DNA from: Synechococcus sp. CC9605
GTDB lineage: Bacteria > Cyanobacteriota > Cyanobacteriia > PCC-6307 > Cyanobiaceae
Assembly: GCF_000012625.1 (NCBI RefSeq)
Contig: NC_007516.1
Span: 682,001 to 746,000 of the forward strand
Length of the DNA stretch: 64,000 nt
Direction of reading: 5' to 3'
The notes beneath the pieces were generated by a model, which had not been told where the DNA came from, ran no database searches, and saw only the letters and a program-made list of their open reading frames with translations. How positions within the stretch are numbered: position 1 is the first letter of the stretch; every line of letters begins with the position of its first letter. Positions 1 to 64,000 of the stretch are shown here, one piece after another. The position numbers and the translations under genes are program-made.

Positions 1-165
1 GTCATCTACGGTCCAGATCCTTTTGACAGTAGCAAGCACTGGCACAAGCCCCTGATCGCCGCTTGGATGGGGAAACCGCGGCTGTTAGATGCCAGAGACC
101 GATGCCACCCAAAGCGGTGTGATGGCCCGTCTCACACTCTCAGCCCTGGAACGGGCCAGCCATGA
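1..165 (+). CDS. possible 3' end of an unidentified gene (partial)
   Basis: Reading frame 1 is open from the first base to a TGA at 163-165. The other two plus frames stop within the first 50 bases. The translation starts VIYGPDPFDSSKHWHKPLIA and I do not recognise it. It overlaps the next small ORF by 77 bases in another frame, so at most one of the two is likely to use that stretch. It could be the C-terminus of a gene lying to the left, or chance. Confidence 0.3.
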   Translation, partial: VIYGPDPFDSSKHWHKPLIAAWMGKPRLLDARDRCHPKRCDGPSHTLSPGTGQP

Positions 166-283
166 TCCGGACTGTTGGCGTGAGCCTGTTGTGCACCGCG
201 CTCTGCTGGTGAGTGGGCTGTCGGTGCTCACTACGGCCACCCGTCATCTGCAAGACGATCTCGATGCGGCTGAAGAAGCCTAA
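89..283 (+). CDS. small hypothetical protein, 64 aa
   Basis: ATG-started ORF of 64 residues with an acidic C-terminus (DDLDAAEEA) and a predicted mostly helical character. No signal peptide, membrane segment or known motif is visible. It ends 18 bases before the convergent end of cobO. Codon use is GC-rich like the neighbouring core genes. The function is unknown, and whether it is real depends on the competing frame that covers its first third. Confidence 0.45.
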   Translation: MPETDATQSGVMARLTLSALERASHDPDCWREPVVHRALLVSGLSVLTTATRHLQDDLDAAEEA

Positions 284-301
284 GGCCGGGTTGTTCCACC
301 C

Positions 302-967
302 TTAAAACTCGATCCCCGCTTGGGCCTTCACCCCCTGTTCGCGGAAGGGATGGTGCACCAGGGTCATCTCTGTCACTAGATCGGCCCGCTCCACCAGCTC
401 AGCTGGTGCGCCCCGGCCGGTTACCGCAACGTGGGTGAGCTCCGGTCGCTCGTTCAATCCGGCGATCACCGTACCGGCCTCGATGTAGCCCAGTTTCAAG
501 GCCACATTCAGCTCGTCGAGCAGCACTAATTTCACGCTTGCATCCCGCAGGTAGCCCAGGGCTTTCTGCCAGGCCGCCTCCACCAGTTGTTGATCCCGCT
601 CTCGGTTCTGGGTCTCCCAGGTGAAGCCTTCCCCCAGGGCATGCCAGCTCACCTGCTCACCGAAGGCCTGCAGTGCCCGCGCTTCACCGGGTTCCCAGCC
701 TCCCTTGATGAATTGAACAATGGCCACCCGCTCGCCATGGCCAAGGGTGCGCAGCACCAGCCCAAGCCCGGCGGTGGTTTTGCCTTTGCCCTGGCCGGTG
801 AACACCAGCACCAGTCCCTTCATTTTGCTCCGTTCCTCCACCCGTTGCTTCTGCACCTGCTGGCGCCGCTCCATCCGTTTGCGGTAACCGGCGGCGTCGG
901 TTTCAGGGGCGAGCTTGCCCCCTATGCCCAGCTCTGCGGCGGATTGATCGAGGTCGTTCGTGCTCAT
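302..967 (-). CDS. cobO: cob(I)yrinic acid a,c-diamide adenosyltransferase
   Basis: 221 residues, the usual length for the CobO/BtuR/CobA family, which transfers the adenosyl group of ATP to the cobalt of cobyrinic acid diamide or related corrinoids late in cobalamin synthesis. After a charged helical N-terminus (about residues 20-50) comes the Walker A loop TGQGKGKTT (about 57-65), then IVQFIKGGWEPGE and the LLDELN segment of the Walker B region, all diagnostic. The protein is cytosolic. It lies alone downstream of a divergent-looking methyltransferase gene; the other cobalamin gene in the window, cobQ, is 49 kb away. The assignment is firm. Confidence 0.95.
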   Translation of the reverse strand: MSTNDLDQSAAELGIGGKLAPETDAAGYRKRMERRQQVQKQRVEERSKMKGLVLVFTGQGKGKTTAGLGLVLRTLGHGERVAIVQFIKGGWEPGEARALQAFGEQVSWHALGEGFTWETQNRERDQQLVEAAWQKALGYLRDASVKLVLLDELNVALKLGYIEAGTVIAGLNERPELTHVAVTGRGAPAELVERADLVTEMTLVHHPFREQGVKAQAGIEF

Positions 968-989
968 GGAGGGAGAGGCGTTGTTGGTT

Positions 990-1622
990 TTATCGAGGCC
1001 GCGTTGCGGTGATGCGTTGCAGGGCCCGGCCCGCCAGCAGCTCCTGGCTCACGCTGCTGAACCCGAGTTGCTCAAGCTCGGTGGGTAGGTCGTCCTCCAG
1101 CATGGCGGTGGCGGTGTCGGTTTCAAACAGGGCACAAAACAGTTGTTGGGGAAGCTTCAGCCAAGCTCCGGCTGGATGCAGATCCACCAGCACCAACCAG
1201 CCGCCCGGTTCCAGCAGCCGCAGGGCACTACGGAGTACCCGTTTCCGATCGCTGCGGGGGAATTCGTGCAGGGCCACGCTCAGCTGGATGGCGCTGAAGC
1301 TGGCATCGGCCAGAGGCGGATCTTCGGCCAGTCCCTCCACCCGCTCCAGGCTGGGGTGGCGTTGGGCGGCCAAATCCAGGGCGCGGGGGGAGACATCGAG
1401 CCCCGTCACGGCAAAGCCCGCCGCCAGCCAAGGGGCTGCTGCTTCGCCACTGCCGCAGCAGAGATCCAGCACCGCCGCGCCGGGCTTGAGATGGGGCTGC
1501 ACTGCTTCGAGCCCCAGGCTCCGCAGGCGTTCCACCCCGCCAACACTCAGCGATGACACCGCCGTAACCGTGTCGTAAATCCAGCGGTAGCGGTAGGCCA
1601 GCGGCCTCAGAAACGACGTCAT
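990..1622 (-). CDS. class I SAM-dependent methyltransferase
   Basis: About 210 residues if started at MTSFLRPLAYRYRWIYD (ATG at 1620-1622). A longer frame reaches 1706 but would overlap the recombinase gene, so the shorter start is preferred. Motif I for S-adenosylmethionine binding is DLCCGSGEA at about residues 53-61, followed by an acidic residue in VTGLD at the end of strand 2 and a typical LLEPGGWLVLVDL motif. This is the Rossmann-type methyltransferase fold related to UbiE/biotin-synthesis BioC-like enzymes; the substrate cannot be read from the sequence. It lies 22 bases upstream of cobO in the same direction, so the two may be cotranscribed. Confidence 0.85.
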   Translation of the reverse strand: MTSFLRPLAYRYRWIYDTVTAVSSLSVGGVERLRSLGLEAVQPHLKPGAAVLDLCCGSGEAAAPWLAAGFAVTGLDVSPRALDLAAQRHPSLERVEGLAEDPPLADASFSAIQLSVALHEFPRSDRKRVLRSALRLLEPGGWLVLVDLHPAGAWLKLPQQLFCALFETDTATAMLEDDLPTELEQLGFSSVSQELLAGRALQRITATRPR

Positions 1623-1656
1623 CGTTGATGTGAAAAGAAGGGCATACAGGGCGTTG

Positions 1657-2811
1657 TCAGGCCGGTTGCCGGGCCAGGGCTGCATCCACCGCCTGCTGCT
1701 GGTCACGCCGGGTGATCCAGTGGTGATAGGTGCGGGTGTGGATCGTCACCGAGTGGCCCATCATCCTGGCGGCGACGGTGTCCGGCAGGCCGACGTGGAT
1801 GGTCCGCACCGCCCAAGCGTGGCGCAGGTCGTAGGGGGTGATCGGCAGGTCGTAGCGGCGGAACTGTTCACTCACCCGCCGTCCCACCTGCTGCAGGGTG
1901 GTTCGACGCAGATCGGTCTGGATCGCCGGCAGAGCGGCTGGGTTCTCCGCCAGCTCCTGCAACCCGAAGTGCTCGACCCAGTCGGGATGGAAGGGCCAGC
2001 TCTGGTGCTCACCGGTTTTGGTTGTTGGCAGCACCCGCAACACCCGATCTCCACCGGGCGCTAGCGAGGAGCAATCGCAGAAGAACACCTCATGGTTGCG
2101 CAGGCCGTAGGTGGCCATCAGGGCAAAGGCCAGGCGCCACTTTGGATTGGGGATGCGGCCTGCGGCCTCGAGGATCTGTGGATCAGTGGGCAGCTGGCGG
2201 AACCGGGCACGGTGCAGGCCATAGCCGCCGGCCTCCTGGCGCCAGTCTTCCGGTAAGGGCAGCTCCAGTTGACGGGCCAGGGCGGCCAGGGCCGTGGCGC
2301 ACTGCTGCCGGCTGCGGCTGCCGTCGTCGTAACTGGTCAGCGTCTGCATCAGCAGCGCGGGCTCCAGCGGCTGATCACCACACTGACGCGCCAGTCGCCG
2401 GAGGTAGGGCAAATAGGCACTGGTCCAGGTGGTGCGACTGCTCGCTGGGGAACGGCGTCGGCGCGGGTCGGCAAAAAAGGCTGCTTCGAAGCCCTCGATG
2501 GCGGCCTGGATCCCGATCGAACGGCCTCTGGCCGTGGCTGCAGACGTGGAGGCCGACCAGAGCGCCCAATCAAAACTGTGCTGCTCCAGTTGCAGCTGCA
2601 CAAGGGCAGCGGTGCTGAGGGCCTGATTGAGTCCGGCAGCGTCAGCCATCAGCCCCAGGCTGATCCGTTGCAGGCCGTTCCGGTTCGGATTCCCACGCAA
2701 CGGCAGAGACCCGCGCAGGTTCAGGCGCCGACCCCGCTGTTCGATGCGCAGCCGTGACCCCTGTTCCGCCAGCTGCGCATTGGCGGTCTCCAGCGCACTT
2801 TTGAGCTCCAT
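1657..2811 (-). CDS. tyrosine recombinase / phage-integrase family protein
   Basis: About 384 residues from [18 protein letters not shown]; a longer start at 2859 would leave only 24 bases before the divergent hemH. The C-terminal catalytic domain shows the expected residues in order: Arg in [10 protein letters not shown], the box II segment [10 protein letters not shown], His in MMGHS, and the nucleophile Tyr in TYHHW near the C-terminus. The N-terminal half resembles a SAM-like arm-binding domain but is not clearly assignable. No att-like repeats or phage genes flank it, and it sits among core genes with matching GC content. It is therefore more likely a resident recombinase of marine picocyanobacteria than an active prophage integrase. 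Its biological role is unknown. Confidence 0.85.
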
Positions 2812-2883
2812 AAATGTGTCGTTGGAACCAAGGATCGCGTCCGTGGCGGCTACGCTCAACCCCCGAAAACCGTTCTGATCGGT

Positions 2884-4059
2884 ATGTCTCGCGTCGGTGT
2901 CGTCCTGCTGAACCTGGGTGGCCCGGAGCGTATCCAGGACGTTGGCCCGTTTCTCTACAACCTGTTCGCTGATCCCGAGATCATTCGGCTTCCCAGTCCA
3001 GCGCTGCAGAAACCGCTGGCTTGGTTGATCAGCACCCTGCGCAGTGGCAAGTCGCAGGAGGCCTATCGCTCCATCGGTGGCGGATCACCGCTGCGGCGCA
3101 TTACCGAGCAGCAGGCCCGTGAACTCCAGAGCTTGCTGCGTCAGCGCGGGATTGATGCCACCAGCTACGTGGCTATGCGCTATTGGCATCCGTTCACAGA
3201 ATCCGCCGTGGCGGACATCAAGGCTGATGGCATGGACGAGGTGGTGGTGCTCCCCCTCTACCCCCATTTTTCGATCAGCACCAGTGGATCCAGTTTCCGC
3301 GAGCTGCAGCGCCTGCGTCAGGCGGATCCCGCATTTGAGAAGCTGCCGATTCGCTGCATCCGCAGCTGGTTTGACCATCCGGGCTATGTGAAGGCCATGG
3401 CCGAGCTGATCGCGGCAGAGGTGCGCAACAGCGACGATCCCACCAAGGCCCATGTCTTCTTCAGTGCCCACGGTGTGCCAAAGAGCTACGTCGAAGAGGC
3501 TGGCGACCCTTATCAGAAGGAGATCGAAACCTGCACGGGTTTGATCATGAAGGAGCTGGCCGTTCAGATGGGTCACGACAATCCCTTCACCCTTGCGTAC
3601 CAAAGCCGTGTGGGCCCCGTTGAGTGGCTCAAGCCCTACACCGAGGAGGCCCTTGAGGAATTGGGTCAAGCCAAGACCAACGACCTGGTGGTGGTACCGA
3701 TCAGCTTCGTCAGCGAACACATTGAGACGCTGGAGGAGATCGACATCGAATACCGGGAGTTGGCCACCGAAGCCGGTGTGGTCAATTTCCGCCGCGTGCG
3801 CGCTCTCGACACCTACGCCCCCTTCATCGAAGGCTTGGCGGATCTCGTGGCCACCAGCCTGCAGGGCCCTGAGGTGAGTCTCGATGCGGCGGCAGAGCTG
3901 CCCAACAAAGTGAAGCTCTATCCCCAGGAAAAATGGGAATGGGGTTGGAACAACAGCTCTGAGGTCTGGAACGGCCGTCTGGCTATGGTTGGTTTTTCAG
4001 CCTTTTTGCTCGAGCTGATCAGTGGTCAAGGGCCGCTGCATGCACTCGGTCTACTTTGA
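2884..4059 (+). CDS. hemH: ferrochelatase with C-terminal chlorophyll-binding-like tail
   Basis: 391 residues. It inserts Fe(II) into protoporphyrin IX to make protoheme, at the branch between heme and chlorophyll. The catalytic domain (about residues 1-320) carries the N-terminal LLNLGGPE motif, the active-site histidine segment [10 protein letters not shown] and [16 protein letters not shown]. After a linker, residues about 353-391 hold [10 protein letters not shown] and a hydrophobic stretch, the CAB/Hlip-like motif known from cyanobacterial and plastid ferrochelatases, which anchors the enzyme in the thylakoid membrane. The start ATG is 24-72 bases from the divergent recombinase, so its promoter must be compact or lie within that gene's 5' end. 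Confidence 0.97.
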
Positions 4060-4115
4060 CCCTGCCAGGTGAGCTATGGGCCCTTAACGTTGAGGGTCAT
4101 TGACCCGTCGCCTCT

Positions 4116-5903
4116 GTGACTCTCACCTCAGCGTCTTCGGCCGTCACTGGGCAGCAGGCCGGTCACGGTGGTCAGAAAATGTCTGGGGCGACTGCCCTGA
4201 TGGATGCATTGCGGCGCCATGGCGTCGACACGATTTTCGGCTACCCCGGCGGCGCGATTCTCCCGATTTACGACGCACTCCACATCGCCGAGAGCGAGGG
4301 CTGGGTTAAGCACATCCTGGTGCGGCATGAGCAGGCCGGAACCCACGCGGCCGATGCCTATGCGCGCGCCACCGGCAAGGTGGGCGTTTGCTTCGGCACG
4401 TCGGGGCCTGGTGCTACCAACTTGGTGACCGGCATCGCCACCGCCCAGATGGACTCGGTGCCCATGGTGGTGATCACCGGTCAAGTGCCGCGTCCGGCGA
4501 TTGGCACTGATGCTTTCCAGGAGACCGACATCTTCGGCATCACCTTGCCGATCGTGAAACATTCCTGGGTGGTGCGCGATCCGGCCGATCTCGCCTCCAT
4601 CGTTGCCCAGGCCTTTCTGATTGCAGCCAGTGGTCGTCCGGGTCCCGTGTTGATTGACATCCCGAAGGATGTTGGCCAGGAGATGTTCGATTACGTGCCT
4701 GTTGAGCCCGGATCGATTGTTCCCAAAGGCTTCCGCAAGCCTCAGCCCCCCCGGGATGAACCGATCCTTTCGGCGCTTGAGCTCATCGCCGAAGCAGAGC
4801 GTCCCCTGCTCTATCTGGGCGGTGGTGCGATCTCAGCTGGTGCTCACGACAGCCTGCGGATGATTGCTGAGCGCTATCAGATCCCCGTTACCACCACCTT
4901 GATGGGGAAGGGTGCCTTCGATGAAAACGATCCCCTTTCGGTGGGCATGCTCGGCATGCATGGCACGGCCTATGCCAACTTCGCTGTCACCGAATGCGAT
5001 CTGTTGATTGCTGTTGGCGCCCGTTTTGACGATCGAGTGACCGGAAAGCTCGACACCTTTGCTCCTCGGGCGCAGGTGATCCACTTTGAGATTGACCCGG
5101 CCGAAATCGGCAAGACCCGCCGCCCCGATGTGGCGGTGCTCGGCGATCTGGGCCTGAGCGTGGCGCGGTTGGTGGAGCTGAGCCTGCAGCAGCAGGTGCA
5201 ACCCCGCACGTCCGCTTGGTTGGCACGCATCGCTGAGTGGAAACAGACCTATCCCCTCACGGTGCCTCCCACCCAAGGTCCCCTCTTCCCCCAGGAGGTG
5301 CTACTTGCCGTGCGCGAGTTGGCCCCCAATGCCATCGTCACCACGGACGTGGGCCAGCACCAGATGTGGGCTGCTCAGTACCTGCGCAATGGGCCCCGGG
5401 GCTGGATCAGCAGTGCCGGTCTCGGCACCATGGGCTTCGGCATGCCGGCCGCAATGGGGGCCCAGGTGGCTTGTCCCGATCGTCAGGTGGTGTGCATCGC
5501 AGGTGACGCCAGCATCCTGATGAACATTCAGGAGCTGGGAACTTTGGCGGCCTATGGCCTCCCGGTGAAGGTGGTGATCGTGAACAACCACTGGCAAGGC
5601 ATGGTGCGCCAGTGGCAGGAGAGCTTCTACGAGGAGCGTTATTCGGCCTCCGACATGCTCAATGGCATGCCGGACTTTGTGGCTCTCGCCCGCTCCTTCG
5701 GAGTCGACGGCGTGCACATCCGCGAGCGGGAGTCGTTGAAGCGTGATCTCGAGGCGGCGCTCAAGGCTCCCGGTCCGATGTTGATCGACATCCACGTGCG
5801 TCGTGGTGAGAACTGCTATCCGATGGTTCCCCCGGGCAAAAGCAATGCTGAAATGGTGGGCCTCCCGGCTCCCATGCCGGTTCTCAACGCTCCGACCTCT
5901 TGA
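4116..5903 (+). CDS. ilvB: acetolactate synthase, large (catalytic) subunit
   Basis: 595 residues from a GTG start; an ATG at 4179 ([15 protein letters not shown]) is a possible alternative that removes a low-complexity leader. It condenses two pyruvates, or pyruvate and 2-oxobutyrate, in the first common step of branched-chain amino-acid synthesis. The three domains of thiamine-diphosphate enzymes are in order: the PYR domain with the catalytic Glu in [16 protein letters not shown], the central FAD-binding domain, and the PP domain with [12 protein letters not shown]...NN (about residues 463-490), the ThDP-Mg motif. The small subunit ilvH is not in the window. It is followed with a TTGA overlap by a small secreted protein. 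Confidence 0.97.
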
Positions 5904-6247
5904 TTCGTCTCGTCTTAATCGGCCTTCTGCTGCTGCTTTGGGCCGTGCCGGTACAGGCCGCTGAGGTGCTTCAGGTGCGCAGCAGCTCACTGCTGCAGGT
6001 GGGAGATCGCAACCGCACCTACACCGTTGCTCTTGCCTGTGCTTCCGTTGATCCGAGCCAGGAAGCCGAGGCCACCACATGGCTGCGTCAGGAGCTGCCG
6101 CGTCGTCGCAAGGTCAATCTGCGGCCGGTCGGCTCTAGCGAGGGCCAGCTGATGGCTCGGATGACCCCGATCGGTGCTGAGCATGACCTCAGCACTGGCC
6201 TGATTGCCGCTGGCCTGGCCAGCAACAGCTGTGGGGTCGATGGCTGA
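5900..6247 (+). CDS. secreted protein with remote nuclease-like (SNase) fold
   Basis: 115 residues from a TTG start that overlaps the ilvB stop by four bases (TTGA), implying translational coupling. The N-terminus ([19 protein letters not shown]) is a clear signal peptide. The rest, with [20 protein letters not shown], a helical [18 protein letters not shown] and a final [12 protein letters not shown], follows the order of elements in thermonuclease-like proteins. The aspartate and arginine residues that catalyse hydrolysis are not apparent, so it may be an inactive or highly diverged relative. The function is not established. Confidence 0.7.
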
Positions 6248-6476
6248 TAACCGCATTGCCCGGGGCATTGTGTTGGTGCCCTGCTTGCTTCTGGGGGGTG
6301 CCTTTCTGGCCACAGCGGCCTGGGGCCAGGGCGCCGCAGCTGAGAACCGCCCCCTCGCGATCGGCATCGGTGCTGGCTTGCTGTTGGCGGGTTGGTTGTC
6401 CCAGTTGGGTGGCGGCTCAGAGGGTGGGACTGAGACCTCTGTGACAAAACCAGACGAGTCCGACCCCTCTCCCTAA
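6240..6476 (+). CDS. small membrane protein
   Basis: 78 residues from ATG 6240 ([16 protein letters not shown]), overlapping the end of the preceding gene by eight bases. A longer frame from 6204 would overlap more and is less likely. Two hydrophobic stretches are visible, about residues 8-27 and 38-53, separated by a short polar loop, followed by a Ser/Thr/Pro-rich acidic tail. This is consistent with a two-helix membrane protein. It forms a tight run with ilvB and the secreted protein. No family is recognised. Confidence 0.7.
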   Translation: MADNRIARGIVLVPCLLLGGAFLATAAWGQGAAAENRPLAIGIGAGLLLAGWLSQLGGGSEGGTETSVTKPDESDPSP

Positions 6477-6509
6477 TTTGCGGGGATCGGGTTGCTTCCC
6501 TCCGATCCC

Positions 6510-7700
6510 ATGTCGAAGCCTGAGTGGCGACGTTGGTCTTGGCTGTCGTGGAGTGTTGTTGCAGCCACGCTGATCGGCTGCCAGTCGATCGTCGCCAGTG
6601 GCGTCAGTCGCCCGAGGCTGGCGGTGCTGCTGCCGATGGGGCACCGCGATGCTGAATTGCGGCACAACTTCCTCCAGGGCTTTCGTCTGGGCCAGGCATC
6701 AGTGGAGGCTTGTGGTGAGCCCTTCCCGCAGGTTGCCTGGTATGGGACCAACTCCGGCGACGCTCCCGATCCGCAGTTGATGCCCTCGATGGAGCTCAAG
6801 TTGCTGGTGGCTCCCCCATCTGCGGATCTGCGGGCTTATGCCGCCGTGGCAGATGAGCGGGATCTCACCGTGCTTCTCCCCTATCAGGTGGGGCAGTCGC
6901 TGGACACCCTGCGTGGGCTGGAAGGCCGTCAACGGCTCTGGCCGCTTGTTCCCTCCCGTCAGGAGGATCTGAAGGCGATGGTGGCGGCGGCGATGGAGGC
7001 CGGCTGGGGACGGGCGTTGGAAGTTTAGGTCCCTTCTGCCCTTGAATCCACCAGCTCCAGTGCCTTTATGGAGCTGTTTAATGCCGCCGGCGGTATTGTT
7101 GAGAGCTACGAAGCGCAGTCGGTTCAGCGGGTGGATCCCAGCAACGACGCGCGTCTGCAACGGTACAAGGACGACATGGCCTGGTCTTGGGTGCCCACCG
7201 TTGTGGTGGCTGATGCTCCAAACTGTCTTCTCTCGCAAGAGCTGCGGGCTGAGCAGCAGCAGGGGCGTTTCGGTGGTGGTGCACCGCAGGCGCCGAACTG
7301 GATTTGGCTCAGCGAGGCGGAGGATCTGCAGGATGCGCCCGCGGTGCCCTGGCAACAGCTTGGGCTGCAGCACCCAGCCCGTGGTGCGGCGTGGGCTGAG
7401 TTTCAACTGGATTTCAAGCAGTCCACCGGCAAGGCTCCATCGTTGCTCGCGGGTGCGGGTTTTGATACGGCACGGCTGTTGGCTCTGGCCGATGCAGCCC
7501 CTTGGCCAAGGTCCGCTGACGGGGGCGTCGATGCGATGGGGTGGTTGGACCCCGATCACAAGGAAGCCGTTCCGATTTGCCAGGCCTTTGATCAGCGTCG
7601 CCGCGGCGAGCGACTGCGCCTCAAGGCCGTAGCCAGCGATTCCCGCTTTCGCGCCGGCCAGGCACCATCGGGCCAGGCCCTGGCCGGTTTGATCAAATGA
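6510..7700 (+). pseudogene. substrate-binding-like lipoprotein gene with in-frame TAG stop
   Basis: From ATG 6510 the frame codes for a lipoprotein signal with lipobox LIGC (Cys about residue 24), then RLAVLLPMGHRDAEL and a type-1 periplasmic-binding-like fold as in LppC/LpoA or ligand-binding receptor proteins. Translation meets TAG at 7026-7028. In the same frame it then continues without another stop from VPSALESTSS through MELFNAAGGIVESYEAQ to 7700. The two halves together make about 396 residues and read as one protein, so a single nonsense substitution (for example CAG or TGG to TAG), readthrough or a sequence error explains it. If real, the lipoprotein ends after about 172 residues and is probably nonfunctional. 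Confidence 0.8.
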
Positions 7701-7722
7701 AGTTAGGGGAGATGACCTCGAG

Positions 7723-9399
7723 ATGCTGCGCCTGAGTGAACTGAAGCTACCCCTCGACCATGGGGAGGACGCGCTGCAGGAAGCGGTGCTCAAGCGTTTG
7801 CGGATCCCCGCGGATCGTCTTCTGGGTCAGACCCTGGTGAAGCGCAGTGTTGATGCCCGGCGCCGCGACCGAATTCAGCTGATCTACAGCGTGGATGTGC
7901 AGGTGAAGGGGGAAGCCGCCCTGTTAAGGCGCATCGGTAACAAAGACCGGGTGCGTCTGGCTCCAGACACCCGTTACCGGTCTGTGGGTCATGCCCCGGA
8001 TGGCTTCCCCTTGGATGCAGGCGATCGGCCGGTGGTGGTGGGGGCAGGCCCCTGCGGTTATTTCGCTGCTCTGCTTTTGGCGCAGATGGGCTTTCGCCCG
8101 CTGTTGCTGGAGCGGGGTCAGGCTGTGAAGCAACGCACCGCTGACACCTTTGGCTTCTGGCGGGGCACCAGCCCCTTCAACCCGGAATCCAATGCCCAAT
8201 TCGGTGAGGGCGGAGCTGGCACCTTCTCCGACGGCAAGCTCTACAGCCGGGTGAGCGATCCCGAGCACTACGGTCGCAAGGTTCTCGAGGAGCTGGTGGC
8301 CTGTGGTGCCAGCGAGGAGATCCTCACGCTGCAACGTCCCCACATTGGCACCTTCAAACTCGCCACGGTGGTGCGCGGCCTGCGGGCACGGATTGAGGCC
8401 CTGGGCGGTGAGGTGCGTTTCAACAGTCGTGTGACACGTCTTCAGCTCAGCAACAGCAGCGCTGAGAAGCCGTTTCAACTTGATGCTTTGGTGTTGGCTG
8501 ATGGAACGGAAATGCCCTGCCGTCATTTGGTGCTGGCCCCCGGTCACTCCGCGCGCGACTGCTTTGAAATGCTGGAGCAGATCGGTGTGCAGCTGCAGCG
8601 CAAACCGTTTTCCGTGGGCGTGCGGATTGAGCATCCGCAGCATCTGATTGACGCAGCTCGCTGGGGAGAGGCGGCGGGCCATCCGCGTCTCGGTGCGGCC
8701 GAGTACAAGCTGGTTCACCATGCTGAGAACGGCCGCTGCGTCTACAGCTTCTGCATGTGTCCCGGGGGATTTGTGGTGGGCGCAACCTCGGAGGAAGGCC
8801 GGGTGGTGACCAATGGCATGAGCCAGCACTCCCGCAACGAGCGCAACGCCAACAGCGGTTTGGTTGTTGCTCTTGACGCCGATGACCTGGCGCCATTTGA
8901 ACGCTTCCCCGGGGATCCGTTGGCGGGGATTGCCCTTCAACGGGAGCTGGAGGAGCGCGCCTTCAGGCTGGGTGGAAACAGCTATGCCGCACCGGCGCAG
9001 CGGTTGGAGGACTTCCTGGCTGCCCGTCCCTCCACCCGTCTAGGTGCCATCGCAGCGTCGTACCAGCCGGGCGTGCACCCCGCCGATCTGGATGCGTTGC
9101 TTCCCTCTCCTATCGTTGAGGCCTTACGGGAGGCGTTGCCGGTATTTGCCAGCAAGCTGAAGGGTTACAACCACCCCGATGCAGTGCTCACAGGAGTGGA
9201 AACCCGCACGTCATCGCCCGTGCGGATTCCCAGGGATGAGGCGTTGGAATCGCTCAATGTGAAGGGGCTGGTGCCGGCCGGTGAAGGGGCGGGCTACGCC
9301 GGCGGGATCCTGTCGGCTGGAATTGATGGCATTTGTGCCGCTGAAGCCGTGGCTCGGCAGCTGTTGATGGACAAAGTTGAGAAATACTGTTGGCAATGA
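7723..9399 (+). CDS. FAD-dependent dehydrogenase (COG2509-type)
   Basis: 558 residues. After an N-terminal domain of about 85 residues typical of this family comes the dinucleotide-binding motif VVVGAGPCGYFAALLLAQMG and an ERG segment at the end of the second strand. Downstream are FGEGGAGTFSDGKLYSR, a FAD-contacting segment, and near the C-terminus GLVPAGEGAGYAGGILSAGIDG, which binds the flavin. Family members are large soluble flavoproteins of unknown substrate that are widespread in cyanobacteria. The gene is 22 bases after the interrupted lipoprotein gene and is followed by a hairpin terminator. Confidence 0.88.
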   Translation: MLRLSELKLPLDHGEDALQEAVLKRLRIPADRLLGQTLVKRSVDARRRDRIQLIYSVDVQVKGEAALLRRIGNKDRVRLAPDTRYRSVGHAPDGFPLDAGDRPVVVGAGPCGYFAALLLAQMGFRPLLLERGQAVKQRTADTFGFWRGTSPFNPESNAQFGEGGAGTFSDGKLYSRVSDPEHYGRKVLEELVACGASEEILTLQRPHIGTFKLATVVRGLRARIEALGGEVRFNSRVTRLQLSNSSAEKPFQLDALVLADGTEMPCRHLVLAPGHSARDCFEMLEQIGVQLQRKPFSVGVRIEHPQHLIDAARWGEAAGHPRLGAAEYKLVHHAENGRCVYSFCMCPGGFVVGATSEEGRVVTNGMSQHSRNERNANSGLVVALDADDLAPFERFPGDPLAGIALQRELEERAFRLGGNSYAAPAQRLEDFLAARPSTRLGAIAASYQPGVHPADLDALLPSPIVEALREALPVFASKLKGYNHPDAVLTGVETRTSSPVRIPRDEALESLNVKGLVPAGEGAGYAGGILSAGIDGICAAEAVARQLLMDKVEKYCWQ

Positions 9400-9467
9400 A
9401 TTGAGATAGATCTCTCAGCTTCTACATGATCTGAGGAAAATACCGAGCTTATTACTTGCTGATAAAG

Positions 9468-9505
9468 AGAAACCCGCTGATGCCAACGGGTCGGGTTTTG
9501 CTTCT
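9468..9505 (+). terminator. rho-independent terminator
   Basis: Complementary arms AAACCCG (9470-9476) and CGGGTTT (9492-9498), with a further internal CCCG/CGGG pairing, are followed by a T-rich run. The site lies between the plus-strand dehydrogenase gene and the convergent secreted-protein gene, and the stem is symmetrical enough to act in both directions. Confidence 0.7.
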
Positions 9506-9530
9506 TTGTTTGCTTTATATAGTTTTCAAG

Positions 9531-10145
9531 TCACCAGGAATAGGGTACTGAGGAGTGGTGAACTGTTATGCGTAAGTTTCCAGCATCGTCTCGAACGTAT
9601 GAAAAGGTTTTGTCAACTTTAGAAGTTGTTCCGTCGGCAGCTTCAAAATGCACCCAACCCATCGCATTCGCTGTATTCCCAAATACTTGAATGGCAAAAA
9701 TCTCTGGTGTGCACTTGATCCAAGGACTCCTGTTGCTCAAGTTCGGGTAATTACCATCGCCGGGTGATCCAATCCCAAATCCAGGGTCAGTGTAATTGGG
9801 ATCGTCACCAATGAAATAGGAAAGCGCGCCGTCTTTGGTTGTACGGAATGTCGTGTCTCCATAAGCCCAAGTGGGTTTAAAAGCGACTGGTCCAAATTGA
9901 TACGCATAGGCCGCGTCAATGATGTCGCTTGACAGAGGCTTGGACTTGGCAAGACCCCCTTCAGCGTGTGCTGTGCTGATGGCAACGAGAGCACCACACC
10001 ACGTGTCTTGTGCAGCTTTAACTTCACCCACTCGGATGGTTTCTGACATCACCGCTGGCTTGGCTTCCGCGGTGGCAGCTACAGAGATCAAGGCACCCAT
10101 GGAGGCTGCACCGGCCAAGCCGAGGCCAAGGATCGCTTTGAACAT
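9531..10145 (-). CDS. secreted SnoaL/NTF2-like protein
   Basis: 204 residues from ATG 10145 (MFKAILGLGLAGAASMGALI), chosen because it begins a good signal peptide with cleavage near AEAKP. The longer frame to 10259 would run into pgeF. The mature part has ISTAHAEGGLAKSKPLSSDI, a segment with FEAADG and a final strand NLRITVHHSSVPYSW. This pattern is seen in NTF2/SnoaL-like proteins related to the CaMKII association domain, some of which carry a misleading phosphoribosyl-AMP cyclohydrolase label. It probably acts in the periplasm; the ligand or partner is unknown. Confidence 0.7.
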   Translation of the reverse strand: MFKAILGLGLAGAASMGALISVAATAEAKPAVMSETIRVGEVKAAQDTWCGALVAISTAHAEGGLAKSKPLSSDIIDAAYAYQFGPVAFKPTWAYGDTTFRTTKDGALSYFIGDDPNYTDPGFGIGSPGDGNYPNLSNRSPWIKCTPEIFAIQVFGNTANAMGWVHFEAADGTTSKVDKTFSYVRDDAGNLRITVHHSSVPYSW

Positions 10146-10225
10146 CGTGCAATTTGAGAGACATTTCACACTGGCTTGCATGCGGCGGCATGACAGGTTT
10201 TGCCAGTAAATCGAGACCTGCGGGA

Positions 10226-11014
10226 TCAGATTGAAGCTTGCGCCACGATCCCGCTCCACTGCACGGCTTTCACCTGATCCCGTCGCCAGGAATGGAACAG
10301 CTCGGGTTCACTGACGGTGCACAGCGGGCAGTGGGCGATCCGTTGGCTGAGGATTCCCGCGCCCTGGAGTTGCACTCTGGCGGACGTTCGAATGTCCAGG
10401 CGTTGCCGTCCCGGTTGCTCATCCGGAAGCAGGGCCCCGGCCTCGGATAACGAGGCCTCGTCGGGGGTCGAGGCGCTGACGGCCTCCACCACCTCGTCGC
10501 CCACCTGGTAACAGGGTCCGCTGACAGCCGGACCCAGGGCGACGACCAGATCCTCCCGCCGCGCACCCCGCTCCACCAATTGATCCAGGGCCGTGATCAG
10601 GATTCCAGCTGCCACCCCACGCCAACCGGCATGACAGGCCGCGGCATGCCCGGTGCCGGGATCGGCGATCAGAACCGGGGTGCAGTCGGCGCCGCACACC
10701 CAGAGGCTCTGGCCTCCGCGATCACTCACCAGGCCATCGGCCTCAGGCCAGGGATCCTGAACGGCGTCGCTGGCGTTGAGGACGACCCCACTGTGAATCT
10801 GCTGGGGCCGGTGGACGCTGATGCCGGCGCTGACGTACCCCGCCAGTTCATCAGGCCCACGGCCGTGCCAGAGCCGGGTGAAAAAGCCGTGCTCGAACCC
10901 CTGCTCGTGCAGAAGATCGCTCTGGAGGTAATAGCCCCCATAACAACCGATCCAGGTCCATCCCTTCAACGTGTTGAAGCGGCTGTCTGGTCGATCAAAT
11001 GGCCCGTCTTTCAT
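10226..11014 (-). CDS. pgeF: laccase-domain (PgeF/YfiH) purine nucleoside-acting enzyme
   Basis: 262 residues. Members of this family (formerly DUF152, polyphenol-oxidase-like) act on purine nucleosides and have been linked to peptidoglycan editing. Zinc-ligand motifs of the family are visible: ADCTPVLIADPGTGHAAACHAGWRG in the middle (C and two H), and VALGPAVSGPCYQVGDEV. The FFTRLWHGRGPDEL segment near the N-terminus is also typical. Its start is 11 bases downstream of the Tab2-like gene, so the two are probably cotranscribed from the S1-domain gene promoter. Confidence 0.9.
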   Translation of the reverse strand: MKDGPFDRPDSRFNTLKGWTWIGCYGGYYLQSDLLHEQGFEHGFFTRLWHGRGPDELAGYVSAGISVHRPQQIHSGVVLNASDAVQDPWPEADGLVSDRGGQSLWVCGADCTPVLIADPGTGHAAACHAGWRGVAAGILITALDQLVERGARREDLVVALGPAVSGPCYQVGDEVVEAVSASTPDEASLSEAGALLPDEQPGRQRLDIRTSARVQLQGAGILSQRIAHCPLCTVSEPELFHSWRRDQVKAVQWSGIVAQASI

Positions 11015-11025
11015 CAGCCCTGCAA

Positions 11026-11910
11026 TCAGGCTATGGGGATGTCCCGCAGCATCCAGAAACCACCGAAGGTCTGTTCTTCGGGGCTGGACTGGATGGCGAT
11101 GAATTGGAGGCCGCGCACCTGCTGCTGCGAAGTGGCTAGAGCTTCGGCGATTTCAGCGGCGATGCCTGGCTCCAGGTCGCTCACCAGCCAGCGGTCGTCC
11201 TGACCAGCCTCCAGCACCAGCTGGCGGTCTTCGACGATCATCCGCACGGGCTCCAGACCCCCCAACCAGCCCGCCATGGCAAGGGAGCGGCTTTGGCTGA
11301 ACAGGCGCAGACCAGGAACAGAGGCCTCGGGGTCGATGCCATCGGGCACCGGCAGCAGACCGCTGAAACTCATCGGCCATTCCGATGCCTCGAGCAGCAG
11401 GCTCGCTGGCAGGGCGGCCCAGCTCCAGGCATCTCCTTGAACTTCTTCCGGCAGGGGAACCGGTGGGGTTGGAACTGGAGCCGGCGGCGGTGCCAATGGG
11501 CCCGCCATGAAGCCCTCCTCCTCGGGATACACCTCCCTCTCGCGCTGTTGAAGCCAGTCGAGCAGGGCGAAGGTGCGGCGACTGGGAATCACCTCGAGGT
11601 CTTGTTCGGCTGCGGCGCGCTGCACCATGGTGCGCATCGAACTGCGCCAGCAGCGCAGGCGCACGGGCGAACCCCAGCCCCCGCTGGCGGATGCCTGCTT
11701 GGCTTCTGCCAGGGCTTGGCTCAACCAGAGCGAGTTCACATCACCAGAGGGGCACACCTTGGCGAAGCGAAATGGCTCTGCATCGCCACTTGCGGCGGGG
11801 GTGGAGGTGATCAGCAGCTCCCAACGCTTGCGGCCATCGGCCTCAAGGATGGGTCGGGAGTAGAAGTCGAGTTCCCAGTCTTCAGCGGCTGTCAGGGCAG
11901 CAGTGCTCAT
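11026..11910 (-). CDS. Tab2/Atab2-like RNA-binding protein (DUF1092)
   Basis: 294 residues starting MSTAALTAAEDWELDFYSRP. The WELDFYSRPILEADGRKRWELLI-type opening, the central charged segment and LVLEAGQDDRWLVSDLEP toward the end match the Tab2/Atab2 family, whose plastid members promote translation of photosystem I psaB mRNA. In cyanobacteria the role is less defined, but it is a photosynthetic-lineage marker. A Pro-rich linker (PPPAPVPTPPVPLPEE) separates the two halves. The start overlaps the stop of the S1-domain gene by four bases, so translation is likely coupled. Confidence 0.85.
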   Translation of the reverse strand: MSTAALTAAEDWELDFYSRPILEADGRKRWELLITSTPAASGDAEPFRFAKVCPSGDVNSLWLSQALAEAKQASASGGWGSPVRLRCWRSSMRTMVQRAAAEQDLEVIPSRRTFALLDWLQQREREVYPEEEGFMAGPLAPPPAPVPTPPVPLPEEVQGDAWSWAALPASLLLEASEWPMSFSGLLPVPDGIDPEASVPGLRLFSQSRSLAMAGWLGGLEPVRMIVEDRQLVLEAGQDDRWLVSDLEPGIAAEIAEALATSQQQVRGLQFIAIQSSPEEQTFGGFWMLRDIPIA

Positions 11911-13181
11911 CCGGCGGATTGCTCCTGCTGTTTCAGGGTGTTCTGGGCGCGGCTGGCGCGATCGGCGGCTTCAGCCATCACTTTGTCTTTTTCGATCAGC
12001 AGCTCGCCAGGAGGCCCCTCCAGCAGGGCTGTGTTGAGGCCGATCCGTCCGCGGCCCGGGTCCAGTTCCGTGATCAGGGCCGACACGCGGTCGCCCTGGT
12101 CAAACACCTCACGAATCGAGCGCAGTCTGCCATTGGTGATAGCTGATTGGTGCAGCAGTCCGCTGATGCCACCGAGGTCGATGAACAGGCCGTAGGGCTT
12201 CACCGCAGCAACCTGGCCTTCCACCAATTGGCCCACCTCCAGATCCTGGAAGCGTTCCGCAACAGCAGCCCGCTTTTCGGACAGCACCAGCTTGCGCGTC
12301 TCCGAATTCACCTCGATGAAGGCCACGCCCAGGGTCTTGCCCACCAGCTCCTGGTGGTTTTCACCGTTTTGGAGCTGAGAGCGGGGAATGAAGCCGCGTA
12401 GCCCTTGGAGATCGCAGGTGACCCCACCGCGGTTGAAGTTATTGACAATGACTTGAACCACTTTCCCCTGTTTCTCCAGCTCCTTCACCCGGTCCCAGCT
12501 CTTGCGCAGCTCAAGGGCGCGACAGCTGATCGTGACCATCCCATCAGCGTTCTGCTCACGGGTCACCAGAACTTCAACCTCTAGACCCTTGGGGAAGCGC
12601 TCCCGGAAGTTGGTCACAACGCCCAGGCCCGCTTCGCTCTTGGGCATGTAGCCGGGAGCTTTGCCGCCTATATCCACGTACACGCCATCGCTTTCGATGC
12701 CGATCACCGTGCCCTTGATCACCTCACCGGTGGTGCCAACCGGAGCGTTCTCGTCGAGGGCGGCGAGGAAGGCTTCTTCGTCGAAATCGAAGTCGTCCAC
12801 GCTGCGCGGCTGATTGCGCTGCTCCTTCCTGGGTTGCTGATCCGGCGCACCCATCAGGTCAGCCATGGTCATGCCTTCCATGCCGCCCATGTCGAACAGA
12901 GCGTCGTCATCCGTTGCTGGTGACGAGGCGGGTTCCTGCTGGACAGGTCGCGGAGGGGTGGCGAGACCCGCCCGTTCCTCAAGGATGCGTGCCTTTTCCG
13001 CCGCAGCCTCTGCTGCTGCCCGAGCTTCAGCCGCTTCTCGAGCCAGCTTTTCCTGCTCCTCGCGGCGGTTGATCTGCATCACCTGCAGCGGTTTCGTCGC
13101 TGCCGGCTTGGGTGCCTTGGGGCGGTTGGGCTGCGGGCTGCCGGCTGCGGGCATGGACCATTGGGCTTGTCGATTGCTCAT
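11907..13181 (-). CDS. ribosomal protein S1-like RNA-binding protein
   Basis: 424 residues from MSNRQAQWSMPAAG; a longer frame to 13208 lacks support. The N-terminal 130 residues are Ala/Glu/Pro-rich and probably disordered or coiled. Three S1 OB-fold domains follow: one starting GEVIKGTVIGIESDGVYVDI, one around ELEKQGKVVQVIVNNFN, and one starting LEVGQLVEGQVAAVKPYGLF. The protein binds mRNA at the 30S subunit. Cyanobacteria carry two S1-type genes; the N-terminal extension suggests the second, nonclassical copy here (rps1b/nbp1 type), so I leave the symbol empty. Confidence 0.88.
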   Translation of the reverse strand: MSNRQAQWSMPAAGSPQPNRPKAPKPAATKPLQVMQINRREEQEKLAREAAEARAAAEAAAEKARILEERAGLATPPRPVQQEPASSPATDDDALFDMGGMEGMTMADLMGAPDQQPRKEQRNQPRSVDDFDFDEEAFLAALDENAPVGTTGEVIKGTVIGIESDGVYVDIGGKAPGYMPKSEAGLGVVTNFRERFPKGLEVEVLVTREQNADGMVTISCRALELRKSWDRVKELEKQGKVVQVIVNNFNRGGVTCDLQGLRGFIPRSQLQNGENHQELVGKTLGVAFIEVNSETRKLVLSEKRAAVAERFQDLEVGQLVEGQVAAVKPYGLFIDLGGISGLLHQSAITNGRLRSIREVFDQGDRVSALITELDPGRGRIGLNTALLEGPPGELLIEKDKVMAEAADRASRAQNTLKQQEQSAG

Positions 13182-13228
13182 TTTGACAGGCTGGGCTGGG
13201 ATCAACACCCCCGTGCCTGTGCAACTCC

Positions 13229-14071
13229 ATGGACCAGCTCCGCAAGCGATTTGATCAGCTGACGTGGCCCGAGGCCAGTCATGCTGCCTGCCAACCTGGT
13301 GCCACGGTGATCTGGCCGTTTGGAGCCTGTGAGCAACACGGCCCCCAATTGCCGCTTTCGACGGACGCTGTTTTTGCTGACGGCATCCTTGATTACGTGT
13401 TGTGCGGGCTTGAGCCGGCTCTGCCGATTTGGCGACTGCCCTGTCAGTCCATCGGCTTTTCGCCTGAGCACAAGAACTTCCCCGGAACCATCAGCCTTTC
13501 GGCTCCTCTGCTTCTGGATCTGGTCGACCAGGTGGGCACGCAGCTGGCGGCGATGGGGGTGCAGCGCCTTGTTCTGTTCAACGCCCATGGCGGCCAGATC
13601 GGTTTGCTGCAGGTGGCAGCCCGACAGCTGCGGGCTCGCTGCCCATCGCTTGCTGTTCTGCCCTGCTTCCTCTGGAGTGGTGTCGAGGGGCTAGCGGATC
13701 TGTTGCCTGAGCAGGAGTTGCTCCATGGTCTTCATGCCGGCCAAGCCGAAACCAGCTTGATGCTCCAGATGGCCCCAGATCTGGTGGGATCGGCCCGCCC
13801 GGTGGATGGACGTCCAGCGCCGGGTTCCGCCCCGGAGCCGCCGGAGGGTTGGAGCCTCGAAGGGGCGGCGCCCTGCGCTTGGCTCACCGACGATCTCAGC
13901 GCGACGGGGGTGATCGGGGATGCCCGCCAGGCCTCAGCAGATCTGGGACGTTGTCTGGAAGATCGCTTGATCAACCACTGGCAGAAGCGTTTTCAGGCAC
14001 TTTTGACCAGCGACTGGCCACCCACCCAAAGCCTTCTCTCCAAACCGTCCAAGATCACGCCCACGTCCTGA
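13229..14071 (+). CDS. creatininase-family amidohydrolase
   Basis: 280 residues. The fold and metal ligands of the creatininase/FAPy-deformylase family are present: the N-terminal [18 protein letters not shown] (Glu, His and Asp ligands), NAHGGQ in the centre and HAGQAETS further on, where the Glu completes the site. Family members hydrolyse cyclic or formamide C-N bonds such as creatinine or FAPy intermediates of riboflavin and deazaflavin synthesis. The specific substrate here is not evident. It is divergent from the S1-like gene with 47 bases between the starts. Confidence 0.9.
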
Positions 14072-14147
14072 ACCTTGGACGCATGTGTCCCCAACTCTTG
14101 GGGCACTGGTTATTGTCGGTCCCACTGAACGTGGTGGACAGCGTCCT

Positions 14148-14867
14148 ATGACGACCCTCAATGCACCTGAAGCACCCGTGCTGGAGGGCCAGGACGCACT
14201 GCCGGATTTCACGACTGCTGCCTATAAGGACGCTTACAGCCGTATCAACGCCATCGTGATCGAGGGCGAGCAGGAAGCCCACGACAACTACATCTCCCTT
14301 GGAACACTGATCCCCGAGCAGGCCGAGGAGCTCAAGCGTTTGGCACGGATGGAGATGAAGCACATGAAGGGCTTCACATCCTGCGGTCGCAACCTTGGAG
14401 TTGAAGCCGATCTGCCTTTCGCCAAAAAGTTCTTCGAACCCCTTCACGGCAATTTTCAGGCTGCTCTCAAGGAGGGCAAGGTGGTCACCTGCCTGCTGAT
14501 TCAGGCCCTGCTGATCGAAGCATTCGCTATTTCCGCGTATCACATATATATCCCTGTGGCCGATCCCTTCGCCCGCAAAATCACTGAGGGTGTGGTGAAG
14601 GACGAGTACACCCACCTCAACTACGGCCAGGAATGGCTGAAGGCCAACTTTGAGGCCAGCAAAAATGAGCTGTTCGAGGCCAACAAAGCCAACCTCCCTC
14701 TGATCCGCTCGATGCTGGAAGACGTGGCTGCTGATGCTGCCGTCCTGCACATGGAAAAGGAAGACCTGATCGAAGATTTCCTGATCGCTTATCAGGAGGC
14801 TCTGGGAGAGATCGGCTTCACCTCCCGCGACATCGCTCGCATGGCAGCAGCTGCTCTTGCCGTTTGA
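14148..14867 (+). CDS. ado: aldehyde deformylating oxygenase (alkane synthesis)
   Basis: 239 residues from ATG 14148 ([15 protein letters not shown]); the longer frame from 14085 is not needed. It is a ferritin-like di-iron enzyme that converts C16/C18 fatty aldehydes to C15/C17 alkanes and formate using O2. Di-iron ligand motifs are visible: Glu in [11 protein letters not shown], ExxH in [10 protein letters not shown], Glu in [11 protein letters not shown] and ExxH in [12 protein letters not shown]. The acyl-ACP reductase gene follows 114 bases downstream, the conserved pairing that defines cyanobacterial hydrocarbon synthesis. The identification is firm. Confidence 0.97.
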
Positions 14868-14981
14868 GCCGTTTCAGGGCTTAATCCAACGCCGGTTTAT
14901 CGACAGGCACGTTGCCGTCGATACCGGGTGCCATGGGAGCATGGTCGTTCGAGGTGTTCTTTGAGACGTCAGCGGTAGGAA

Positions 14982-16022
14982 ATGTTTGGTCTGATCGGAC
15001 ATTCAACGAGTTTTGAGGCAGCTCGCCGCAAAGCGATGGAACTCGGGTTCGATCACATCGCTGACGGTGATCTCGATGTGTGGTGCAGTGCACCTCCCCA
15101 GCTCGTTGAGCACGTGGAAGTCACCAGTCCGGTGGGAACGACCATTGAGGGTGCCTACATCGACTCCTGCTTCGTGCCCGAGATGCTGAGCCGTTTCAAA
15201 ACGGCCCGGCGCAAGGTTCTCAATGCGATGGAACTTGCCCAGAAGAAGGGCATCAACATCACTGCTCTGGGCGGTTTCACCTCGATCATTTTCGAGAATT
15301 TCAACCTGCTTCAGCACCAAACGGTGCGGAGCACCACCTTGGATTGGCAGCGGTTCACCACCGGAAACACCCACACGGCCTGGGTGATCTGCCGTCAGGT
15401 GGAGAACAATGCTCCAACCCTCGGCATTGACCTCAGCAAAGCCAAGGTGGCCGTCGTTGGCGCGACTGGTGATATCGGCTCCGCCGTCTGTCGTTGGCTG
15501 CAGGCGCGCACCAGAGTGGGTGAGCTTCTACTGGTGGCGCGTCAGCAGCAACCCCTGCTCGATCTCCAGCAGGAACTGGGCGGTGGACGAATCCTGTCGC
15601 TCGATGAAGCCCTGCCTGAGGCGGATGTGGTCGTCTGGGTGGCGAGCATGCCCCGCACCCTTGAGATCGACCAAGACAGCCTCAAGAAGCCCTGTTTGAT
15701 GATTGATGGGGGCTATCCCAAGAATCTCGATACCAAGGTCGCCGGGGGTGGCATCCACGTGCTCAAGGGAGGAATCGTTGAGTTCTGCCGCGACATCGGC
15801 TGGTCGATGATGGCTATCGCCGAGATGGAGCGGCCGCAGCGCCAGATGTTTGCCTGCTTTGCCGAAGCCATGCTGCTCGAGTTTGAGCGCTGCCACACCA
15901 ACTTCAGCTGGGGACGCAACAACATCACCCTCGAGAAGATGGACTTCATTGGTGCGGCATCGGTCCGCCATGGGTTCAGCACCTTGAACCTCCATCCCAA
16001 CCTGCAGGCCACTGCCGCCTGA
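14982..16022 (+). CDS. aar: long-chain fatty acyl-[ACP] reductase
   Basis: 346 residues. It reduces acyl-ACP with NADPH to the fatty aldehyde used by ado. An N-terminal substrate domain begins [18 protein letters not shown]. It carries the conserved [13 protein letters not shown] segment, and a Rossmann domain follows with [15 protein letters not shown] (about residues 164-178). It lies 20 bases upstream of accA in the same direction, so it probably shares a transcript with accA, the SDR gene and folE. This links fatty-acid supply to its reduction. Confidence 0.97.
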
Positions 16023-16042
16023 CCCTCGGAGAGCCAGAGCCC

Positions 16043-17032
16043 ATGCCCCGTCGCCCCTTGCTTGAGTTCGAAAAACCGCTCGTCGAGCTTGAGCAGCAGA
16101 TTGAGCAAATCCGTCAGCTGGCCAGAGATTCGGAAGTCGACGTTTCGCAGCAGCTTCAGCAGCTGGAGAGTCTCGCGGCCCGTCGTCGTCAGGAGATCTT
16201 TCAGGGCCTGACTCCAGCTCAGAAAATTCAAGTTGCTCGTCACCCGCAGCGTCCGAGCACGCTGGATTTCATCCAGATGTTCTGCGATGACTGGGTCGAA
16301 CTGCATGGCGATCGTCGCGGTAACGACGATCAGGCCTTAATTGGCGGTGTAGGCCGGGTGGGCAATCGCGCGGTGATGTTGATTGGCCATCAGAAAGGAC
16401 GCGACACCAAGGAGAATGTCGCCCGTAATTTTGGGATGGCTGCTCCGGGTGGCTACCGCAAAGCCATGCGGTTGATGGACCATGCCGATCGTTTCCGCTT
16501 GCCGATTCTCACGTTTATCGATACACCTGGGGCCTACGCCGGCCTTGAGGCTGAAGAACAGGGTCAGGGTGAAGCGATCGCCGTCAACCTGCGGGAGATG
16601 TTCCGCTTGCGCGTTCCGGTGATCGCCACCGTGATTGGTGAAGGCGGCTCCGGGGGTGCCTTGGGCATCGGGGTGGCGGATCGCTTGCTGATGTTCGAGC
16701 ACAGCGTCTACACGGTTGCCAGCCCTGAGGCCTGCGCATCCATTCTCTGGCGTGATGCGGCCAAGGCGCCTGATGCGGCGGCAGCCTTGCGGATCACGGG
16801 TCGTGACCTGCTGGAGCTTGGGGTGGTGGATGAGGTGCTCGAGGAGCCCTCCGGTGGCAACAACTGGGCACCATTGGAGGCTGGAGAAAACCTGCGGGCG
16901 GCGATCGAGCGTCACCTCGAACAACTGCTGAGCCTTTCGGAACAGCAACTGCGCGAGGCCCGTTACTCGAAATTTAGAGCGATGGGGCGGTTCCTCGAAA
17001 AAACGTCACAGGATGTCGACAAAGCCGCTTAA
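16043..17032 (+). CDS. accA: acetyl-CoA carboxylase carboxyltransferase subunit alpha
   Basis: 329 residues, the normal AccA length. With AccD it transfers the carboxyl group from biotin to acetyl-CoA, giving malonyl-CoA for fatty-acid synthesis. The crotonase-like fold is marked by [38 protein letters not shown] and the [15 protein letters not shown] segment. An N-terminal helical region precedes it. Its position directly behind ado and aar joins the first committed step of fatty-acid synthesis with alkane formation. Confidence 0.97.
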
Positions 17033-17056
17033 AGTGTCGTGGTTTGCTAACTGTTT

Positions 17057-17764
17057 TTGCCTACGGCTCTAATCACAGGTGCGAGCCGAGGCATAGGTCG
17101 CCGAACTGCTGAGCTTCTGGCTCATCAGGGCTGGGACTTGCTGCTCACTGCACGTAGCGCTGATCAACTGGAGCAGCTGAGTGATCAGCTCAGCTCCAAG
17201 GGTGTCTCTGTGGCCTCTGCCGCCGTCGACCTGACTCAACCTGATGGCATCGCTTTTGCGATGGCTGGCTTGTTGCAGCAGGGTGAGACCCCTTCAGTGT
17301 TGATCAACAACGCGGGGGCTGCTTACACCGGCGATCTATTGGCAATGCCGATCGAGCGTTGGCAATGGCTGCTACAGCTGAATGTCACCAGCGTGATGCA
17401 GGTTTGTGCTGCTGTTGTCCCCTCCATGCGTGAGAACGGCGGACTGGTGATCAACATCAGCAGCCACGCCGCCCGCAATGCCTTCCCTCAATGGGGTGCG
17501 TATTGCGTCAGCAAAGCTGCCCTGGCCAGCTTCACCCGCTGCCTGGCGGAAGAGGAACGGAGCAACGACATCCGTGCCTGCACCCTCACTCTTGGGGCAG
17601 TCAACACACCTCTGTGGGACGCGGAAACCGTACAAAGCGATTTCGATCGTCGTGCCATGCTCTCTGTCGATCAGGCGGCAGAAACACTGGCGAATCTGGC
17701 GATGCAACCCAGCAACCAGTTGATCGAAGACCTCACCCTTATGCCGGCCGCCGGCGCCTTCTGA
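17057..17764 (+). CDS. short-chain dehydrogenase/reductase
   Basis: 235 residues from a TTG start that places the NAD(P)-binding motif TGASRGIGRR right at the N-terminus (residues about 7-16), as in the family; no upstream ATG is in frame. The INNAG motif, the catalytic Ser in VINISSHAARN, and YCVSK (Tyr and Lys) are all present, so the enzyme should be active. The substrate is unknown. It follows accA by 24 bases and precedes folE by nine, so it belongs to the same operon; a role in lipid or pterin reduction would be speculation. Confidence 0.88.
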   Translation: MPTALITGASRGIGRRTAELLAHQGWDLLLTARSADQLEQLSDQLSSKGVSVASAAVDLTQPDGIAFAMAGLLQQGETPSVLINNAGAAYTGDLLAMPIERWQWLLQLNVTSVMQVCAAVVPSMRENGGLVINISSHAARNAFPQWGAYCVSKAALASFTRCLAEEERSNDIRACTLTLGAVNTPLWDAETVQSDFDRRAMLSVDQAAETLANLAMQPSNQLIEDLTLMPAAGAF

Positions 17765-17773
17765 ACGAACACC

Positions 17774-18523
17774 ATGACCTCCACAGTCCCTTTCGTTTCC
17801 AACGGCGTCGCCAACGGCAACGGCAATGGCAGCTTGAATCCCCAGATCTCAGCGCGCATCCGTGAACGCTTGAGAGAGGCCGGTGCCTCCTTCCTGGCCA
17901 ACGACAACATCGCTGATCACCTCCAGCCCGGTGAGCTCGATCAACTTCAGGTTGAAGTTGCAGACAAGGTTCGCGACCTGCTGCGCAGCCTGGTGATCGA
18001 CATCGATAACGACCACAACACCCACGAGACGGCGGAGCGCGTCGCCAAGATGTACCTCCAGGAGGTGTTCAAGGGGCGTTACCACCAGCAGCCCAAGGTG
18101 GCCAGCTTCCCCAATGTGAAACAGCTGGATGAGATCTACACCGTTGGCCCGATCACGGTGCGCTCGGCCTGTTCACATCACCTGGTGCCGATCATGGGCA
18201 ACTGCTGGATTGGGATCAAGCCGGGTGCCCGGGTGATCGGCCTCTCCAAGTTCACCCGCGTTGCCGACTGGGTGTTCTCCCGCCCTCACATCCAGGAAGA
18301 GGCTGTGATGATCCTTGCCGACGAAATCGAGAAGCTCTGTGAGCCCCAGGGTCTCGGCATCATCATCAAGGCGCAGCACTACTGCATGAAGTGGCGTGGC
18401 GTGAAGGAGCCCCAAACCAGCATGGTGAATTCCGTGGTGCGCGGCGATTTCCGCCACGACCCCAGCCTCAAGCAGGAGTTCTTTGAGCTGGTGCGTCAGC
18501 AGGAAGCACTTCTGAGCACATGA
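17774..18523 (+). CDS. folE: GTP cyclohydrolase I
   Basis: 249 residues. It converts GTP to 7,8-dihydroneopterin triphosphate, the first step of folate synthesis. After a variable, Asn/Gly-rich N-terminal extension comes the catalytic domain with the zinc ligands in SACSHHLVPIMG and in QHYCMKWRG, plus GLSKFTRVADWVFSRP. The decamer-forming fold and length are normal. It is the last gene of the plus-strand run and converges on trpF with 11 bases between the stops. Confidence 0.96.
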   Translation: MTSTVPFVSNGVANGNGNGSLNPQISARIRERLREAGASFLANDNIADHLQPGELDQLQVEVADKVRDLLRSLVIDIDNDHNTHETAERVAKMYLQEVFKGRYHQQPKVASFPNVKQLDEIYTVGPITVRSACSHHLVPIMGNCWIGIKPGARVIGLSKFTRVADWVFSRPHIQEEAVMILADEIEKLCEPQGLGIIIKAQHYCMKWRGVKEPQTSMVNSVVRGDFRHDPSLKQEFFELVRQQEALLST

Positions 18524-18534
18524 TCAGCTTCGAC

Positions 18535-19206
18535 TCAACCCTGTTTCACAGCCTCGACAAGGGCTTGAACCTTGTCGAGGTTTTTCCATCCGGGCCGTTC
18601 CTCCAGTCGGCTTGAGGCATCGAGCCCTTGAGGATTGACGCGACTGAGCAGTTCCGGAACCCACTCCGCACTCACTCCTCCTGCCAGCCACCACGGCACC
18701 GATAGCTCGGTCTCGCGGACCCAATCAAGAGGGATCCGGTGCCCGGTGCCGCCCAGTTGATCGGCGCTCCAGGCATCGATCAGCAGAGCATCCACATGGG
18801 GCGCGTAGTGCTCGAGCTGCTTGAGATCGTCGGGTTCACGCACCCGTAACGCTTTCCACCACTGCTGCCGGGGGTAGCACTGTTTCAAGCGTTGGCAGCA
18901 TTCAACGGACTCGCCGCCGTGCAGCTGCACCACGGAGGGCTGCCCTACTCCGTTCAGTGCCTCCTCGAGGGCGGCATCGTCCGGATTGGCCACCACCCAA
19001 ACCCGATGCAGTAGAGGGTGCTGCTCTTCCAGCATCTGGAACAAGGTCCGGCGCTGGGCTGGTTCAACAAAGCGTGGGGTTGCGGGAACGCCGATCACGC
19101 CAATCGCCTGCACGCCCATCTGTGCGATGGCTTGAGCCTGCTCGGGGTCGGTGATCCCACAGATCTTGAGTTCTGGAGTAGGGCGGGGATCACGCAAGGG
19201 CTGCAT
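18535..19206 (-). CDS. trpF: phosphoribosylanthranilate isomerase
   Basis: 223 residues, a TIM barrel that catalyses the Amadori rearrangement of PRA to CdRP in tryptophan synthesis. The N-terminal LKICGITDPEQAQAIAQMG contains the catalytic Cys, and VQLHGGESVE and LLIDAW (catalytic Asp) are in place. The C-terminal phosphate-binding loops ALLIDAWS...GTGHRIPLDW and WLAGGVSAEW are also there. It stands alone, divergent from the membrane protease gene with 20 bases between the starts. Confidence 0.95.
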   Translation of the reverse strand: MQPLRDPRPTPELKICGITDPEQAQAIAQMGVQAIGVIGVPATPRFVEPAQRRTLFQMLEEQHPLLHRVWVVANPDDAALEEALNGVGQPSVVQLHGGESVECCQRLKQCYPRQQWWKALRVREPDDLKQLEHYAPHVDALLIDAWSADQLGGTGHRIPLDWVRETELSVPWWLAGGVSAEWVPELLSRVNPQGLDASSRLEERPGWKNLDKVQALVEAVKQG

Positions 19207-19226
19207 GGATTGCTCTCCCTAGGATC

Positions 19227-20519
19227 GTGGATGACAGTCCGCAGCAGCGGCACACGACGGGATTGGCGGTGGGAGAGGGCTGGCAGGTGCTCAAGATTGG
19301 CGGAATTCCCCTGCGGCTCCAGCCCAGCTGGTTGTTTGCCGTGGCGATCTTCACCACGTTGTTTCAATCCCGCTACGCGACCACGGCCCCGGTAACGGTG
19401 AGTTGGGGGCTGGGATTGCTGACCACCTTGTTGCTGTTCAGCTCCGTGCTCCTGCATGAATTGGGCCATGCCCTCATGGCTCTGCGGGAAGGGGTGAAGG
19501 TGTTGAGCATCACCCTGTTTCATCTAGGCGGCATCGCGCGGGTGGAGAAGGAATGCCCCACCGCCATGGGCAATCTGCGCATTGCTGCTGCTGGCCCGAT
19601 CGTGAGTTTGGTGCTCGCCTTCGGGATGTTGGCAGGGGCTGCAGCGCTGTCGGACACCCAGCCCTTGGCCACACAGTTGTTGAGCCAGGTGGGTTTGCTG
19701 AACTTGATGCTCGGCTTGTTCAATCTCTTGCCAGGACTGCCCCTCGATGGCGGGCTGATCCTCAAGGCCTTGGTCTGGCAGCTGAGTGGCAGTCAGCAGA
19801 AAGGCGTTCAGGTGGCATCGGCGTCCGGACGGGCTTTGTCGATGCTGATGATCCTGTTGGGCGGTGTCCTGCTCTGGCAGGGCTGGGGGCTCAACGGCCT
19901 CCTGCTGATGTTGATCGGTTGGTTCGGCTTGAGTGCCAACCGCAATCAGACCCAGATGCTGCAGTTGCAGACGGTGCTGCGGGAGTTGAAGGTGGAGGCT
20001 GCGGCAGGCAAATGTTTCCGCGTGCTGGAGGCTGATCAGACCTTGCGGCGCCTCAGCCAGCTGCGGCTGACGGCCAGCGAGGCGGAGGGGCCTGCTGATT
20101 GGGTGCTCGTCTGCAAGAGCGGCCGTTGGGTGGGTTGGATTGACGATCAGCCCTTGAAAGTCCTGCCGGTGCAGCAATGGGATCAACAGCGTCTCGAGGA
20201 TCATCTGCGGCCCCTCACTGAACTGCCGTCCATCACCAGTTCGGCCTCACTTGTGGATGCGGTGCCGGCCCTGGAGACGGCCTCCCAGGGACGCCTGTTG
20301 GTGGTGAGTGCTGCGGGCCTTCCCTCAGGCACCCTTGATCGCATGGATGTGGGCGATGCAGTGCTGAAGCGGCTCGGGGTGACCCTGCCCCCCGCAATCC
20401 TCAACGAGGCGCGCAAGCGCAATAGTTATCCCCTGGGTTTGACGATGCTTCCTCAGATGGTGCAGACGATGCAGGCTCAGAGCGCAGAGCCGGACGCCAG
20501 CTCGACCTCCAATTCTTGA
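19227..20519 (+). CDS. site-2 protease family (M50) membrane zinc metalloprotease
   Basis: 430 residues from GTG 19227. The zinc-binding HELGH lies in the second hydrophobic helix (LLHELGHALMALREG, about residues 80-94). The third ligand region is NLLPGLPLDGG (NxxPxxxxDGG) after about 90 residues, the M50 signature. Four to six transmembrane helices are followed by a cytosolic half with two CBS-like segments. Such enzymes cleave membrane-bound substrates such as anti-sigma factors. The last 43 bases overlap the convergent lipoate-ligase-like gene. Confidence 0.88.
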   Translation: MDDSPQQRHTTGLAVGEGWQVLKIGGIPLRLQPSWLFAVAIFTTLFQSRYATTAPVTVSWGLGLLTTLLLFSSVLLHELGHALMALREGVKVLSITLFHLGGIARVEKECPTAMGNLRIAAAGPIVSLVLAFGMLAGAAALSDTQPLATQLLSQVGLLNLMLGLFNLLPGLPLDGGLILKALVWQLSGSQQKGVQVASASGRALSMLMILLGGVLLWQGWGLNGLLLMLIGWFGLSANRNQTQMLQLQTVLRELKVEAAAGKCFRVLEADQTLRRLSQLRLTASEAEGPADWVLVCKSGRWVGWIDDQPLKVLPVQQWDQQRLEDHLRPLTELPSITSSASLVDAVPALETASQGRLLVVSAAGLPSGTLDRMDVGDAVLKRLGVTLPPAILNEARKRNSYPLGLTMLPQMVQTMQAQSAEPDASSTSNS

Positions 20520-21208
20520 GCTTCCTCAGCCTTCAGGGGCTGCATCTGCCATGGGCAATGGCTCCAGGCCCGAACCAGGCTCTGGCGCAGTCGCTGATCC
20601 AGCTCCAGCCGGTTGATCCGGGCTGGAGCCGCTGCTGGAGCCGCTTCCTCAAACACCTCCTCCCAGAGCTCAGCAGGGGGATCCAGCACAATTTCACCGT
20701 GTTGAAGCAGGCGACCGTTCTGCCAGCGCTGGGCGCTACCGACCCGTTTGACGCCGCACGGATCCACCAGGTCGGCCACCGTTGCCGTGGCGAAACAGTT
20801 GTTGGCCTCGGCACCAGCAGGGTCCGACCCGAAGCGCAGCGCTGACCCGAGATCCTCGAAGCCATCGATCAACCACTGACAGGCCTGGCGGTAGGCCTCC
20901 TGGCGTCGCCGGGGTGCATCCGGCCAGATCAAGGCGTAGGTGAGACCGCCGGCATGGAGCACGGCCCGGCCTCCGCTGGGGCGTCGCACCAGGTTGATGC
21001 GACCGCGGCGGGCCAACTCATTCCAGTGCTTAGGCCAGTGGCGTTGATGGCGTCCCAGGGAGAGCCAGGGCCCATCCCACCGATAAAAACGCAGAACCGG
21101 ACCGTTGCTTCGCTTCAGAAGCCAGGCATCCAAAGCCATCTGGGTGTGTCCATCCGCTTGCTGGGTGGGGAGCAAACGCCCGGTTGCGGGCATGCTGGAG
21201 GAAAGCAT
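20477..21208 (-). CDS. lipoate-protein ligase A-like (BPL/LplA/LipB family)
   Basis: 243 residues from ATG 21208 (MLSSSMPATGRLLPTQQ). The open frame extends to 21805, but that part is antisense to the exporter gene. ALDAWLLKRSNGPVLRFYRW, the lipoyl-binding RRPSGGRAVLHAGGLTYALI and the LLQHGEIVLD strand are typical of the family, which attaches lipoate or octanoate to the lipoyl domains of 2-oxoacid dehydrogenases. Cyanobacterial members may instead transfer octanoate. Its start is 12 bases from the divergent exporter, and its 3' end overlaps the protease gene. Confidence 0.85.
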   Translation of the reverse strand: MLSSSMPATGRLLPTQQADGHTQMALDAWLLKRSNGPVLRFYRWDGPWLSLGRHQRHWPKHWNELARRGRINLVRRPSGGRAVLHAGGLTYALIWPDAPRRRQEAYRQACQWLIDGFEDLGSALRFGSDPAGAEANNCFATATVADLVDPCGVKRVGSAQRWQNGRLLQHGEIVLDPPAELWEEVFEEAAPAAAPARINRLELDQRLRQSLVRAWSHCPWQMQPLKAEEAQELEVELASGSAL

Positions 21209-21220
21209 CGATCGCGCGAC

Positions 21221-21988
21221 ATGGTGCCTTGGTGGGATGTGCCCATCCTGATCGCCCTGGGCCTGCTGGCGGGGGGCTTGGCCGGGCTGTTGGGGATCGG
21301 CGGTGGCTTGATCTTTGCCCCGCTCCTGCTCTGGCTTGATCTCCCGCCCCATCAGGCCCTGGCCACCAGCAGTTTCGCCATTGTGCCCACGGCTTTGGCG
21401 GGCACCATCACCCATCTGCGCCAGGGGCGGCTGCCGACGCGGCCAGGTCTCGCCATCGGTTTGGCAGCCTTTGGCTCGGCACTGTTGTTCGGTGGTTTGG
21501 CCGGTTTGGCAGCGGGCTGGATTCTGCTGGCGATGCAGACGCTGATGTACATCGTGCTGGCGTTCTGCGTTCGCGAAGGGTCCGAGGCGGATGCCAATGA
21601 TGACGTTGATGACAGCAGCGCACCGCAGTTGGCAGGTGTGGGCTGCATCGCCGGCTGGACCGCTGGGATGTTGGGCCTGGGCGGGGGGCTTGTGATGGTG
21701 CCCCTGATGAGCGGTCCAATGTCTGTGCCGATTCATCAGGCCGTGCGGCTCAGCACGGTGGCGGTGCTTTGCTCGGCCAGTGCAGCATCCCTCCAGTTCC
21801 TGCATGAAGGACGCGGCGTCCCTCTGATGGGCCTGCTGCTGGGAGCGGTGGCGGCGATCGCTGCGCAGTGGACGGCCAGCCGTCTCGATCAGTTTGATGC
21901 GGCCCTACTGGTGCGCTGTCTGAGGTGGCTAGCCATCATCCTGGCGATCGACAGCTCCAGGCGGGCCCTGCAACTTTGGCTGAGCTGA
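21221..21988 (+). CDS. TauE/SafE-family sulfite/organic anion exporter
   Basis: 255 residues from ATG 21221 (MVPWWDVPILIALGLLAG), which starts the first membrane helix; upstream in-frame sequence is antisense to the ligase gene. There are about seven to eight hydrophobic helices. Two related glycine-rich repeats, GLLGIGGGLIFAPLLLW and GMLGLGGGLVMVPLMSG, are the signature of this inner-membrane family. Substrates are small sulfur-containing or organic anions. No pathway is shown by the neighbours. Confidence 0.9.
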   Translation: MVPWWDVPILIALGLLAGGLAGLLGIGGGLIFAPLLLWLDLPPHQALATSSFAIVPTALAGTITHLRQGRLPTRPGLAIGLAAFGSALLFGGLAGLAAGWILLAMQTLMYIVLAFCVREGSEADANDDVDDSSAPQLAGVGCIAGWTAGMLGLGGGLVMVPLMSGPMSVPIHQAVRLSTVAVLCSASAASLQFLHEGRGVPLMGLLLGAVAAIAAQWTASRLDQFDAALLVRCLRWLAIILAIDSSRRALQLWLS

Positions 21989-21997
21989 CTGGTCAGC

Positions 21998-22468
21998 TCA
22001 ATTCAACAGACTCCAAAATCCCTCATCCAGCTCGTAGCCCAAGGCTGCGGCCATCTGTGAGAGGTTCCCCCGCATCGGGCGTCCGAGCTCTCGCTGGCAG
22101 AGGTCGTCCAACACCATCAATCGATGCGTCACCCACAGCTCCAGGGCTTCCGGGTCAAAACGCAGGCCTTCGCTGCGGCTGAAACTGTGGGGCACCACCA
22201 GGGCCACATGGCGAATCAGGCTGCCCTGATCGCGCTCAAGCAACAGCGGCAGCCAGGGGTAGCGCGCATCGGCCCGCAGGGCCCAGAGCCGAGGCTCGGG
22301 GCATTCCGGCAGTTCGCGCGGGTCATCCTGCGCCCGCGGCCAGTCGAAACGAAGCTCAAGCACCGGCCCCTGGCCGAGCAGTACATCCAGCGGCTGAGTG
22401 CTCCAGATCTCCAGCGGCCGTAGATCCAAGGCGCGGATGGCAAGGGCATCGATCAGAACCGGATCCAT
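21998..22468 (-). CDS. crr6: CRR6-like NdhI assembly factor (DUF1817)
   Basis: 156 residues. The block RAQDDPRELPECPEPRLW, then DARYPWLPLLLERDQGSLIRH, then SEGLRFDPEALELWVTHRLMVL and the ending GYELDEGFW match the CRR6/DUF1817 family. In plants and cyanobacteria this protein helps mature the NdhI subunit of the NDH-1 complex. It is soluble with no membrane segments. It fits the NDH-1-based CO2 uptake genes found 20 kb away. It converges on the exporter gene with nine bases between the stops. Confidence 0.88.
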   Translation of the reverse strand: MDPVLIDALAIRALDLRPLEIWSTQPLDVLLGQGPVLELRFDWPRAQDDPRELPECPEPRLWALRADARYPWLPLLLERDQGSLIRHVALVVPHSFSRSEGLRFDPEALELWVTHRLMVLDDLCQRELGRPMRGNLSQMAAALGYELDEGFWSLLN

Positions 22469-22551
22469 GGGCTGGTGTGACAGGCCTTTGCGAATGATGG
22501 CCTGCAGCCCTTCCCTCAGAGAAGATTAGGACCGTTTGATGCATGGCTCCC

Positions 22552-22656
22552 ATGGAAACCGTTCTTTCTGCACCTGAGGTGTTCATTGCCCTCGTGGTGG
22601 CTGCCCATGCCGCTGTTCTGGCCCTGCGTCTCTCCATCAGCCTTTACGAGGCCTGA
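22552..22656 (+). CDS. psaM: photosystem I reaction centre subunit PsaM (XII)
   Basis: 34 residues from ATG 22552 (METVLSAPEVFIALVVAA); an ATG at 22543 would add three residues. One transmembrane helix with the conserved EVFIALV...AAVLALRL...LYEA pattern matches PsaM, a 30-residue single-helix subunit of the photosystem I trimer interface region. It is too short for ordinary ORF calling. It is divergent from crr6 across an 83-base gap that should hold its promoter. Confidence 0.92.
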   Translation: METVLSAPEVFIALVVAAHAAVLALRLSISLYEA

Positions 22657-22744
22657 TTTCAAAAGACGCCCAGATCAACGGGCATAGAGCTGGTCTTGGC
22701 ACTGCTAACGGATTGCGTTACAAGCGGATGTTCGTGCTGATGCG

Positions 22745-23098
22745 GTGACTGCCAGTCAGGTTCAAAGATCAGCTCCCCGCACCGATGCAGCCAGCATGGC
22801 TGCGGCCATTCAGCGGCAGACCGACCAACAGGAACTGCAGTGCAGCCTTCTCGCCTTGGCGGCCAAGTCGGGGCTTGTTCTGTTGGGTGCTGTGAGCTTG
22901 ATCCGTCTGTCGGTGGCCTATCAGGAACGCATGGATCGCCACAGTGAAATCGCTGCGGTCGTGTCGATTGAGTCTGCAAAATTGGAAACGCTGCAACAAC
23001 GCTTCGATCGTCTGTTCAGCATCGGTGGAGAGAAGCGTCTGATCAGCGAGCAGGATCAGTGGATCGCCCCCAATCGTCTGCGCGTGATCTGGCGCTGA
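22745..23098 (+). CDS. conserved cyanobacterial single-helix membrane protein
   Basis: 117 residues from GTG 22745. An N-terminal polar region is followed by one hydrophobic helix (CSLLALAAKSGLVLLGAVSL, about residues 33-52). A long amphipathic, charged C-terminal part (SAKLETLQQRFDRLFSIG) suggests a coiled coil. It ends QDQWIAPNRLRVIWR. I cannot assign a function. It lies between psaM and por in the same direction. Confidence 0.7.
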   Translation: MTASQVQRSAPRTDAASMAAAIQRQTDQQELQCSLLALAAKSGLVLLGAVSLIRLSVAYQERMDRHSEIAAVVSIESAKLETLQQRFDRLFSIGGEKRLISEQDQWIAPNRLRVIWR

Positions 23099-23107
23099 GA
23101 TTCGTGA

Positions 23108-24118
<1,011 letters not shown>

Positions 24119-24130
24119 GCTGAGCTCTTA

Positions 24131-24167
24131 CGACAAAGCCCCGGTTGCAGAGGCCGGGGCTTTGTCG
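24131..24167. terminator. bidirectional rho-independent terminator
   Basis: A perfect 14-base inverted repeat, CGACAAAGCCCCGG at 24131-24144 and its complement at 24154-24167, flanks a nine-base loop. It lies between the convergent por and chlL genes. The A- and T-bearing ends of the stem let it terminate in both directions. Confidence 0.85.
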
Positions 24168-24180
24168 ATCAAGTCGAGGG

Positions 24181-25134
<954 letters not shown>

Positions 25135-25357
25135 TCACCAAGAAATGAAAGATCTGGTTTCTGACTGAGCTTGAAAACCAGAATTTCTTTCAATTAAATA
25201 AAAAGAAATGAGTGCAAATGCTCAGGCTTTTGCTGCAGAGAACTGGCATGCACGCATGGATCGTGTTTTTATTTTCCATTTCTTGTAGTGATCTGCAGCG
25301 CCTGCTACAGGCAGATGGGTCCTGCTGTTTAGGGTTGAGATCCGTTTTTGCGCTGTC

Positions 25358-26828
25358 ATGGGGTTGTCGCGTCGGTCTCTCCTCGCAGGGACTGGAGGGC
25401 TCCCAGGCTTGGTTGCATTAGGGCGTGATGCCTCAAGCAAGAGCCAAGTCTCCGCTGCTTCTGTGGATGTGGTTGTGATCGGTGCAGGATTGTCTGGTCT
25501 GATCGCAGCCCGCGAACTGGTGAAAAAGGGAAAAACAGTGGCATTGCTTGAAGCCAAAAGCGCCATTGGCGGACGGATGGTCAATAAAAAAGTTGCTGGA
25601 GACGGCGTGATTGATCTAGGCGGTCAGTGGGGAGGGAAAACCCATTATCGCTTTGAAGCCCTTTCGGATGAATTGAATCCGAAGCGTTACCCTTCTTATT
25701 ACGATGGGAAGGGTGTTTTCGTTTGGAATGGCAAGCCCTACACAACCGAACTGGTTGCTGATTTTCATCGAGCCATAGGTTTTTCGAATCCAGATGATAT
25801 AGATCTGCCTGAGCAAGAAAAGGAAGCTGCACGAAGCTCTGGAAAGAACTATTTGACATATCAAAACCATATCAGCTGAACATCCTTGGACTTCGCCGAA
25901 TGCTGAGGTCTTGGATGCAACTCCTGTTTCTCAGTGGCTAGCAGAACGCAATGCCTCGCCTTTGGCTCAATGGATGTTTGGCTGGATCTGTCGAGGGGGT
26001 GGCGCTCAAGTTTTTGAACCCTATGAATCCTCGATGCTTCATTTGGCTTGGACCATGGCGGTAGCCCCACCGAGTGAAACCCCTGAAGATTGGTTGCTCT
26101 ACAAAGGTGCTGGCGAAGTTGCAAAAGTCATCGCCAATGAACTGGGGATTCGGGTTTTGCTGGATTCTCCCGTGTCAAAAATTGATCAAGATTCGAGTGG
26201 TGTAACAGTCACTTACGGAGACTGTAAGAAGATCAAGGCTCTCGGTGCTGTCGTTGCGATACCACCTCCGTTGCGGCTGAATATTCAATTCAACCCACCA
26301 CTTCCTTCCCGTTTTGTGCAATTGACGCAGCGCACCCCCATGCCGTCGAAGTGGAAGGTGCTGGCTGTTTATCCCACAGCCTTTTGGCGAGATCAAGGTT
26401 TCTGCGCGGCTGGCTCAGGAAATTTGGATGTTCTTGAACAGACTGCAGATGCCTGTCCGCCTCGGGGCAAACCTGGTATTATGGCCAGTTTTGTTTCGGG
26501 CAACAAAATCGGCAGTTTCAGCCAACTAAGTGAACAAGAGCAAAGGGCACTTGTCTTGAAAGACCTCGTCACCTTTTGGGGGCCCCAGGCCAGTAAGCCC
26601 ATCGAATTGGTGATTGTTCCGTGGACCGACGATCCCTGGCTTCAAGGTGGCTACGGTCTCACGCGCAGCACCGGATCGTGGACTGCATTCGGACCAAGCT
26701 GGCAGGACGATCACGGCAAGGTGTTTTGGGCCGGTACAGAACAATCAACCCGTTCGCCTGGTTACTTCGAGGGTGCGATCGAGGCAGGACTTGCTGCGGT
26801 GCAGCGCCTGAATGCTGCTCTGACATGA
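25358..26828 (+). pseudogene. Tat-exported flavin amine oxidase, frameshifted
   Basis: The first frame (25358-25879) has a twin-arginine signal (SRRSLLAGTGG), the FAD motif VVIGAGLSGLIAARELVKKG, and EAKSAIGGRM. It stops early at 25877-25879. The rest (AEHPWTSPNAEVLDATPVSQW through a normal FAD-binding end, PGYFEGAIEAGLAAVQR) is in another frame and continues to 26828. Skipping one base in the run of four A at 25863-25866 joins the halves into a protein colinear with the intact paralogue at 27534-29030. It is probably a pseudogene, unless that run is a sequence error. Confidence 0.85.
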
Positions 26829-26853
26829 TCTGAAGTGTCGGTGTTGCTCAGGC

Positions 26854-27455
26854 TCATTGGCGTCGAATGATGTACTTGTTGATGTGGTCTGCGAACCTTG
26901 CAAAGTCAGCATCAATATTTGGATTTACAATGACATCATGCATTGAGAATGTAGGTAGCTGTTTCATGGCAAGATATCTGTAGTTCACGTGCATTGGGAA
27001 AAACAAATCGTCAACACTTTTGCCCTGCATTAAATATTCATTTGGATCATCGAAGGCCCCTTCGGGAGCGTCAAAGGTCAAAGAGAACATGTATTTTTTG
27101 TCTATTAGGCCATCTTTGGTGCCGTAATTCTTTTCCGGTGCCTGGCGTGATCGCCCGGTTCCAAGCCAGAGCTTTCCATGGCCTGGATTTGTATAGATCT
27201 GGTCGATGTATTTTTTGAAGCTCCATGGAAAGCTCATCAAATTCACCGCTGATTGCACAACAGATAGTCACACCAGAGATGATTGTTGACTTCCGTTTCA
27301 ATATCCCAGGGTTGAGCGGTCCAGGTTTGTTTGACTTTGAATCCTTTGCTCAGGAATTGGCTTGCTGCGATTTCAAAGAGAGATTGGTTTAATTTGCCCA
27401 GGGAATAAGTGCCGAATTCTGTTTCGTGAGCATTGATCATGAAAATCTTTGTCAT
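26854..27455 (-). pseudogene. MdaB-like NAD(P)H quinone reductase, frameshifted
   Basis: The 5' part starts MTKIFMINAHETEFGTYSLG and runs to LWCDYLLC, then stops. The 3' part (SFPWSFKKYIDQIYTNPGHG, KKYMFSLTFDAPEGAF, LPTFSMHDVI) continues in another frame. Joined by one added base near 27256, the sequence aligns through its length with the flavodoxin-fold NADPH:quinone reductase MdaB, including the PW(S/T)(F/V)KKYID segment. A one-base deletion therefore disrupts it. It sits between two amine oxidase genes. Confidence 0.82.
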
Positions 27456-27533
27456 TGCTTTTTCTGGCTTTTTTTAAGGGAAGAATGATTCAAACTTGCG
27501 CAACATCTTCAGCTTGATTCCTGTTATGCAGGG

Positions 27534-29030
27534 TCATGTTTGTGATATCGCTTTGTTCGATGCTTGAATGCCGGCCTCAATGGCGCCTTCGAAGTACCCG
27601 GGCCAGCGGCTGGACGCCTCGGTGCCTGCCCAATGAACGCGTCCATGAGATTGTTGCCAGCCCTGGCCGTAAGTTGTCCAGCCACCAGGCGTGACAAAAC
27701 TGGTGAAGGCTCCAGTAGACCAAGCTTCTTGGTTCCAGTTCTGAATGATTAGTTCTTCGGGTGCACCTGCCTCAGGGCCCCAATACGCCATCAGATCATC
27801 CAGGATGGCTTTGCGCTGTTCTTGGCTGTTTTGTTGTTGGAAGCGAACAGCGGCACTTGCGGTAACAAAACTTGCGAGAATCCCAGGAGATCCGCTGGGT
27901 AGAGAGCTGTCTGCCGTGAGCTCGAGGGTTTTCAGATTACCAACGCCGAAGCCATTGAGATTTTTTTGTCTCCAAAAAGCGTTCTTGTAAATCGCAAACA
28001 CCTTGATCATGGATCCCATGGGGCTGCGTTGCAGAAATGAACGTGTTTCAGCCGGTAGATCAGGTGTGAAGGTGATGCGCTGGCGTAGTGGGGGTGGGAT
28101 GGCCACGATGGCAGTTTTGGCATTGATTGTTTTGCCTTGGCCGAAACTGATGATCACGCCATTGTCGTTCTGCTCAACTGAGTGCACCGGAGCATTCAGG
28201 CTGATGAATTGTTTGAGTTCAGCGGTGAGTCGTTCTGCAACCTGGCCAGCTGCACCTTTGAGCAACCAGGACTCTGGAGCCTCATCCTGGGGTGCAACGG
28301 ATTGCGTCCACGCTAGATGAAGAATGGAGGCATCCCAGGGATCAAAGCCGCCGGAACCTCCAACAACCGAAAGCCATTCGAGTTCGAAATCACTCAGCCT
28401 TGAATCACTGTTCTTCTCACACCATGATCGAATGGTAGTGTGATCCAGTTCAGCTGCGTTGGGTGTTGTCCAGGGTCGGGCTGGATCGACTGAGGCAGCG
28501 ATGGCCCGAAAGGTCTTCAGTGCTTTTTTTGCGTTGGCCACCTGTTCTGCAGGTTGTTGGATCTGATCTGCTTCAAAGAGCAGCACGCTGTTGGAGGGCT
28601 TTGTTGCCATGTCGGCCACCACTCTTTGCCCGTCCCAAACCAACACTCCCTGGCCGTCGTAGTAACTGGGGAAGCGTTCAAGACCCAATTCATCCACAAG
28701 CTTCTCGAAGCGATGGTGGGTTTCCCCGCCCCATTGCCCGCCTAGGTCAATCACGGCGCCTGTGCATGTTGTCTGGCGAATCATTCGCCCACCCGTTCGG
28801 GCTCTGGCTTCGAGAAGATGAACACTCAATCCATTTTTGCGAAGTTGACGAGCGGCTGTCAGACCTGACAAACCCGCTCCAACGACCACCACGTCAACAT
28901 CAGAAGGTGTTGTTGATTCCGCTGTCGACGCCTTGCTCCCCAAGGTGATGGCGCCAAGCCCAGCGAGTCCCGCTCCGGCAATCAGTTCACGTCGTGAGAT
29001 CGCCAAAGTGATACGAATACAACTTTTCAA
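27534..29030 (-). CDS. Tat-exported flavin monoamine oxidase-family protein
   Basis: 498 residues. The N-terminus has a twin-arginine motif (SRRELIAGAGLAG), so export of the folded flavoprotein is likely. The dinucleotide motif VVVVGAGLSGLTAARQLRKN, GGRMIRQ and LGGQWGG are typical of the amine oxidase family. The C-terminal VHWAGTEASSRWPGYFEGAIEAG binds FAD. It probably oxidises an amine or amino acid with release of H2O2, but the substrate is unknown. It is clearly the intact paralogue of the frameshifted gene at 25358-26828. Confidence 0.88.
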   Translation of the reverse strand: MKSCIRITLAISRRELIAGAGLAGLGAITLGSKASTAESTTPSDVDVVVVGAGLSGLTAARQLRKNGLSVHLLEARARTGGRMIRQTTCTGAVIDLGGQWGGETHHRFEKLVDELGLERFPSYYDGQGVLVWDGQRVVADMATKPSNSVLLFEADQIQQPAEQVANAKKALKTFRAIAASVDPARPWTTPNAAELDHTTIRSWCEKNSDSRLSDFELEWLSVVGGSGGFDPWDASILHLAWTQSVAPQDEAPESWLLKGAAGQVAERLTAELKQFISLNAPVHSVEQNDNGVIISFGQGKTINAKTAIVAIPPPLRQRITFTPDLPAETRSFLQRSPMGSMIKVFAIYKNAFWRQKNLNGFGVGNLKTLELTADSSLPSGSPGILASFVTASAAVRFQQQNSQEQRKAILDDLMAYWGPEAGAPEELIIQNWNQEAWSTGAFTSFVTPGGWTTYGQGWQQSHGRVHWAGTEASSRWPGYFEGAIEAGIQASNKAISQT

Positions 29031-29236
29031 GGTTTAGCTATAGCACCTATTTGCAGCATCAAAGGCTGACTATTTGGTTACACTTGAAAAGGGATTGTAC
29101 TGAATGACACATCTAATTTTGATCAAGATTTATGGCTAGATTGAGGGTGTTGAAAAGTAGATTGTGGGCTTTTATTGTAGTGTGCTCAGTAATACTAAGT
29201 TTCGCGGAATATTGCTTCTGTTTTCTCGAGGTTCCT

Positions 29237-30811
29237 TCATGCCTTGAAGTGGGCTTTGGCGTCATAGAGCGTTTCGCTGTTGATCACGCGGCAGCCCACA
29301 TCGCGGGCATAGGCCTCAGTGTTGCGTCGCACCTTTCCCCGTACAAAGAAGGGGATTTTTTTGAGTTCGGCTTCACCATCTGCGGTCCAGTGCAGCGCGT
29401 CGTCGCCGTCCGCGGGGATATCGGTTAACGCGGAGTGGTCGGCGGCGCCGGCACCACCGGTATGGCCCAGGTGGCTCTGGTGGCCATCCACGAATTCGAA
29501 GTCGTGGCGGAACATGCCGATCAGGTGTTCCTCCAGGCCCATCATCAGCGGGTGCACCCAGTCGTCGAAGATCACGTTTGCCCCTTCCCAGCCCATCTGG
29601 GGGCTCATTCGGGCCGGCACGTCCTGCACATGCATGGGTGTGCTGATCACCGCGCAGGGAATTCCCAGCCGCTTGGCGCTGTGGCGCTCCATCTGGGTTC
29701 CCAGCACAAGTTCCGGTGCCGCTTTGGCCATGGCCGCTTCCACCGCCAGGTAGTCGTCACTGATCAGGGCCTCCAGGCCCAGGGCTTTGGCGGCAGCCCG
29801 AACGGGCCGGGCCATCTCCCGGCTGTACGTGCCCAGCCCCACCACCGTGAAACCCAGCTCCTCGCTGCAGATGCGGGCAGCGGCGAGGGCGTGACTGCCG
29901 TCGCCAAAGATGAACACCCGCTTGCCCGTGAGGTAGGTGGAGTCCACGGATTCTGAATACCAGGGCAGGCGTGAGCGCCGGTAGCCCTCGTCGGGGGCGG
30001 GGGGCTCCATCCCCAGCATGTCGTGCACTTCCACGAGGAAATCGTGGGTGGCGCCCACTCCAATCGGCACTGTTCGGCTGAAGGGCATGCCGAAATTGCG
30101 CTCCAGCCAGCTGCAGCTGGATTCCGCCACCTCCGGATAAAGGCAGACGTTGAGATCGGCATCGGGGATCCGCTTCAGATCCTCCACACCTGCCCCCAGG
30201 GGTGCCACCACGCCCACATCGATGCCGTGCAGGGTGAGTAGTTTCTGCACCTCCAGCACGTCGTCCCGGCAGCGGAAGCCCAGCAGGGATGGCCCCAACA
30301 GGTTCACCCGGGGCCGTCGCCCCTGGTGTTGCCATGTCATGGGGTCGTGCTGGTTATTGGCTGGCGTTTGCTCCTTCAGCAGGTTGCGCACCATTTGGTA
30401 GAAGGTTTCTGCGGCCCCCCAGTTCTCCTTTTTGCTGTAGGCCGGCAGCTCCAGACTCACCACCGGCATGGTGAGCCCCATGCCCTGGGCCAGGGCACCG
30501 GGCTGATCCTGAATCAACTCCGCGGTGCAGCTTTCCCCCACCAGCAGGGCATCGGGCTGAAAGCGATCCACCGCTTCACGCACATGCCGTTTCACCAGTT
30601 CGGCGGTGTCCCCGCCGAGATCCCTGGCCTGAAAGGTGGTGTAGGTGACGGGCGGACGCTGTCCGCGCCGCTCAATCATTGTGAACAGCAGATCGGCATA
30701 GGTGTCCCCCTGGGGGGCATGGAGCACGTAATGAACGCCGCGCATGGAGGCGGCAATGCGCATGGCCCCCACATGGGGTGGCCCTTCATAGGTCCAGAGC
30801 GTGAGTTGCAT
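29237..30811 (-). CDS. chlB: DPOR catalytic subunit ChlB
   Basis: 524 residues. With ChlN it forms the NifDK-like component that reduces protochlorophyllide in the dark. N-terminal [39 protein letters not shown] (cysteine of the 4Fe-4S cluster region) and [20 protein letters not shown]-type segments match the family. The C-terminal 50 residues form the typical extension around [20 protein letters not shown]. It starts five bases after the chlN stop, so the two are cotranscribed from upstream of chlN. Confidence 0.97.
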
Positions 30812-30815
30812 GGGA

Positions 30816-32111
<1,296 letters not shown>

Positions 32112-32206
32112 TCAACCTCTCCAAGCTGCGAATAAATCCGCTGAGGAGTGGAAAGGTCTCTCAAACTCTTTGGGATCGCTCCGGCCAGGCAGGCCCTGGC
32201 TTGAGC

Positions 32207-32584
32207 TCAAAGGCGGCGGCGGAATCCGTCGTAACGATCGGAACGATCGCTCTCCTCTGCTTTGCTAAGGCGCCATACGTTACGGCTGACCCGGCGGGCG
32301 ACGAGACCACCGCGCTCCACCCGTTCCGTTCCGGGGCGGGCCCCCAGCAGCACGCTCACCTCCGCTGTGGTGAGGGGAGCACCGGTTTCGATGGCCAACG
32401 AGGTAAGTTCCAGCCGTTGACGCAGCTGACGCAGACGCTCACTGTCTGCATTTCCTGATGCCTCCAGCCAGGGCAGATCCACCTGGCCATCCTGCGCAAG
32501 CCGTTGCATCAGGCCGAAGCTCACCATCCCAAGGGCTTGATCAGCGTTGAGATCCACTGGCTTCAAAGAAGATTGCTCTGTCAT
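32207..32584 (-). CDS. conserved hypothetical protein upstream of chlN
   Basis: 125 residues with a mostly helical, charged character. A winged-helix-like segment is suggested by TTAEVSVLLGARPGTERVERGGLVARRVSRNVWRL, but the match is not secure. There is no signal peptide or membrane segment. Its direction matches chlN and it starts 119 bases from the divergent csoS1D, so it could be a small regulator. That role is inferred only from position and the helix pattern. Confidence 0.7.
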   Translation of the reverse strand: MTEQSSLKPVDLNADQALGMVSFGLMQRLAQDGQVDLPWLEASGNADSERLRQLRQRLELTSLAIETGAPLTTAEVSVLLGARPGTERVERGGLVARRVSRNVWRLSKAEESDRSDRYDGFRRRL

Positions 32585-32702
32585 TGCAAGATCTCTAGAG
32601 GGGTTCTCCGGAAGTTATCGGCTGTTTTTTAAGGCGCAAGACCGCAGGCTCTAACTCTTTATTGGGCCGTTTCAGCTGAATTCATCCGGTACACTCCCCG
32701 CC

Positions 32703-33488
32703 ATGACCCGTTTTGCCAGCTTCGATGCTCGGGAGCGGCGACGCGGCGGTAGTGCTCTCGTCACCGGCACTGAGGTGACCCCCCAGCAGGGGGGGGCGAG
32801 CTGTGTTGTGACAACGGATTCTGAGTCGCCCCGGCTGTTGCGGCAAAACAGCCATGTGCAGTCGATCGAACTGCGAACCCACGTGTTCATCGACTCGCTG
32901 CAGCCGCAACTTGCGGCTTATATGGGTTCGGTGAGCCAGGGATTTCTGCCCATCCCCGGAGATGCTTGCCTCTGGATGGAGGTGTCACCGGGCATGGCGG
33001 TGCACCGGGTGACGGACATCGCACTGAAGGCCAGCAACGTCCGTCTCGGCCAGATGGTGGTGGAGCGGGCGTTCGGTTCGATGGCCCTCTATCACCGCGA
33101 CCAAAGCACGGTGCTCCATTCCGGAGATGTGGTGCTGGAAGCGATTGGGAGCACCATCGATCAGCGTTCTCCAGCCGATGTGAGCTGGACGGAAGTGATC
33201 CGGGCGATCACGCCCGACCATGCTGTGCTGATCAACCGGCAGAACCGACGCGGCTCAATGATCGAAGCCGGGATGAGCATGTTCATCCTGGAGACGGAGC
33301 CTGCCGGATACGTGTTGATCGCTGCCAACGAAGCAGAAAAAGCCTCCAACATCACCTTGGTGGACGTGAAAGCGGTGGGTGCTTTCGGACGTCTCACCCT
33401 GGCGGGACGGGAAGGTGATGTGGAGGAAGCGGCCGCGGCGGCGATGCGTGCCATCGACCACGTCAACAGCAACGCAAGGCTGCGCTGA
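32703..33488 (+). CDS. csoS1D: carboxysome shell protein CsoS1D (tandem BMC)
   Basis: 261 residues. After a polar N-terminal extension of about 50 residues, two successive BMC domains can be traced: one around [20 protein letters not shown] to FGSMALYHR, and one around [17 protein letters not shown] to [22 protein letters not shown] trimer of this protein makes a pseudohexamer with a large, gated pore, thought to pass bigger metabolites such as RuBP. It sits apart from the main cso operon, with the oppositely oriented rdgB between them, an arrangement seen in marine picocyanobacteria. Confidence 0.93.
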
Positions 33489-33507
33489 GCGCTCAAGCCA
33501 GCTCGGA

Positions 33508-34113
33508 TCAGCGCAGGTTCAGCAGATCACGCAACTGTGGTGCCAGAGCACGCGCCGCCTTGCCGCGGCTGCCCAGGCGGCTGAGCTGAGCCGCATTCAG
33601 TTCGCCGTAGGTGCAACGGGCTTCCCGCACCCAAAGCAGGGATTCGAATCCGCCGCCGGCGTAGGCCGGGGCACTCAGGAGTTCGCCCCAGCAAATTCCC
33701 TCCGCCGCGGCACGACAGCTGCCGGAAGGATCACACAACACCATCGTGCTGCGGAAACAGGCACTGCGATAAGGCGAGCCCACCAGCTCGCTAAGAATAC
33801 GCTGAACCTTGGCGTCGTTGCCCTCGGCGTAGCGGGCGGAATACAGACCCGGTGCGCCTTGAAGAGCATCTACCTCAAGACCTGAATCGTCAGCCAAGGC
33901 CCAGCAGCCAGTACTCAGAGCTGCTGCATTGGCCTTCAGCTCTGCGTTTTCACGATATGTGCTTCCCGTCTCTTCAACGTCCAGATCGGCAGGTTGACGC
34001 TGCACGTTCAGAGGAAGTGGTCCCAGCATGGCCTCGATTTCGGCAACCTTGATTGGGTTGCCCGTGGCGATGGTGAGCTGAAGTGCCAAGGAGGGCCAAC
34101 AAACGGCCTTCAT
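33508..34113 (-). CDS. rdgB: non-canonical purine NTP pyrophosphatase (RdgB/HAM1)
   Basis: 201 residues. It removes ITP/XTP/dITP from the nucleotide pool. The substrate-binding N-terminal LTIATGNPIKVAEIEAML, the central ADDSGLEVDAL and PGLYSARYA, and the C-terminal GSRGKAARAL segments are characteristic. It is embedded in the carboxysome region but transcribed oppositely. The association is conserved in position and not necessarily functional. Confidence 0.93.
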   Translation of the reverse strand: MKAVCWPSLALQLTIATGNPIKVAEIEAMLGPLPLNVQRQPADLDVEETGSTYRENAELKANAAALSTGCWALADDSGLEVDALQGAPGLYSARYAEGNDAKVQRILSELVGSPYRSACFRSTMVLCDPSGSCRAAAEGICWGELLSAPAYAGGGFESLLWVREARCTYGELNAAQLSRLGSRGKAARALAPQLRDLLNLR

Positions 34114-34442
34114 TGTGCGGGCTGGTTGGGGCTAGGGGCTAACAATCTCTGAATTCGACCCAGCGACACCCGTTTGGGTTGAACATTCCACCCCGTAGCA
34201 AGGCTTTGGGAAGGTGACGCAACATGAACCTATGGAGCCTCACCACCGTCGACAACGACTTGTGGGGATGTGATCACACGAACCACCACAGCAGACCGGA
34301 ACAGTGAGGCACAGGGTGATAAGCCGGGCTTATTTAGTTCACTATGGACAGTGATCGAGAAAGTCGTCCAAATCGCTTGACGGGAAGGGTTCTGGCGAAG
34401 CAATGTCCCCAGCGAACATTCCACCCTTTCTCCCGGTAGGCA
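34114..34442. other. leader region of the carboxysome operon
   Basis: 329 bases without a gene between rdgB and csoS1, expected to contain the main cso/cbb promoter and its regulator sites. A 13-base direct repeat, GAACATTCCACCC, occurs at 34181-34193 and 34414-34426. I cannot identify a convincing -10/-35 pair by eye. A CbbR-type regulator site would be plausible but is not proved here. Confidence 0.5.
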
Positions 34443-34754
34443 ATGGCTAACGAAACCATGGGCATCGCCCTCGGCATGATCGAGACCCGCGGTCTGGTCC
34501 CCGCCATCGAGGCAGCTGATGCCATGACCAAGGCTGCTGAAGTGCGCCTGATCGGTCGTGAGTTCGTCGGCGGCGGCTACGTCACCGTTCTGGTTCGCGG
34601 CGAAACTGGCGCTGTCAACGCTGCTGTGCGCGCTGGCGCTGACGCTTGCGAGCGCGTCGGTGACGGCCTGGTCGCTGCTCACATCATTGCCCGCCCCCAC
34701 CGCGAAGTGGAGCCTGCTCTGGGCAACGGCAACTTCCTTGGTCAGAAGGACTGA
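34443..34754 (+). CDS. csoS1: carboxysome shell hexamer protein CsoS1
   Basis: 103 residues, a single BMC domain: MGIALGMIETRGLVPAIEAA, TKAAEVRLIGREFVGGGYVT and the pore-region HIIARPHREVE. Hexamers tile the facets of the carboxysome shell and let bicarbonate and RuBP through small charged pores. It is the first gene of the operon and among the most highly expressed. A short stem-loop (GCCTC/GAGGC, 34768-34781) separates it from cbbL 71 bases downstream. Confidence 0.97.
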   Translation: MANETMGIALGMIETRGLVPAIEAADAMTKAAEVRLIGREFVGGGYVTVLVRGETGAVNAAVRAGADACERVGDGLVAAHIIARPHREVEPALGNGNFLGQKD

Positions 34755-34767
34755 GATTTTCCGCTGA

Positions 34768-34781
34768 GCCTCTGACGAGGC
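34768..34781 (+). promoter_or_regulatory. small stem-loop between csoS1 and cbbL
   Basis: GCCTC and GAGGC pair around a TGAC loop 14 bases after the csoS1 stop. There is no T-run, so it is not a terminator. It could protect the csoS1 or cbbL mRNA end after processing. It is weaker than the hairpins after cbbL and cbbS. Confidence 0.4.
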
Positions 34782-34825
34782 ACGCGCACGTCTCAACCTC
34801 TTCACCGACCTAACGGAGTTTTCCC

Positions 34826-36241
34826 ATGAGCAAGAAGTACGACGCTGGGGTCAAGGAGTACAGGGATACCTACTGGACTCCTGATTACGTCCCCCTCGAC
34901 ACCGACCTGCTGGCCTGCTTCAAGTGCACCGGCCAAGAAGGTGTGCCCAAGGAAGAAGTTGCCGCTGCTGTGGCTGCTGAATCCTCCACCGGCACCTGGT
35001 CCACTGTGTGGTCCGAGCTCCTTACCGATCTCGACTTCTACAAAGGCCGTTGCTACCGCATCGAAGACGTCCCTGGTGACAAGGAGTCTTTCTATGCCTT
35101 CATCGCCTACCCCCTCGACCTGTTCGAAGAGGGTTCCATTACCAACGTTCTGACCTCCCTGGTCGGCAATGTGTTCGGTTTCAAGGCTCTGCGCCACCTC
35201 CGTCTGGAAGACATCCGCTTCCCGATGGCGTTCATCAAGAGCTGCTACGGCCCGCCGAACGGCATCCAGGTCGAGCGCGACCGGATGAACAAGTATGGCC
35301 GTCCTTTGCTTGGTTGCACCATCAAGCCGAAGCTCGGCCTGAGCGGTAAGAACTACGGCCGTGTTGTCTATGAATGCCTGCGTGGCGGTCTGGACTTCAC
35401 CAAGGACGACGAGAACATCAACTCCCAGCCCTTCCAGCGTTGGCAGAACCGCTTCGAATTCGTTGCGGAAGCCATCAAGCTGTCCGAGCAGGAGACCGGC
35501 GAGCGCAAGGGTCACTACCTCAACGTGACTGCCAACACTCCCGAGGAGATGTACGAGCGCGCTGAGTTCGCCAAGGAACTCGGCATGCCGATCATCATGC
35601 ACGACTTCATCACCGGTGGCTTCACGGCCAACACCGGTCTGTCGAAGTGGTGCCGCAAGAACGGCATGTTGCTGCACATCCACCGCGCCATGCACGCAGT
35701 GATCGACCGTCACCCCAAGCACGGCATCCACTTCCGCGTTCTCGCCAAGTGTCTGCGTCTGTCCGGTGGTGACCAGCTCCACACCGGCACCGTGGTCGGC
35801 AAGCTGGAAGGTGATCGTCAGACCACCCTCGGCTACATCGACCAGCTGCGCGAATCCTTCGTGCCCGAAGACCGCAGCCGCGGCAACTTCTTTGATCAGG
35901 ACTGGGGTTCCATGCCTGGCGTGTTCGCCGTTGCTTCCGGCGGTATCCACGTGTGGCACATGCCCGCCCTGGTCACCATCTTCGGCGACGACTCCGTTCT
36001 TCAGTTCGGTGGTGGTACCCACGGTCACCCCTGGGGCTCCGCTGCAGGTGCTGCTGCCAACCGTGTGGCCCTCGAGGCCTGCGTCAAGGCACGCAACGCC
36101 GGCCGTCATCTCGAGAAAGAGAGCCGCGACATCCTCACGGAAGCCGCGAAGCACAGCCCTGAGCTGGCCATCGCCCTCGAGACCTGGAAGGAGATCAAGT
36201 TCGAGTTCGACACCGTCGACAAGCTCGACGTCCAGAACTGA
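34826..36241 (+). CDS. cbbL: RuBisCO large subunit, form IA
   Basis: 471 residues, the size of proteobacterial-type form IA enzymes. It fixes CO2 onto RuBP inside the carboxysome. Visible features are [19 protein letters not shown], the carbamylated-lysine site [11 protein letters not shown], the loop-6 lysine region in [12 protein letters not shown], and [14 protein letters not shown] Shine-Dalgarno lies in front of the ATG (CGGAGTTTTCCCATG). It binds the N-terminal repeats of CsoS2, which recruits it to the assembling carboxysome. Confidence 0.99.
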
Positions 36242-36251
36242 TCGTCTCAAC

Positions 36252-36272
36252 GGCCGGTTGATGCAACCGGCC
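36252..36272 (+). terminator. strong hairpin between cbbL and cbbS (attenuator/mRNA stabiliser)
   Basis: A perfect nine-base stem, GGCCGGTTG at 36252-36260 and CAACCGGCC at 36264-36272, with a three-base loop, starts 11 bases after the cbbL stop. It is followed by ACCCCTTTTTC. It could partly terminate or protect the 3' end of cbbL mRNA, and so set the ratio of cbbL to the genes downstream. Confidence 0.7.
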
Positions 36273-36300
36273 ACCCCTTTTTCTTACACCCAGGATCCCC

Positions 36301-36642
36301 ATGCCTTTCCAGAGCACCGTGGGTGACTATCAAACAGTCGCCACCCTGGAGACCTTCGGCTTCCTCCCGCCGATGACCCAGGACGAGATCTACGACCAGA
36401 TCGCCTACATCATTGCCCAGGGTTGGAGCCCGCTCGTTGAGCACGTCCACCCCAGCAACTGCATGGCCACCTACTGGTCGTATTGGAAGCTCCCCTTCTT
36501 CGGTGAGAAGGATCTGAACGTCGTTGTCAGTGAGCTCGAGGCTTGCCACCGCGCATACCCCGACCATCACGTGCGCATCGTCGGTTACGACGCCTACACC
36601 CAGAGCCAGGGTGCCTGCTTCGTGGTTTTCGAAGGACGCTGA
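36301..36642 (+). CDS. cbbS: RuBisCO small subunit, form IA
   Basis: 113 residues. It caps the L8 core at top and bottom. VATLETFGFLPPMTQDEIYDQ, ATYWSYWKLPFFGEKD and YPDHHVRIVGYDAYTQSQGACFVVF are the conserved segments of form I small subunits. The protein is shorter than plant forms, as expected for the alpha-carboxysomal type. It is flanked on both sides by strong hairpins. Confidence 0.98.
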   Translation: MPFQSTVGDYQTVATLETFGFLPPMTQDEIYDQIAYIIAQGWSPLVEHVHPSNCMATYWSYWKLPFFGEKDLNVVVSELEACHRAYPDHHVRIVGYDAYTQSQGACFVVFEGR

Positions 36643-36662
36643 TCCTTCTAACCCTTGGTTCC

Positions 36663-36695
36663 GAGCCCTGACCTGATCAGGGCTCCAGCTTTTTC
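36663..36695 (+). terminator. rho-independent terminator/attenuator between cbbS and csoS2
   Basis: GAGCCCTGA (36663-36671) and TCAGGGCTC (36677-36685) pair perfectly around a five-base loop, followed by CAGCTTTTT. It has the form of a true terminator inside the operon. Partial readthrough would explain why RuBisCO is made in large excess over the CsoS2/CsoSCA proteins encoded beyond it. Confidence 0.75.
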
Positions 36696-36743
36696 CGGAG
36701 GGGCAAGTGCCCTTCCACCTCACGACGACATCCTCGGGCGGAC

Positions 36744-39104
36744 ATGGCAAGACTCTCCAGTCGCGAACTCGCACTTGAACGCCGCAAGGCGCTGACCACT
36801 TCTGGTAAGAAGTCCTCGGTAGCGGCTGGTGATGGCGCCAACCGTGTTCGCACCGTTGTTGATGCCCGTCCCACCCGCACCAACGCAGCCGCAGCTGCTG
36901 AGCCTGCCTCTGCACCTGCTACCCCCGCTGCTGTAGCTCCGCAGCGGACCACATCTTTCACAGCTGCTCCTGCAAACCGCAGCTCCCAGGTCAAGCCGCA
37001 TCGCGATCCCAGCCGCGAATTGGTGCTCGCCCGTCGTGATGCCCTGTCCCGCCGCGGTAAGACCGCAGACACCAGCCGCGATCGCAACCGCGCTGATGTT
37101 GCCCGTCAAACCAAGGCCGCTGCTCCTGCAGCTGCACCCGCTGAAACCACCAAGAGCTGTGGCTGCGGTGGCAAGCGTGCCTATGAAAAGGCTTCCCTGA
37201 GTGCTCCGGCCCCCAAGCTTTCTGGTCGCACCGAACGCCGTTCGGCCACTCCCAAACGTCGTGCCATTGAGAACTCCAGCCGCGCGCTGGTGCTGGCCCG
37301 TCGTGAAGCCATGGCTAAGCACGGCAAAACTGCTGGCAAGCAACCCACCAGCGCAGCAGCCGTTGCCCGTCAGGCCAACCCTGACCTCACCAGCCGTGAG
37401 TTGGCCCAACAGGTGCGTGAGCTACGCACCAAGGCCGGCGCCCGCAACAAGCAAAGCGCTGGTGTGACTCGCCCCACCGGTCCCAACCGCCATGGCGCCA
37501 AGCAAGCCGCTGCCGCTGATGCCCACTGGAAGGTGGGTGAAAGCACCACCACAAGCGGCCAGACCGTGACCGGCACCCAGGCAAACCGCTCGGTGAAAAC
37601 CACCGGCAACGAAGCCAGCACCTGCCGTTCGATCACCGGTACCGAGTACCTGGGCGCCGAAGTCTTCCAGACCTTCTGCCAGACCGCTCCCGCTGCCACC
37701 ACTCCGGCCAAGGTGCGCGTCACCGCCACCAGCCACGGCAACCGCGTCACCGGCAATGAAGTCGGCCGTTCCGAAAAGGTCACCGGCGATGAGCCCGGCA
37801 CTTGCAAGAGCGTGACCGGCACCGAGTACATCTCCGCCAACCAGTCCGCTGCCTATTGCGGTGGTGGCGTGACCCCCCCGCGCAAGGTGGGCCACAGCCT
37901 CACCGAACGGGGGCGTCCTGTGAGTGGCGTGATGGTGGGCCGCTCCGCCAGCGTCACTGGGGATGAAGTCGGTGCCAACCGCAGCCTCACCGGCGATCAG
38001 TACCTCGGCTCAGATCCCCTGCCCGAAGGTCGTCCTGCAGCCAAGGTGGGCCTTTCCGGAACCCTCTCCGGCACTGGCGTGACTGGCACCATGGTGGGCC
38101 GTTCGGCTCAGGTCACTGGAGATGAGTTTGGCTCCTGCCACCGCGTTACTGGTGACCAATACATCAGTGCCGAGCAGGTGAATGCCTTCTGTGGCTCCAA
38201 GCCCGAACCCGAAGCCGCCAAAGTTGGTTTCAGCGTCACCAACCGCAACCAGGTGGTGAGCGGCACCCGCACGGGTCGTTCGGAGAACGTGACGGGCGAC
38301 GAGCCCGGCAGCTGCCAGGCCGTCACCGGCACCCCGTATGCAGGCCTTGAGCAGGCCGGCCAACACTGCGGAACCTCTGCAGTTCAGGCCATCCGTGAGC
38401 GCACACCAGTGCGTGTCGGCACCCCTTCCGCTGCCATGACCGGCATCCAACCCGGTGTGGGTGGTGTGATGACCGGCGACAAGCGTGGCGCTTGTGAAGC
38501 AGTCACCGGCACGCCCTACGTGGGTGCTGATCAGCTGGCCGCTGCCTGTGGTGCTGATGCTCCCGCTGGCACCGACACCCATGGCCAAGCCCCTGAGGGT
38601 GCTGCCTGGACCCGTTTCAGCGTGGTGTCTCCCGCCCGTGCTGCCCAGCAGCAACGTGAGGCCAATTCCGGTGTGACAGGCACGTCCTATGAGCAGGGGA
38701 ATCGCATCACCGGCCCTTTTGACATGGCTGGCGGCAAGGTGACCGGTACGGAGCAGTTCCGCTTCGACAACCGCGAGTTCCAGAACCGTCAGCAGCGCCA
38801 GTTCCAGCCCACCGTGGCTGTGGTCAGCGAGCCTTCCGAGAAGCCTGCATCCCGGGTGACCGGCGAGGGCTCTTCCACCAAGATCACTGGTGACGACTGG
38901 GATCGTGGTGAGCACGTGACCGGTACTGAGGGTGCTTCGGCCCGCCGTCGTAACCCCAGCCGGCCCGGCCCGATGAGTGCAATGTCTCCCTTCGAGCGCA
39001 AGCGCAACGAAGAGACCGAATGGCCTGTGAGCCGCGTGACCGGTTCCAGCGGCAACACCGAGAAGGGTTCCCTGATCACCGTCTCCGGCGGCGCACGGGG
39101 CTGA
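36744..39104 (+). CDS. csoS2: carboxysome assembly scaffold protein CsoS2
   Basis: 786 residues, intrinsically disordered, linking RuBisCO to the shell. Four N-terminal repeats (for example SSRELALERRKAL, SRELVLARRDALSRRGK, SRALVLARREAMAKHGK and SRELAQQVRELRTKAG) bind RuBisCO. About six middle repeats of VTG-rich sequence (about residues 255-600) follow, most with two cysteines (for example STCRSITGTEYLG...FC). A C-terminal domain anchors to the shell (VTGTSYEQGNRITGPF). The third M-repeat lacks both cysteines. The run of seven C at 37873-37879 forms a possible slippery site (see findings). Confidence 0.97.
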   Translation: MARLSSRELALERRKALTTSGKKSSVAAGDGANRVRTVVDARPTRTNAAAAAEPASAPATPAAVAPQRTTSFTAAPANRSSQVKPHRDPSRELVLARRDALSRRGKTADTSRDRNRADVARQTKAAAPAAAPAETTKSCGCGGKRAYEKASLSAPAPKLSGRTERRSATPKRRAIENSSRALVLARREAMAKHGKTAGKQPTSAAAVARQANPDLTSRELAQQVRELRTKAGARNKQSAGVTRPTGPNRHGAKQAAAADAHWKVGESTTTSGQTVTGTQANRSVKTTGNEASTCRSITGTEYLGAEVFQTFCQTAPAATTPAKVRVTATSHGNRVTGNEVGRSEKVTGDEPGTCKSVTGTEYISANQSAAYCGGGVTPPRKVGHSLTERGRPVSGVMVGRSASVTGDEVGANRSLTGDQYLGSDPLPEGRPAAKVGLSGTLSGTGVTGTMVGRSAQVTGDEFGSCHRVTGDQYISAEQVNAFCGSKPEPEAAKVGFSVTNRNQVVSGTRTGRSENVTGDEPGSCQAVTGTPYAGLEQAGQHCGTSAVQAIRERTPVRVGTPSAAMTGIQPGVGGVMTGDKRGACEAVTGTPYVGADQLAAACGADAPAGTDTHGQAPEGAAWTRFSVVSPARAAQQQREANSGVTGTSYEQGNRITGPFDMAGGKVTGTEQFRFDNREFQNRQQRQFQPTVAVVSEPSEKPASRVTGEGSSTKITGDDWDRGEHVTGTEGASARRRNPSRPGPMSAMSPFERKRNEETEWPVSRVTGSSGNTEKGSLITVSGGARG

Positions 39105-39111
39105 TTCATTG

Positions 39112-40857
39112 ATGGTTCGCTCCAAGCCTCTCCGTGGCGGGCGACCTCAGGCCCCCTCGGCACCCACCCGTCGCCAGCTTCAACAGCTGGCTCCAAGCTC
39201 TGATTCCCTTCAGACCACGTCTGAAGTCGAGTCCTCCACCCGCAAGGCCGCTCTGGATCGCCGCCGTGCCCTCACCACCGCGGGCAAGGCCGCTCAACTC
39301 GGTGGCGGCTCGGTTGGTGGTGGTCGGATTCGCTCCCGCAAGGACGTTCAGCGCCCCGCTCCCTCTCAGCCAGGTTGGGTCCGCCGTGAGAAGGCAGCCA
39401 CCAGGGCGGTTCCTTTCAATTTGAGCCGCAGCTCTCTGCCGATCACCCATCGGCGCCATCCGTTGACGGATGCAGCGGCGAATGCAGGTCTTCAGGCCTA
39501 CGAGCAGGAGATCAAGGGCCGCTTTGATCGGATTGTTCCTTTGCTCCAGCAGGTATCAGCGCTTCAGCACGAAACCGATTTCATTCCCCAGGCCCAGCGT
39601 TTGTGCCGGGCCGAACTCGGCTTTGATCTGCCGGATCACATCATGCAGCGGGCCTGGGTTCGCCCCCTCGACATGCGCGCTCTGTTCGCCTGGTGCGTGT
39701 TCGAAAGCCACCGTCTATTCAGTGACCGGTTCTTCCAGGATGACCCCCTGGATGCCGGAACGGGCAGTGCTGCCTCCCGGGAGTTCGAACAGTTCTTGCT
39801 CGACTGCGGTGTTCATCTGCTCGACCTGACGCCCTGTGCCGATGGTCGCCTAGCCCACACCGTTGCCTATGCCCTGCGCATTCCCTTCAGCGCTGTGCGT
39901 CGCCGCTCTCACGCTGGCGCCATGTTCGACGTGGAGAACACGGTGAACCGCTGGGTCAAAACCGAGCATCGACGCTACCGCGAAAGTTCACCCAATCCCT
40001 CCACCGAACCGACCCGTTACCTGAAGGTGGTTACGTACCACTTCAGTTCCCTCGATCCCTCCCATCAGGGCTGCGCTGCCCATGGCAGCAACGACGAGTT
40101 GGCGGCAGCGGCGGGCCACCAACGCTTGCTCGACTTCCGTGAGTCGGTGGAAAACAGCTTCTGCTGCGGTGCCTCCGTTGATCTTCTCCTGATCGGTCTC
40201 GATACAGATACCGATGCGATCCGGGTGCACCCCCCAAGCCGTGACAGCGAAATGGTGCTCGACCGTTGGCTCTGTGCCAGGGAACTGCATGCCGCCACGG
40301 CATCGATGAGTGCCGATCAAGCCATGGCACAGATTGCTGAAGCCGTTGAGAGCTCGGCTCCTGGCCCCATGGATGCCGGGATGGTGTCGTTCCTGACCCG
40401 GTTGCTCGCCAATAACTTCTCCCAGATCGATTACGTGCAGGATCTGCACGGGGGCACCTACCCCGATGCCGGCCATGCAGAGCGTTTCATTGGCGTTGGC
40501 ATCGGCTTCAAAGAGGTGCATCTGCGCAACCTCACCTATTTCGCCCACCTCGACACCGTCGAGGAGGGCGCCCCTGATCTCGATGTGGGCGTGAAAATTT
40601 TCAAGGGTCTGAATGTGTCCCGTGATCTGCCCATTCCAGTTGTGGTGCGTTTCGACTATTCCGGCCGTGTCCCGGGTGCTCGGGAACGGGCCATCGCCGA
40701 TTGCCAACGTGTGAACCGTGCCATCGCCGATCGCTACGCAGCTCTCGTTGATGAGGGCCTGCTCCACACTTGTCTCACCATTCGCGACCGCAACCAGACG
40801 GCTCCGGCCGAGGTCGTCGGTTCCACGCTCGATCCGCAACTTCCGGAGGCTCACTGA
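39112..40857 (+). CDS. csoSCA: carboxysomal beta-carbonic anhydrase CsoSCA (CsoS3)
   Basis: 581 residues from ATG 39112; a TTG three bases earlier is in frame but unlikely. It dehydrates bicarbonate to CO2 inside the carboxysome. The first 110 residues are a disordered, basic targeting region. Then come a helical N-terminal domain, a catalytic domain (ligand cysteines and histidine around residues 250-400, including HQGCAAHGSNDELAAAAG), and a C-terminal domain that is a degenerate repeat without the zinc ligands. It begins seven bases after the csoS2 stop. Confidence 0.96.
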   Translation: MVRSKPLRGGRPQAPSAPTRRQLQQLAPSSDSLQTTSEVESSTRKAALDRRRALTTAGKAAQLGGGSVGGGRIRSRKDVQRPAPSQPGWVRREKAATRAVPFNLSRSSLPITHRRHPLTDAAANAGLQAYEQEIKGRFDRIVPLLQQVSALQHETDFIPQAQRLCRAELGFDLPDHIMQRAWVRPLDMRALFAWCVFESHRLFSDRFFQDDPLDAGTGSAASREFEQFLLDCGVHLLDLTPCADGRLAHTVAYALRIPFSAVRRRSHAGAMFDVENTVNRWVKTEHRRYRESSPNPSTEPTRYLKVVTYHFSSLDPSHQGCAAHGSNDELAAAAGHQRLLDFRESVENSFCCGASVDLLLIGLDTDTDAIRVHPPSRDSEMVLDRWLCARELHAATASMSADQAMAQIAEAVESSAPGPMDAGMVSFLTRLLANNFSQIDYVQDLHGGTYPDAGHAERFIGVGIGFKEVHLRNLTYFAHLDTVEEGAPDLDVGVKIFKGLNVSRDLPIPVVVRFDYSGRVPGARERAIADCQRVNRAIADRYAALVDEGLLHTCLTIRDRNQTAPAEVVGSTLDPQLPEAH

Positions 40858-40859
40858 TC

Positions 40860-41171
40860 ATGCTCATCGTCAAGGTCGTCAAGCCGCTCGTTTCCACCAA
40901 CCGGATCCCCGATTTCGAGCACAAGCACCTCCAGGTGGTGCTGGATGGCAGCACCAAGAAGGTGGCCGTCGATGCGGTGGGTGCGAAACCTGGTGACTGG
41001 GTGATCTGCGTCAGCAGCTCGGCCGCCCGTGAAGCCGCCGGCAGCAAGTCGTATCCCAGTGACCTCACAATCGTGGGGATCATTGACCACTGGGAACCCG
41101 ACCCCCCAAAGACCTCCGCTCCCTCTCCATCCCCGAGCCCCAGCAAACCCGCGGGAGGCAATGCCAGCTGA
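40860..41171 (+). CDS. csoS4A: carboxysome vertex pentamer protein CsoS4A
   Basis: 103 residues from ATG 40860. BMV/EutN-CcmL family: MLIVKVVKPLVSTNRIPDFE, the KKVAVDAVGAKPGDWVIC strand and SDLTIVGIIDHWE. Five copies form the pentamer that closes icosahedral vertices. The C-terminus carries a Pro/Ser-rich extension (PSPSPSPSKPAGG) not needed for the fold. Its stop shares one base with the csoS4B start. Confidence 0.94.
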   Translation: MLIVKVVKPLVSTNRIPDFEHKHLQVVLDGSTKKVAVDAVGAKPGDWVICVSSSAAREAAGSKSYPSDLTIVGIIDHWEPDPPKTSAPSPSPSPSKPAGGNAS

Positions 41172-41422
41172 TGGAGATCATGCAGGTGATGGGAACGCTG
41201 GTCTGCTCGTACCGGGTTGCCGGTCTGGATCACATGCACCTGCGCATTCTCAAGAACAACAAGGGCAAGAAGCTGGTGGCCGTTGACCCCGTGGGTGCCC
41301 GTGAGGGCAACTGGGTGTTCACCGCCAGCGGTTCGGCTGCCCGGCATGCCTGCCCTGACAACACCGTTCTCACCGATCTCACCATCGGCGGCATCATCGA
41401 TTTCTGGAATCCGGACGGATAG
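41171..41422 (+). CDS. csoS4B: carboxysome vertex pentamer protein CsoS4B
   Basis: 83 residues, the second vertex pentamer: MEIMQVMGTLVCSYRVAGLD, KKLVAVDPVGAREGNWVF and TDLTIGGIIDFW match CsoS4A and CcmL. It is a minor shell protein. The TGATG overlap with csoS4A implies coupled translation. Translation of the following csoS1E begins 53 bases on. Confidence 0.94.
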   Translation: MEIMQVMGTLVCSYRVAGLDHMHLRILKNNKGKKLVAVDPVGAREGNWVFTASGSAARHACPDNTVLTDLTIGGIIDFWNPDG

Positions 41423-41475
41423 GGATCCTTCATTTCCCTCCGCCGTTTCCGTTCCGCTTCCACACCTTTAAATCC

Positions 41476-42012
41476 ATGGCCACTCCTTCCCCCGCCCCCC
41501 GTCGTCGCACCACCCGCAGCACCGCCGCGGCAAACAAGACCGTGGATGTGAAGCCTGTGGCCAGCACCCCTGCTCCCGCGTCGACTCCCGCCAAGGCAGC
41601 TCCTGCTTCAACCACCCGTCGCGCGTCCACCACAACGCGCCGCAGCAGCGCTTCCAACACTGGATCCGGCGGCGGCTCAGCCGTGACCAAGCCCGCTGCT
41701 ACTCCTTCCCCCATCGTTCCCGGTGTGGCGCTGGGCATGATCGAAACCCGCGGCATGGTTCCTGCCATTGAGGCAGCCGATGCGATGACCAAGGCTGCTG
41801 AGGTGAGCCTGATCTGCCGTGAGTACGTGGGTGGTGGCTACGTCACGGTGATGGTGCGTGGCGAAACCGGTGCGGTGAATGCCGCTGTTCGTGCCGGTGC
41901 CGATGCCTGCGAGCGCGTGGGCGACGGCCTCGTAGCTGCTCACATCATTGCCCGTCCCCATAAAGAGGTGGAGCCGGTGTTGGCTGGCAGTGGTGCAGCT
42001 CGCCGCAGCTGA
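41476..42012 (+). CDS. csoS1E: carboxysome shell protein CsoS1E with N-terminal extension
   Basis: 178 residues. The BMC domain (LGMIETRGMVPAIEAADAMT to HIIARPHKEVE, residues about 80-170) is nearly the same as csoS1. It is preceded by about 75 residues of Ala/Thr/Ser/Pro/Lys/Arg low-complexity sequence, typical of CsoS1E in some marine Synechococcus. The extension might face the lumen or the cytosol and bind something, but this is not shown. It closes the shell-gene part of the operon. Confidence 0.92.
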   Translation: MATPSPAPRRRTTRSTAAANKTVDVKPVASTPAPASTPAKAAPASTTRRASTTTRRSSASNTGSGGGSAVTKPAATPSPIVPGVALGMIETRGMVPAIEAADAMTKAAEVSLICREYVGGGYVTVMVRGETGAVNAAVRAGADACERVGDGLVAAHIIARPHKEVEPVLAGSGAARRS

Positions 42013-42123
42013 CGGCATAAAAGCTGCCTCACAGCCGTTCACAAAGAGCCCTTTTGCTCGTGACCGGCTCCTAGATTCGCCGGCCAACCAGCGACCAGCT
42101 CGATCACCATCCCGCTTGCCGTT

Positions 42124-43968
42124 TTGACCCCGGAGCTTTCGCTTCCCATCCAGACCGCCTGGTTGATCCCGCTCTATGGGTTCATCGGGATGCTGGTTTC
42201 CCTTCCTTGGGCCTGTGGCTGGTTCCGCCGAGATGCCCATCGACCGGCGGCCTACCTCAACATCCTTCTCACCCTGCTGGCCTTCGCCCACGCAAGCCTG
42301 ATCCTGCAGGAGGTGTACCAATCAGGGCCGGTGGATCTGGCCTTTCCCTGGCTCAGCGTGGCTGATCTGGAGCTGAATATCAGCTTCAGTCTCTCGCTCA
42401 CCAACCTGGTGGCCCTGGAACTGATCACGGGCCTCAGCTTGCTGTCCCAGGTGTACTCCCTGGGCTACATGGATAAGGAATGGGCGTTGGCCCGCTTCTT
42501 TGCCCTGCTCGGTTTTTTTGAGGGTGCGATGAGTGGTGTTGTGCTCAGCGACTCCCTGTTCCAGAGCTATTTCCTGCTGGAGATGCTGACGCTATCCACC
42601 TATTTATTGGTGGGTTTCTGGTATGCCCAACCGCTGGTGGTCACAGCGGCCCGGGATGCCTTCCTCACCAAGCGCGTTGGTGATGTGCTGCTGCTGATGG
42701 GTGTGGTGGCGCTCTGCAGCTATTCCGGCGTGATGGGGTTCAACGACCTTTATGCCTGGGCCGCTCAAGACACCCTCTCTCCGCTGGCGGCAACGCTGTT
42801 GGGTTTGGGCCTGGTCGCTGGCCCAACGGGCAAATGTGCCCAGTTCCCCATGCACCTCTGGCTGGACGAAGCCATGGAGGGCCCGAATCCTGCTTCGATT
42901 CTGCGGAACTCGGTGGTGGTGACCTGCGGCGCCATCGTGCTGTTGAAGGTGATGCCCATCCTTCAGCTCTCGCCCATCGCCATCGGTGTGATGCTCGTGA
43001 TCGGCAGCATCAGTGCGATCGGTGGCTCTTTGGTGGCCCTGGCTCAGGTGGACATCAAACGCACGCTGTCGTATTCCACAACGGCCCACATGGGCCTCGT
43101 CTTCATCGCCATTGCCCTGCAGATCCCTGTTCTGGCCTTGTTGCTGCTGTTCACCCATGCCGTGTCCAAGGCGCTGCTATCGATGAGCATTGGCGGTGTG
43201 ATTGCCTCCACCAATTGTCAGGACATCACCGAGCTCGGGGGGTTGGGCAGCCGCATGCCGGCCACCACCACGGCGTTTCTTGTGGGAGGTGCTGGTCTGG
43301 TGGGCTTCCTGCCCCTGGGTGGCTTCTTGGCCCTGGCCCAGTCGATTGAACTGCTGAGCGTGCGCTCGGTGCCGTTCATGGCGGTCTTCCTTCTCACCAA
43401 CGCACTCACCGCCATGGGTCTTGTGCGGGTGTACCGCCATGTGTTCATGGGGGATTCCCTGATCAAGTCCCGCCGGGCTGCCGAGGTGAACTGGCAGATG
43501 GCGTTCCCGATGGTGGCGCTCACCGTGATTGTGCTGATCACCCCGCTGCTGCTGGTGCGGCTTGAATCCCTCGATGGTTTGTTGGCCTTCCCCCTCTGGG
43601 CAGCAGCTCTGGTGGTGGGAAGCGGCCTTATTGGCCTGCTTGCTGGCGCCGTTCTCCCCCTGAGCAAGGCCTGGTCTCGCTCGTTGAATCCTCTGCTGCG
43701 CTGGTGGCAGGACCTGCTGTCTTTCGACTTTTACACCGAGCGCTTCTATCGCCTCACCATCGTCAACGTGGTGGCTGGTTTCTCTCGCCTGGCCTCCTGG
43801 TTCGACCGCAACGTGGTGGATGGTCTTCTCAATGGGGTGGCGCGCTTCTCCCTGGCCAGTGCCGACAGCCTCAAGCTCAGCGTCAGCGGCCAGAGCCAGT
43901 CGTACGTGTTGACGGTGCTTCTGGCCATCGTTCTTTTCCTCACCGCGGTGAGCTGGTTCCTCACCTGA
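42124..43968 (+). CDS. ndhF4: NDH-1 subunit NdhF4 (CO2 uptake)
   Basis: 614 residues from TTG 42124, about 16 hydrophobic helices. NuoL/MrpA-type proton-channel features are visible: AMEGPNPASILRNS, the discontinuous-helix lysines in SKALLSMSIGG and VDIKRTLSYSTTAHMG. Its place next to ndhD4 and chpX identifies the NDH-1MS' complex, which hydrates CO2 at the thylakoid and feeds bicarbonate to the carboxysome. Confidence 0.94.
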   Translation: MTPELSLPIQTAWLIPLYGFIGMLVSLPWACGWFRRDAHRPAAYLNILLTLLAFAHASLILQEVYQSGPVDLAFPWLSVADLELNISFSLSLTNLVALELITGLSLLSQVYSLGYMDKEWALARFFALLGFFEGAMSGVVLSDSLFQSYFLLEMLTLSTYLLVGFWYAQPLVVTAARDAFLTKRVGDVLLLMGVVALCSYSGVMGFNDLYAWAAQDTLSPLAATLLGLGLVAGPTGKCAQFPMHLWLDEAMEGPNPASILRNSVVVTCGAIVLLKVMPILQLSPIAIGVMLVIGSISAIGGSLVALAQVDIKRTLSYSTTAHMGLVFIAIALQIPVLALLLLFTHAVSKALLSMSIGGVIASTNCQDITELGGLGSRMPATTTAFLVGGAGLVGFLPLGGFLALAQSIELLSVRSVPFMAVFLLTNALTAMGLVRVYRHVFMGDSLIKSRRAAEVNWQMAFPMVALTVIVLITPLLLVRLESLDGLLAFPLWAAALVVGSGLIGLLAGAVLPLSKAWSRSLNPLLRWWQDLLSFDFYTERFYRLTIVNVVAGFSRLASWFDRNVVDGLLNGVARFSLASADSLKLSVSGQSQSYVLTVLLAIVLFLTAVSWFLT

Positions 43969-43978
43969 TCGCCCCGAG

Positions 43979-45469
43979 ATGCTTCTTTCCCTCTTGCTTC
44001 TGATTCCCTTCCTCGGGGCTCTGGCTCTGATCCTCTGGCCAGGATCCCCGTCGAGTGCACGCCTGCGCGATGTGTCCATCGTGCTGCTGGTGGTGCAGTG
44101 CCTGGCGAGCTTTGCCCTGCTGCTGCCTTTCGATGCCGCCGATGCAGGTTTGCAGTTGGTGGAACAGGCTCGCTGGGTGCATGCCATCGGCCTGGATTAC
44201 GCCTTGGCGCTGGATGGCCTGTCGTTGCCGCTAGTTTTGATGAACGGGGTTCTCTGCCTGGTGGCGGCCATCGCGTCGCGCACGATCGAAAACCGCCCCC
44301 GTGTCTACTTCGCCCTGTTGCTAGTGATTTCCGGAGCGGTGAATGGTGCCTTCCTGGCCCAGAACCTGCTGCTCTTCTTCCTGTTCTACGAACTGGAACT
44401 CATCCCCCTCTGGATGCTGATCGCTGTGTGGGGTGGTGCCAACCGGGCCTACGCAGCCACGAAGTTTCTGATCGTCACCGCCGTCTCAGGCGTGCTGATC
44501 CTGGGTGCCTTCCTTGGCATTGCCCTGGTCACCGGAACCATGGACTTCAGCCTGCGGCCGATCCTTGCCGGTGAACTTGGCATGACCGCCCAGCTGCTGC
44601 TGATGGGTGCTCTCTTGATCGGCTTTGGCATCAAGATCCCCCTCTTCCCTTTCCACACCTGGCTGCCGGATGCCCATACCGAGGCCTCCACACCGGTGTC
44701 GGTTCTTCTGGCAGGTGTGCTGCTCAAGCTGGGCACCTACGGACTGTTGCGTTTCTGTCTTGGCTTGTTCCCCGACGCCTGGCAGGTGGCTGCTCCCTGG
44801 CTGGCCGGCTGGGCAGCGATCTCGGTCCTTTACGGATCCCTTGCGGCGATTGCTCAGACCGACATGAAACGCATGGTGGCCTACAGCTCGGTGGGCCACA
44901 TGGGTTACGTGCTGTTGGCCGCCGCCGCCGCCACGCCGCTCGGGTTGATGGGAGCCTTGTTCCAGATGGTGAGCCACGGCCTGATCTCCGGGGTGCTGTT
45001 CCTTGTAGTGGGTGTCGTTTATGCCAAGACCGGCACCCGCGACCTCAACGTGTTGCGTGGCCTGCTCAACCCCCAGCGCGGCCTTCCGCTCACCGGATCT
45101 CTGATGATCATCGGGGTGATGGCCAGTGCCGGAATTCCTGGCATGGCCGGCTTCATCTCCGAATTCCTGATTTTCCGCGGCAGCCTTCAGCCCTTCCCCC
45201 TGGCCACGCTGCTTTCCATGGTGGGATCAGGACTGACGGCGGTGTATTTCCTGCTGTTGGTGAACCGCGCCTTCTTCGGTCGCCTGGCGATTGCCCCCGG
45301 CGAGGTAGTGAATCCCCGTATCCTCAATCGCGTAGCGCTGCGGGAGCAAGTTCCGGCCATCGCCCTCAGCCTCGGTGTGCTGGTGCTTGGCCTTGCGCCG
45401 GAGCTGCTCTCGAACCTCAGTGAGGCGGCCACCACGGGCCTCAGCCTGATCACTGGAGATCTGTCATGA
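43979..45469 (+). CDS. ndhD4: NDH-1 subunit NdhD4 (CO2 uptake)
   Basis: 496 residues, about 14 helices, NuoM-like. LFFLFYELELIPLWMLIAVWG, FPFHTWLPDAHTEASTPVSVLLAG and TDMKRMVAYSSVGHMGYV are the family signatures with the conserved Lys/Glu of the proton channel. It overlaps the chpX start by four bases (ATGA), so the two are coupled. With NdhF4 it forms the membrane arm that carries the CO2-hydration subunit. Confidence 0.95.
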   Translation: MLLSLLLLIPFLGALALILWPGSPSSARLRDVSIVLLVVQCLASFALLLPFDAADAGLQLVEQARWVHAIGLDYALALDGLSLPLVLMNGVLCLVAAIASRTIENRPRVYFALLLVISGAVNGAFLAQNLLLFFLFYELELIPLWMLIAVWGGANRAYAATKFLIVTAVSGVLILGAFLGIALVTGTMDFSLRPILAGELGMTAQLLLMGALLIGFGIKIPLFPFHTWLPDAHTEASTPVSVLLAGVLLKLGTYGLLRFCLGLFPDAWQVAAPWLAGWAAISVLYGSLAAIAQTDMKRMVAYSSVGHMGYVLLAAAAATPLGLMGALFQMVSHGLISGVLFLVVGVVYAKTGTRDLNVLRGLLNPQRGLPLTGSLMIIGVMASAGIPGMAGFISEFLIFRGSLQPFPLATLLSMVGSGLTAVYFLLLVNRAFFGRLAIAPGEVVNPRILNRVALREQVPAIALSLGVLVLGLAPELLSNLSEAATTGLSLITGDLS

Positions 45470-46605
45470 CCCCGACAATCGCATCCCCCGTTCAACCTCC
45501 GGTGCTTCCCGATCAGGAGGAGTTGATCCGTTGTTTGCTCAGCGACACGCCGCTGCTCAAGGACACCCCCGACCATCTGCTGCAGGTGGTGAACGTGCTC
45601 GAGAGCTATGGCCTGGTTCTCGATGCCTACAGCAAGAACCTGGTGGATCAGGGTGAGCAGCAGATGCTCAACCCTTTCCCGGTGTTCCGCTTTTTCCACG
45701 AGGGGTTCAACCTCAAGCGCCTCTGGACCCATCTGATGGGGGATCGGATCAACTTCGAGTACGCCGAGTACTGCCAGAAGGCGATGTTCTGGCATGGCAG
45801 CGGCGGGCTGGATGCCTACCTCGATACGCCTGAATTCGCCGAGGCTTGCCAGCGGATCATCAAGCTCAAGTCGGCGCGCGACCCCCTACTGGCCCTGAAC
45901 AATCGCCTCTATCCAGACTTCGCCCCGGAGGCCATCCGTTCGCTCACCACGATCTACTGCCTCGGTCTGTTCTGGCGGGTGATGAGCGACATCTTTGTTG
46001 ACCTGGCCCGCCGCTATGCGATCAAGGAAGTCACCTGCGTCAACGATGTGGTGCATCACATCCGTGATGGTTTGGTAGCAGCGGCTGGAAGCCCGATTGA
46101 ATACAAGGTGACGATCGGTGGTGAAGAGATCTGGGTCCTCCCCCCCGAGGCGGGTCTCACCTTTCTCGTGGATGTGGCGGTGCCCTACGTGGAGGCCGTG
46201 TTCTTCCGCGGCATGCCCTTCCTCGGCATGGTGTCCTACAACGCCCAAGCCCGCCAGATCTCGCCGGACATCAGTGATTTCAAGTACGGCGCCCTTTACG
46301 CCGATCCAATTCCCAGCATGGGTGCGGGCATTCCCCCAAGCCTCTGCATGCAGGACATGTACCGCCACCTGCCCGAGGAACTGAGCCTCTGGTACGACGA
46401 CAACGGTCGTGGGCAGGCGGATGTGCACGTGCAGATCTGCGTCAGCTTCCAGAAGTCGATGTTCTGCGTCACCAATGCCGCCATCGCCGGCACGATGCCG
46501 CATCCGCTGGACACCGATGACCCTGAGCAGCAGGCCGCCAATCGGGCCTATGCCGAGGCCTGGTCTGGACGCTTGATGGGCTGCCAGCGGGTGGCGCTCC
46601 TCTAG
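45466..46605 (+). CDS. chpX: CO2 hydration protein of NDH-1 (ChpX/CupB)
   Basis: 379 residues, soluble, of the ChpXY/CupAB family. FPVFRFFHEGFNLKRLWTH, YAEYCQKAMFWHGSGGLDAYL and the C-terminal CVSFQKSMFCVTNAAIAGTMPHPLD are well conserved. With NdhF4/NdhD4 it converts CO2 to bicarbonate in a redox-driven way, and likely carries a zinc site through its histidines and cysteines. It is the only ChpX/CupB-type gene visible in the window. Confidence 0.94.
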   Translation: MTPTIASPVQPPVLPDQEELIRCLLSDTPLLKDTPDHLLQVVNVLESYGLVLDAYSKNLVDQGEQQMLNPFPVFRFFHEGFNLKRLWTHLMGDRINFEYAEYCQKAMFWHGSGGLDAYLDTPEFAEACQRIIKLKSARDPLLALNNRLYPDFAPEAIRSLTTIYCLGLFWRVMSDIFVDLARRYAIKEVTCVNDVVHHIRDGLVAAAGSPIEYKVTIGGEEIWVLPPEAGLTFLVDVAVPYVEAVFFRGMPFLGMVSYNAQARQISPDISDFKYGALYADPIPSMGAGIPPSLCMQDMYRHLPEELSLWYDDNGRGQADVHVQICVSFQKSMFCVTNAAIAGTMPHPLDTDDPEQQAANRAYAEAWSGRLMGCQRVALL

Positions 46606-46639
46606 GTTTCCAGCAGGTTCAGGCTGAACGGGGGCTCTG

Positions 46640-46891
46640 ATGAATCAGTGGCAGGAGCGGAAACGACCCGTATGCCTCGAGTGTCGTTTCGAGTTTGAGA
46701 GCTACGACGCCACAAGGGATTTTCTCGACAAGCTCGGCGAGCACAGCGAGGCGACCCAGCGCTATCCCGACATCAGCTTCGGGCGCACCTACGTGAACAT
46801 CACGATTCGGCCGGAGGATGACGGCACCGAGGCTCAGTTGAGCGAAGCGGATCGGGTCTTTGCCGCAGAGATCGATGCCCTCCTCAGTTGA
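46640..46891 (+). CDS. PCD-like RuBisCO assembly factor (acRAF-type)
   Basis: 83 residues. [20 protein letters not shown] and [16 protein letters not shown] resemble the pterin-4a-carbinolamine dehydratase fold. Such proteins in alpha-carboxysome loci act as RuBisCO assembly chaperones (acRAF), not pterin enzymes; the catalytic PCD histidine motif is not complete here. The place between chpX and cbbX supports this. Its end overlaps the cbbX start by 17 bases. Confidence 0.88.
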
Positions 46892-47780
46892 TCTGGCTTC
46901 GGCCTACGCCGAATCCGGTGTGGCTGAGGTGTTGGACCAACTGGACCGTGAACTGATCGGCCTTGCTCCGGTGAAGACGCGGATCCGAGAGATTGCTGCG
47001 CTGCTGCTGGTGGATCAGGCGCGGCAGCAACTGGAGTTGCCCAGCACGGCGCCCAGTTTGCACATGTCGTTCACCGGCCATCCCGGCACCGGCAAGACCA
47101 CCGTGGCGCAGCGGATGTCCCAAATTCTGCATCGCCTGGGTTACCTCCGAAAAGGCCATGTGGTGACGGCCACCCGCGACGATCTTGTGGGTCAGTACGT
47201 GGGTCACACCGCCCCAAAAACCAAGGAGATGCTCAAGCGCGCCCAGGGTGGTGTGCTGTTCATCGATGAGGCCTATTACCTCTACAAGCCAGACAACGAA
47301 CGCGATTACGGCGCCGAAGCGATTGAGATTCTCTTGCAGGAGATGGAGAGCCGGCGCAGCGACGTTGTGGTGATCTTTGCGGGCTACAGAGATCGGATGG
47401 AGACCTTCTACAGCTCCAATCCAGGCTTGTCCTCAAGGGTGGCGCACCATCTCGATTTTCCGGATTACAGCGACGACGAGTTGATGGCGATCGCAGGCCT
47501 GCTCCTCGAGGCCCAGCATTACCAGTTCAGTGCCGATGCCGAGGCGGCGTTCTCCGACTACGTCTCGCGCCGGCGTCAGATGCCTTTCTTCGCCAATGCG
47601 CGCTCGGTTCGCAATGCCCTGGACCGGGCCCGTCTGCGCCAGGCCAACCGGTTGTTTTCGCGGATGGGTGAAGCCCTCACCAAGCAGGATCTCACCACGA
47701 TTGAGGAGGCCGATATCCTGGCCAGCCGTGTGTTCAAGGGCGAAGTGGAGGGCCACCATCCAGAACAGCACGGCCCCTGA
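46875..47780 (+). CDS. cbbX: RuBisCO activase CbbX (AAA+ ATPase)
   Basis: 301 residues from ATG 46875 ([15 protein letters not shown]); a longer TTG frame from 46860 is not needed. It is an AAA+ motor that removes inhibitory sugar phosphates from RuBisCO. Walker A ([10 protein letters not shown], about residues 70-79), the pore-loop region [12 protein letters not shown], Walker B ([11 protein letters not shown]) and the sensor/arginine-finger part are present. This is the CbbX type rather than the CbbQ type. Its last 47 bases overlap the convergent chloride-channel gene. Confidence 0.95.
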
Positions 47781-48960
47781 TCAGCTGCGCCATGGCGAGG
47801 CCCACCAGCAGGCCGGCTGTGCCATGGCCCTGCAGGAGGGCAATCCCGAGCACGAGAACCGCCAAGGGAGTAGGCAGCACGAAGCGGTACAACGCACCCG
47901 TGAGGGCGCCGCACCAACTGCCCAGGCTTCCGAGATCCGGCAGCAGCAGGTGAAGTCCCATCCCGAGTGCGCAGGCCACCAGGAACAAGGGGAAGAACAC
48001 CCCTCCGCGCCAGCCGGTTTCCAGGCAAAGGCCAAGCATCAGCAGTTTCACGATCGCCGAGAGAAGCAGCACCCAGGCCTCAGTTGAGTTCTGGCCTTCC
48101 AGCAGGGGCCTCAGCTGGTCTTCCCCAGCGAAGGGAACCAAGGGCAACCAGTGCATGCAAGCGCCCAACAGCAGGCCGGTCAGCAGCGGCCACCAGGGCC
48201 ATAGGGCCAGGAGTTTGCGCTGCTCCAGCCAGCCTTGCCATCGCAGCAACAGCCAGCCCAGGCCGCAACCGACCACTCCCCCCAACAAACCTGCGCTGAG
48301 GGTGCCGAGATCTTCTCCCAGGTTGCTGGGCCAAATGTAAGGAAGCCGTTGCAGCGATCCCCCGCTGGCAGCACCGATGCCGTGGAAGGCGGCAAACCCG
48401 GCCACACCGCCGAGGCTGCCGGGCAACCAGCGGTCGAGGAAGGTTTGCCTCCGGCTTTTTGGGTGAGAGGCTTCACCAACAACAGCACCCCCCAGCAGTG
48501 GAGCTCCGAACAAGGCCAGGCTCCCTGCCACCGTCGCCTCCTGCAGCTTCTGGTCACGACCACGCCAGATTCTTTGGCTGATCAGGGCGGCCATGCGGCT
48601 CATCAGAGCCTCAGGCCCGATGCATCCTCCCCCGATCTGGGCCAGTGCTGCGCCGAGAAGGCCGCGAACTTCATCGCGTTTTGGAGCGTGGTCGGGATCA
48701 CGCAGATCACTCAGGGTGTCCCGCAGCTCAGGCAACAAAGTGTTGGGGCCGGGGCGATGCAGCAGAGAAAGGATCAAGCCGCTGCCGCCGCAGATCAACA
48801 GCGACCAGCCCAGGGGAAGGCCGCGATCCAAGCCCTCGAGCACCGGATCTCCCCAGAGCAGCTGGCTCAAGCCGTCGATCCAACCCATCACCACAGCAAC
48901 ACCGGCGCCACTTAAAGCACCGGTGAGCAGGGCCATCAGGCTGAGGCGAAGGCGAGTCAC
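47734..48960 (-). CDS. ClC-family chloride channel/antiporter-like protein
   Basis: 408 residues, ten or more hydrophobic helices. [29 protein letters not shown] matches the GxGxP/GREGP anion-binding region of ClC proteins, in altered form (GCIGPE), and [20 protein letters not shown] is the later conserved segment. It may exchange chloride or other anions for protons. It is the last gene of a four-gene minus-strand operon, with a four-base ATGA overlap with the ferredoxin gene. Confidence 0.85.
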
Positions 48961-49196
48961 CAGTGCGGGTCGGCGGCGAATTCAACCCTGAGTTTCGCTG
49001 ATTTCGACGCCGGAACGGTGCTGATGCAGGCACGCACCGTCTTGCCGTTCACGTCGATCTCGCAGGCCCCGCAGCTGCCCCCTAGGCAACCGGTGGGAAT
49101 GCTGATGCCCGCTCCACTAGCGGCCACCAACCAGTCCTGGCCAATGGTTTCGTGGGTGATGCGCCCATCGGGCCAGCGCACAGGAATCGAGGTCAT
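48957..49196 (-). CDS. plant-type 2Fe-2S ferredoxin
   Basis: 79 residues, shorter than the photosynthetic ferredoxins. The cluster ligands are in [22 protein letters not shown] (C-x4-C-x2-C...C). The sequence lacks the long acidic N-terminal part of PetF, so it probably serves a different redox partner. It overlaps both neighbours by four bases and lies between cobQ and the channel gene. Confidence 0.9.
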
Positions 49197-50689
49197 GGCT
49201 GGAGCAATGGAGCAAGGTTCACATGTTGCTCGAAGGCATCGGCCAGGCGATCGAGCAACAGATCACGGTGGGCGCTGTGGTTTTTGGGATCGTTGGCCAA
49301 AGGTTGTAGCCCCCGTTGCTCGCGAAGCCTGTTGAGCCAGGCCCGTCGCCAGGGGCCGTTGTCGAGCAAGCCGTGCAGGTAGGTGCCCACCACGCTCGAA
49401 CCCTTCGGGCCTGGAGCCCACCACCCCAAACCAGGGTCACTGCTCAGGGGCTGAAGACCGGCATCCGGGATGGTGGTTCCGTAGTGCAGTTCAAATCCGC
49501 TCAGCGGCGTCTCCATGGGCCAAAGGCCATCGATGCTGCGCTGGCTCAGACGTTTGGTTCCGCTGAAGGTGGTCTCCAGGGGCAGGAGTCCCAAGCCGTT
49601 CTGAGAGCACCTCTGATCCGTGCCCTCCAGCCCCTCCGGATCGCTCAGGCTTCTGCCCAGCATCTGCATCCCGCCGCAGATGCCCAGCACGGATCCCCCC
49701 GCTTGGGCGTAGGCCCTGAGTTGATCGGCCAGCCCACAGCTGTTCATCGCCTCCAGATCCCGGAGCGTCTGTTTGCTACCTGGAAGAATCACGGCATCCG
49801 GCTCGCCCAGGGGTTCTCCGGGTTGAATCCAGCGCAGCCGCAGGCTGGCTTCGGCTTCGAGTGGATCGAGATCGGAAAAGTTGCTCAAGGAGGGCAACCG
49901 CAGCACAGCGATCTCCAGATCGGTGGCTCCCCGGGTGGGTTTGCGTTCCAGTAGATCGAGGGAATCTTCTGGTGGAAACAGCTCGTTGAGCCAGGGCATC
50001 ACTCCCAGCACCGGTACCCCGGTGTTGGCCTCCAGCCAGCGGCGACCCTCATCAAACAGCTCGCGCCGGCCGCGGAAGCGGTTGATCAGGATGCCCTTGA
50101 TCAGCGGACTTTCCACCGGTCGCAGAAGGGAGAGTGTCCCGACGATCTGGGCAAAGACGCCGCCGCGCTCAATGTCGGCCACCAACAGGCAGTTGGCCCG
50201 CAGGTACTGGGCCAGGCGCAGGTTGGTGAGGTCGCGCCGCTGCAGGTTCACTTCCACTGGGCTTCCCGCCCCCTCCAGCACCAGCCGGCCTTGGGGCCAT
50301 TGCTGCTGGAGCTGCATCAGTCCGGTGCGGATCGCCTTCCACCCTGGGCGGAACCAGTCGCGGTAGTAGTGCTCGGCGCGGGCGATTCCCACGCTCTGGC
50401 CCCCATGGATCACCTCACTGGTGCTGTCTCCCCGGGGTTTCAGCAGCACGGGATTCATGGAGCAGCAGGGCTCAAGACCCGCTGCCCAGGCCTGCATGGC
50501 TTGGGAATAGGCCATCTCGCCACCATCGGCATCCACCCAGGCGTTGTTGCTCATGTTCTGGCCCTTGAAGGGCAGAGCCTGTTCGCCGCGGCGTTGGAGC
50601 ACCCGGCACAGTGCCGCCGTCATCAGCGATTTGCCGGCACCGCTGGAGGTGCCCAGCACCATCAGGGGGCGAGGCGAGGCGCCGGTCAC
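49193..50689 (-). CDS. cobQ: cobyric acid synthase
   Basis: 498 residues. It amidates the b, d, e and g carboxylates of adenosylcobyrinic acid a,c-diamide with glutamine. The N-terminal ATP-binding [15 protein letters not shown] (P-loop), the [16 protein letters not shown] active-site cysteine of the glutamine amidotransferase, and [11 protein letters not shown] (histidine) are all present. With cobO it shows that the cell makes or salvages corrinoids. It overlaps upstream and downstream genes by four bases each. Confidence 0.96.
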
Positions 50690-51129
50690 AGCGGCCAGTG
50701 CCGACGCAGGCTGTGACGCATACGTTCCAGCAACGGAATCGAACGCTGCAGGAGTGCAGGGTCGTCATCGAGCAGTTGCCGACCCAGGGGGGTGAGCCTG
50801 AAGCGGCTGGTTAGCCCTTGCCCATCCACTTCCCGGCGCAGCACGCCCACGCTGATCAGCCAACGCAGGTCGTCTTCGAGGGCTTCGCTGTTGCGGAACC
50901 AGTGCGTCTTGCGGCCGTAGCGACTGGGTTCGCTCCAGAGGTCACCAGCATCCAGGCCCTGCTGCTGAAGATCCCTGTACAGGGCTTCAGAGAAAGGCAG
51001 GCATCCAATGGCCCGGCGGGCCCGGTCACGGCTGCGTCGATCCAGCAGGTCGGTGGGGTGAGCGATGGCGAGGCCTCCCGTCCCTGGCAGCCTACGGAGC
51101 GTTGTTCTGCGGTGTGTTCTCGTGCTCAT
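50686..51129 (-). CDS. conserved cyanobacterial hypothetical (Npun_F0494-like)
   Basis: 147 residues. [63 protein letters not shown] and the following helix suggest a winged-helix fold, and the sequence resembles a family of small cyanobacterial proteins of unknown role, but I assign it from memory of the family only. It is the first gene of the operon with cobQ, ferredoxin and ClC. Its start codon overlaps, head to head, the start of maf. Confidence 0.75.
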
Positions 51130-51682
51130 GCTTGCTTCTGCCTCGCCGGCGCGTCGCCGCTTGCTGGAGCAAGCGGGAATCCCGCATCAGGTGCGCGTCA
51201 GCGGTGTAGATGAGGACCAGATCCAGCATGCAGAGCCAGTAGAGCTAGTGAAATTGTTGGCTCAGGCCAAGGCTCAGGCTGTTGCTCAACGGCTTGATCC
51301 TTCGGGCGATGCCGAGATCACGGCTGTGCTGGGCTGTGATTCCGTGCTCAGTTTTGAAGGACAGGTGTTCGGCAAGCCCTCGGGGCCAGTCGAAGCGATC
51401 GAGCGTTGGCAGCGGATGGCTGGTAGCTGTGGATCTTTGCTGACGGGTCATTGTCTGATCCGACGCAGACAACCTGAGGTGTTGGCTTGTGTGGAGACGT
51501 TGGTGCGTTTTGCGCCGCTGAGTCAGGCCGAAATCGAGGCCTATGTGGCCAGTGGAGAACCGCTGCAATGTGCCGGTGGTTTTGCCCTCGAGGGCCGCGG
51601 CGGCCTTTGTATTGATGGCTTGGATGGTTGTTATTCCAACGTCATCGGACTCAGCCTCCCTTGGCTCCGAACCGTTTTGTGA
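51128..51682 (+). CDS. maf: nucleoside triphosphate pyrophosphatase (Maf)
   Basis: 184 residues from ATG 51128, where the typical start [18 protein letters not shown] fits. Maf proteins are house-cleaning pyrophosphatases for modified or canonical nucleotides and are linked to septum formation. The catalytic Asp region VLGCDSVLS and the C-terminal [12 protein letters not shown] are present. The start codon falls in the CATG shared with the divergent gene, so any promoter lies inside the neighbour. Confidence 0.92.
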
Positions 51683-51746
51683 AAACTGTGCGGCGCAAAA
51701 CGCATCAGGTGGATCGTGAATTTCTCCATCTGGTGCATAGCGATCT

Positions 51747-52553
51747 CTAGTGAAAAAGATGTGAGACGGTGAACGCGATCGCGAAACCACTTCCCCCAAC
51801 CACGCTCAGCCAATCCCGAATTTCCTCATAAGCCTCTGGAATGACGGCCTGAAAGGTCATGGCCATTACACCACCGCCTGCAAAGGCTGTGATGAACGCC
51901 TTGAAGGAGTCCGGTGCATCTCTTAACACCACAAAAGCGAGCCCTGCAGACAACACACTCACAACCACCACACCGAGCCAGACTGAGAGGATGCGCAGTC
52001 GTGAAACTCCACTGCGCTTCAGCCCTGCACCGCTGGCGAGGCCTTCAGGGATGTTGGCTACTGCAACAGCCAGGATCACGGAGCCGCTGACCAGCGGATT
52101 GTCCAGAAAAGAGATGCCGATACTCATCGATTCAGGAATGCCATCCAGAGCAGCGCCGATAACCAGTGCCATGGCGGTTTTGCGCTCCTTCTTTTGAAGA
52201 GGCGTGAGATTGCTGATGCCGCCGCAATTGGCTGAACATCGACGCCCTACCCCTGAGTGAGCAACGATCTGATTCGCTCCGATGTAGACCAACAAACCGG
52301 TCATGAAGCCGAAAAGCATGACCCCATTTCCAGCGAGTCGGTAGGCCTCCTGAACAAGGTCATACGAGAGCAGCGCAATCAGCATCCCGGCGCTTAAGGC
52401 CAGGAAAAAAGCACTCACTCTCCTGCTGGGCAAGAGCGCTAACCCAAACCAGGCTGAGATCAGGACCGGAACCATGGCCACGGAGGACCAGAACAGCGCA
52501 TCGAAAACCGTGCCTCCAGCACTCGAGGTGATATCGACAGAAAGCAAGGCCAA
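51747..52553 (-). CDS. ZIP-family metal transporter
   Basis: 268 residues, eight hydrophobic helices. GAALDGIPESMSIGISFL and AVAVANIPEGLASGAGLKRSG are the histidine-poor versions of the metal-binding helices IV and V of ZIP transporters. The family takes up Zn, Fe or other divalent metals. The loop between helices has CSANCGG, perhaps a weak metal site. The substrate metal cannot be fixed from sequence. Confidence 0.85.
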   Translation of the reverse strand: MALLSVDITSSAGGTVFDALFWSSVAMVPVLISAWFGLALLPSRRVSAFFLALSAGMLIALLSYDLVQEAYRLAGNGVMLFGFMTGLLVYIGANQIVAHSGVGRRCSANCGGISNLTPLQKKERKTAMALVIGAALDGIPESMSIGISFLDNPLVSGSVILAVAVANIPEGLASGAGLKRSGVSRLRILSVWLGVVVVSVLSAGLAFVVLRDAPDSFKAFITAFAGGGVMAMTFQAVIPEAYEEIRDWLSVVGGSGFAIAFTVSHLFH

Positions 52554-52896
52554 CCCCTCGTGTATGTATTGCGGCGGTCCTGGCCGACAGCCATAGGCCT
52601 AGCAAGAGGATGCAGCAGTGGAACGGGATCAAATGTTGAAGTTCGGAATCAGATGCTGATGAAACAACAATCGATTAGGCCACAGTTCGGTGAGCCTGAG
52701 CGGAGCGATGCCTTTCACTGCCGGTAACCAAGGCGGTTGATTCTCGATCACTGATTAGGTTGTAAGTGCTTGGCCCTGCAGGCTTTTGTGCTGGGGTGTG
52801 CGGATGACCGATGGCTTCAAGCTGGGTGGTTTGAAACCGTCAGAAGCCGATTGGGTCTGATCTGGTTACCTTCAAATTGAGTTGCGATTGCATTGA
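52554..52896. other. intergenic region without recognisable features
   Basis: 343 bases between the ZIP gene and the EF-hand/Erv-like gene. No ORF of convincing length, tRNA-like fold or strong inverted repeat was seen. It should contain the promoters of both divergent genes, which I could not place. Confidence 0.5.
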
Positions 52897-55152
52897 GTGG
52901 AAGGCTTCACACATAAAAAATTTGACCGTCTGTTCGATGGTCTGAAGCCCAGTGAGATCACGGCGGCTCAGATGGTTGACCGTGCGCGCGTGAATGGTGC
53001 TGAACTCACACTCCAGGATCTCAAGGGCGCGATTGACGCCCATCGTCTGCGAGAAGGTGCGATCAGCCTGCGGGATTGGCGCTTGCTGCTTGCCTTGCAG
53101 GTTGGAGATGTAGCTCTTAAAGCAAGGGAGGCTTTTGCCCTTCTGGATCAGGACGGCGACGGTTTGGTTGAACTGAATGCTCTAAAGAGGCTGATCCAGT
53201 TGTTCGAGGTCTCCACCCAGACGTCGGATGCCATCACGATCGAAATCGCGCGGGATGGTTCGGAATATTTTGATCTTCAGCATCTGCTCGACTACCTGCC
53301 GGAGCAATTCGAGTCCCATCCAAGGGCCTTTGTCGGAGCTCATCGGTCGGTGGACGCTCACGCTGCAACGAAGAAGGCGGCGTCCCATGGCAACGGGACT
53401 GCCAAGCACAAGTCCCACATTCTCAAGGGAACCTCTCCGCTGCAGATGCAGATCGGATGGTTTCGCCTGATTCAAGGAGCGGCTTACCGCAGCTTCCGTG
53501 AGAGTTATTCCGCCAATTCCGAAACTCATCTTCGTGCTTACGACCTGCCTTACACGATCTCTGATTTCGTTCGCTTCGTGAATGCGGCTGTTGACCTCTA
53601 CCTCGCACTCGGAATTGTGGAGGACGGTGCAGAAGAGCCCTTCGAAAGCCTACGGACGTCTGTGAACAGGGCGGAGGTTGCCTTGCGGAACCGCATGGCG
53701 AACTGGGACTCCATTCCTCACACGGAGGCGATGCTTGAGGCGGAGGGCAGGATTGAGGAGGAATTGCAGGAACTGGATCATCACCACCAGATCGTGGTTG
53801 TGGTGATTGAGGTGCTCTTAACGGCGGCATTGCATGGTCATCATCCAGATCAGGTCACCCATGAGGATCTGCAGAGCCATGAGCTGAACCGCTTGCGCCA
53901 ACTTGATGATCATCGGGAAGTCGCCGCATCACTGGACCACGACAAACCGACCACGTCCCGTACGTACCACGACACTTGGCAGCGGGTGATCGTTGACGCC
54001 GACGACGAGCGTTATGCCGGTTCAATCATGCCCACGGCCTACTGGTACGACGAGTTCATGCCGTTGCTGCTCCGCGCCAGCTCAGTTCTGAGTCAGGACG
54101 ACATTTCCGCTTGGGATGATGCTGACGATGACGTTCTCAATAGCTGGTTCGCGGAACGTCATGCTGCAGGCGAATTTGATCTTTACGGCCACGCGACTGA
54201 AGAGGCATTCCAGTCCCGTCCCTTGACAATCAAGAGAGAACTCAAACGCGCTTGGGAGCTCACACGTCATTACCTCAATGGTGTTCAGAAACGACGTGAG
54301 CGGGAGGAGTTTGGCCGTGAGTCCGGTTTTTTATGTCAGTACGTCGCGTTTCTCGATCTGCATGTCGGGCGTCACGACGTTGAAGCCAGCGAGATGCGGG
54401 TGAGCTTCCCTTATTACATCGGTCCGGCCACTTGGCGTTTCATCCACACCAGTGCGGAACTGATTGCAGCCCAACCTGCTGAAGAGCAACAGGCTTCGGT
54501 TGATGTGTTCAAAGCCTTCTTCTCTGCTTTGGCCACGATGTACCCATGCCCATACTGTCGTTTCCATCTCAACCGTTATGTGGTGCGCAACCGCGAGGTT
54601 TCGATGTATCCGATCGAGTACCTGCTGCTGGGATCCGCTCAGGCGAGCTCAAACCTTGAAGTGTCTTTACAGGACAAACTGGACAAGGTGATCGATGGGA
54701 GCTCCCTGCGTCTGTTCCTCTGGAAGCTGCACAACACCGTGTCGTCGTCAATCGCGCGTAGTGAGGATTGGTATCACCAGGATTCCGGGGCGATCTATAC
54801 CTCTAGATACTGGCCCAGCCTGGATTCTGAGCTTGAGCGTGCCCACACTCTCGGCATTGACCTGATTCAACGCGATCGCGTTCAGCGCATTTACGGTGTG
54901 GCGAAAAGTGCAGCCCATCTTTCGGTGTTGCGCGATGAACTGCAGGTGTCGCTGCATGCCGATGATATGCAGCAGCAGGAGGTCATTCGCACCAAGGCGG
55001 TTGGAGCTATCGGTGCAGTTGAGGATGCCGTGCTTCAGTCCCGCTTCCTTCATGAGAATTACCGCTACAACCCTGATCTGCAGTTGGAGCCGCCCCATTT
55101 CAGCCCTGCTGAAGAGGTCCTGGCCCGCAGCGGTCAGTTCACAGAGGACTGA
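52897..55152 (+). CDS. large protein with EF-hand-like loop and C-terminal Erv/ALR-like sulfhydryl oxidase domain
   Basis: 751 residues from GTG 52897, the first possible start after an in-frame TGA. Residues 84-95 (DQDGDGLVELNA) form an EF-hand-like loop with a nonstandard Ala at position 12. A long helical middle part follows. Residues about 505-620 resemble the FAD-linked Erv1/ALR fold: WRFIHT (W513 and H517), the redox pair C551-P-Y-C554 after MYP, and the LHN FAD contact at 611-613. No signal peptide is seen. Such domains are rare in bacteria. The function is inferred from motifs only. Confidence 0.72.
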   Translation: MEGFTHKKFDRLFDGLKPSEITAAQMVDRARVNGAELTLQDLKGAIDAHRLREGAISLRDWRLLLALQVGDVALKAREAFALLDQDGDGLVELNALKRLIQLFEVSTQTSDAITIEIARDGSEYFDLQHLLDYLPEQFESHPRAFVGAHRSVDAHAATKKAASHGNGTAKHKSHILKGTSPLQMQIGWFRLIQGAAYRSFRESYSANSETHLRAYDLPYTISDFVRFVNAAVDLYLALGIVEDGAEEPFESLRTSVNRAEVALRNRMANWDSIPHTEAMLEAEGRIEEELQELDHHHQIVVVVIEVLLTAALHGHHPDQVTHEDLQSHELNRLRQLDDHREVAASLDHDKPTTSRTYHDTWQRVIVDADDERYAGSIMPTAYWYDEFMPLLLRASSVLSQDDISAWDDADDDVLNSWFAERHAAGEFDLYGHATEEAFQSRPLTIKRELKRAWELTRHYLNGVQKRREREEFGRESGFLCQYVAFLDLHVGRHDVEASEMRVSFPYYIGPATWRFIHTSAELIAAQPAEEQQASVDVFKAFFSALATMYPCPYCRFHLNRYVVRNREVSMYPIEYLLLGSAQASSNLEVSLQDKLDKVIDGSSLRLFLWKLHNTVSSSIARSEDWYHQDSGAIYTSRYWPSLDSELERAHTLGIDLIQRDRVQRIYGVAKSAAHLSVLRDELQVSLHADDMQQQEVIRTKAVGAIGAVEDAVLQSRFLHENYRYNPDLQLEPPHFSPAEEVLARSGQFTED

Positions 55153-55204
55153 TGCTTTGGAGTAGCGGCTTTTTCGGGCTTGTGTTGACTGCTTCGCTCA
55201 GAAA

Positions 55205-55813
55205 TCAGCCCAACACAAGGTTTCTGGTGCCAGAGATCGCTTGCATGGCAAGCAGCAAGGCCACCAGAAGATTGCTGCTGATGTGAATGCGTCTGGCACA
55301 CGTGGAATGTCCAATCAAGGGCTGCAGCGAAATGGAGTTCAGCAACAGGGTGGTGAGCAACAGGCCCATCCAGAAATGCGACTGCCAGAACAGGGGGCTC
55401 CAGGGAACATCGCTGAATCGCTCCACTGCCGGTTGCAGCCCCAGCAAAAGCAGGCCTGCTGCACTGGCGCTAGCCCAGAGAAAGCGCTGCCAGACCATCC
55501 GGGTCGCCAGCAGGCGTCCGAAGCTGAACATCACAGCGCTGCCGGTGAGCATCAGACCCAGGGGATGGCTGCCCCAGAGGCTGTGGCCCAGGCCGATCAG
55601 CACTGACACCAGCACCCCGCCGGTGACCCAGGCCCCATGCTGCGCGTGCTCCACCGGCACCGTGTCGGCGATCGGGTTGAGATTCAATCGTTTTTCCCGC
55701 GCCAGAATTCCCAGCCGGATCGTGGCGCCTACGACGGGGTAGACGAACAGGATCATCAGCACCGGATGCAGCAGCCCCATCCAGGCATGGAGGCTGAGGA
55801 CCTGATCAGACAA
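55205..55813 (-). CDS. DUF4079 family membrane protein
   Basis: 202 residues with about five membrane helices. HAWMGLLHPVLMILFVYPVVG, EHAQHGAWVTGGVLVSVLIGLGHSL and QSHFWMGLLLTTLLLN are typical of DUF4079, a cyanobacterial and plastid-lineage membrane family of unknown role. The conserved histidines could bind heme, but that is speculative. The gene converges on the EF-hand/Erv-like gene. Confidence 0.8.
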   Translation of the reverse strand: MSDQVLSLHAWMGLLHPVLMILFVYPVVGATIRLGILAREKRLNLNPIADTVPVEHAQHGAWVTGGVLVSVLIGLGHSLWGSHPLGLMLTGSAVMFSFGRLLATRMVWQRFLWASASAAGLLLLGLQPAVERFSDVPWSPLFWQSHFWMGLLLTTLLLNSISLQPLIGHSTCARRIHISSNLLVALLLAMQAISGTRNLVLG

Positions 55814-56199
55814 AGCAACGGGCTCGCTGATCCCAGCCTGCCTGATCCACCCGGCATCAGCCGGAGGTGGCTGTGCAGATGATCCGAGCGAATGAAAATT
55901 CGATGCCTAAAGACGATCGGATACACATCATTTGTTTCGAACCGGGTGTTGCAAGTCTTGCTGTGACAACCGCAGGCTCTGAGTCCTGGAGATGGGCAAT
56001 CGATTGTTGTTGGCTTCAAGCTTGAATGCATGCGATGCCTCAAGACCCGCGTTGCAATAGCTTGCTGAGCCTTCTTGATCAGGATTAACTTCCTTTATTT
56101 GTTTTGAGTTTTTGGCTGTCTCCTGAAATGAAAAAAATAGGTGTTGTTTTGCTGTCAGGTCTTTGTGAGAGGTATTCCTGCTGATGATGGAGACGATCG
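55814..56199. other. intergenic region without recognisable features
   Basis: 386 bases upstream of both the DUF4079 gene and the next plus-strand gene. Several short frames in both strands have no homology pattern or ribosome-binding site. It becomes AT-rich near 56080-56140. No RNA gene or strong repeat was seen. Confidence 0.45.
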
Positions 56200-56715
56200 A
56201 TGACGCTGACTCGGATTCCAGATCTCAGAGTGAAGAAGGTTCTCTGGGGCACCCTTGTCGTGCTTCGGGTTCTTCTCGTCATGGCTGTTTTGGCCTATGT
56301 CGCCATCGAGTACATCGAATTTGACTCCAACAAAGAGGTCTTGCATCTCACGTTGTTTTCGATGTTTTTTTTGTTATCTAACTTCCTGATTAATGTCGGT
56401 CGGCACAAGGCGGCCATTCAAAACGATGAGCATGCCCAGAGCCTGTTCTGGATGGCGATGTTCGCTCTCTCTGCCGCGATGTTGGAGTTGGTGGATTTGG
56501 CGTTGGATCAGGTTTTGGCGGCTATAGCCGATCCGTCGATGGTGGTCTATTCCAACATATTGGCTGTGGTTGAGTTTTTGATTGGTATTTTTTCAGTATT
56601 GATGGCATATTTCTCGATCGACAGGCTTCTTGTTTTTTTGCGTTCAATCTCCTTCGAGCTTAGATATATCGGCCTGCAAGCAAAAAAAATCCCCCGCCCT
56701 GAGAGCGAGGGATAA
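56200..56715 (+). CDS. hypothetical four-helix membrane protein
   Basis: 171 residues from ATG 56200. Four hydrophobic segments are visible at about residues 20-45, 50-65, 85-105 and 118-145, with charged ends and the loop VGRHKAAIQNDEHAQS. The tail SFELRYIGLQAKKIPRPES is basic and may face the cytosol. No family was recognised. The sequence is AT-richer than the core genes on its left. Confidence 0.7.
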   Translation: MTLTRIPDLRVKKVLWGTLVVLRVLLVMAVLAYVAIEYIEFDSNKEVLHLTLFSMFFLLSNFLINVGRHKAAIQNDEHAQSLFWMAMFALSAAMLELVDLALDQVLAAIADPSMVVYSNILAVVEFLIGIFSVLMAYFSIDRLLVFLRSISFELRYIGLQAKKIPRPESEG

Positions 56716-57049
56716 GGCTGGTACAGACCAAGAACTGCAACCGGTAACTGTCTGACAATCAGACCTTGCGGGAGTAGTCCACGTTTTGAGTGCTGAACTG
56801 CTTTTGGAGCTGTTTTTGGAGTTTGAGTGAGGTTTGAGTAAATGCCTCTTCCTGTCTGACACTTGGCTCAACAAAGACAGATCGCGTCAGACCTGCGTGG
56901 GCGCATAGGCGAGGTTGTTATCCGCTGTAATGGGTTGACCCGGGCGTATAATTTTTCTGTAGCAACCGCTACATGACGTTCACCCCTCAACTCAGGGGCG
57001 CAGATCACCAGGCCAAGGAACGGGGACCTGGATTTCTGAGGAACTAACC
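56716..57049. other. intergenic region with leader of the DUF4278 gene
   Basis: 334 bases. Apart from the TATAAT and hairpins described separately, the region holds only weak minus-strand frames with unlikely composition. No RNA gene was identified. It links the hypothetical membrane protein with the small DUF4278 gene. Confidence 0.4.
56947..57046 (+). promoter_or_regulatory. putative -10 box and structured 5' leader of the DUF4278 gene
   Basis: TATAAT at 56947-56952 is a consensus -10 element. TTGACC at 56935 is only six bases away, so it is not a proper -35. The following transcript would have two short hairpins: CCCCTCAACTCAGGGG and CCAGG...CCTGG. They precede a GAGGAA Shine-Dalgarno about seven bases before the ATG. 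The leader is about 95 bases long. Confidence 0.35.
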
Positions 57050-57217
57050 ATGACTGCTCTTCTCTATAGAGGTCACTCCTACGAAGCTCAAGCAGCCTCG
57101 CCCAAAGCTTGTGTCGAGCTGACCTACCGCCGCGAGCACTACAACACCTGCCGCGAAGAAGTCGCTCACAACGCTCCTCCAAGCCTGACCTACCGCGGCG
57201 TTTCCTACGCCAAGTGA
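57050..57217 (+). CDS. DUF4278 small protein
   Basis: 55 residues from ATG 57050 with a good ribosome-binding site (GAGGA). Three repeats of the Tyr-Arg-x3-Tyr pattern are seen: LLYRGHSYEA, LTYRREHYNT and LTYRGVSYAK. The last matches the DUF4278 motif of small cyanobacterial proteins. It is followed by a terminator. The function is unknown; the short transcript with structured leader suggests regulated expression. Confidence 0.85.
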   Translation: MTALLYRGHSYEAQAASPKACVELTYRREHYNTCREEVAHNAPPSLTYRGVSYAK

Positions 57218-57237
57218 TCAGGGCTGAATCAGATCTC

Positions 57238-57268
57238 AAGCCCCTGCCTATGGCGGGGGTTTCTTTTT
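57238..57268 (+). terminator. rho-independent terminator after the DUF4278 gene
   Basis: CCCCTGCC and GGCGGGGG pair around a TAT loop (with one G-T pair), followed by TTTCTTTTT. The site is 20-50 bases after the stop codon. Confidence 0.8.
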
Positions 57269-57404
57269 GGTTGGACTTGTTTCCATAGTCCTGAGGATCA
57301 GTCGCGCCAGTCGTTTTCAGGCGTGGTTTGAGCAGGTGCTGCTGAAAGTTTGAGCAGACCCGTCCAGCGGTCATATAGTGGTACAGATGTACTGGTATTG
57401 AGTT

Positions 57405-57653
57405 ATGGGATCAGAGGGCTTCATCCAAGATCCGGCGACCAAAGAAACGAAGCGGTTTCACCGGGACGAGAAGAGCTGGATCAGAGATCCAAAGGTCTTT
57501 GTCGACACGGGTGTTCCCATCCCTGGCGAGCCACCACTCCTCAAGACCCGTATACACCTGCGAAGGGAGGCTGCAGAGCAGCTCTGGAGGGAGTTGCATC
57601 GTGTTGGCTGGCAGCAAGTAGAACCTTGTTGGGGCGCTTCTGCTGAGCCATAG
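57405..57653 (+). CDS. DUF1651 small protein
   Basis: 82 residues from ATG 57405. FIQDPATKETKRFHRDEKSW, then FVDTGVPIPGEPPLLKTRIHLRREAAEQLW and the final RVGWQQVEPCW are typical of DUF1651, a family largely confined to marine picocyanobacteria, often present in several copies per genome and frequent in islands. The role is unknown. It marks the left border of the accessory region. Confidence 0.88.
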   Translation: MGSEGFIQDPATKETKRFHRDEKSWIRDPKVFVDTGVPIPGEPPLLKTRIHLRREAAEQLWRELHRVGWQQVEPCWGASAEP

Positions 57654-57837
57654 AGCGGAAGGGGGTGCCGGGGTGGTTTGCGGCCGTGCCTATACGTAAA
57701 AGGGATTCAGAAATTTCCGCGGGATTTTTTCTGTGCGGAAATCTTTGGTCACTATCTAATTAGTCCGTTGAGATCGATTTCAAGAAGAACGCAGAAAGCA
57801 ATCAACTTCTCTAATTTCTCCCGATCAACGGAGGTCA

Positions 57838-58017
57838 TTATGAGCTGAATTTCTGATCGATCCATATCGTAAGGGCGTAAACCCCGACAAACATTGGTAG
57901 GTAAGCAATCCAAAGACTGGGTAGGTCGAGGCCGCTGTTATTGATCACGACCAAGCCGAGGTAGCTGAAAGATCCGTAGACAGCGGCCCGGCGAAGCGGG
58001 CGTAAAACCTTATTCAT
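57838..58017 (-). CDS. small two-helix membrane protein (pair 1, second gene)
   Basis: 59 residues from ATG 58017, missed by common length limits. A basic N-terminus (MNKVLRPLRRAAVYG) is followed by two hydrophobic helices and ends VYALTIWIDQKFSS. The last block closely matches VYALTVWVEGKIF of the plus-strand gene at 58581, so the two seem paralogous. It follows the 32-residue ORF on the same strand by one base overlap-free spacing of five bases. No function is known. Confidence 0.6.
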   Translation of the reverse strand: MNKVLRPLRRAAVYGSFSYLGLVVINNSGLDLPSLWIAYLPMFVGVYALTIWIDQKFSS

Positions 58018-58022
58018 TGTGA

Positions 58023-58121
58023 TTAATGGTCTTGTAGAAACCGCACACCGCCATACAGCAGTGCCATTACGGCAATAATGGCTATGGAAGTAGTTGCCGT
58101 GAGATTGAATTGGTTGAGCAT
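58023..58121 (-). CDS. small single-helix membrane protein (pair 1, first gene)
   Basis: 32 residues from ATG 58121: a polar start (MLNQFNLTATTS), one hydrophobic helix (IAIIAVMALLYGGV) and a short end RFLQDH. It is arranged as a bicistron with the next gene, mirroring the plus-strand pair at 58581-58994. Because of its length it could be chance, but the paralogous arrangement supports it. Confidence 0.5.
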   Translation of the reverse strand: MLNQFNLTATTSIAIIAVMALLYGGVRFLQDH

Positions 58122-58325
58122 TAGATCCTTTACCTTATTAATTAGTTATAAATCTACTCATGCAAATTTGAGTGAGGAGAACCGCCATTCCAGGATCGCA
58201 AACCCGCCCACACAGTTGGGACTGCTCAGTTGTAAAGGAGAGTAATCCAGCTTTGATATGTGTCTTCGATCTGTTGCTGGGACACGATCTCGAGGCCGTT
58301 TACCGCTTGAAGTTGGGTAACAGCA

Positions 58326-58560
58326 ATGCGCGACGACCAATACAAACTGCGGCAACCTAGGCGTAATCACGCCTGTCAGAAGCTCCACCGTCTTTCGTTA
58401 GGACTTCTGGCTTCTGCCATAGCCATTGCCCACAAAGGCTCAGGACGGCACCGCTGAAGACCCTGGTGATGTGATGAGCATGATCCAGGGTATGGGCGAG
58501 CAGCTCGATGAGTGCCGATATGAAGACTTGGCAGAAAAACGTGATCTATTGGCAGCTTAG
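58326..58560 (+). pseudogene. possible frameshifted small secreted protein
   Basis: From ATG 58326 the frame gives a basic start then a signal-like helix (RLSLGLLASAIAIAHK), then stops. After a one-base shift near 58434-58438 another frame continues as AQDGTAEDPGDVMSMIQGMG and ends in EKRDLLAA at TAG 58558-58560. Together they would be a secreted protein of about 78 residues. This rests on composition only. Confidence 0.35.
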
Positions 58561-58580
58561 CTCTGTCCGCATAGACTCAG

Positions 58581-58844
58581 TTGACTGGCATAAGTCAATT
58601 GAATTCTGGAACCATAAGGCGGCTCATTATTACTCTTTTTACTGGGTATCTAACTGTATTTGGCGTAAGACAAATCCCTTATGAATTTGACAATGAATGG
58701 CTTGTCCTTGTGCCAGCATTGATTCTTGTCTATGCATTAACTGTCTGGGTAGAGGGCAAGATATTCAAGGAGGAATCAGTCCCAGCTTCTGTTAGTAAGC
58801 CTGTCAAAAAGAAAGCTGAACCATCAACCAAAGGATTCAAGTAA
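58581..58844 (+). CDS. small two-helix membrane protein (pair 2, first gene)
   Basis: 87 residues from TTG 58581; no ATG is available and another TTG is at 58599. Two hydrophobic helices (IRRLIITLFTGYLTVFGV and WLVLVPALILVYALTVW) are followed by a charged Lys/Pro tail. The second helix with VYALTVWVEGKIF is like the minus-strand protein at 57838-58017. The stop is directly adjacent to the start of the next small gene. No function is known. Confidence 0.65.
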   Translation: MTGISQLNSGTIRRLIITLFTGYLTVFGVRQIPYEFDNEWLVLVPALILVYALTVWVEGKIFKEESVPASVSKPVKKKAEPSTKGFK

Positions 58845-58994
58845 ATGGAAGACAAACCACTTTCACCAAAATGGTTCATTCAAGCAATGGCTTTGCTTGC
58901 TGTTGCTGGGATGACGATTCCGTTGGTTGCAGGAGTCGCTGGGTTCATCAAGGATGAGTTGAGGAGACCTTCCACTATTGAGCGAGGTGACTAG
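58845..58994 (+). CDS. small single-helix membrane protein (pair 2, second gene)
   Basis: 49 residues, starting on the base after the previous stop (TAAATG). MEDKPLSPKWFIQAMALLAV leads into one hydrophobic helix and ends in a charged tail (DELRRPSTIERGD). The gap to the next gene is two bases, so the three genes form one operon. The arrangement resembles pair 1 on the other strand. No family recognised. Confidence 0.6.
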   Translation: MEDKPLSPKWFIQAMALLAVAGMTIPLVAGVAGFIKDELRRPSTIERGD

Positions 58995-58996
58995 TC

Positions 58997-59419
58997 ATGG
59001 GCTTTCTCTATTTGGTGGGATTCAAGGGTCAGCCCTACGGTCACGAAGATGATTTCAACTATGCATTGAGAGAGCTGCTTGATGAACACTGCAGCTATTG
59101 CACCCCAGCTTACAAGACGGAAGTCTTTGGTCCTTATACACCTGAGCAGAGCTTGGCAGAAATCTGCTGGTTATTGCAGGAGATTGGATACACGCAACGT
59201 GAATATCATGATCTGATTGATCAACTCCGAGAGAAACACGAAAAGGTCAAAGGCTATAAGCCTTCATCATGGTTTGATGTCTTCCGTGGTCGGGAGATAC
59301 AGCGCCAAGAAAGAGAGGAGCGAAACGAACGAATCGATAGATGGAAGTCAGACCAAAACCGGATCTTCCGATCTTTGATTTCTAAGTGGGTTAAACCAAG
59401 AATAAGAAGAAACGACTAA
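58997..59419 (+). CDS. hypothetical cytosolic protein, 140 aa
   Basis: 140 residues: MGFLYLVGFKGQPYGHEDDF, a segment with EHCSYCTPAYKTEVFGPYTP, and a long charged, basic C-terminal half (RQEREERNERIDRWKSD) that may be a coiled coil. The Cys-x2-Cys could bind a metal. It is the last gene of the three-gene plus-strand operon. No known family. The low GC and island setting suggest recent acquisition. Confidence 0.65.
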   Translation: MGFLYLVGFKGQPYGHEDDFNYALRELLDEHCSYCTPAYKTEVFGPYTPEQSLAEICWLLQEIGYTQREYHDLIDQLREKHEKVKGYKPSSWFDVFRGREIQRQEREERNERIDRWKSDQNRIFRSLISKWVKPRIRRND

Positions 59420-59422
59420 TTT

Positions 59423-59596
59423 CTAGATCTTATGATCATTAACAACAGGATTCTCTGGGATTAGGAACTTCAGTTTTCCGAGCCTTTCATCAAGCAAAGT
59501 CTCGCGGGTGACCCCCTCTTTAAGTCGAAGTCGGACAGTGCCTCCTTCAAAGAAGAGGTCAAAGGCATCGTTTAAATCAGTGATTGGTATTGTCAT
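59423..59596 (-). CDS. small hypothetical protein, 57 aa
   Basis: 57 residues from ATG 59596: MTIPITDLNDAFDLFFEGGT then VRLRLKEGVTRETLLDERLG. It is acidic, with no membrane segment. It lies on the same strand, downstream of the 51-residue ORF and the ParB-like candidate, and could be part of that transcript. It converges on the 140-residue gene. No family recognised. Confidence 0.5.
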   Translation of the reverse strand: MTIPITDLNDAFDLFFEGGTVRLRLKEGVTRETLLDERLGKLKFLIPENPVVNDHKI

Positions 59597-59647
59597 TCTT
59601 TAGCGGTTGAATAAAAAAGTTGAAACTTGGAATTGATTTGCGAGCTA

Positions 59648-59803
59648 TTACTCGATGACCCATTCGCTGATCATCGACTGAGCATCTATGGGTCGTGACT
59701 TGAGGATGGTGTCGATACGTTGTCTTGCGCTCACTGCAATCTGACCAAGACACCAGAACCTGATGTGCGGTTGAACGTATTTGCTGCGTGGGTCTGGATT
59801 CAT
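59648..59803 (-). CDS. small hypothetical protein, 51 aa
   Basis: 51 residues from ATG 59803: MNPDPRSKYVQPHIRFWCLG then QIAVSARQRIDTILKSRPID. The start is three bases after the stop of the 304-residue gene, so they are probably translated together. A small helical DNA- or protein-binding partner is possible, but no motif proves it. Confidence 0.5.
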   Translation of the reverse strand: MNPDPRSKYVQPHIRFWCLGQIAVSARQRIDTILKSRPIDAQSMISEWVIE

Positions 59804-59806
59804 AGA

Positions 59807-60682
59807 TCAGTGAATAGGGGTGACTTCAATGGGTTGATGCTTAGCGATGAACTCCTCAAGCAGTGACTGAACTGCTTCGACCTCGTCGATTAGGTGAGCT
59901 TTGGCAGCTGGAGCAAATCCGGCTAGACACTGGTCCATCTCTCCCGAGGCAAGGAAGAGGAAAAACTGCTTAACCAGCTTTTGACCCCACTCCGGTTGGG
60001 CAATGAAAGACTCTTCTTTGGCGTCGTCCATGACTTCCAACGACTCATGCGTAGTTAGTGCATGCGTTGGACGTGTCTCTTGAACGTTGGCGCGGCTTGG
60101 TGTCCGAGCCCTCCATTCGTATTCGTCCTTCGGATTCGATCGGCGTAACTCCTCCAGCTCAGCTTGCGTATAGACCTTGTTGTCATCGAGAAGCTCTCGT
60201 CGCACTTGGTCCACAGCGTCATTGCTCATTAGAGACAACTCGTAGAGCTTGGAGACATTCTTGAAGTACTCGTCAAGGAAACGGTTTTGCCTTTCGACCA
60301 GCTCGAGTTCAGTGAAGAACTCCTCAAAACAAACGGTGGAGAGGGGTTGGTTGTGATTCCTTGCGTAGAACTCACCGGCTCCCATCAGCTTGCTTACTTT
60401 TGACTTCTTAAATCCAATTTCTTGAAGCTGCTCACGAATGTGTTTTTTAAACTTGGACCTTTCATAGCGTTCATCCATTGGGACGCTGAATAAGGCTATG
60501 ACTAGCTGTAGACCTGCAGAGGCTGATTCCTTTTCAAGCCTATTGGTTTCGACGTATAGCTTGTGAAGCTGAGCTTCTACTCGTTTTCCTGCTAGTTCAG
60601 CAATAGCTTTGGCGGCTGGAACATAACGATGATCAATACTTCTATCATCATTCTTGGGCGAAATTAAATGATTTAGTTTCAT
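59807..60682 (-). CDS. possible ParB-like / DNA-binding partner of ParA
   Basis: About 291 residues from ATG 60682 (MKLNHLISPKNDDRSIDH); the frame to 60721 is less likely. It is helical and charged with a possible helix-turn-helix at KHIREQLQEIGFKKSKVSKLMG. An acidic middle and a C-terminal domain follow. No classical ParB nuclease-like motif is present. Its placement downstream of a ParA-type ATPase with repeats in between supports a partition role, but that is inference. Confidence 0.5.
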   Translation of the reverse strand: MKLNHLISPKNDDRSIDHRYVPAAKAIAELAGKRVEAQLHKLYVETNRLEKESASAGLQLVIALFSVPMDERYERSKFKKHIREQLQEIGFKKSKVSKLMGAGEFYARNHNQPLSTVCFEEFFTELELVERQNRFLDEYFKNVSKLYELSLMSNDAVDQVRRELLDDNKVYTQAELEELRRSNPKDEYEWRARTPSRANVQETRPTHALTTHESLEVMDDAKEESFIAQPEWGQKLVKQFFLFLASGEMDQCLAGFAPAAKAHLIDEVEAVQSLLEEFIAKHQPIEVTPIH

Positions 60683-60721
60683 GTTGTTGTATAAAAGTTT
60701 CTGCGGAAAACTTTCCACCAC

Positions 60722-61210
60722 TAGCTGGTGACTTGTCCTAGCTAACGGTGATAAGTAGATGCTTGGGATGTAGAAGAGGTTTGTCTGCCGAAGGCTCCGC
60801 CACTACTGACAGAACCTTTTGAGATGCTTGGGAGAGGTCTCTGCGCCGCTGTCTGGGCTTGACTTCAAGGGATATGTATTGGGACCAACCACGACAGCCA
60901 CTACCGTTCGTGTTCTTAGGCGCATATCAACGCGATCTTGCAACTACTGCTTTTTGCCATTCATCCAAGACCGTTTTTTTACCCTGGCATCCAGCCAGCA
61001 TTTGGGAGTCTTTCTCCCTTCACAAAGGTAGGGGTAAAACAAGCAGATCTATTGCAGCATTCGAGATGTGAGCAATCAAAAGATTTCTAGTGACGATCTG
61101 CTAGTCCACTATTGAGCACGTCGAGATGCTTATAAGAGGGAGACACAGGAGCTTTGATGCGGAATTCTCTAAATCGCTATTGGGCTGAGGCCAGTTATGC
61201 AAATCGTTTT
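60722..61210. repeat. intergenic region with repeated AGATGCTT motifs
   Basis: 489 bases between parA and the ParB-like gene without a credible ORF. AGATGCTTGGGA occurs at 60757-60768 and 60822-60833, and AGATGCTT again at 61124-61131. Short repeats near a ParA gene could be a partition site or iterons. Three copies are not many, so chance is possible. Confidence 0.4.
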
Positions 61211-61906
61211 TCAAGCGGCCATACGTTGTTCCATGGGCGTGAAGTCCCATCCAATTGGTGACTGGATTGGATTCATCTTTTTATGCATTTCGTATAGATC
61301 TTCGATTTCTTTGCAGGCCGAACTGTATGCAGACCAGCCCACCATCCGTCGTGGATTAGCTCGCCCTCGGTTGTCAATTGCCTGATCAACAGTGACTCCT
61401 TCTGTTTCTGCTTGTTCAAATGCGCTTAGCAATGGAATTTGTGCGTCGAGAACCTTGATGTCGAATCCTTCAAGAAGTTCTTTGGCATTTTTAGCTGCAG
61501 CTTCTTTGCGTGAGTCAACTTTAACAAGAAGCGCGGCATAGGGGATCTTGTATTTGTTTATTGTCTGTGCCATCTCAATTGTCAATTCCATTGACCTGCT
61601 TTGTGTAGTTGTAGGTAGCAAAATAAAGTCAGCACCTTCTACCAAATTCTTCATCTCTTCTTCGTTGGTGCTTGCTTGCCCATCTGTGATTACAATCTCA
61701 GCCAATCGAGTCGCTTTGGCTGCTGCTTCAATCGGTACAACTGGGCAAGGCAAGAGACCTCTGGCGCCATAGGCAGTCGCCGATCTGTTGCGGTCGGCAT
61801 CAACCAGGACGACCCGTTTTTGCTGATGGCTCCAGCTTGCGGCTATGTGAACGCTGCTACATGTTTTTGCAACACCACCTTTCTGGCCAAAAACAGTGAT
61901 GAACAC
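61211..61906 (-). CDS. parA: ParA/MinD-family partition ATPase
   Basis: 231 residues, short for plasmid type Ib ParA. The deviant Walker A KGGVAKTCSSVHIAASWSH is at residues about 9-27 with the signature lysine, followed by VLVDADRNRSATAYGARG and FILLPTTTQSRSMELT. The protein should dimerise on ATP and bind DNA. No N-terminal DNA-binding domain is present. It suggests a plasmid- or integrative-element-derived segment. Confidence 0.88.
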   Translation of the reverse strand: MFITVFGQKGGVAKTCSSVHIAASWSHQQKRVVLVDADRNRSATAYGARGLLPCPVVPIEAAAKATRLAEIVITDGQASTNEEEMKNLVEGADFILLPTTTQSRSMELTIEMAQTINKYKIPYAALLVKVDSRKEAAAKNAKELLEGFDIKVLDAQIPLLSAFEQAETEGVTVDQAIDNRGRANPRRMVGWSAYSSACKEIEDLYEMHKKMNPIQSPIGWDFTPMEQRMAA

Positions 61907-62034
61907 AGGCAGCAGCTAATGACTTATTGGAAGCATCGCGTTTTTTCTCTGGAAGGCAATACTTGAGTTGTTGCTGCTCCAGCCCTGTCCGTGTCCCCCA
62001 GCTTTTGGTTCTGCGTTGTTATGGGGTTAGCTGT

Positions 62035-62229
62035 TCAAGCAATACCCATCATTGGAGCCAGCCACTCGGCATGAAGTGCTGAAAGCACTGACATGTCAAA
62101 GGCGTGCACTGCTGGGTTGGTCTTGTCTGCCACCCACAGCAGTCCAAAGGGAGCATTGATCGCCAGCTGCAACCTCCACCGCCAGGTGATGAACTTCCAA
62201 GCCTTCAGAAGGATCGGGTTCTTGATCAC
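62035..62229 (-). CDS. small hypothetical protein, 64 aa
   Basis: 64 residues from GTG 62229. An aromatic and basic block, LLKAWKFITWRWRLQLAINAPF, is followed by DKTNPAVHAFDMSVLSALHAEW and MMGIA. The composition resembles small conserved cyanobacterial proteins. No clear start signal was seen and the opposite strand is also open. It lies just upstream of parA on the same strand. Confidence 0.45.
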   Translation of the reverse strand: MIKNPILLKAWKFITWRWRLQLAINAPFGLLWVADKTNPAVHAFDMSVLSALHAEWLAPMMGIA

Positions 62230-62605
62230 GGCTGAGCTGGACCCAAGGTTCGCGGACCCTATCCAGCTATGCGCCCATATCGCTGATCAACCTATTTATC
62301 TCTTCTGTCATCCCTGTGCTGATAGATAAGGCAGCAGGTCGATCCTTCGCCTCCGCATCGCCAAGGATGCAGGTGACGCCAAGGACACCCAAAGACAGGG
62401 CCGCCGTCGCTCAGCGGACTCATCATCCTGCCAACTCAGAGCTCAAACGGAGAGCAGCTCCCAATACCCAGGCACTGAGGACCACGACAAGCAAGACGTA
62501 GAGAGACCGGATAGACAGCGGACGGTCGGCAGGGTCTACCCCTGATAAAGGATCCAAAGGTCCTTGTCGAGGTGACCCACTCATTGGTCACACTCGCCGT
62601 CATCA
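62230..62605. other. intergenic region without recognisable features
   Basis: 376 bases with only weak, overlapping frames in both strands. No repeats, RNA folds or promoter elements were picked out with confidence. Confidence 0.4.
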
Positions 62606-62953
62606 GTGATGCTCCTTGCAGCTCTTGCATCCGTTGTGATCGCCTCCTGCTACGACGGCGATACATGCACGACCACCACTGGTGAGAGGGTTCGACTGGC
62701 CTGCATCGACACCCCTGAACTACATGGGAAGAGAGCTGAGCCGATGCCAGCCAGAGCTGCTCGAGACCATCTGAGAGGTCTTGTGGTGGGCAAGGAGGTC
62801 GTAATCCGTCGAATCACCGAAGACCGCCACGGCCGAACAGTGGCAGAGCTATCCATCGGCACAACGAACGTTCAGCAAGAGATGGTCGCCACAGGTCACG
62901 CAGAGATCCTTTCGCGGTACGCCCATCAATGTCCTTGGACGGAAGGCCAGTAG
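62606..62953 (+). CDS. staphylococcal-nuclease-like (thermonuclease) protein
   Basis: 115 residues from ATG 62606 or 62609. After a hydrophobic N-terminus (LLAALASVVIAS) that may be a short signal, the calcium-binding SCYDGDTCT (Asp), RVRLACIDTPEL (catalytic Arg and Asp) and EDRHGRTVAEL (second Arg) follow in the family order. It would cut DNA or RNA, possibly outside the cytoplasm. Compare the diverged protein at 5900-6247, which lacks these residues. Confidence 0.85.
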   Translation: MMLLAALASVVIASCYDGDTCTTTTGERVRLACIDTPELHGKRAEPMPARAARDHLRGLVVGKEVVIRRITEDRHGRTVAELSIGTTNVQQEMVATGHAEILSRYAHQCPWTEGQ

Positions 62954-63507
62954 TCGGCACCTGCGGAGTACAGCGCCGATGAGACTTCTCATAAGCAAGC
63001 CACCCAAAGATTCCCGCAGATTCCATAGCTGAGGCAATGCGCCTTAATGCCGATGACTTTGTGCCCTAAAGGCACAAAACTGTGGTCATCGAGATCGGAG
63101 GCGTTCATGAGAGACGACGGTCCAACCGAGCAGATCCAAGAAGCAGACTGACTTTCTGGCCCCTGCTCCAACAGTCTCATAAATGACCTGGGTTGGTCCT
63201 TTGGTAGGCACGCACTGGTACGCCACGCCATTCGACGCTCCGCTTGCACCGCCGCAGGTGCCCTAGGAGAAAACGACCCATCCTCTAGAGCAAATGGCCC
63301 CAGGGCGCCTCTAGCCAGAAGCTTCGACCCTTTCTCTCTTCAGTAGTGATGGGTTGAACCATGCACAAGCGAGCGAGCTAGGCCGTCTCTTCCACCTGGG
63401 AGGGGCGGCCTCCCTCTTTAGGGATGACTAGCTGTAAGCAGTCCGTGCCTGATACGAGCAATCCAGCCAAAATTCGTCGAGCCCCTAACGCTCAGACTTC
63501 AGGAGTA
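62954..63507. other. intergenic region with an eight-base palindrome
   Basis: 554 bases without a convincing gene. An 86-residue minus-strand frame at 62989-63249 lacks any protein-like pattern. It contains the inverted repeat TTTGTGCC/GGCACAAA (63058-63078, five-base loop) and the weak stem GGCCG/CGGCC (63381-63410). It separates the nuclease gene from the gene running off the window. Confidence 0.4.
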
Positions 63508-64000
63508 ATGAAGCCACCCGTTTTTGAACCCATCACTCCCATCAAGGTGAGTGAGCGTTGGTTCCCGAAGGGTCGGAGATTCGGTCTGTATGCGTTTGGT
63601 GGACGTGTAGCGCCGAACGTCACGTCGATCTTGAGTTGGAAGTTCCCGTTCGACAAAACCAAGTGGAAGAAGTCAGAGCCTGACATCGATCACGACGCAG
63701 TCACTAGAGAATCCGCCAAGCGTGGAACGGCAGTCCACCTGGCAATGGAGAGTTGGTTGCAGAGTGAAGACCACACTCCAGTCGAAGAGCATTTGCAGTG
63801 GATCAACCCTCTTCAGAGCCTGGTTTCACGAGCCTCGAAAACACTGGCTGTTGAAGTACCGCTGCATTATTCGATCAATGGTGTTGGCGCCTATGCAGGC
63901 AGTTGTGATGGAGTCATGCTTGTCAATGGCGATGTGGTTCTCATTGACTACAAGACCAAGCGTCACGGGAAGTCCGTACATCAAAAATACTGTGAGAAGG
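63508..64000 (+). CDS. PD-(D/E)XK nuclease-like protein, 3' truncated by the window
   Basis: 164 residues visible from ATG 63508; in-frame ATG 63424 or GTG 63445 are alternative starts. A Shine-Dalgarno-like AGGAG sits only two bases before 63508, so the start is uncertain. Conserved elements fit RecB/Cas4/lambda-exonuclease-type nucleases: the helix AKRGTAVHLAME, the Asp in AGSCDG, and VVLIDYKTK (D-x-K). The gene continues beyond the window. It suggests phage or mobile-element recombination functions. Confidence 0.7.
   Translation, partial: MKPPVFEPITPIKVSERWFPKGRRFGLYAFGGRVAPNVTSILSWKFPFDKTKWKKSEPDIDHDAVTRESAKRGTAVHLAMESWLQSEDHTPVEEHLQWINPLQSLVSRASKTLAVEVPLHYSINGVGAYAGSCDGVMLVNGDVVLIDYKTKRHGKSVHQKYCEK

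Follow-up and report, generated by a model that had tools for sequence, protein, structure and literature searches.

The window analysed here, a stretch of 64,000 nucleotides from Synechococcus sp. CC9605, encodes a protein of 751 residues, probably a flavin-dependent, soluble Erv1/ALR-type sulfhydryl oxidase of the cytosol, which is joined to a large helical partner and to an N-terminal calmodulin-like regulatory domain. We hold this reading, which is built on sequence comparison, with moderate confidence. The disulfide-making Erv1/ALR domain is best known from eukaryotes, calmodulin-controlled enzymes are regarded as mainly eukaryotic, and disulfide formation in bacteria is regarded as periplasmic (DsbA/VKOR). 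A conserved and apparently soluble bacterial fusion of a calmodulin-like domain with an Erv-type oxidase would tie calcium to cytosolic thiol oxidation.

The open reading frame has the position, length and strand given in the preliminary description of this DNA, which had proposed that its product may be a new redox sensor or oxidase. Its GTG start lies immediately 3′ of an in-frame stop, and relatives aligning from residue 80 or earlier through residue 745 or later were found at 71 loci. The conserved helical domain listed in Table 1 was absent from the preliminary description.

Table 1. Features of the 751-residue protein and their positions in the window
Feature	Position	Strand	Remarks
Coding sequence, 751 aa: calmodulin-like, helical and Erv1/ALR domains, helical tail	52897..55152	+	GTG start, TGA stop
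Degenerate calmodulin-like (four-EF-hand) domain, residues 1-140	52897..53316	+	family profile A1 against PDB calmodulins and centrin-2
Only remaining EF loop, residues 84-95	53146..53181	+	five of six key positions; Ala at position 12
Low-confidence linker, residues 141-177	53317..53427	+	block pLDDT 38-48 at 141-170
Conserved, mostly helical domain, residues 178-505	53428..54411	+	conservation; predicted helices; no Pfam match
Erv1/ALR sulfhydryl oxidase domain (PF04777), residues 511-621	54427..54759	+	Pfam match; family profile matches PDB Erv1/Erv2/ALR chains
W513-x3-H517 motif	54433..54447	+	invariant, 72/72
C551-P-Y-C554, CXXC of putative redox activity	54547..54558	+	invariant, 72/72
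H612-N613, second half of the Erv signature	54730..54735	+	invariant, 72/72
C-terminal helical tail, residues 641-751	54817..55149	+	predicted helices 659-687, 691-715, 737-745

The Erv1/ALR core and its putative activity

The window protein matches the Evr1_Alr profile (PF04777) with 40.4 bits (E 4e-10) against a curated cut-off of 27.6. The Erv/ALR-like domain put forward in the preliminary description is thus borne out, and the first of the refuting outcomes named there, absence of a significant profile match, did not arise. The order of the motifs is likewise confirmed: W513-x3-H517, then C551-P-Y-C554 and, third, L611-H612-N613. Residues W513, H517, C551, P552, Y553, C554, H612, N613 and V615 are identical in all 72 aligned proteins, the window's included. 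The same profile matched every one of 43 diverse members (E ≤ 0.01) and had no match in 14 control genomes; together with the identity of the motifs, this places the Erv domain far beyond chance. Fifteen PDB sequences were retrieved by the core profile at E ≤ 10 (best E 2.3e-5), and 13 of them are Erv1, Erv2, ALR or other FAD-linked sulfhydryl oxidases.

Conservation extends over the rest of the protein. In the helical domain, F189, R190, Q193, G194, A196, Y197, R198 and K465-R469 are invariant in the 72 proteins, as are E740 and R744 in the tail; residues 178-505 of the window protein gave no Pfam match and no match to PDB sequences. The dN/dS ratio of the core is 0.09 for the window gene against locus L002 and 0.08 against L003, three more distant comparisons being saturated at synonymous sites. 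Judged by these ratios, the core of the protein is under purifying selection.

The structural model is of less help at the active site. Helices are predicted in the Erv region at residues 510-524, 528-548, 555-563 and 601-619, and confidence is lowest around the CXXC (pLDDT 48-56 at residues 551-570), so that the model says little about the fold there. Foldseek found no PDB match at E ≤ 0.001 for either the full or the core model. The poor model around the CXXC and the lack of a significant Foldseek relative in the PDB would both suit a protein that is merely structural and helical, with an Erv-like match arising by chance or persisting as a decayed remnant. We regard this explanation as highly improbable, given a profile score above the curated cut-off, motifs that are invariant across phyla and purifying selection.

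In line with the preliminary description, no signal-peptide-like stretch was visible. When hydropathy was scanned over 19 residues at a time from the aligned start, none of the 43 aligned proteins (the window's and 42 relatives) had a signal-peptide-like or membrane-like segment (maximum 1.65), and the window protein is probably cytosolic. In the mechanism that we propose, the CXXC at residues 551-554, lying beside the FAD, would accept electrons from thiols of partner proteins; FAD would then hand them to O2, the products being a disulfide and H2O2. The bacterial cytosol is normally reducing, so a net oxidase in this compartment needs explanation. We also counted against the oxidase reading the lack of a second invariant cysteine pair, the low confidence at the CXXC and the Foldseek result.

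The cysteines deserve closer attention. The columns of C551 and C554 are the only invariant cysteine columns (43/43 members), and neither a second invariant (shuttle) pair nor the structural CX16C disulfide, both common in studied Erv1/ALR members but not treated here as defining, was found among the 43. Columns 245 and 441 hold cysteine in 26 and 34 of the 43 members, respectively, and another residue in the window protein, which has three cysteines in total. The absence of invariant shuttle cysteines, the strong conservation of helical-domain motifs outside the Erv domain, the calmodulin-type input domain and the recurrence of MscS-type channels in the neighbourhood (see below) would all agree with a redox or calcium signalling adaptor. 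In such a protein the Erv fold would serve as a flavin-binding or thiol-sensing module, and its CXXC would sense oxidants and alter the helical domain without oxidase turnover. We consider this possible but unlikely, as the invariance of W513, H517, H612 and N613 together with the cysteines is easier to reconcile with a functioning oxidase than with a simple thiol sensor.

The calmodulin-like domain

The preliminary description had noted a calcium-loop-like segment near the beginning of the protein. The segment (residues 84-95) is real, but its EF-hand_6 match (residues 76-101) scores 19.9 bits, below the cut-off of 25, and the loop is non-canonical, because Ala replaces Glu/Asp at position 12. 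Its origin becomes apparent at the level of the family: profile A1 aligned with PDB calmodulins along their whole length, at E ~1e-25 over ~135 positions, and centrin-2 at E 4e-28. The window EF-hand thus appears to be what is left of a complete calmodulin-like domain with four EF-hands, intact in relatives and decayed in the picocyanobacterial lineage.

Loops were counted in 88 proteins (87 distinct loci plus the plasmid protein L114), four of which (L054, L068, L078 and L109) had no usable N-terminus or motif. Four canonical loops are present in 45 of 49 proteins from filamentous and other cyanobacteria and in both of the myxobacterial proteins counted, against none of 25 picocyanobacterial and none of eight alphaproteobacterial proteins. 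Relatives with four EF-hands include those of Nostocales HT-58-2 (L020) and Nannocystis (L061). All 25 members of the picocyanobacterial clade, to which the window belongs, retain no or one canonical loop (the window protein has none), and the eight alphaproteobacterial proteins have one or two. Among seven chosen picocyanobacterial proteins, mean pairwise identity is 26% in the EF domain versus 58% in the core, compared with 73% versus 75% among 12 chosen filamentous-type proteins. Reading this pattern as loop loss rather than gain presupposes an ancestral calmodulin-like state; the family tree was midpoint-rooted.

We suggest that in the ancestral form, as represented in filamentous cyanobacteria and myxobacteria, binding of Ca2+ to the four EF-hands would turn the oxidase on or off, so that Ca2+ would control an oxidase here much as it does the reductant calredoxin. 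The lineage of picocyanobacteria to which the window belongs would have lost the Ca2+ ligands, with the catalytic core still under strong selection, and the window copy therefore probably works without Ca2+ control. Since the window's own EF loop is non-canonical, the calcium half of this mechanism draws on the relatives. The complete four-loop versions in other bacteria suggest that in some bacteria calcium may govern the oxidation of proteins, and the coexistence of relatives with intact and with decayed loops would offer a ready-made test system for bacterial Ca2+ transients.

Distribution and gene neighbourhood

The preliminary description had pointed out that Erv1/ALR oxidases are typical of eukaryotes and large DNA viruses. 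The window protein is no lone oddity: its family extends over cyanobacteria, alphaproteobacteria and Nannocystaceae, three bacterial phyla, and passages of PMC10598087 already report PF04777 in cyanobacteria, Rhodobacterales and Rhizobiales. Within cyanobacteria the distribution is patchy (16 of 386 sampled genomes). In the phylum of the Enhygromyxa genome, PF04777 was found in two of 282 sampled genomes, Enhygromyxa itself and one with a protein of different architecture; in that of the Salipiger genome, it was found in one of 398, Salipiger itself. One relative bears the RefSeq name 'ERV1/ALR-related protein', and one of 72,556 plasmid records (Gemmobacter, NZ_CP028919.1) carries a relative.

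The search was pattern-based and its best 80 of 81 confirmed loci were listed (79 distinct), so that there are at least this many relatives. Later analyses used 97 loci, reduced to 87 by removing 10 identical proteins; L001 and L081-L093 were left out as repeats, and L060, L064 and L074 stand outside the 97, the family gene having been displaced there by an overlapping ORF during ORF picking. For profile A2, L063 and L033 (lacking the trimming motif), L001, L041 (gene in two ORFs), and L079 and L017 (incomplete) were excluded; thinning at 95% identity left 54 of 75 sequences, including that of the window.

A phage or viral origin of the gene was considered and rejected on the searches made: no relative was found among viral_contigs using exact peptide patterns, which would miss distant kin, or by tblastn against 50,697 phage records. 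The sole viral lead is a structural match to a Yasminevirus protein, described below.

There is no sign of a conserved operon. In a first clustering of neighbours, from which the repeats L001 and L081-L085 had been removed, no neighbour was common to most loci, and the largest cluster covered nine of 82 loci, all from Nostoc. Reading the immediate neighbours singly, we noticed a recurrence of MscS-family genes, which was then counted. An MscS ORF occurs no more than 3 kb from the gene at 13 of the 87 distinct loci, in six of 33 lineages (85% identity); the window has none. These loci hold 16 MscS ORFs, although two overlapping ones in L095 may represent one broken gene, whereas ~1.15 would be expected in flanks of at most 6 kb from the density of PF00924 matches (26 in ~18.7 Mb of six genomes). 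At eight of the 13 loci the MscS gene is adjacent and on the same strand, with a gap of at most 222 bp or an overlap, upstream in L003, L095, L096, L111, L112 and L020 and downstream in L026 and L034. Three MscS proteins (L006, L030, L038) are fused to a cyclic-nucleotide-binding domain. An aquaporin-family (MIP) gene lies downstream in L014, and the same cluster occurs in L016.

It is tempting to suggest that the protein acts with MscS channels in osmotic or mechanical stress, channel opening shifting the cytosolic level of an ion, Ca2+ or another, to which the calmodulin-Erv protein would respond by forming disulfides or H2O2. The excess of MscS ORFs over expectation, the same-strand adjacency, the MIP genes and the cyclic-nucleotide-binding fusions all argue for this proposal, which nevertheless strikes us as doubtful. 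The association was found post hoc among all neighbours, where one broader cluster reaches 11 lineages and another six, the MscS figure itself. The other Pfam-checked neighbours (MarC, metallo-beta-lactamase, acetyl-CoA synthetase, GMC oxidoreductase, GST, subtilase and others) occur in fewer lineages than MscS, if they form clusters at all; a subtilase-containing cluster, for instance, reaches four of 33 lineages and GMC oxidoreductase three. The MscS search model was built partly from its own matches, while the density came from a different model (PF00924) and from six genomes, of which four themselves show the association. MscS is lacking at 74 of the 87 loci, the window among them (some flanks being short), and at the three further myxobacterial loci L060, L064 and L074, which are outside the 87. 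Five of the 13 loci represent one arrangement in one genus, and the EF loops are already decayed in picocyanobacteria with MscS nearby. Nor are MscS channels known to be specific for Ca2+.

The most far-reaching scenario would join these elements: a calmodulin-gated cytosolic Erv-type thiol oxidase, calredoxin's counterpart on the oxidising side, that, with MscS-type channels, converts ion influx or membrane tension into disulfides or H2O2, spread among cyanobacteria, myxobacteria and alphaproteobacteria, with a core in common with a giant-virus protein and a calcium switch that ocean picocyanobacteria have lost. We mention it as speculation, and rate it below the channel partnership itself.

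Comparison with known systems

A word search of the open-access literature (titles and abstract starts) found no functional study of this architecture. We did not find in print the combination of a calmodulin-like four-EF-hand domain, a helical domain of ~330 residues lacking a Pfam family and an Erv core devoid of a second invariant cysteine pair. The closest systems each share part of it. Erv1, Erv2 and ALR belong to the same profile family (PF04777) and carry W-x3-H, YPC-x2-C and H-N in the same order. The window protein differs from Erv1/ALR in being bacterial and much larger, with no visible export signal and with added calmodulin-like and helical domains. It also reads HN-x-V-S where HN-x-V-N is typical, its C554-to-H612 spacing of 57 residues is longer than the corresponding distance in well-studied members, and its family has no second invariant cysteine pair.

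For the full model, the top rows of VIA-align were QSOX1 Erv fragments, 3lli (Z 10.8, rmsd 4.6, 233 of 251 residues) and 3llk (Z 10.2), with T. brucei QSOX 3qd9 (Z 9.4), in a range where Z up to ~13 can be helical-bundle background; no row for the core model rose above background. Residues 178-731 of the model cover nearly the whole of 3lli, an overlap compatible with a helical partner that packs against the Erv domain. Unlike QSOX, the family has no detectable thioredoxin domain (window protein against Pfam at E ≤ 1; 16 families across 43 members at E ≤ 0.01). An internal Erv duplication found no support either: aligning the Erv part with the helical domain by hhalign yielded a probability under 1%, leaving a pseudo-Erv half without sequence support. 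Another VIA row, 5e37 ('Redox protein from Chlamydomonas reinhardtii'; Z 8.2, mostly over the EF part), is presumably calredoxin.

A0A5K0UAY3, a Yasminevirus protein of 1140 aa that is listed as 'Histidine kinase', matched the core model in Foldseek over 736 columns (E 4.1e-17, TMq 0.57, 21% identity). It is larger, comes from a giant virus and resembles the window protein by this structural match only.

The fusion of calmodulin-like EF-hands to a redox domain in several bacterial groups has a parallel in passages of PMC7016017, which describe such EF-hands joined to NADPH oxidase, NOS, heme oxygenase, thioredoxin and others, the NOS and NADPH oxidase fusions being from cyanobacteria and deltaproteobacteria; the terms erv1, sulfhydryl and thiol are absent from its main text. 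Calredoxin of Chlamydomonas, with four EF-hands and a thioredoxin domain, is likewise a calmodulin-type domain fused to a thiol-redox enzyme, and PMC4911631 reports Ca2+ control of its thiol chemistry. Calredoxin, however, is a reductant of the thioredoxin fold, whereas the family described here is bacterial and pairs its calmodulin-like domain with an Erv-type oxidase domain.

The Erv1/ALR domain and its conserved residues

The preliminary description had placed an Erv/ALR-like sulfhydryl oxidase domain in the protein of the window, and the profile search that it proposed bears this out: Evr1_Alr (PF04777) matches residues 511–621 with an E-value of 4e-10, above the Pfam cut-off (40.4 versus 27.6 bits). 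This is the only PF04777 match in the genome; NCBIfam gave no match to the protein up to an E-value of 1. The nearest PDB sequences are calmodulins (residues 33–107, best E-value 7.9e-5) and also Erv1p (residues 508–564, 2.9e-4). With a profile of the core, 13 of the 15 PDB sequences retrieved at E ≤ 10 were Erv1, Erv2, ALR or another FAD-linked sulfhydryl oxidase. In and beside the W-x3-H, Cys-Pro-Tyr-Cys and Leu-His-Asn motifs described earlier, W513, H517, C551-P-Y-C554, H612, N613 and V615 are identical in 72/72 sequences, the window's included, and the helical domain likewise has many invariant positions. The sequence evidence gives good support for placing the protein in the Erv1/ALR superfamily; its Erv-type oxidase domain is real and conserved, and it is probably catalytic.

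C551 and C554 occupy the only invariant cysteine columns among 43 members. The columns of residues 441 and 245 hold Cys in 34/43 and 26/43 members, respectively, neither of them in the window protein, and these cysteines could be redox partners in other members of the family. As had been noted for the signal peptide, hydropathy revealed no membrane-like or signal-peptide-like stretch in any of 43 proteins, and the window protein is probably cytosolic.

Features of the window and of loci carrying relatives or related domains
Feature	Sequence	Coordinates	Strand	Remarks
CDS, 751 aa	window	52897-55152	+	ORF; GTG start directly after stop
171-aa ORF	window	56200-56715	+	no Pfam match at E ≤ 0.001
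Glutamine-II riboswitch aptamer	window	56974-57032	+	57.9 bits; gathering score 33
304-aa ORF	window	59807-60721	-	no Pfam match at E ≤ 0.001
MscS-type channel fused to cyclic-nucleotide-binding domain	L006	11640-13178		near family gene
MscS-type channel fused to cyclic-nucleotide-binding domain	L030	4028-5566		near family gene
MscS-type channel fused to cyclic-nucleotide-binding domain	L038	4465-5967		near family gene
Aquaporin-family (MIP) gene	L014	10242-10901		directly downstream of family gene, same strand, gap 81 bp; then MscS-type gene, opposite strand
MIP gene	L016	10245-10904		same gene cluster as L014
283-aa protein	L092	1480-2331	-	genome from the Enhygromyxa phylum

A calmodulin-like N-terminus

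By itself, the window protein displays one poor EF-hand, whereas a profile of the family finds calmodulin (about 1e-25) and centrin-2 (4e-28), aligned over ~135 positions. Loops were counted if acidic or polar at positions 1, 3, 5 and 12 and hydrophobic at position 8, and 84 of 88 proteins were usable. Filamentous and other cyanobacterial proteins have four loops (45/49) or three (4/49), and both counted myxobacterial proteins have four; all eight alphaproteobacterial proteins have one or two, and picocyanobacterial proteins none (14/25) or one (11/25). At the calcium-loop-like start proposed for the window protein, Pfam gives EF-hand matches at residues 75–111 that are sub-threshold, and no loop is counted in this protein.

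Mean pairwise identities of the N-terminal region versus the core are 73% versus 75% in 12 chosen filamentous-type proteins, 26% versus 58% in seven chosen picocyanobacterial proteins, 55% versus 80% in six marine Synechococcus-type proteins and 30% versus 52% in seven alphaproteobacterial proteins. Together, loop counts and identities argue that the sensor is relaxed in the window's clade and the core is not, the sensor of the window copy being, on this evidence, degenerate. Constraint on the EF region nevertheless persists, with dN/dS values of 0.12 and 0.18 between the window and the relatives at L002 and L003 (core, 0.09 and 0.08); comparisons with L018, L004 and L005 were saturated at synonymous sites.

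Distribution and gene neighbourhoods

At least 79 distinct loci encode relatives in a pattern-based scan of a species-genome collection (84,980 species), with 36–91% identity among the matches listed, and in 71 of these the relative aligns from window residue 80 or earlier to 745 or later. Among the matches listed, cyanobacterial hosts extend from marine Synechococcus and Prochlorococcus to Nostoc, Scytonema and Tychonema, and other hosts comprise Rhodobacterales, further alphaproteobacteria, Nannocystis and Enhygromyxa. The distribution, whose survey had been proposed, is patchy: PF04777 occurs in 16/386 cyanobacterial genomes and the full protein in 11/34 genomes of the window's genus, with the window's own genome among those counted each time. 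A 43-protein tree, rooted at the midpoint only and including bins, which can be contaminated, nests the myxobacterial pair in cyanobacteria beside a Synechococcaceae bin (100/99) and requires two label changes for the alphaproteobacteria, a pattern that makes gene transfer between phyla likely. The L092 protein joins a sulfotransferase-like N-terminus (PF03567, 25.9 bits versus 22) to a C-terminal Evr1_Alr match over the cut-off (29.5 versus 27.6) that lacks the CXXC; this Erv-like domain is apparently dead.

The window gene stands alone among its neighbours, a ZIP-type transporter gene lying divergently 343 bp upstream (35.0 bits, just below the 35.1 cut-off) and a DUF4079 gene convergently downstream. 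Elsewhere, 16 MscS-family ORFs lie within 3 kb of the gene at 13/87 distinct loci, representing 6/33 lineages at 85% identity: L003, L006, L014, L020, L026, L030, L038, L096, L111 and L112, all ten confirmed by PF00924, together with L016, L034 and L095. PF00924 also confirmed a further MscS ORF of L095; the ORFs of L016 and L034, and the one closest to the family gene at L095, are putative MscS members. At eight loci the channel gene and the family gene are adjacent and co-oriented, with the channel gene upstream at six of them and downstream at the other two. The PF00924 density in six genomes (26 matches in about 18.7 Mb), four of which themselves carry the association, predicts about 1.15 ORFs in the 829,550 bases within 6 kb of the gene, or about 0.44 for 33 lineages' worth. 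The pattern was spotted post hoc, the search model was built partly from its own hits, the pattern is absent at the window and 73 other loci, and of the other neighbour clusters one is broader, in more lineages, and one occurs in as many. We regard the MscS link as a lead, not proof.

Predicted fold and comparison with known systems

The full-length AlphaFold2 model has a mean pLDDT of 76.5 and a pTM of 0.73, with pLDDT of only 48–56 around the CXXC (551–570); the core-only model reaches 78.4 and 0.84. Neither model had a Foldseek hit in the PDB at E ≤ 0.001. The single match of the core at that threshold among predicted viral structures (BFVD) is Yasminevirus A0A5K0UAY3 (1140 aa; E 4.1e-17, TMq 0.57, 736 alignment columns, 21% identity), and thus a giant virus probably carries a relative of the core. 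The listed name of this protein, 'Histidine kinase', looks doubtful or refers to another domain.

PF04777 has already been recorded in Nostocales, Oscillatoriophycideae, Rhizobiales, Rhodobacterales and others (PMC10598087), and RefSeq names a Gemmobacter plasmid relative 'ERV1/ALR-related protein'. In the literature searched, we found no description of a calmodulin fusion of an Erv-type domain in a bacterium, as read from sequence here, and no functional study of this architecture. With VIA-align, Erv fragments of human QSOX1 ranked top against the full model (3lli, Z 10.8, rmsd 4.6, 233/251 residues; 3llk, Z 10.2), T. brucei QSOX reached Z 9.4, and calmodulin-type chains fell between and below the QSOX rows. 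The helical domain may be packed against the Erv domain in the manner of QSOX, which we take as a hint only, because helical proteins can attain Z-scores of that size by chance; hhalign found no duplicated Erv domain. Fusions of calmodulin-like EF-hands to several redox domains have been described in bacteria and Ca2+-dependent redox roles proposed for them (PMC7016017), in a main text that does not contain erv1, sulfhydryl or thiol. Ca2+-dependent thiol chemistry has been shown in calredoxin, a thioredoxin with four EF-hands (PMC4911631).
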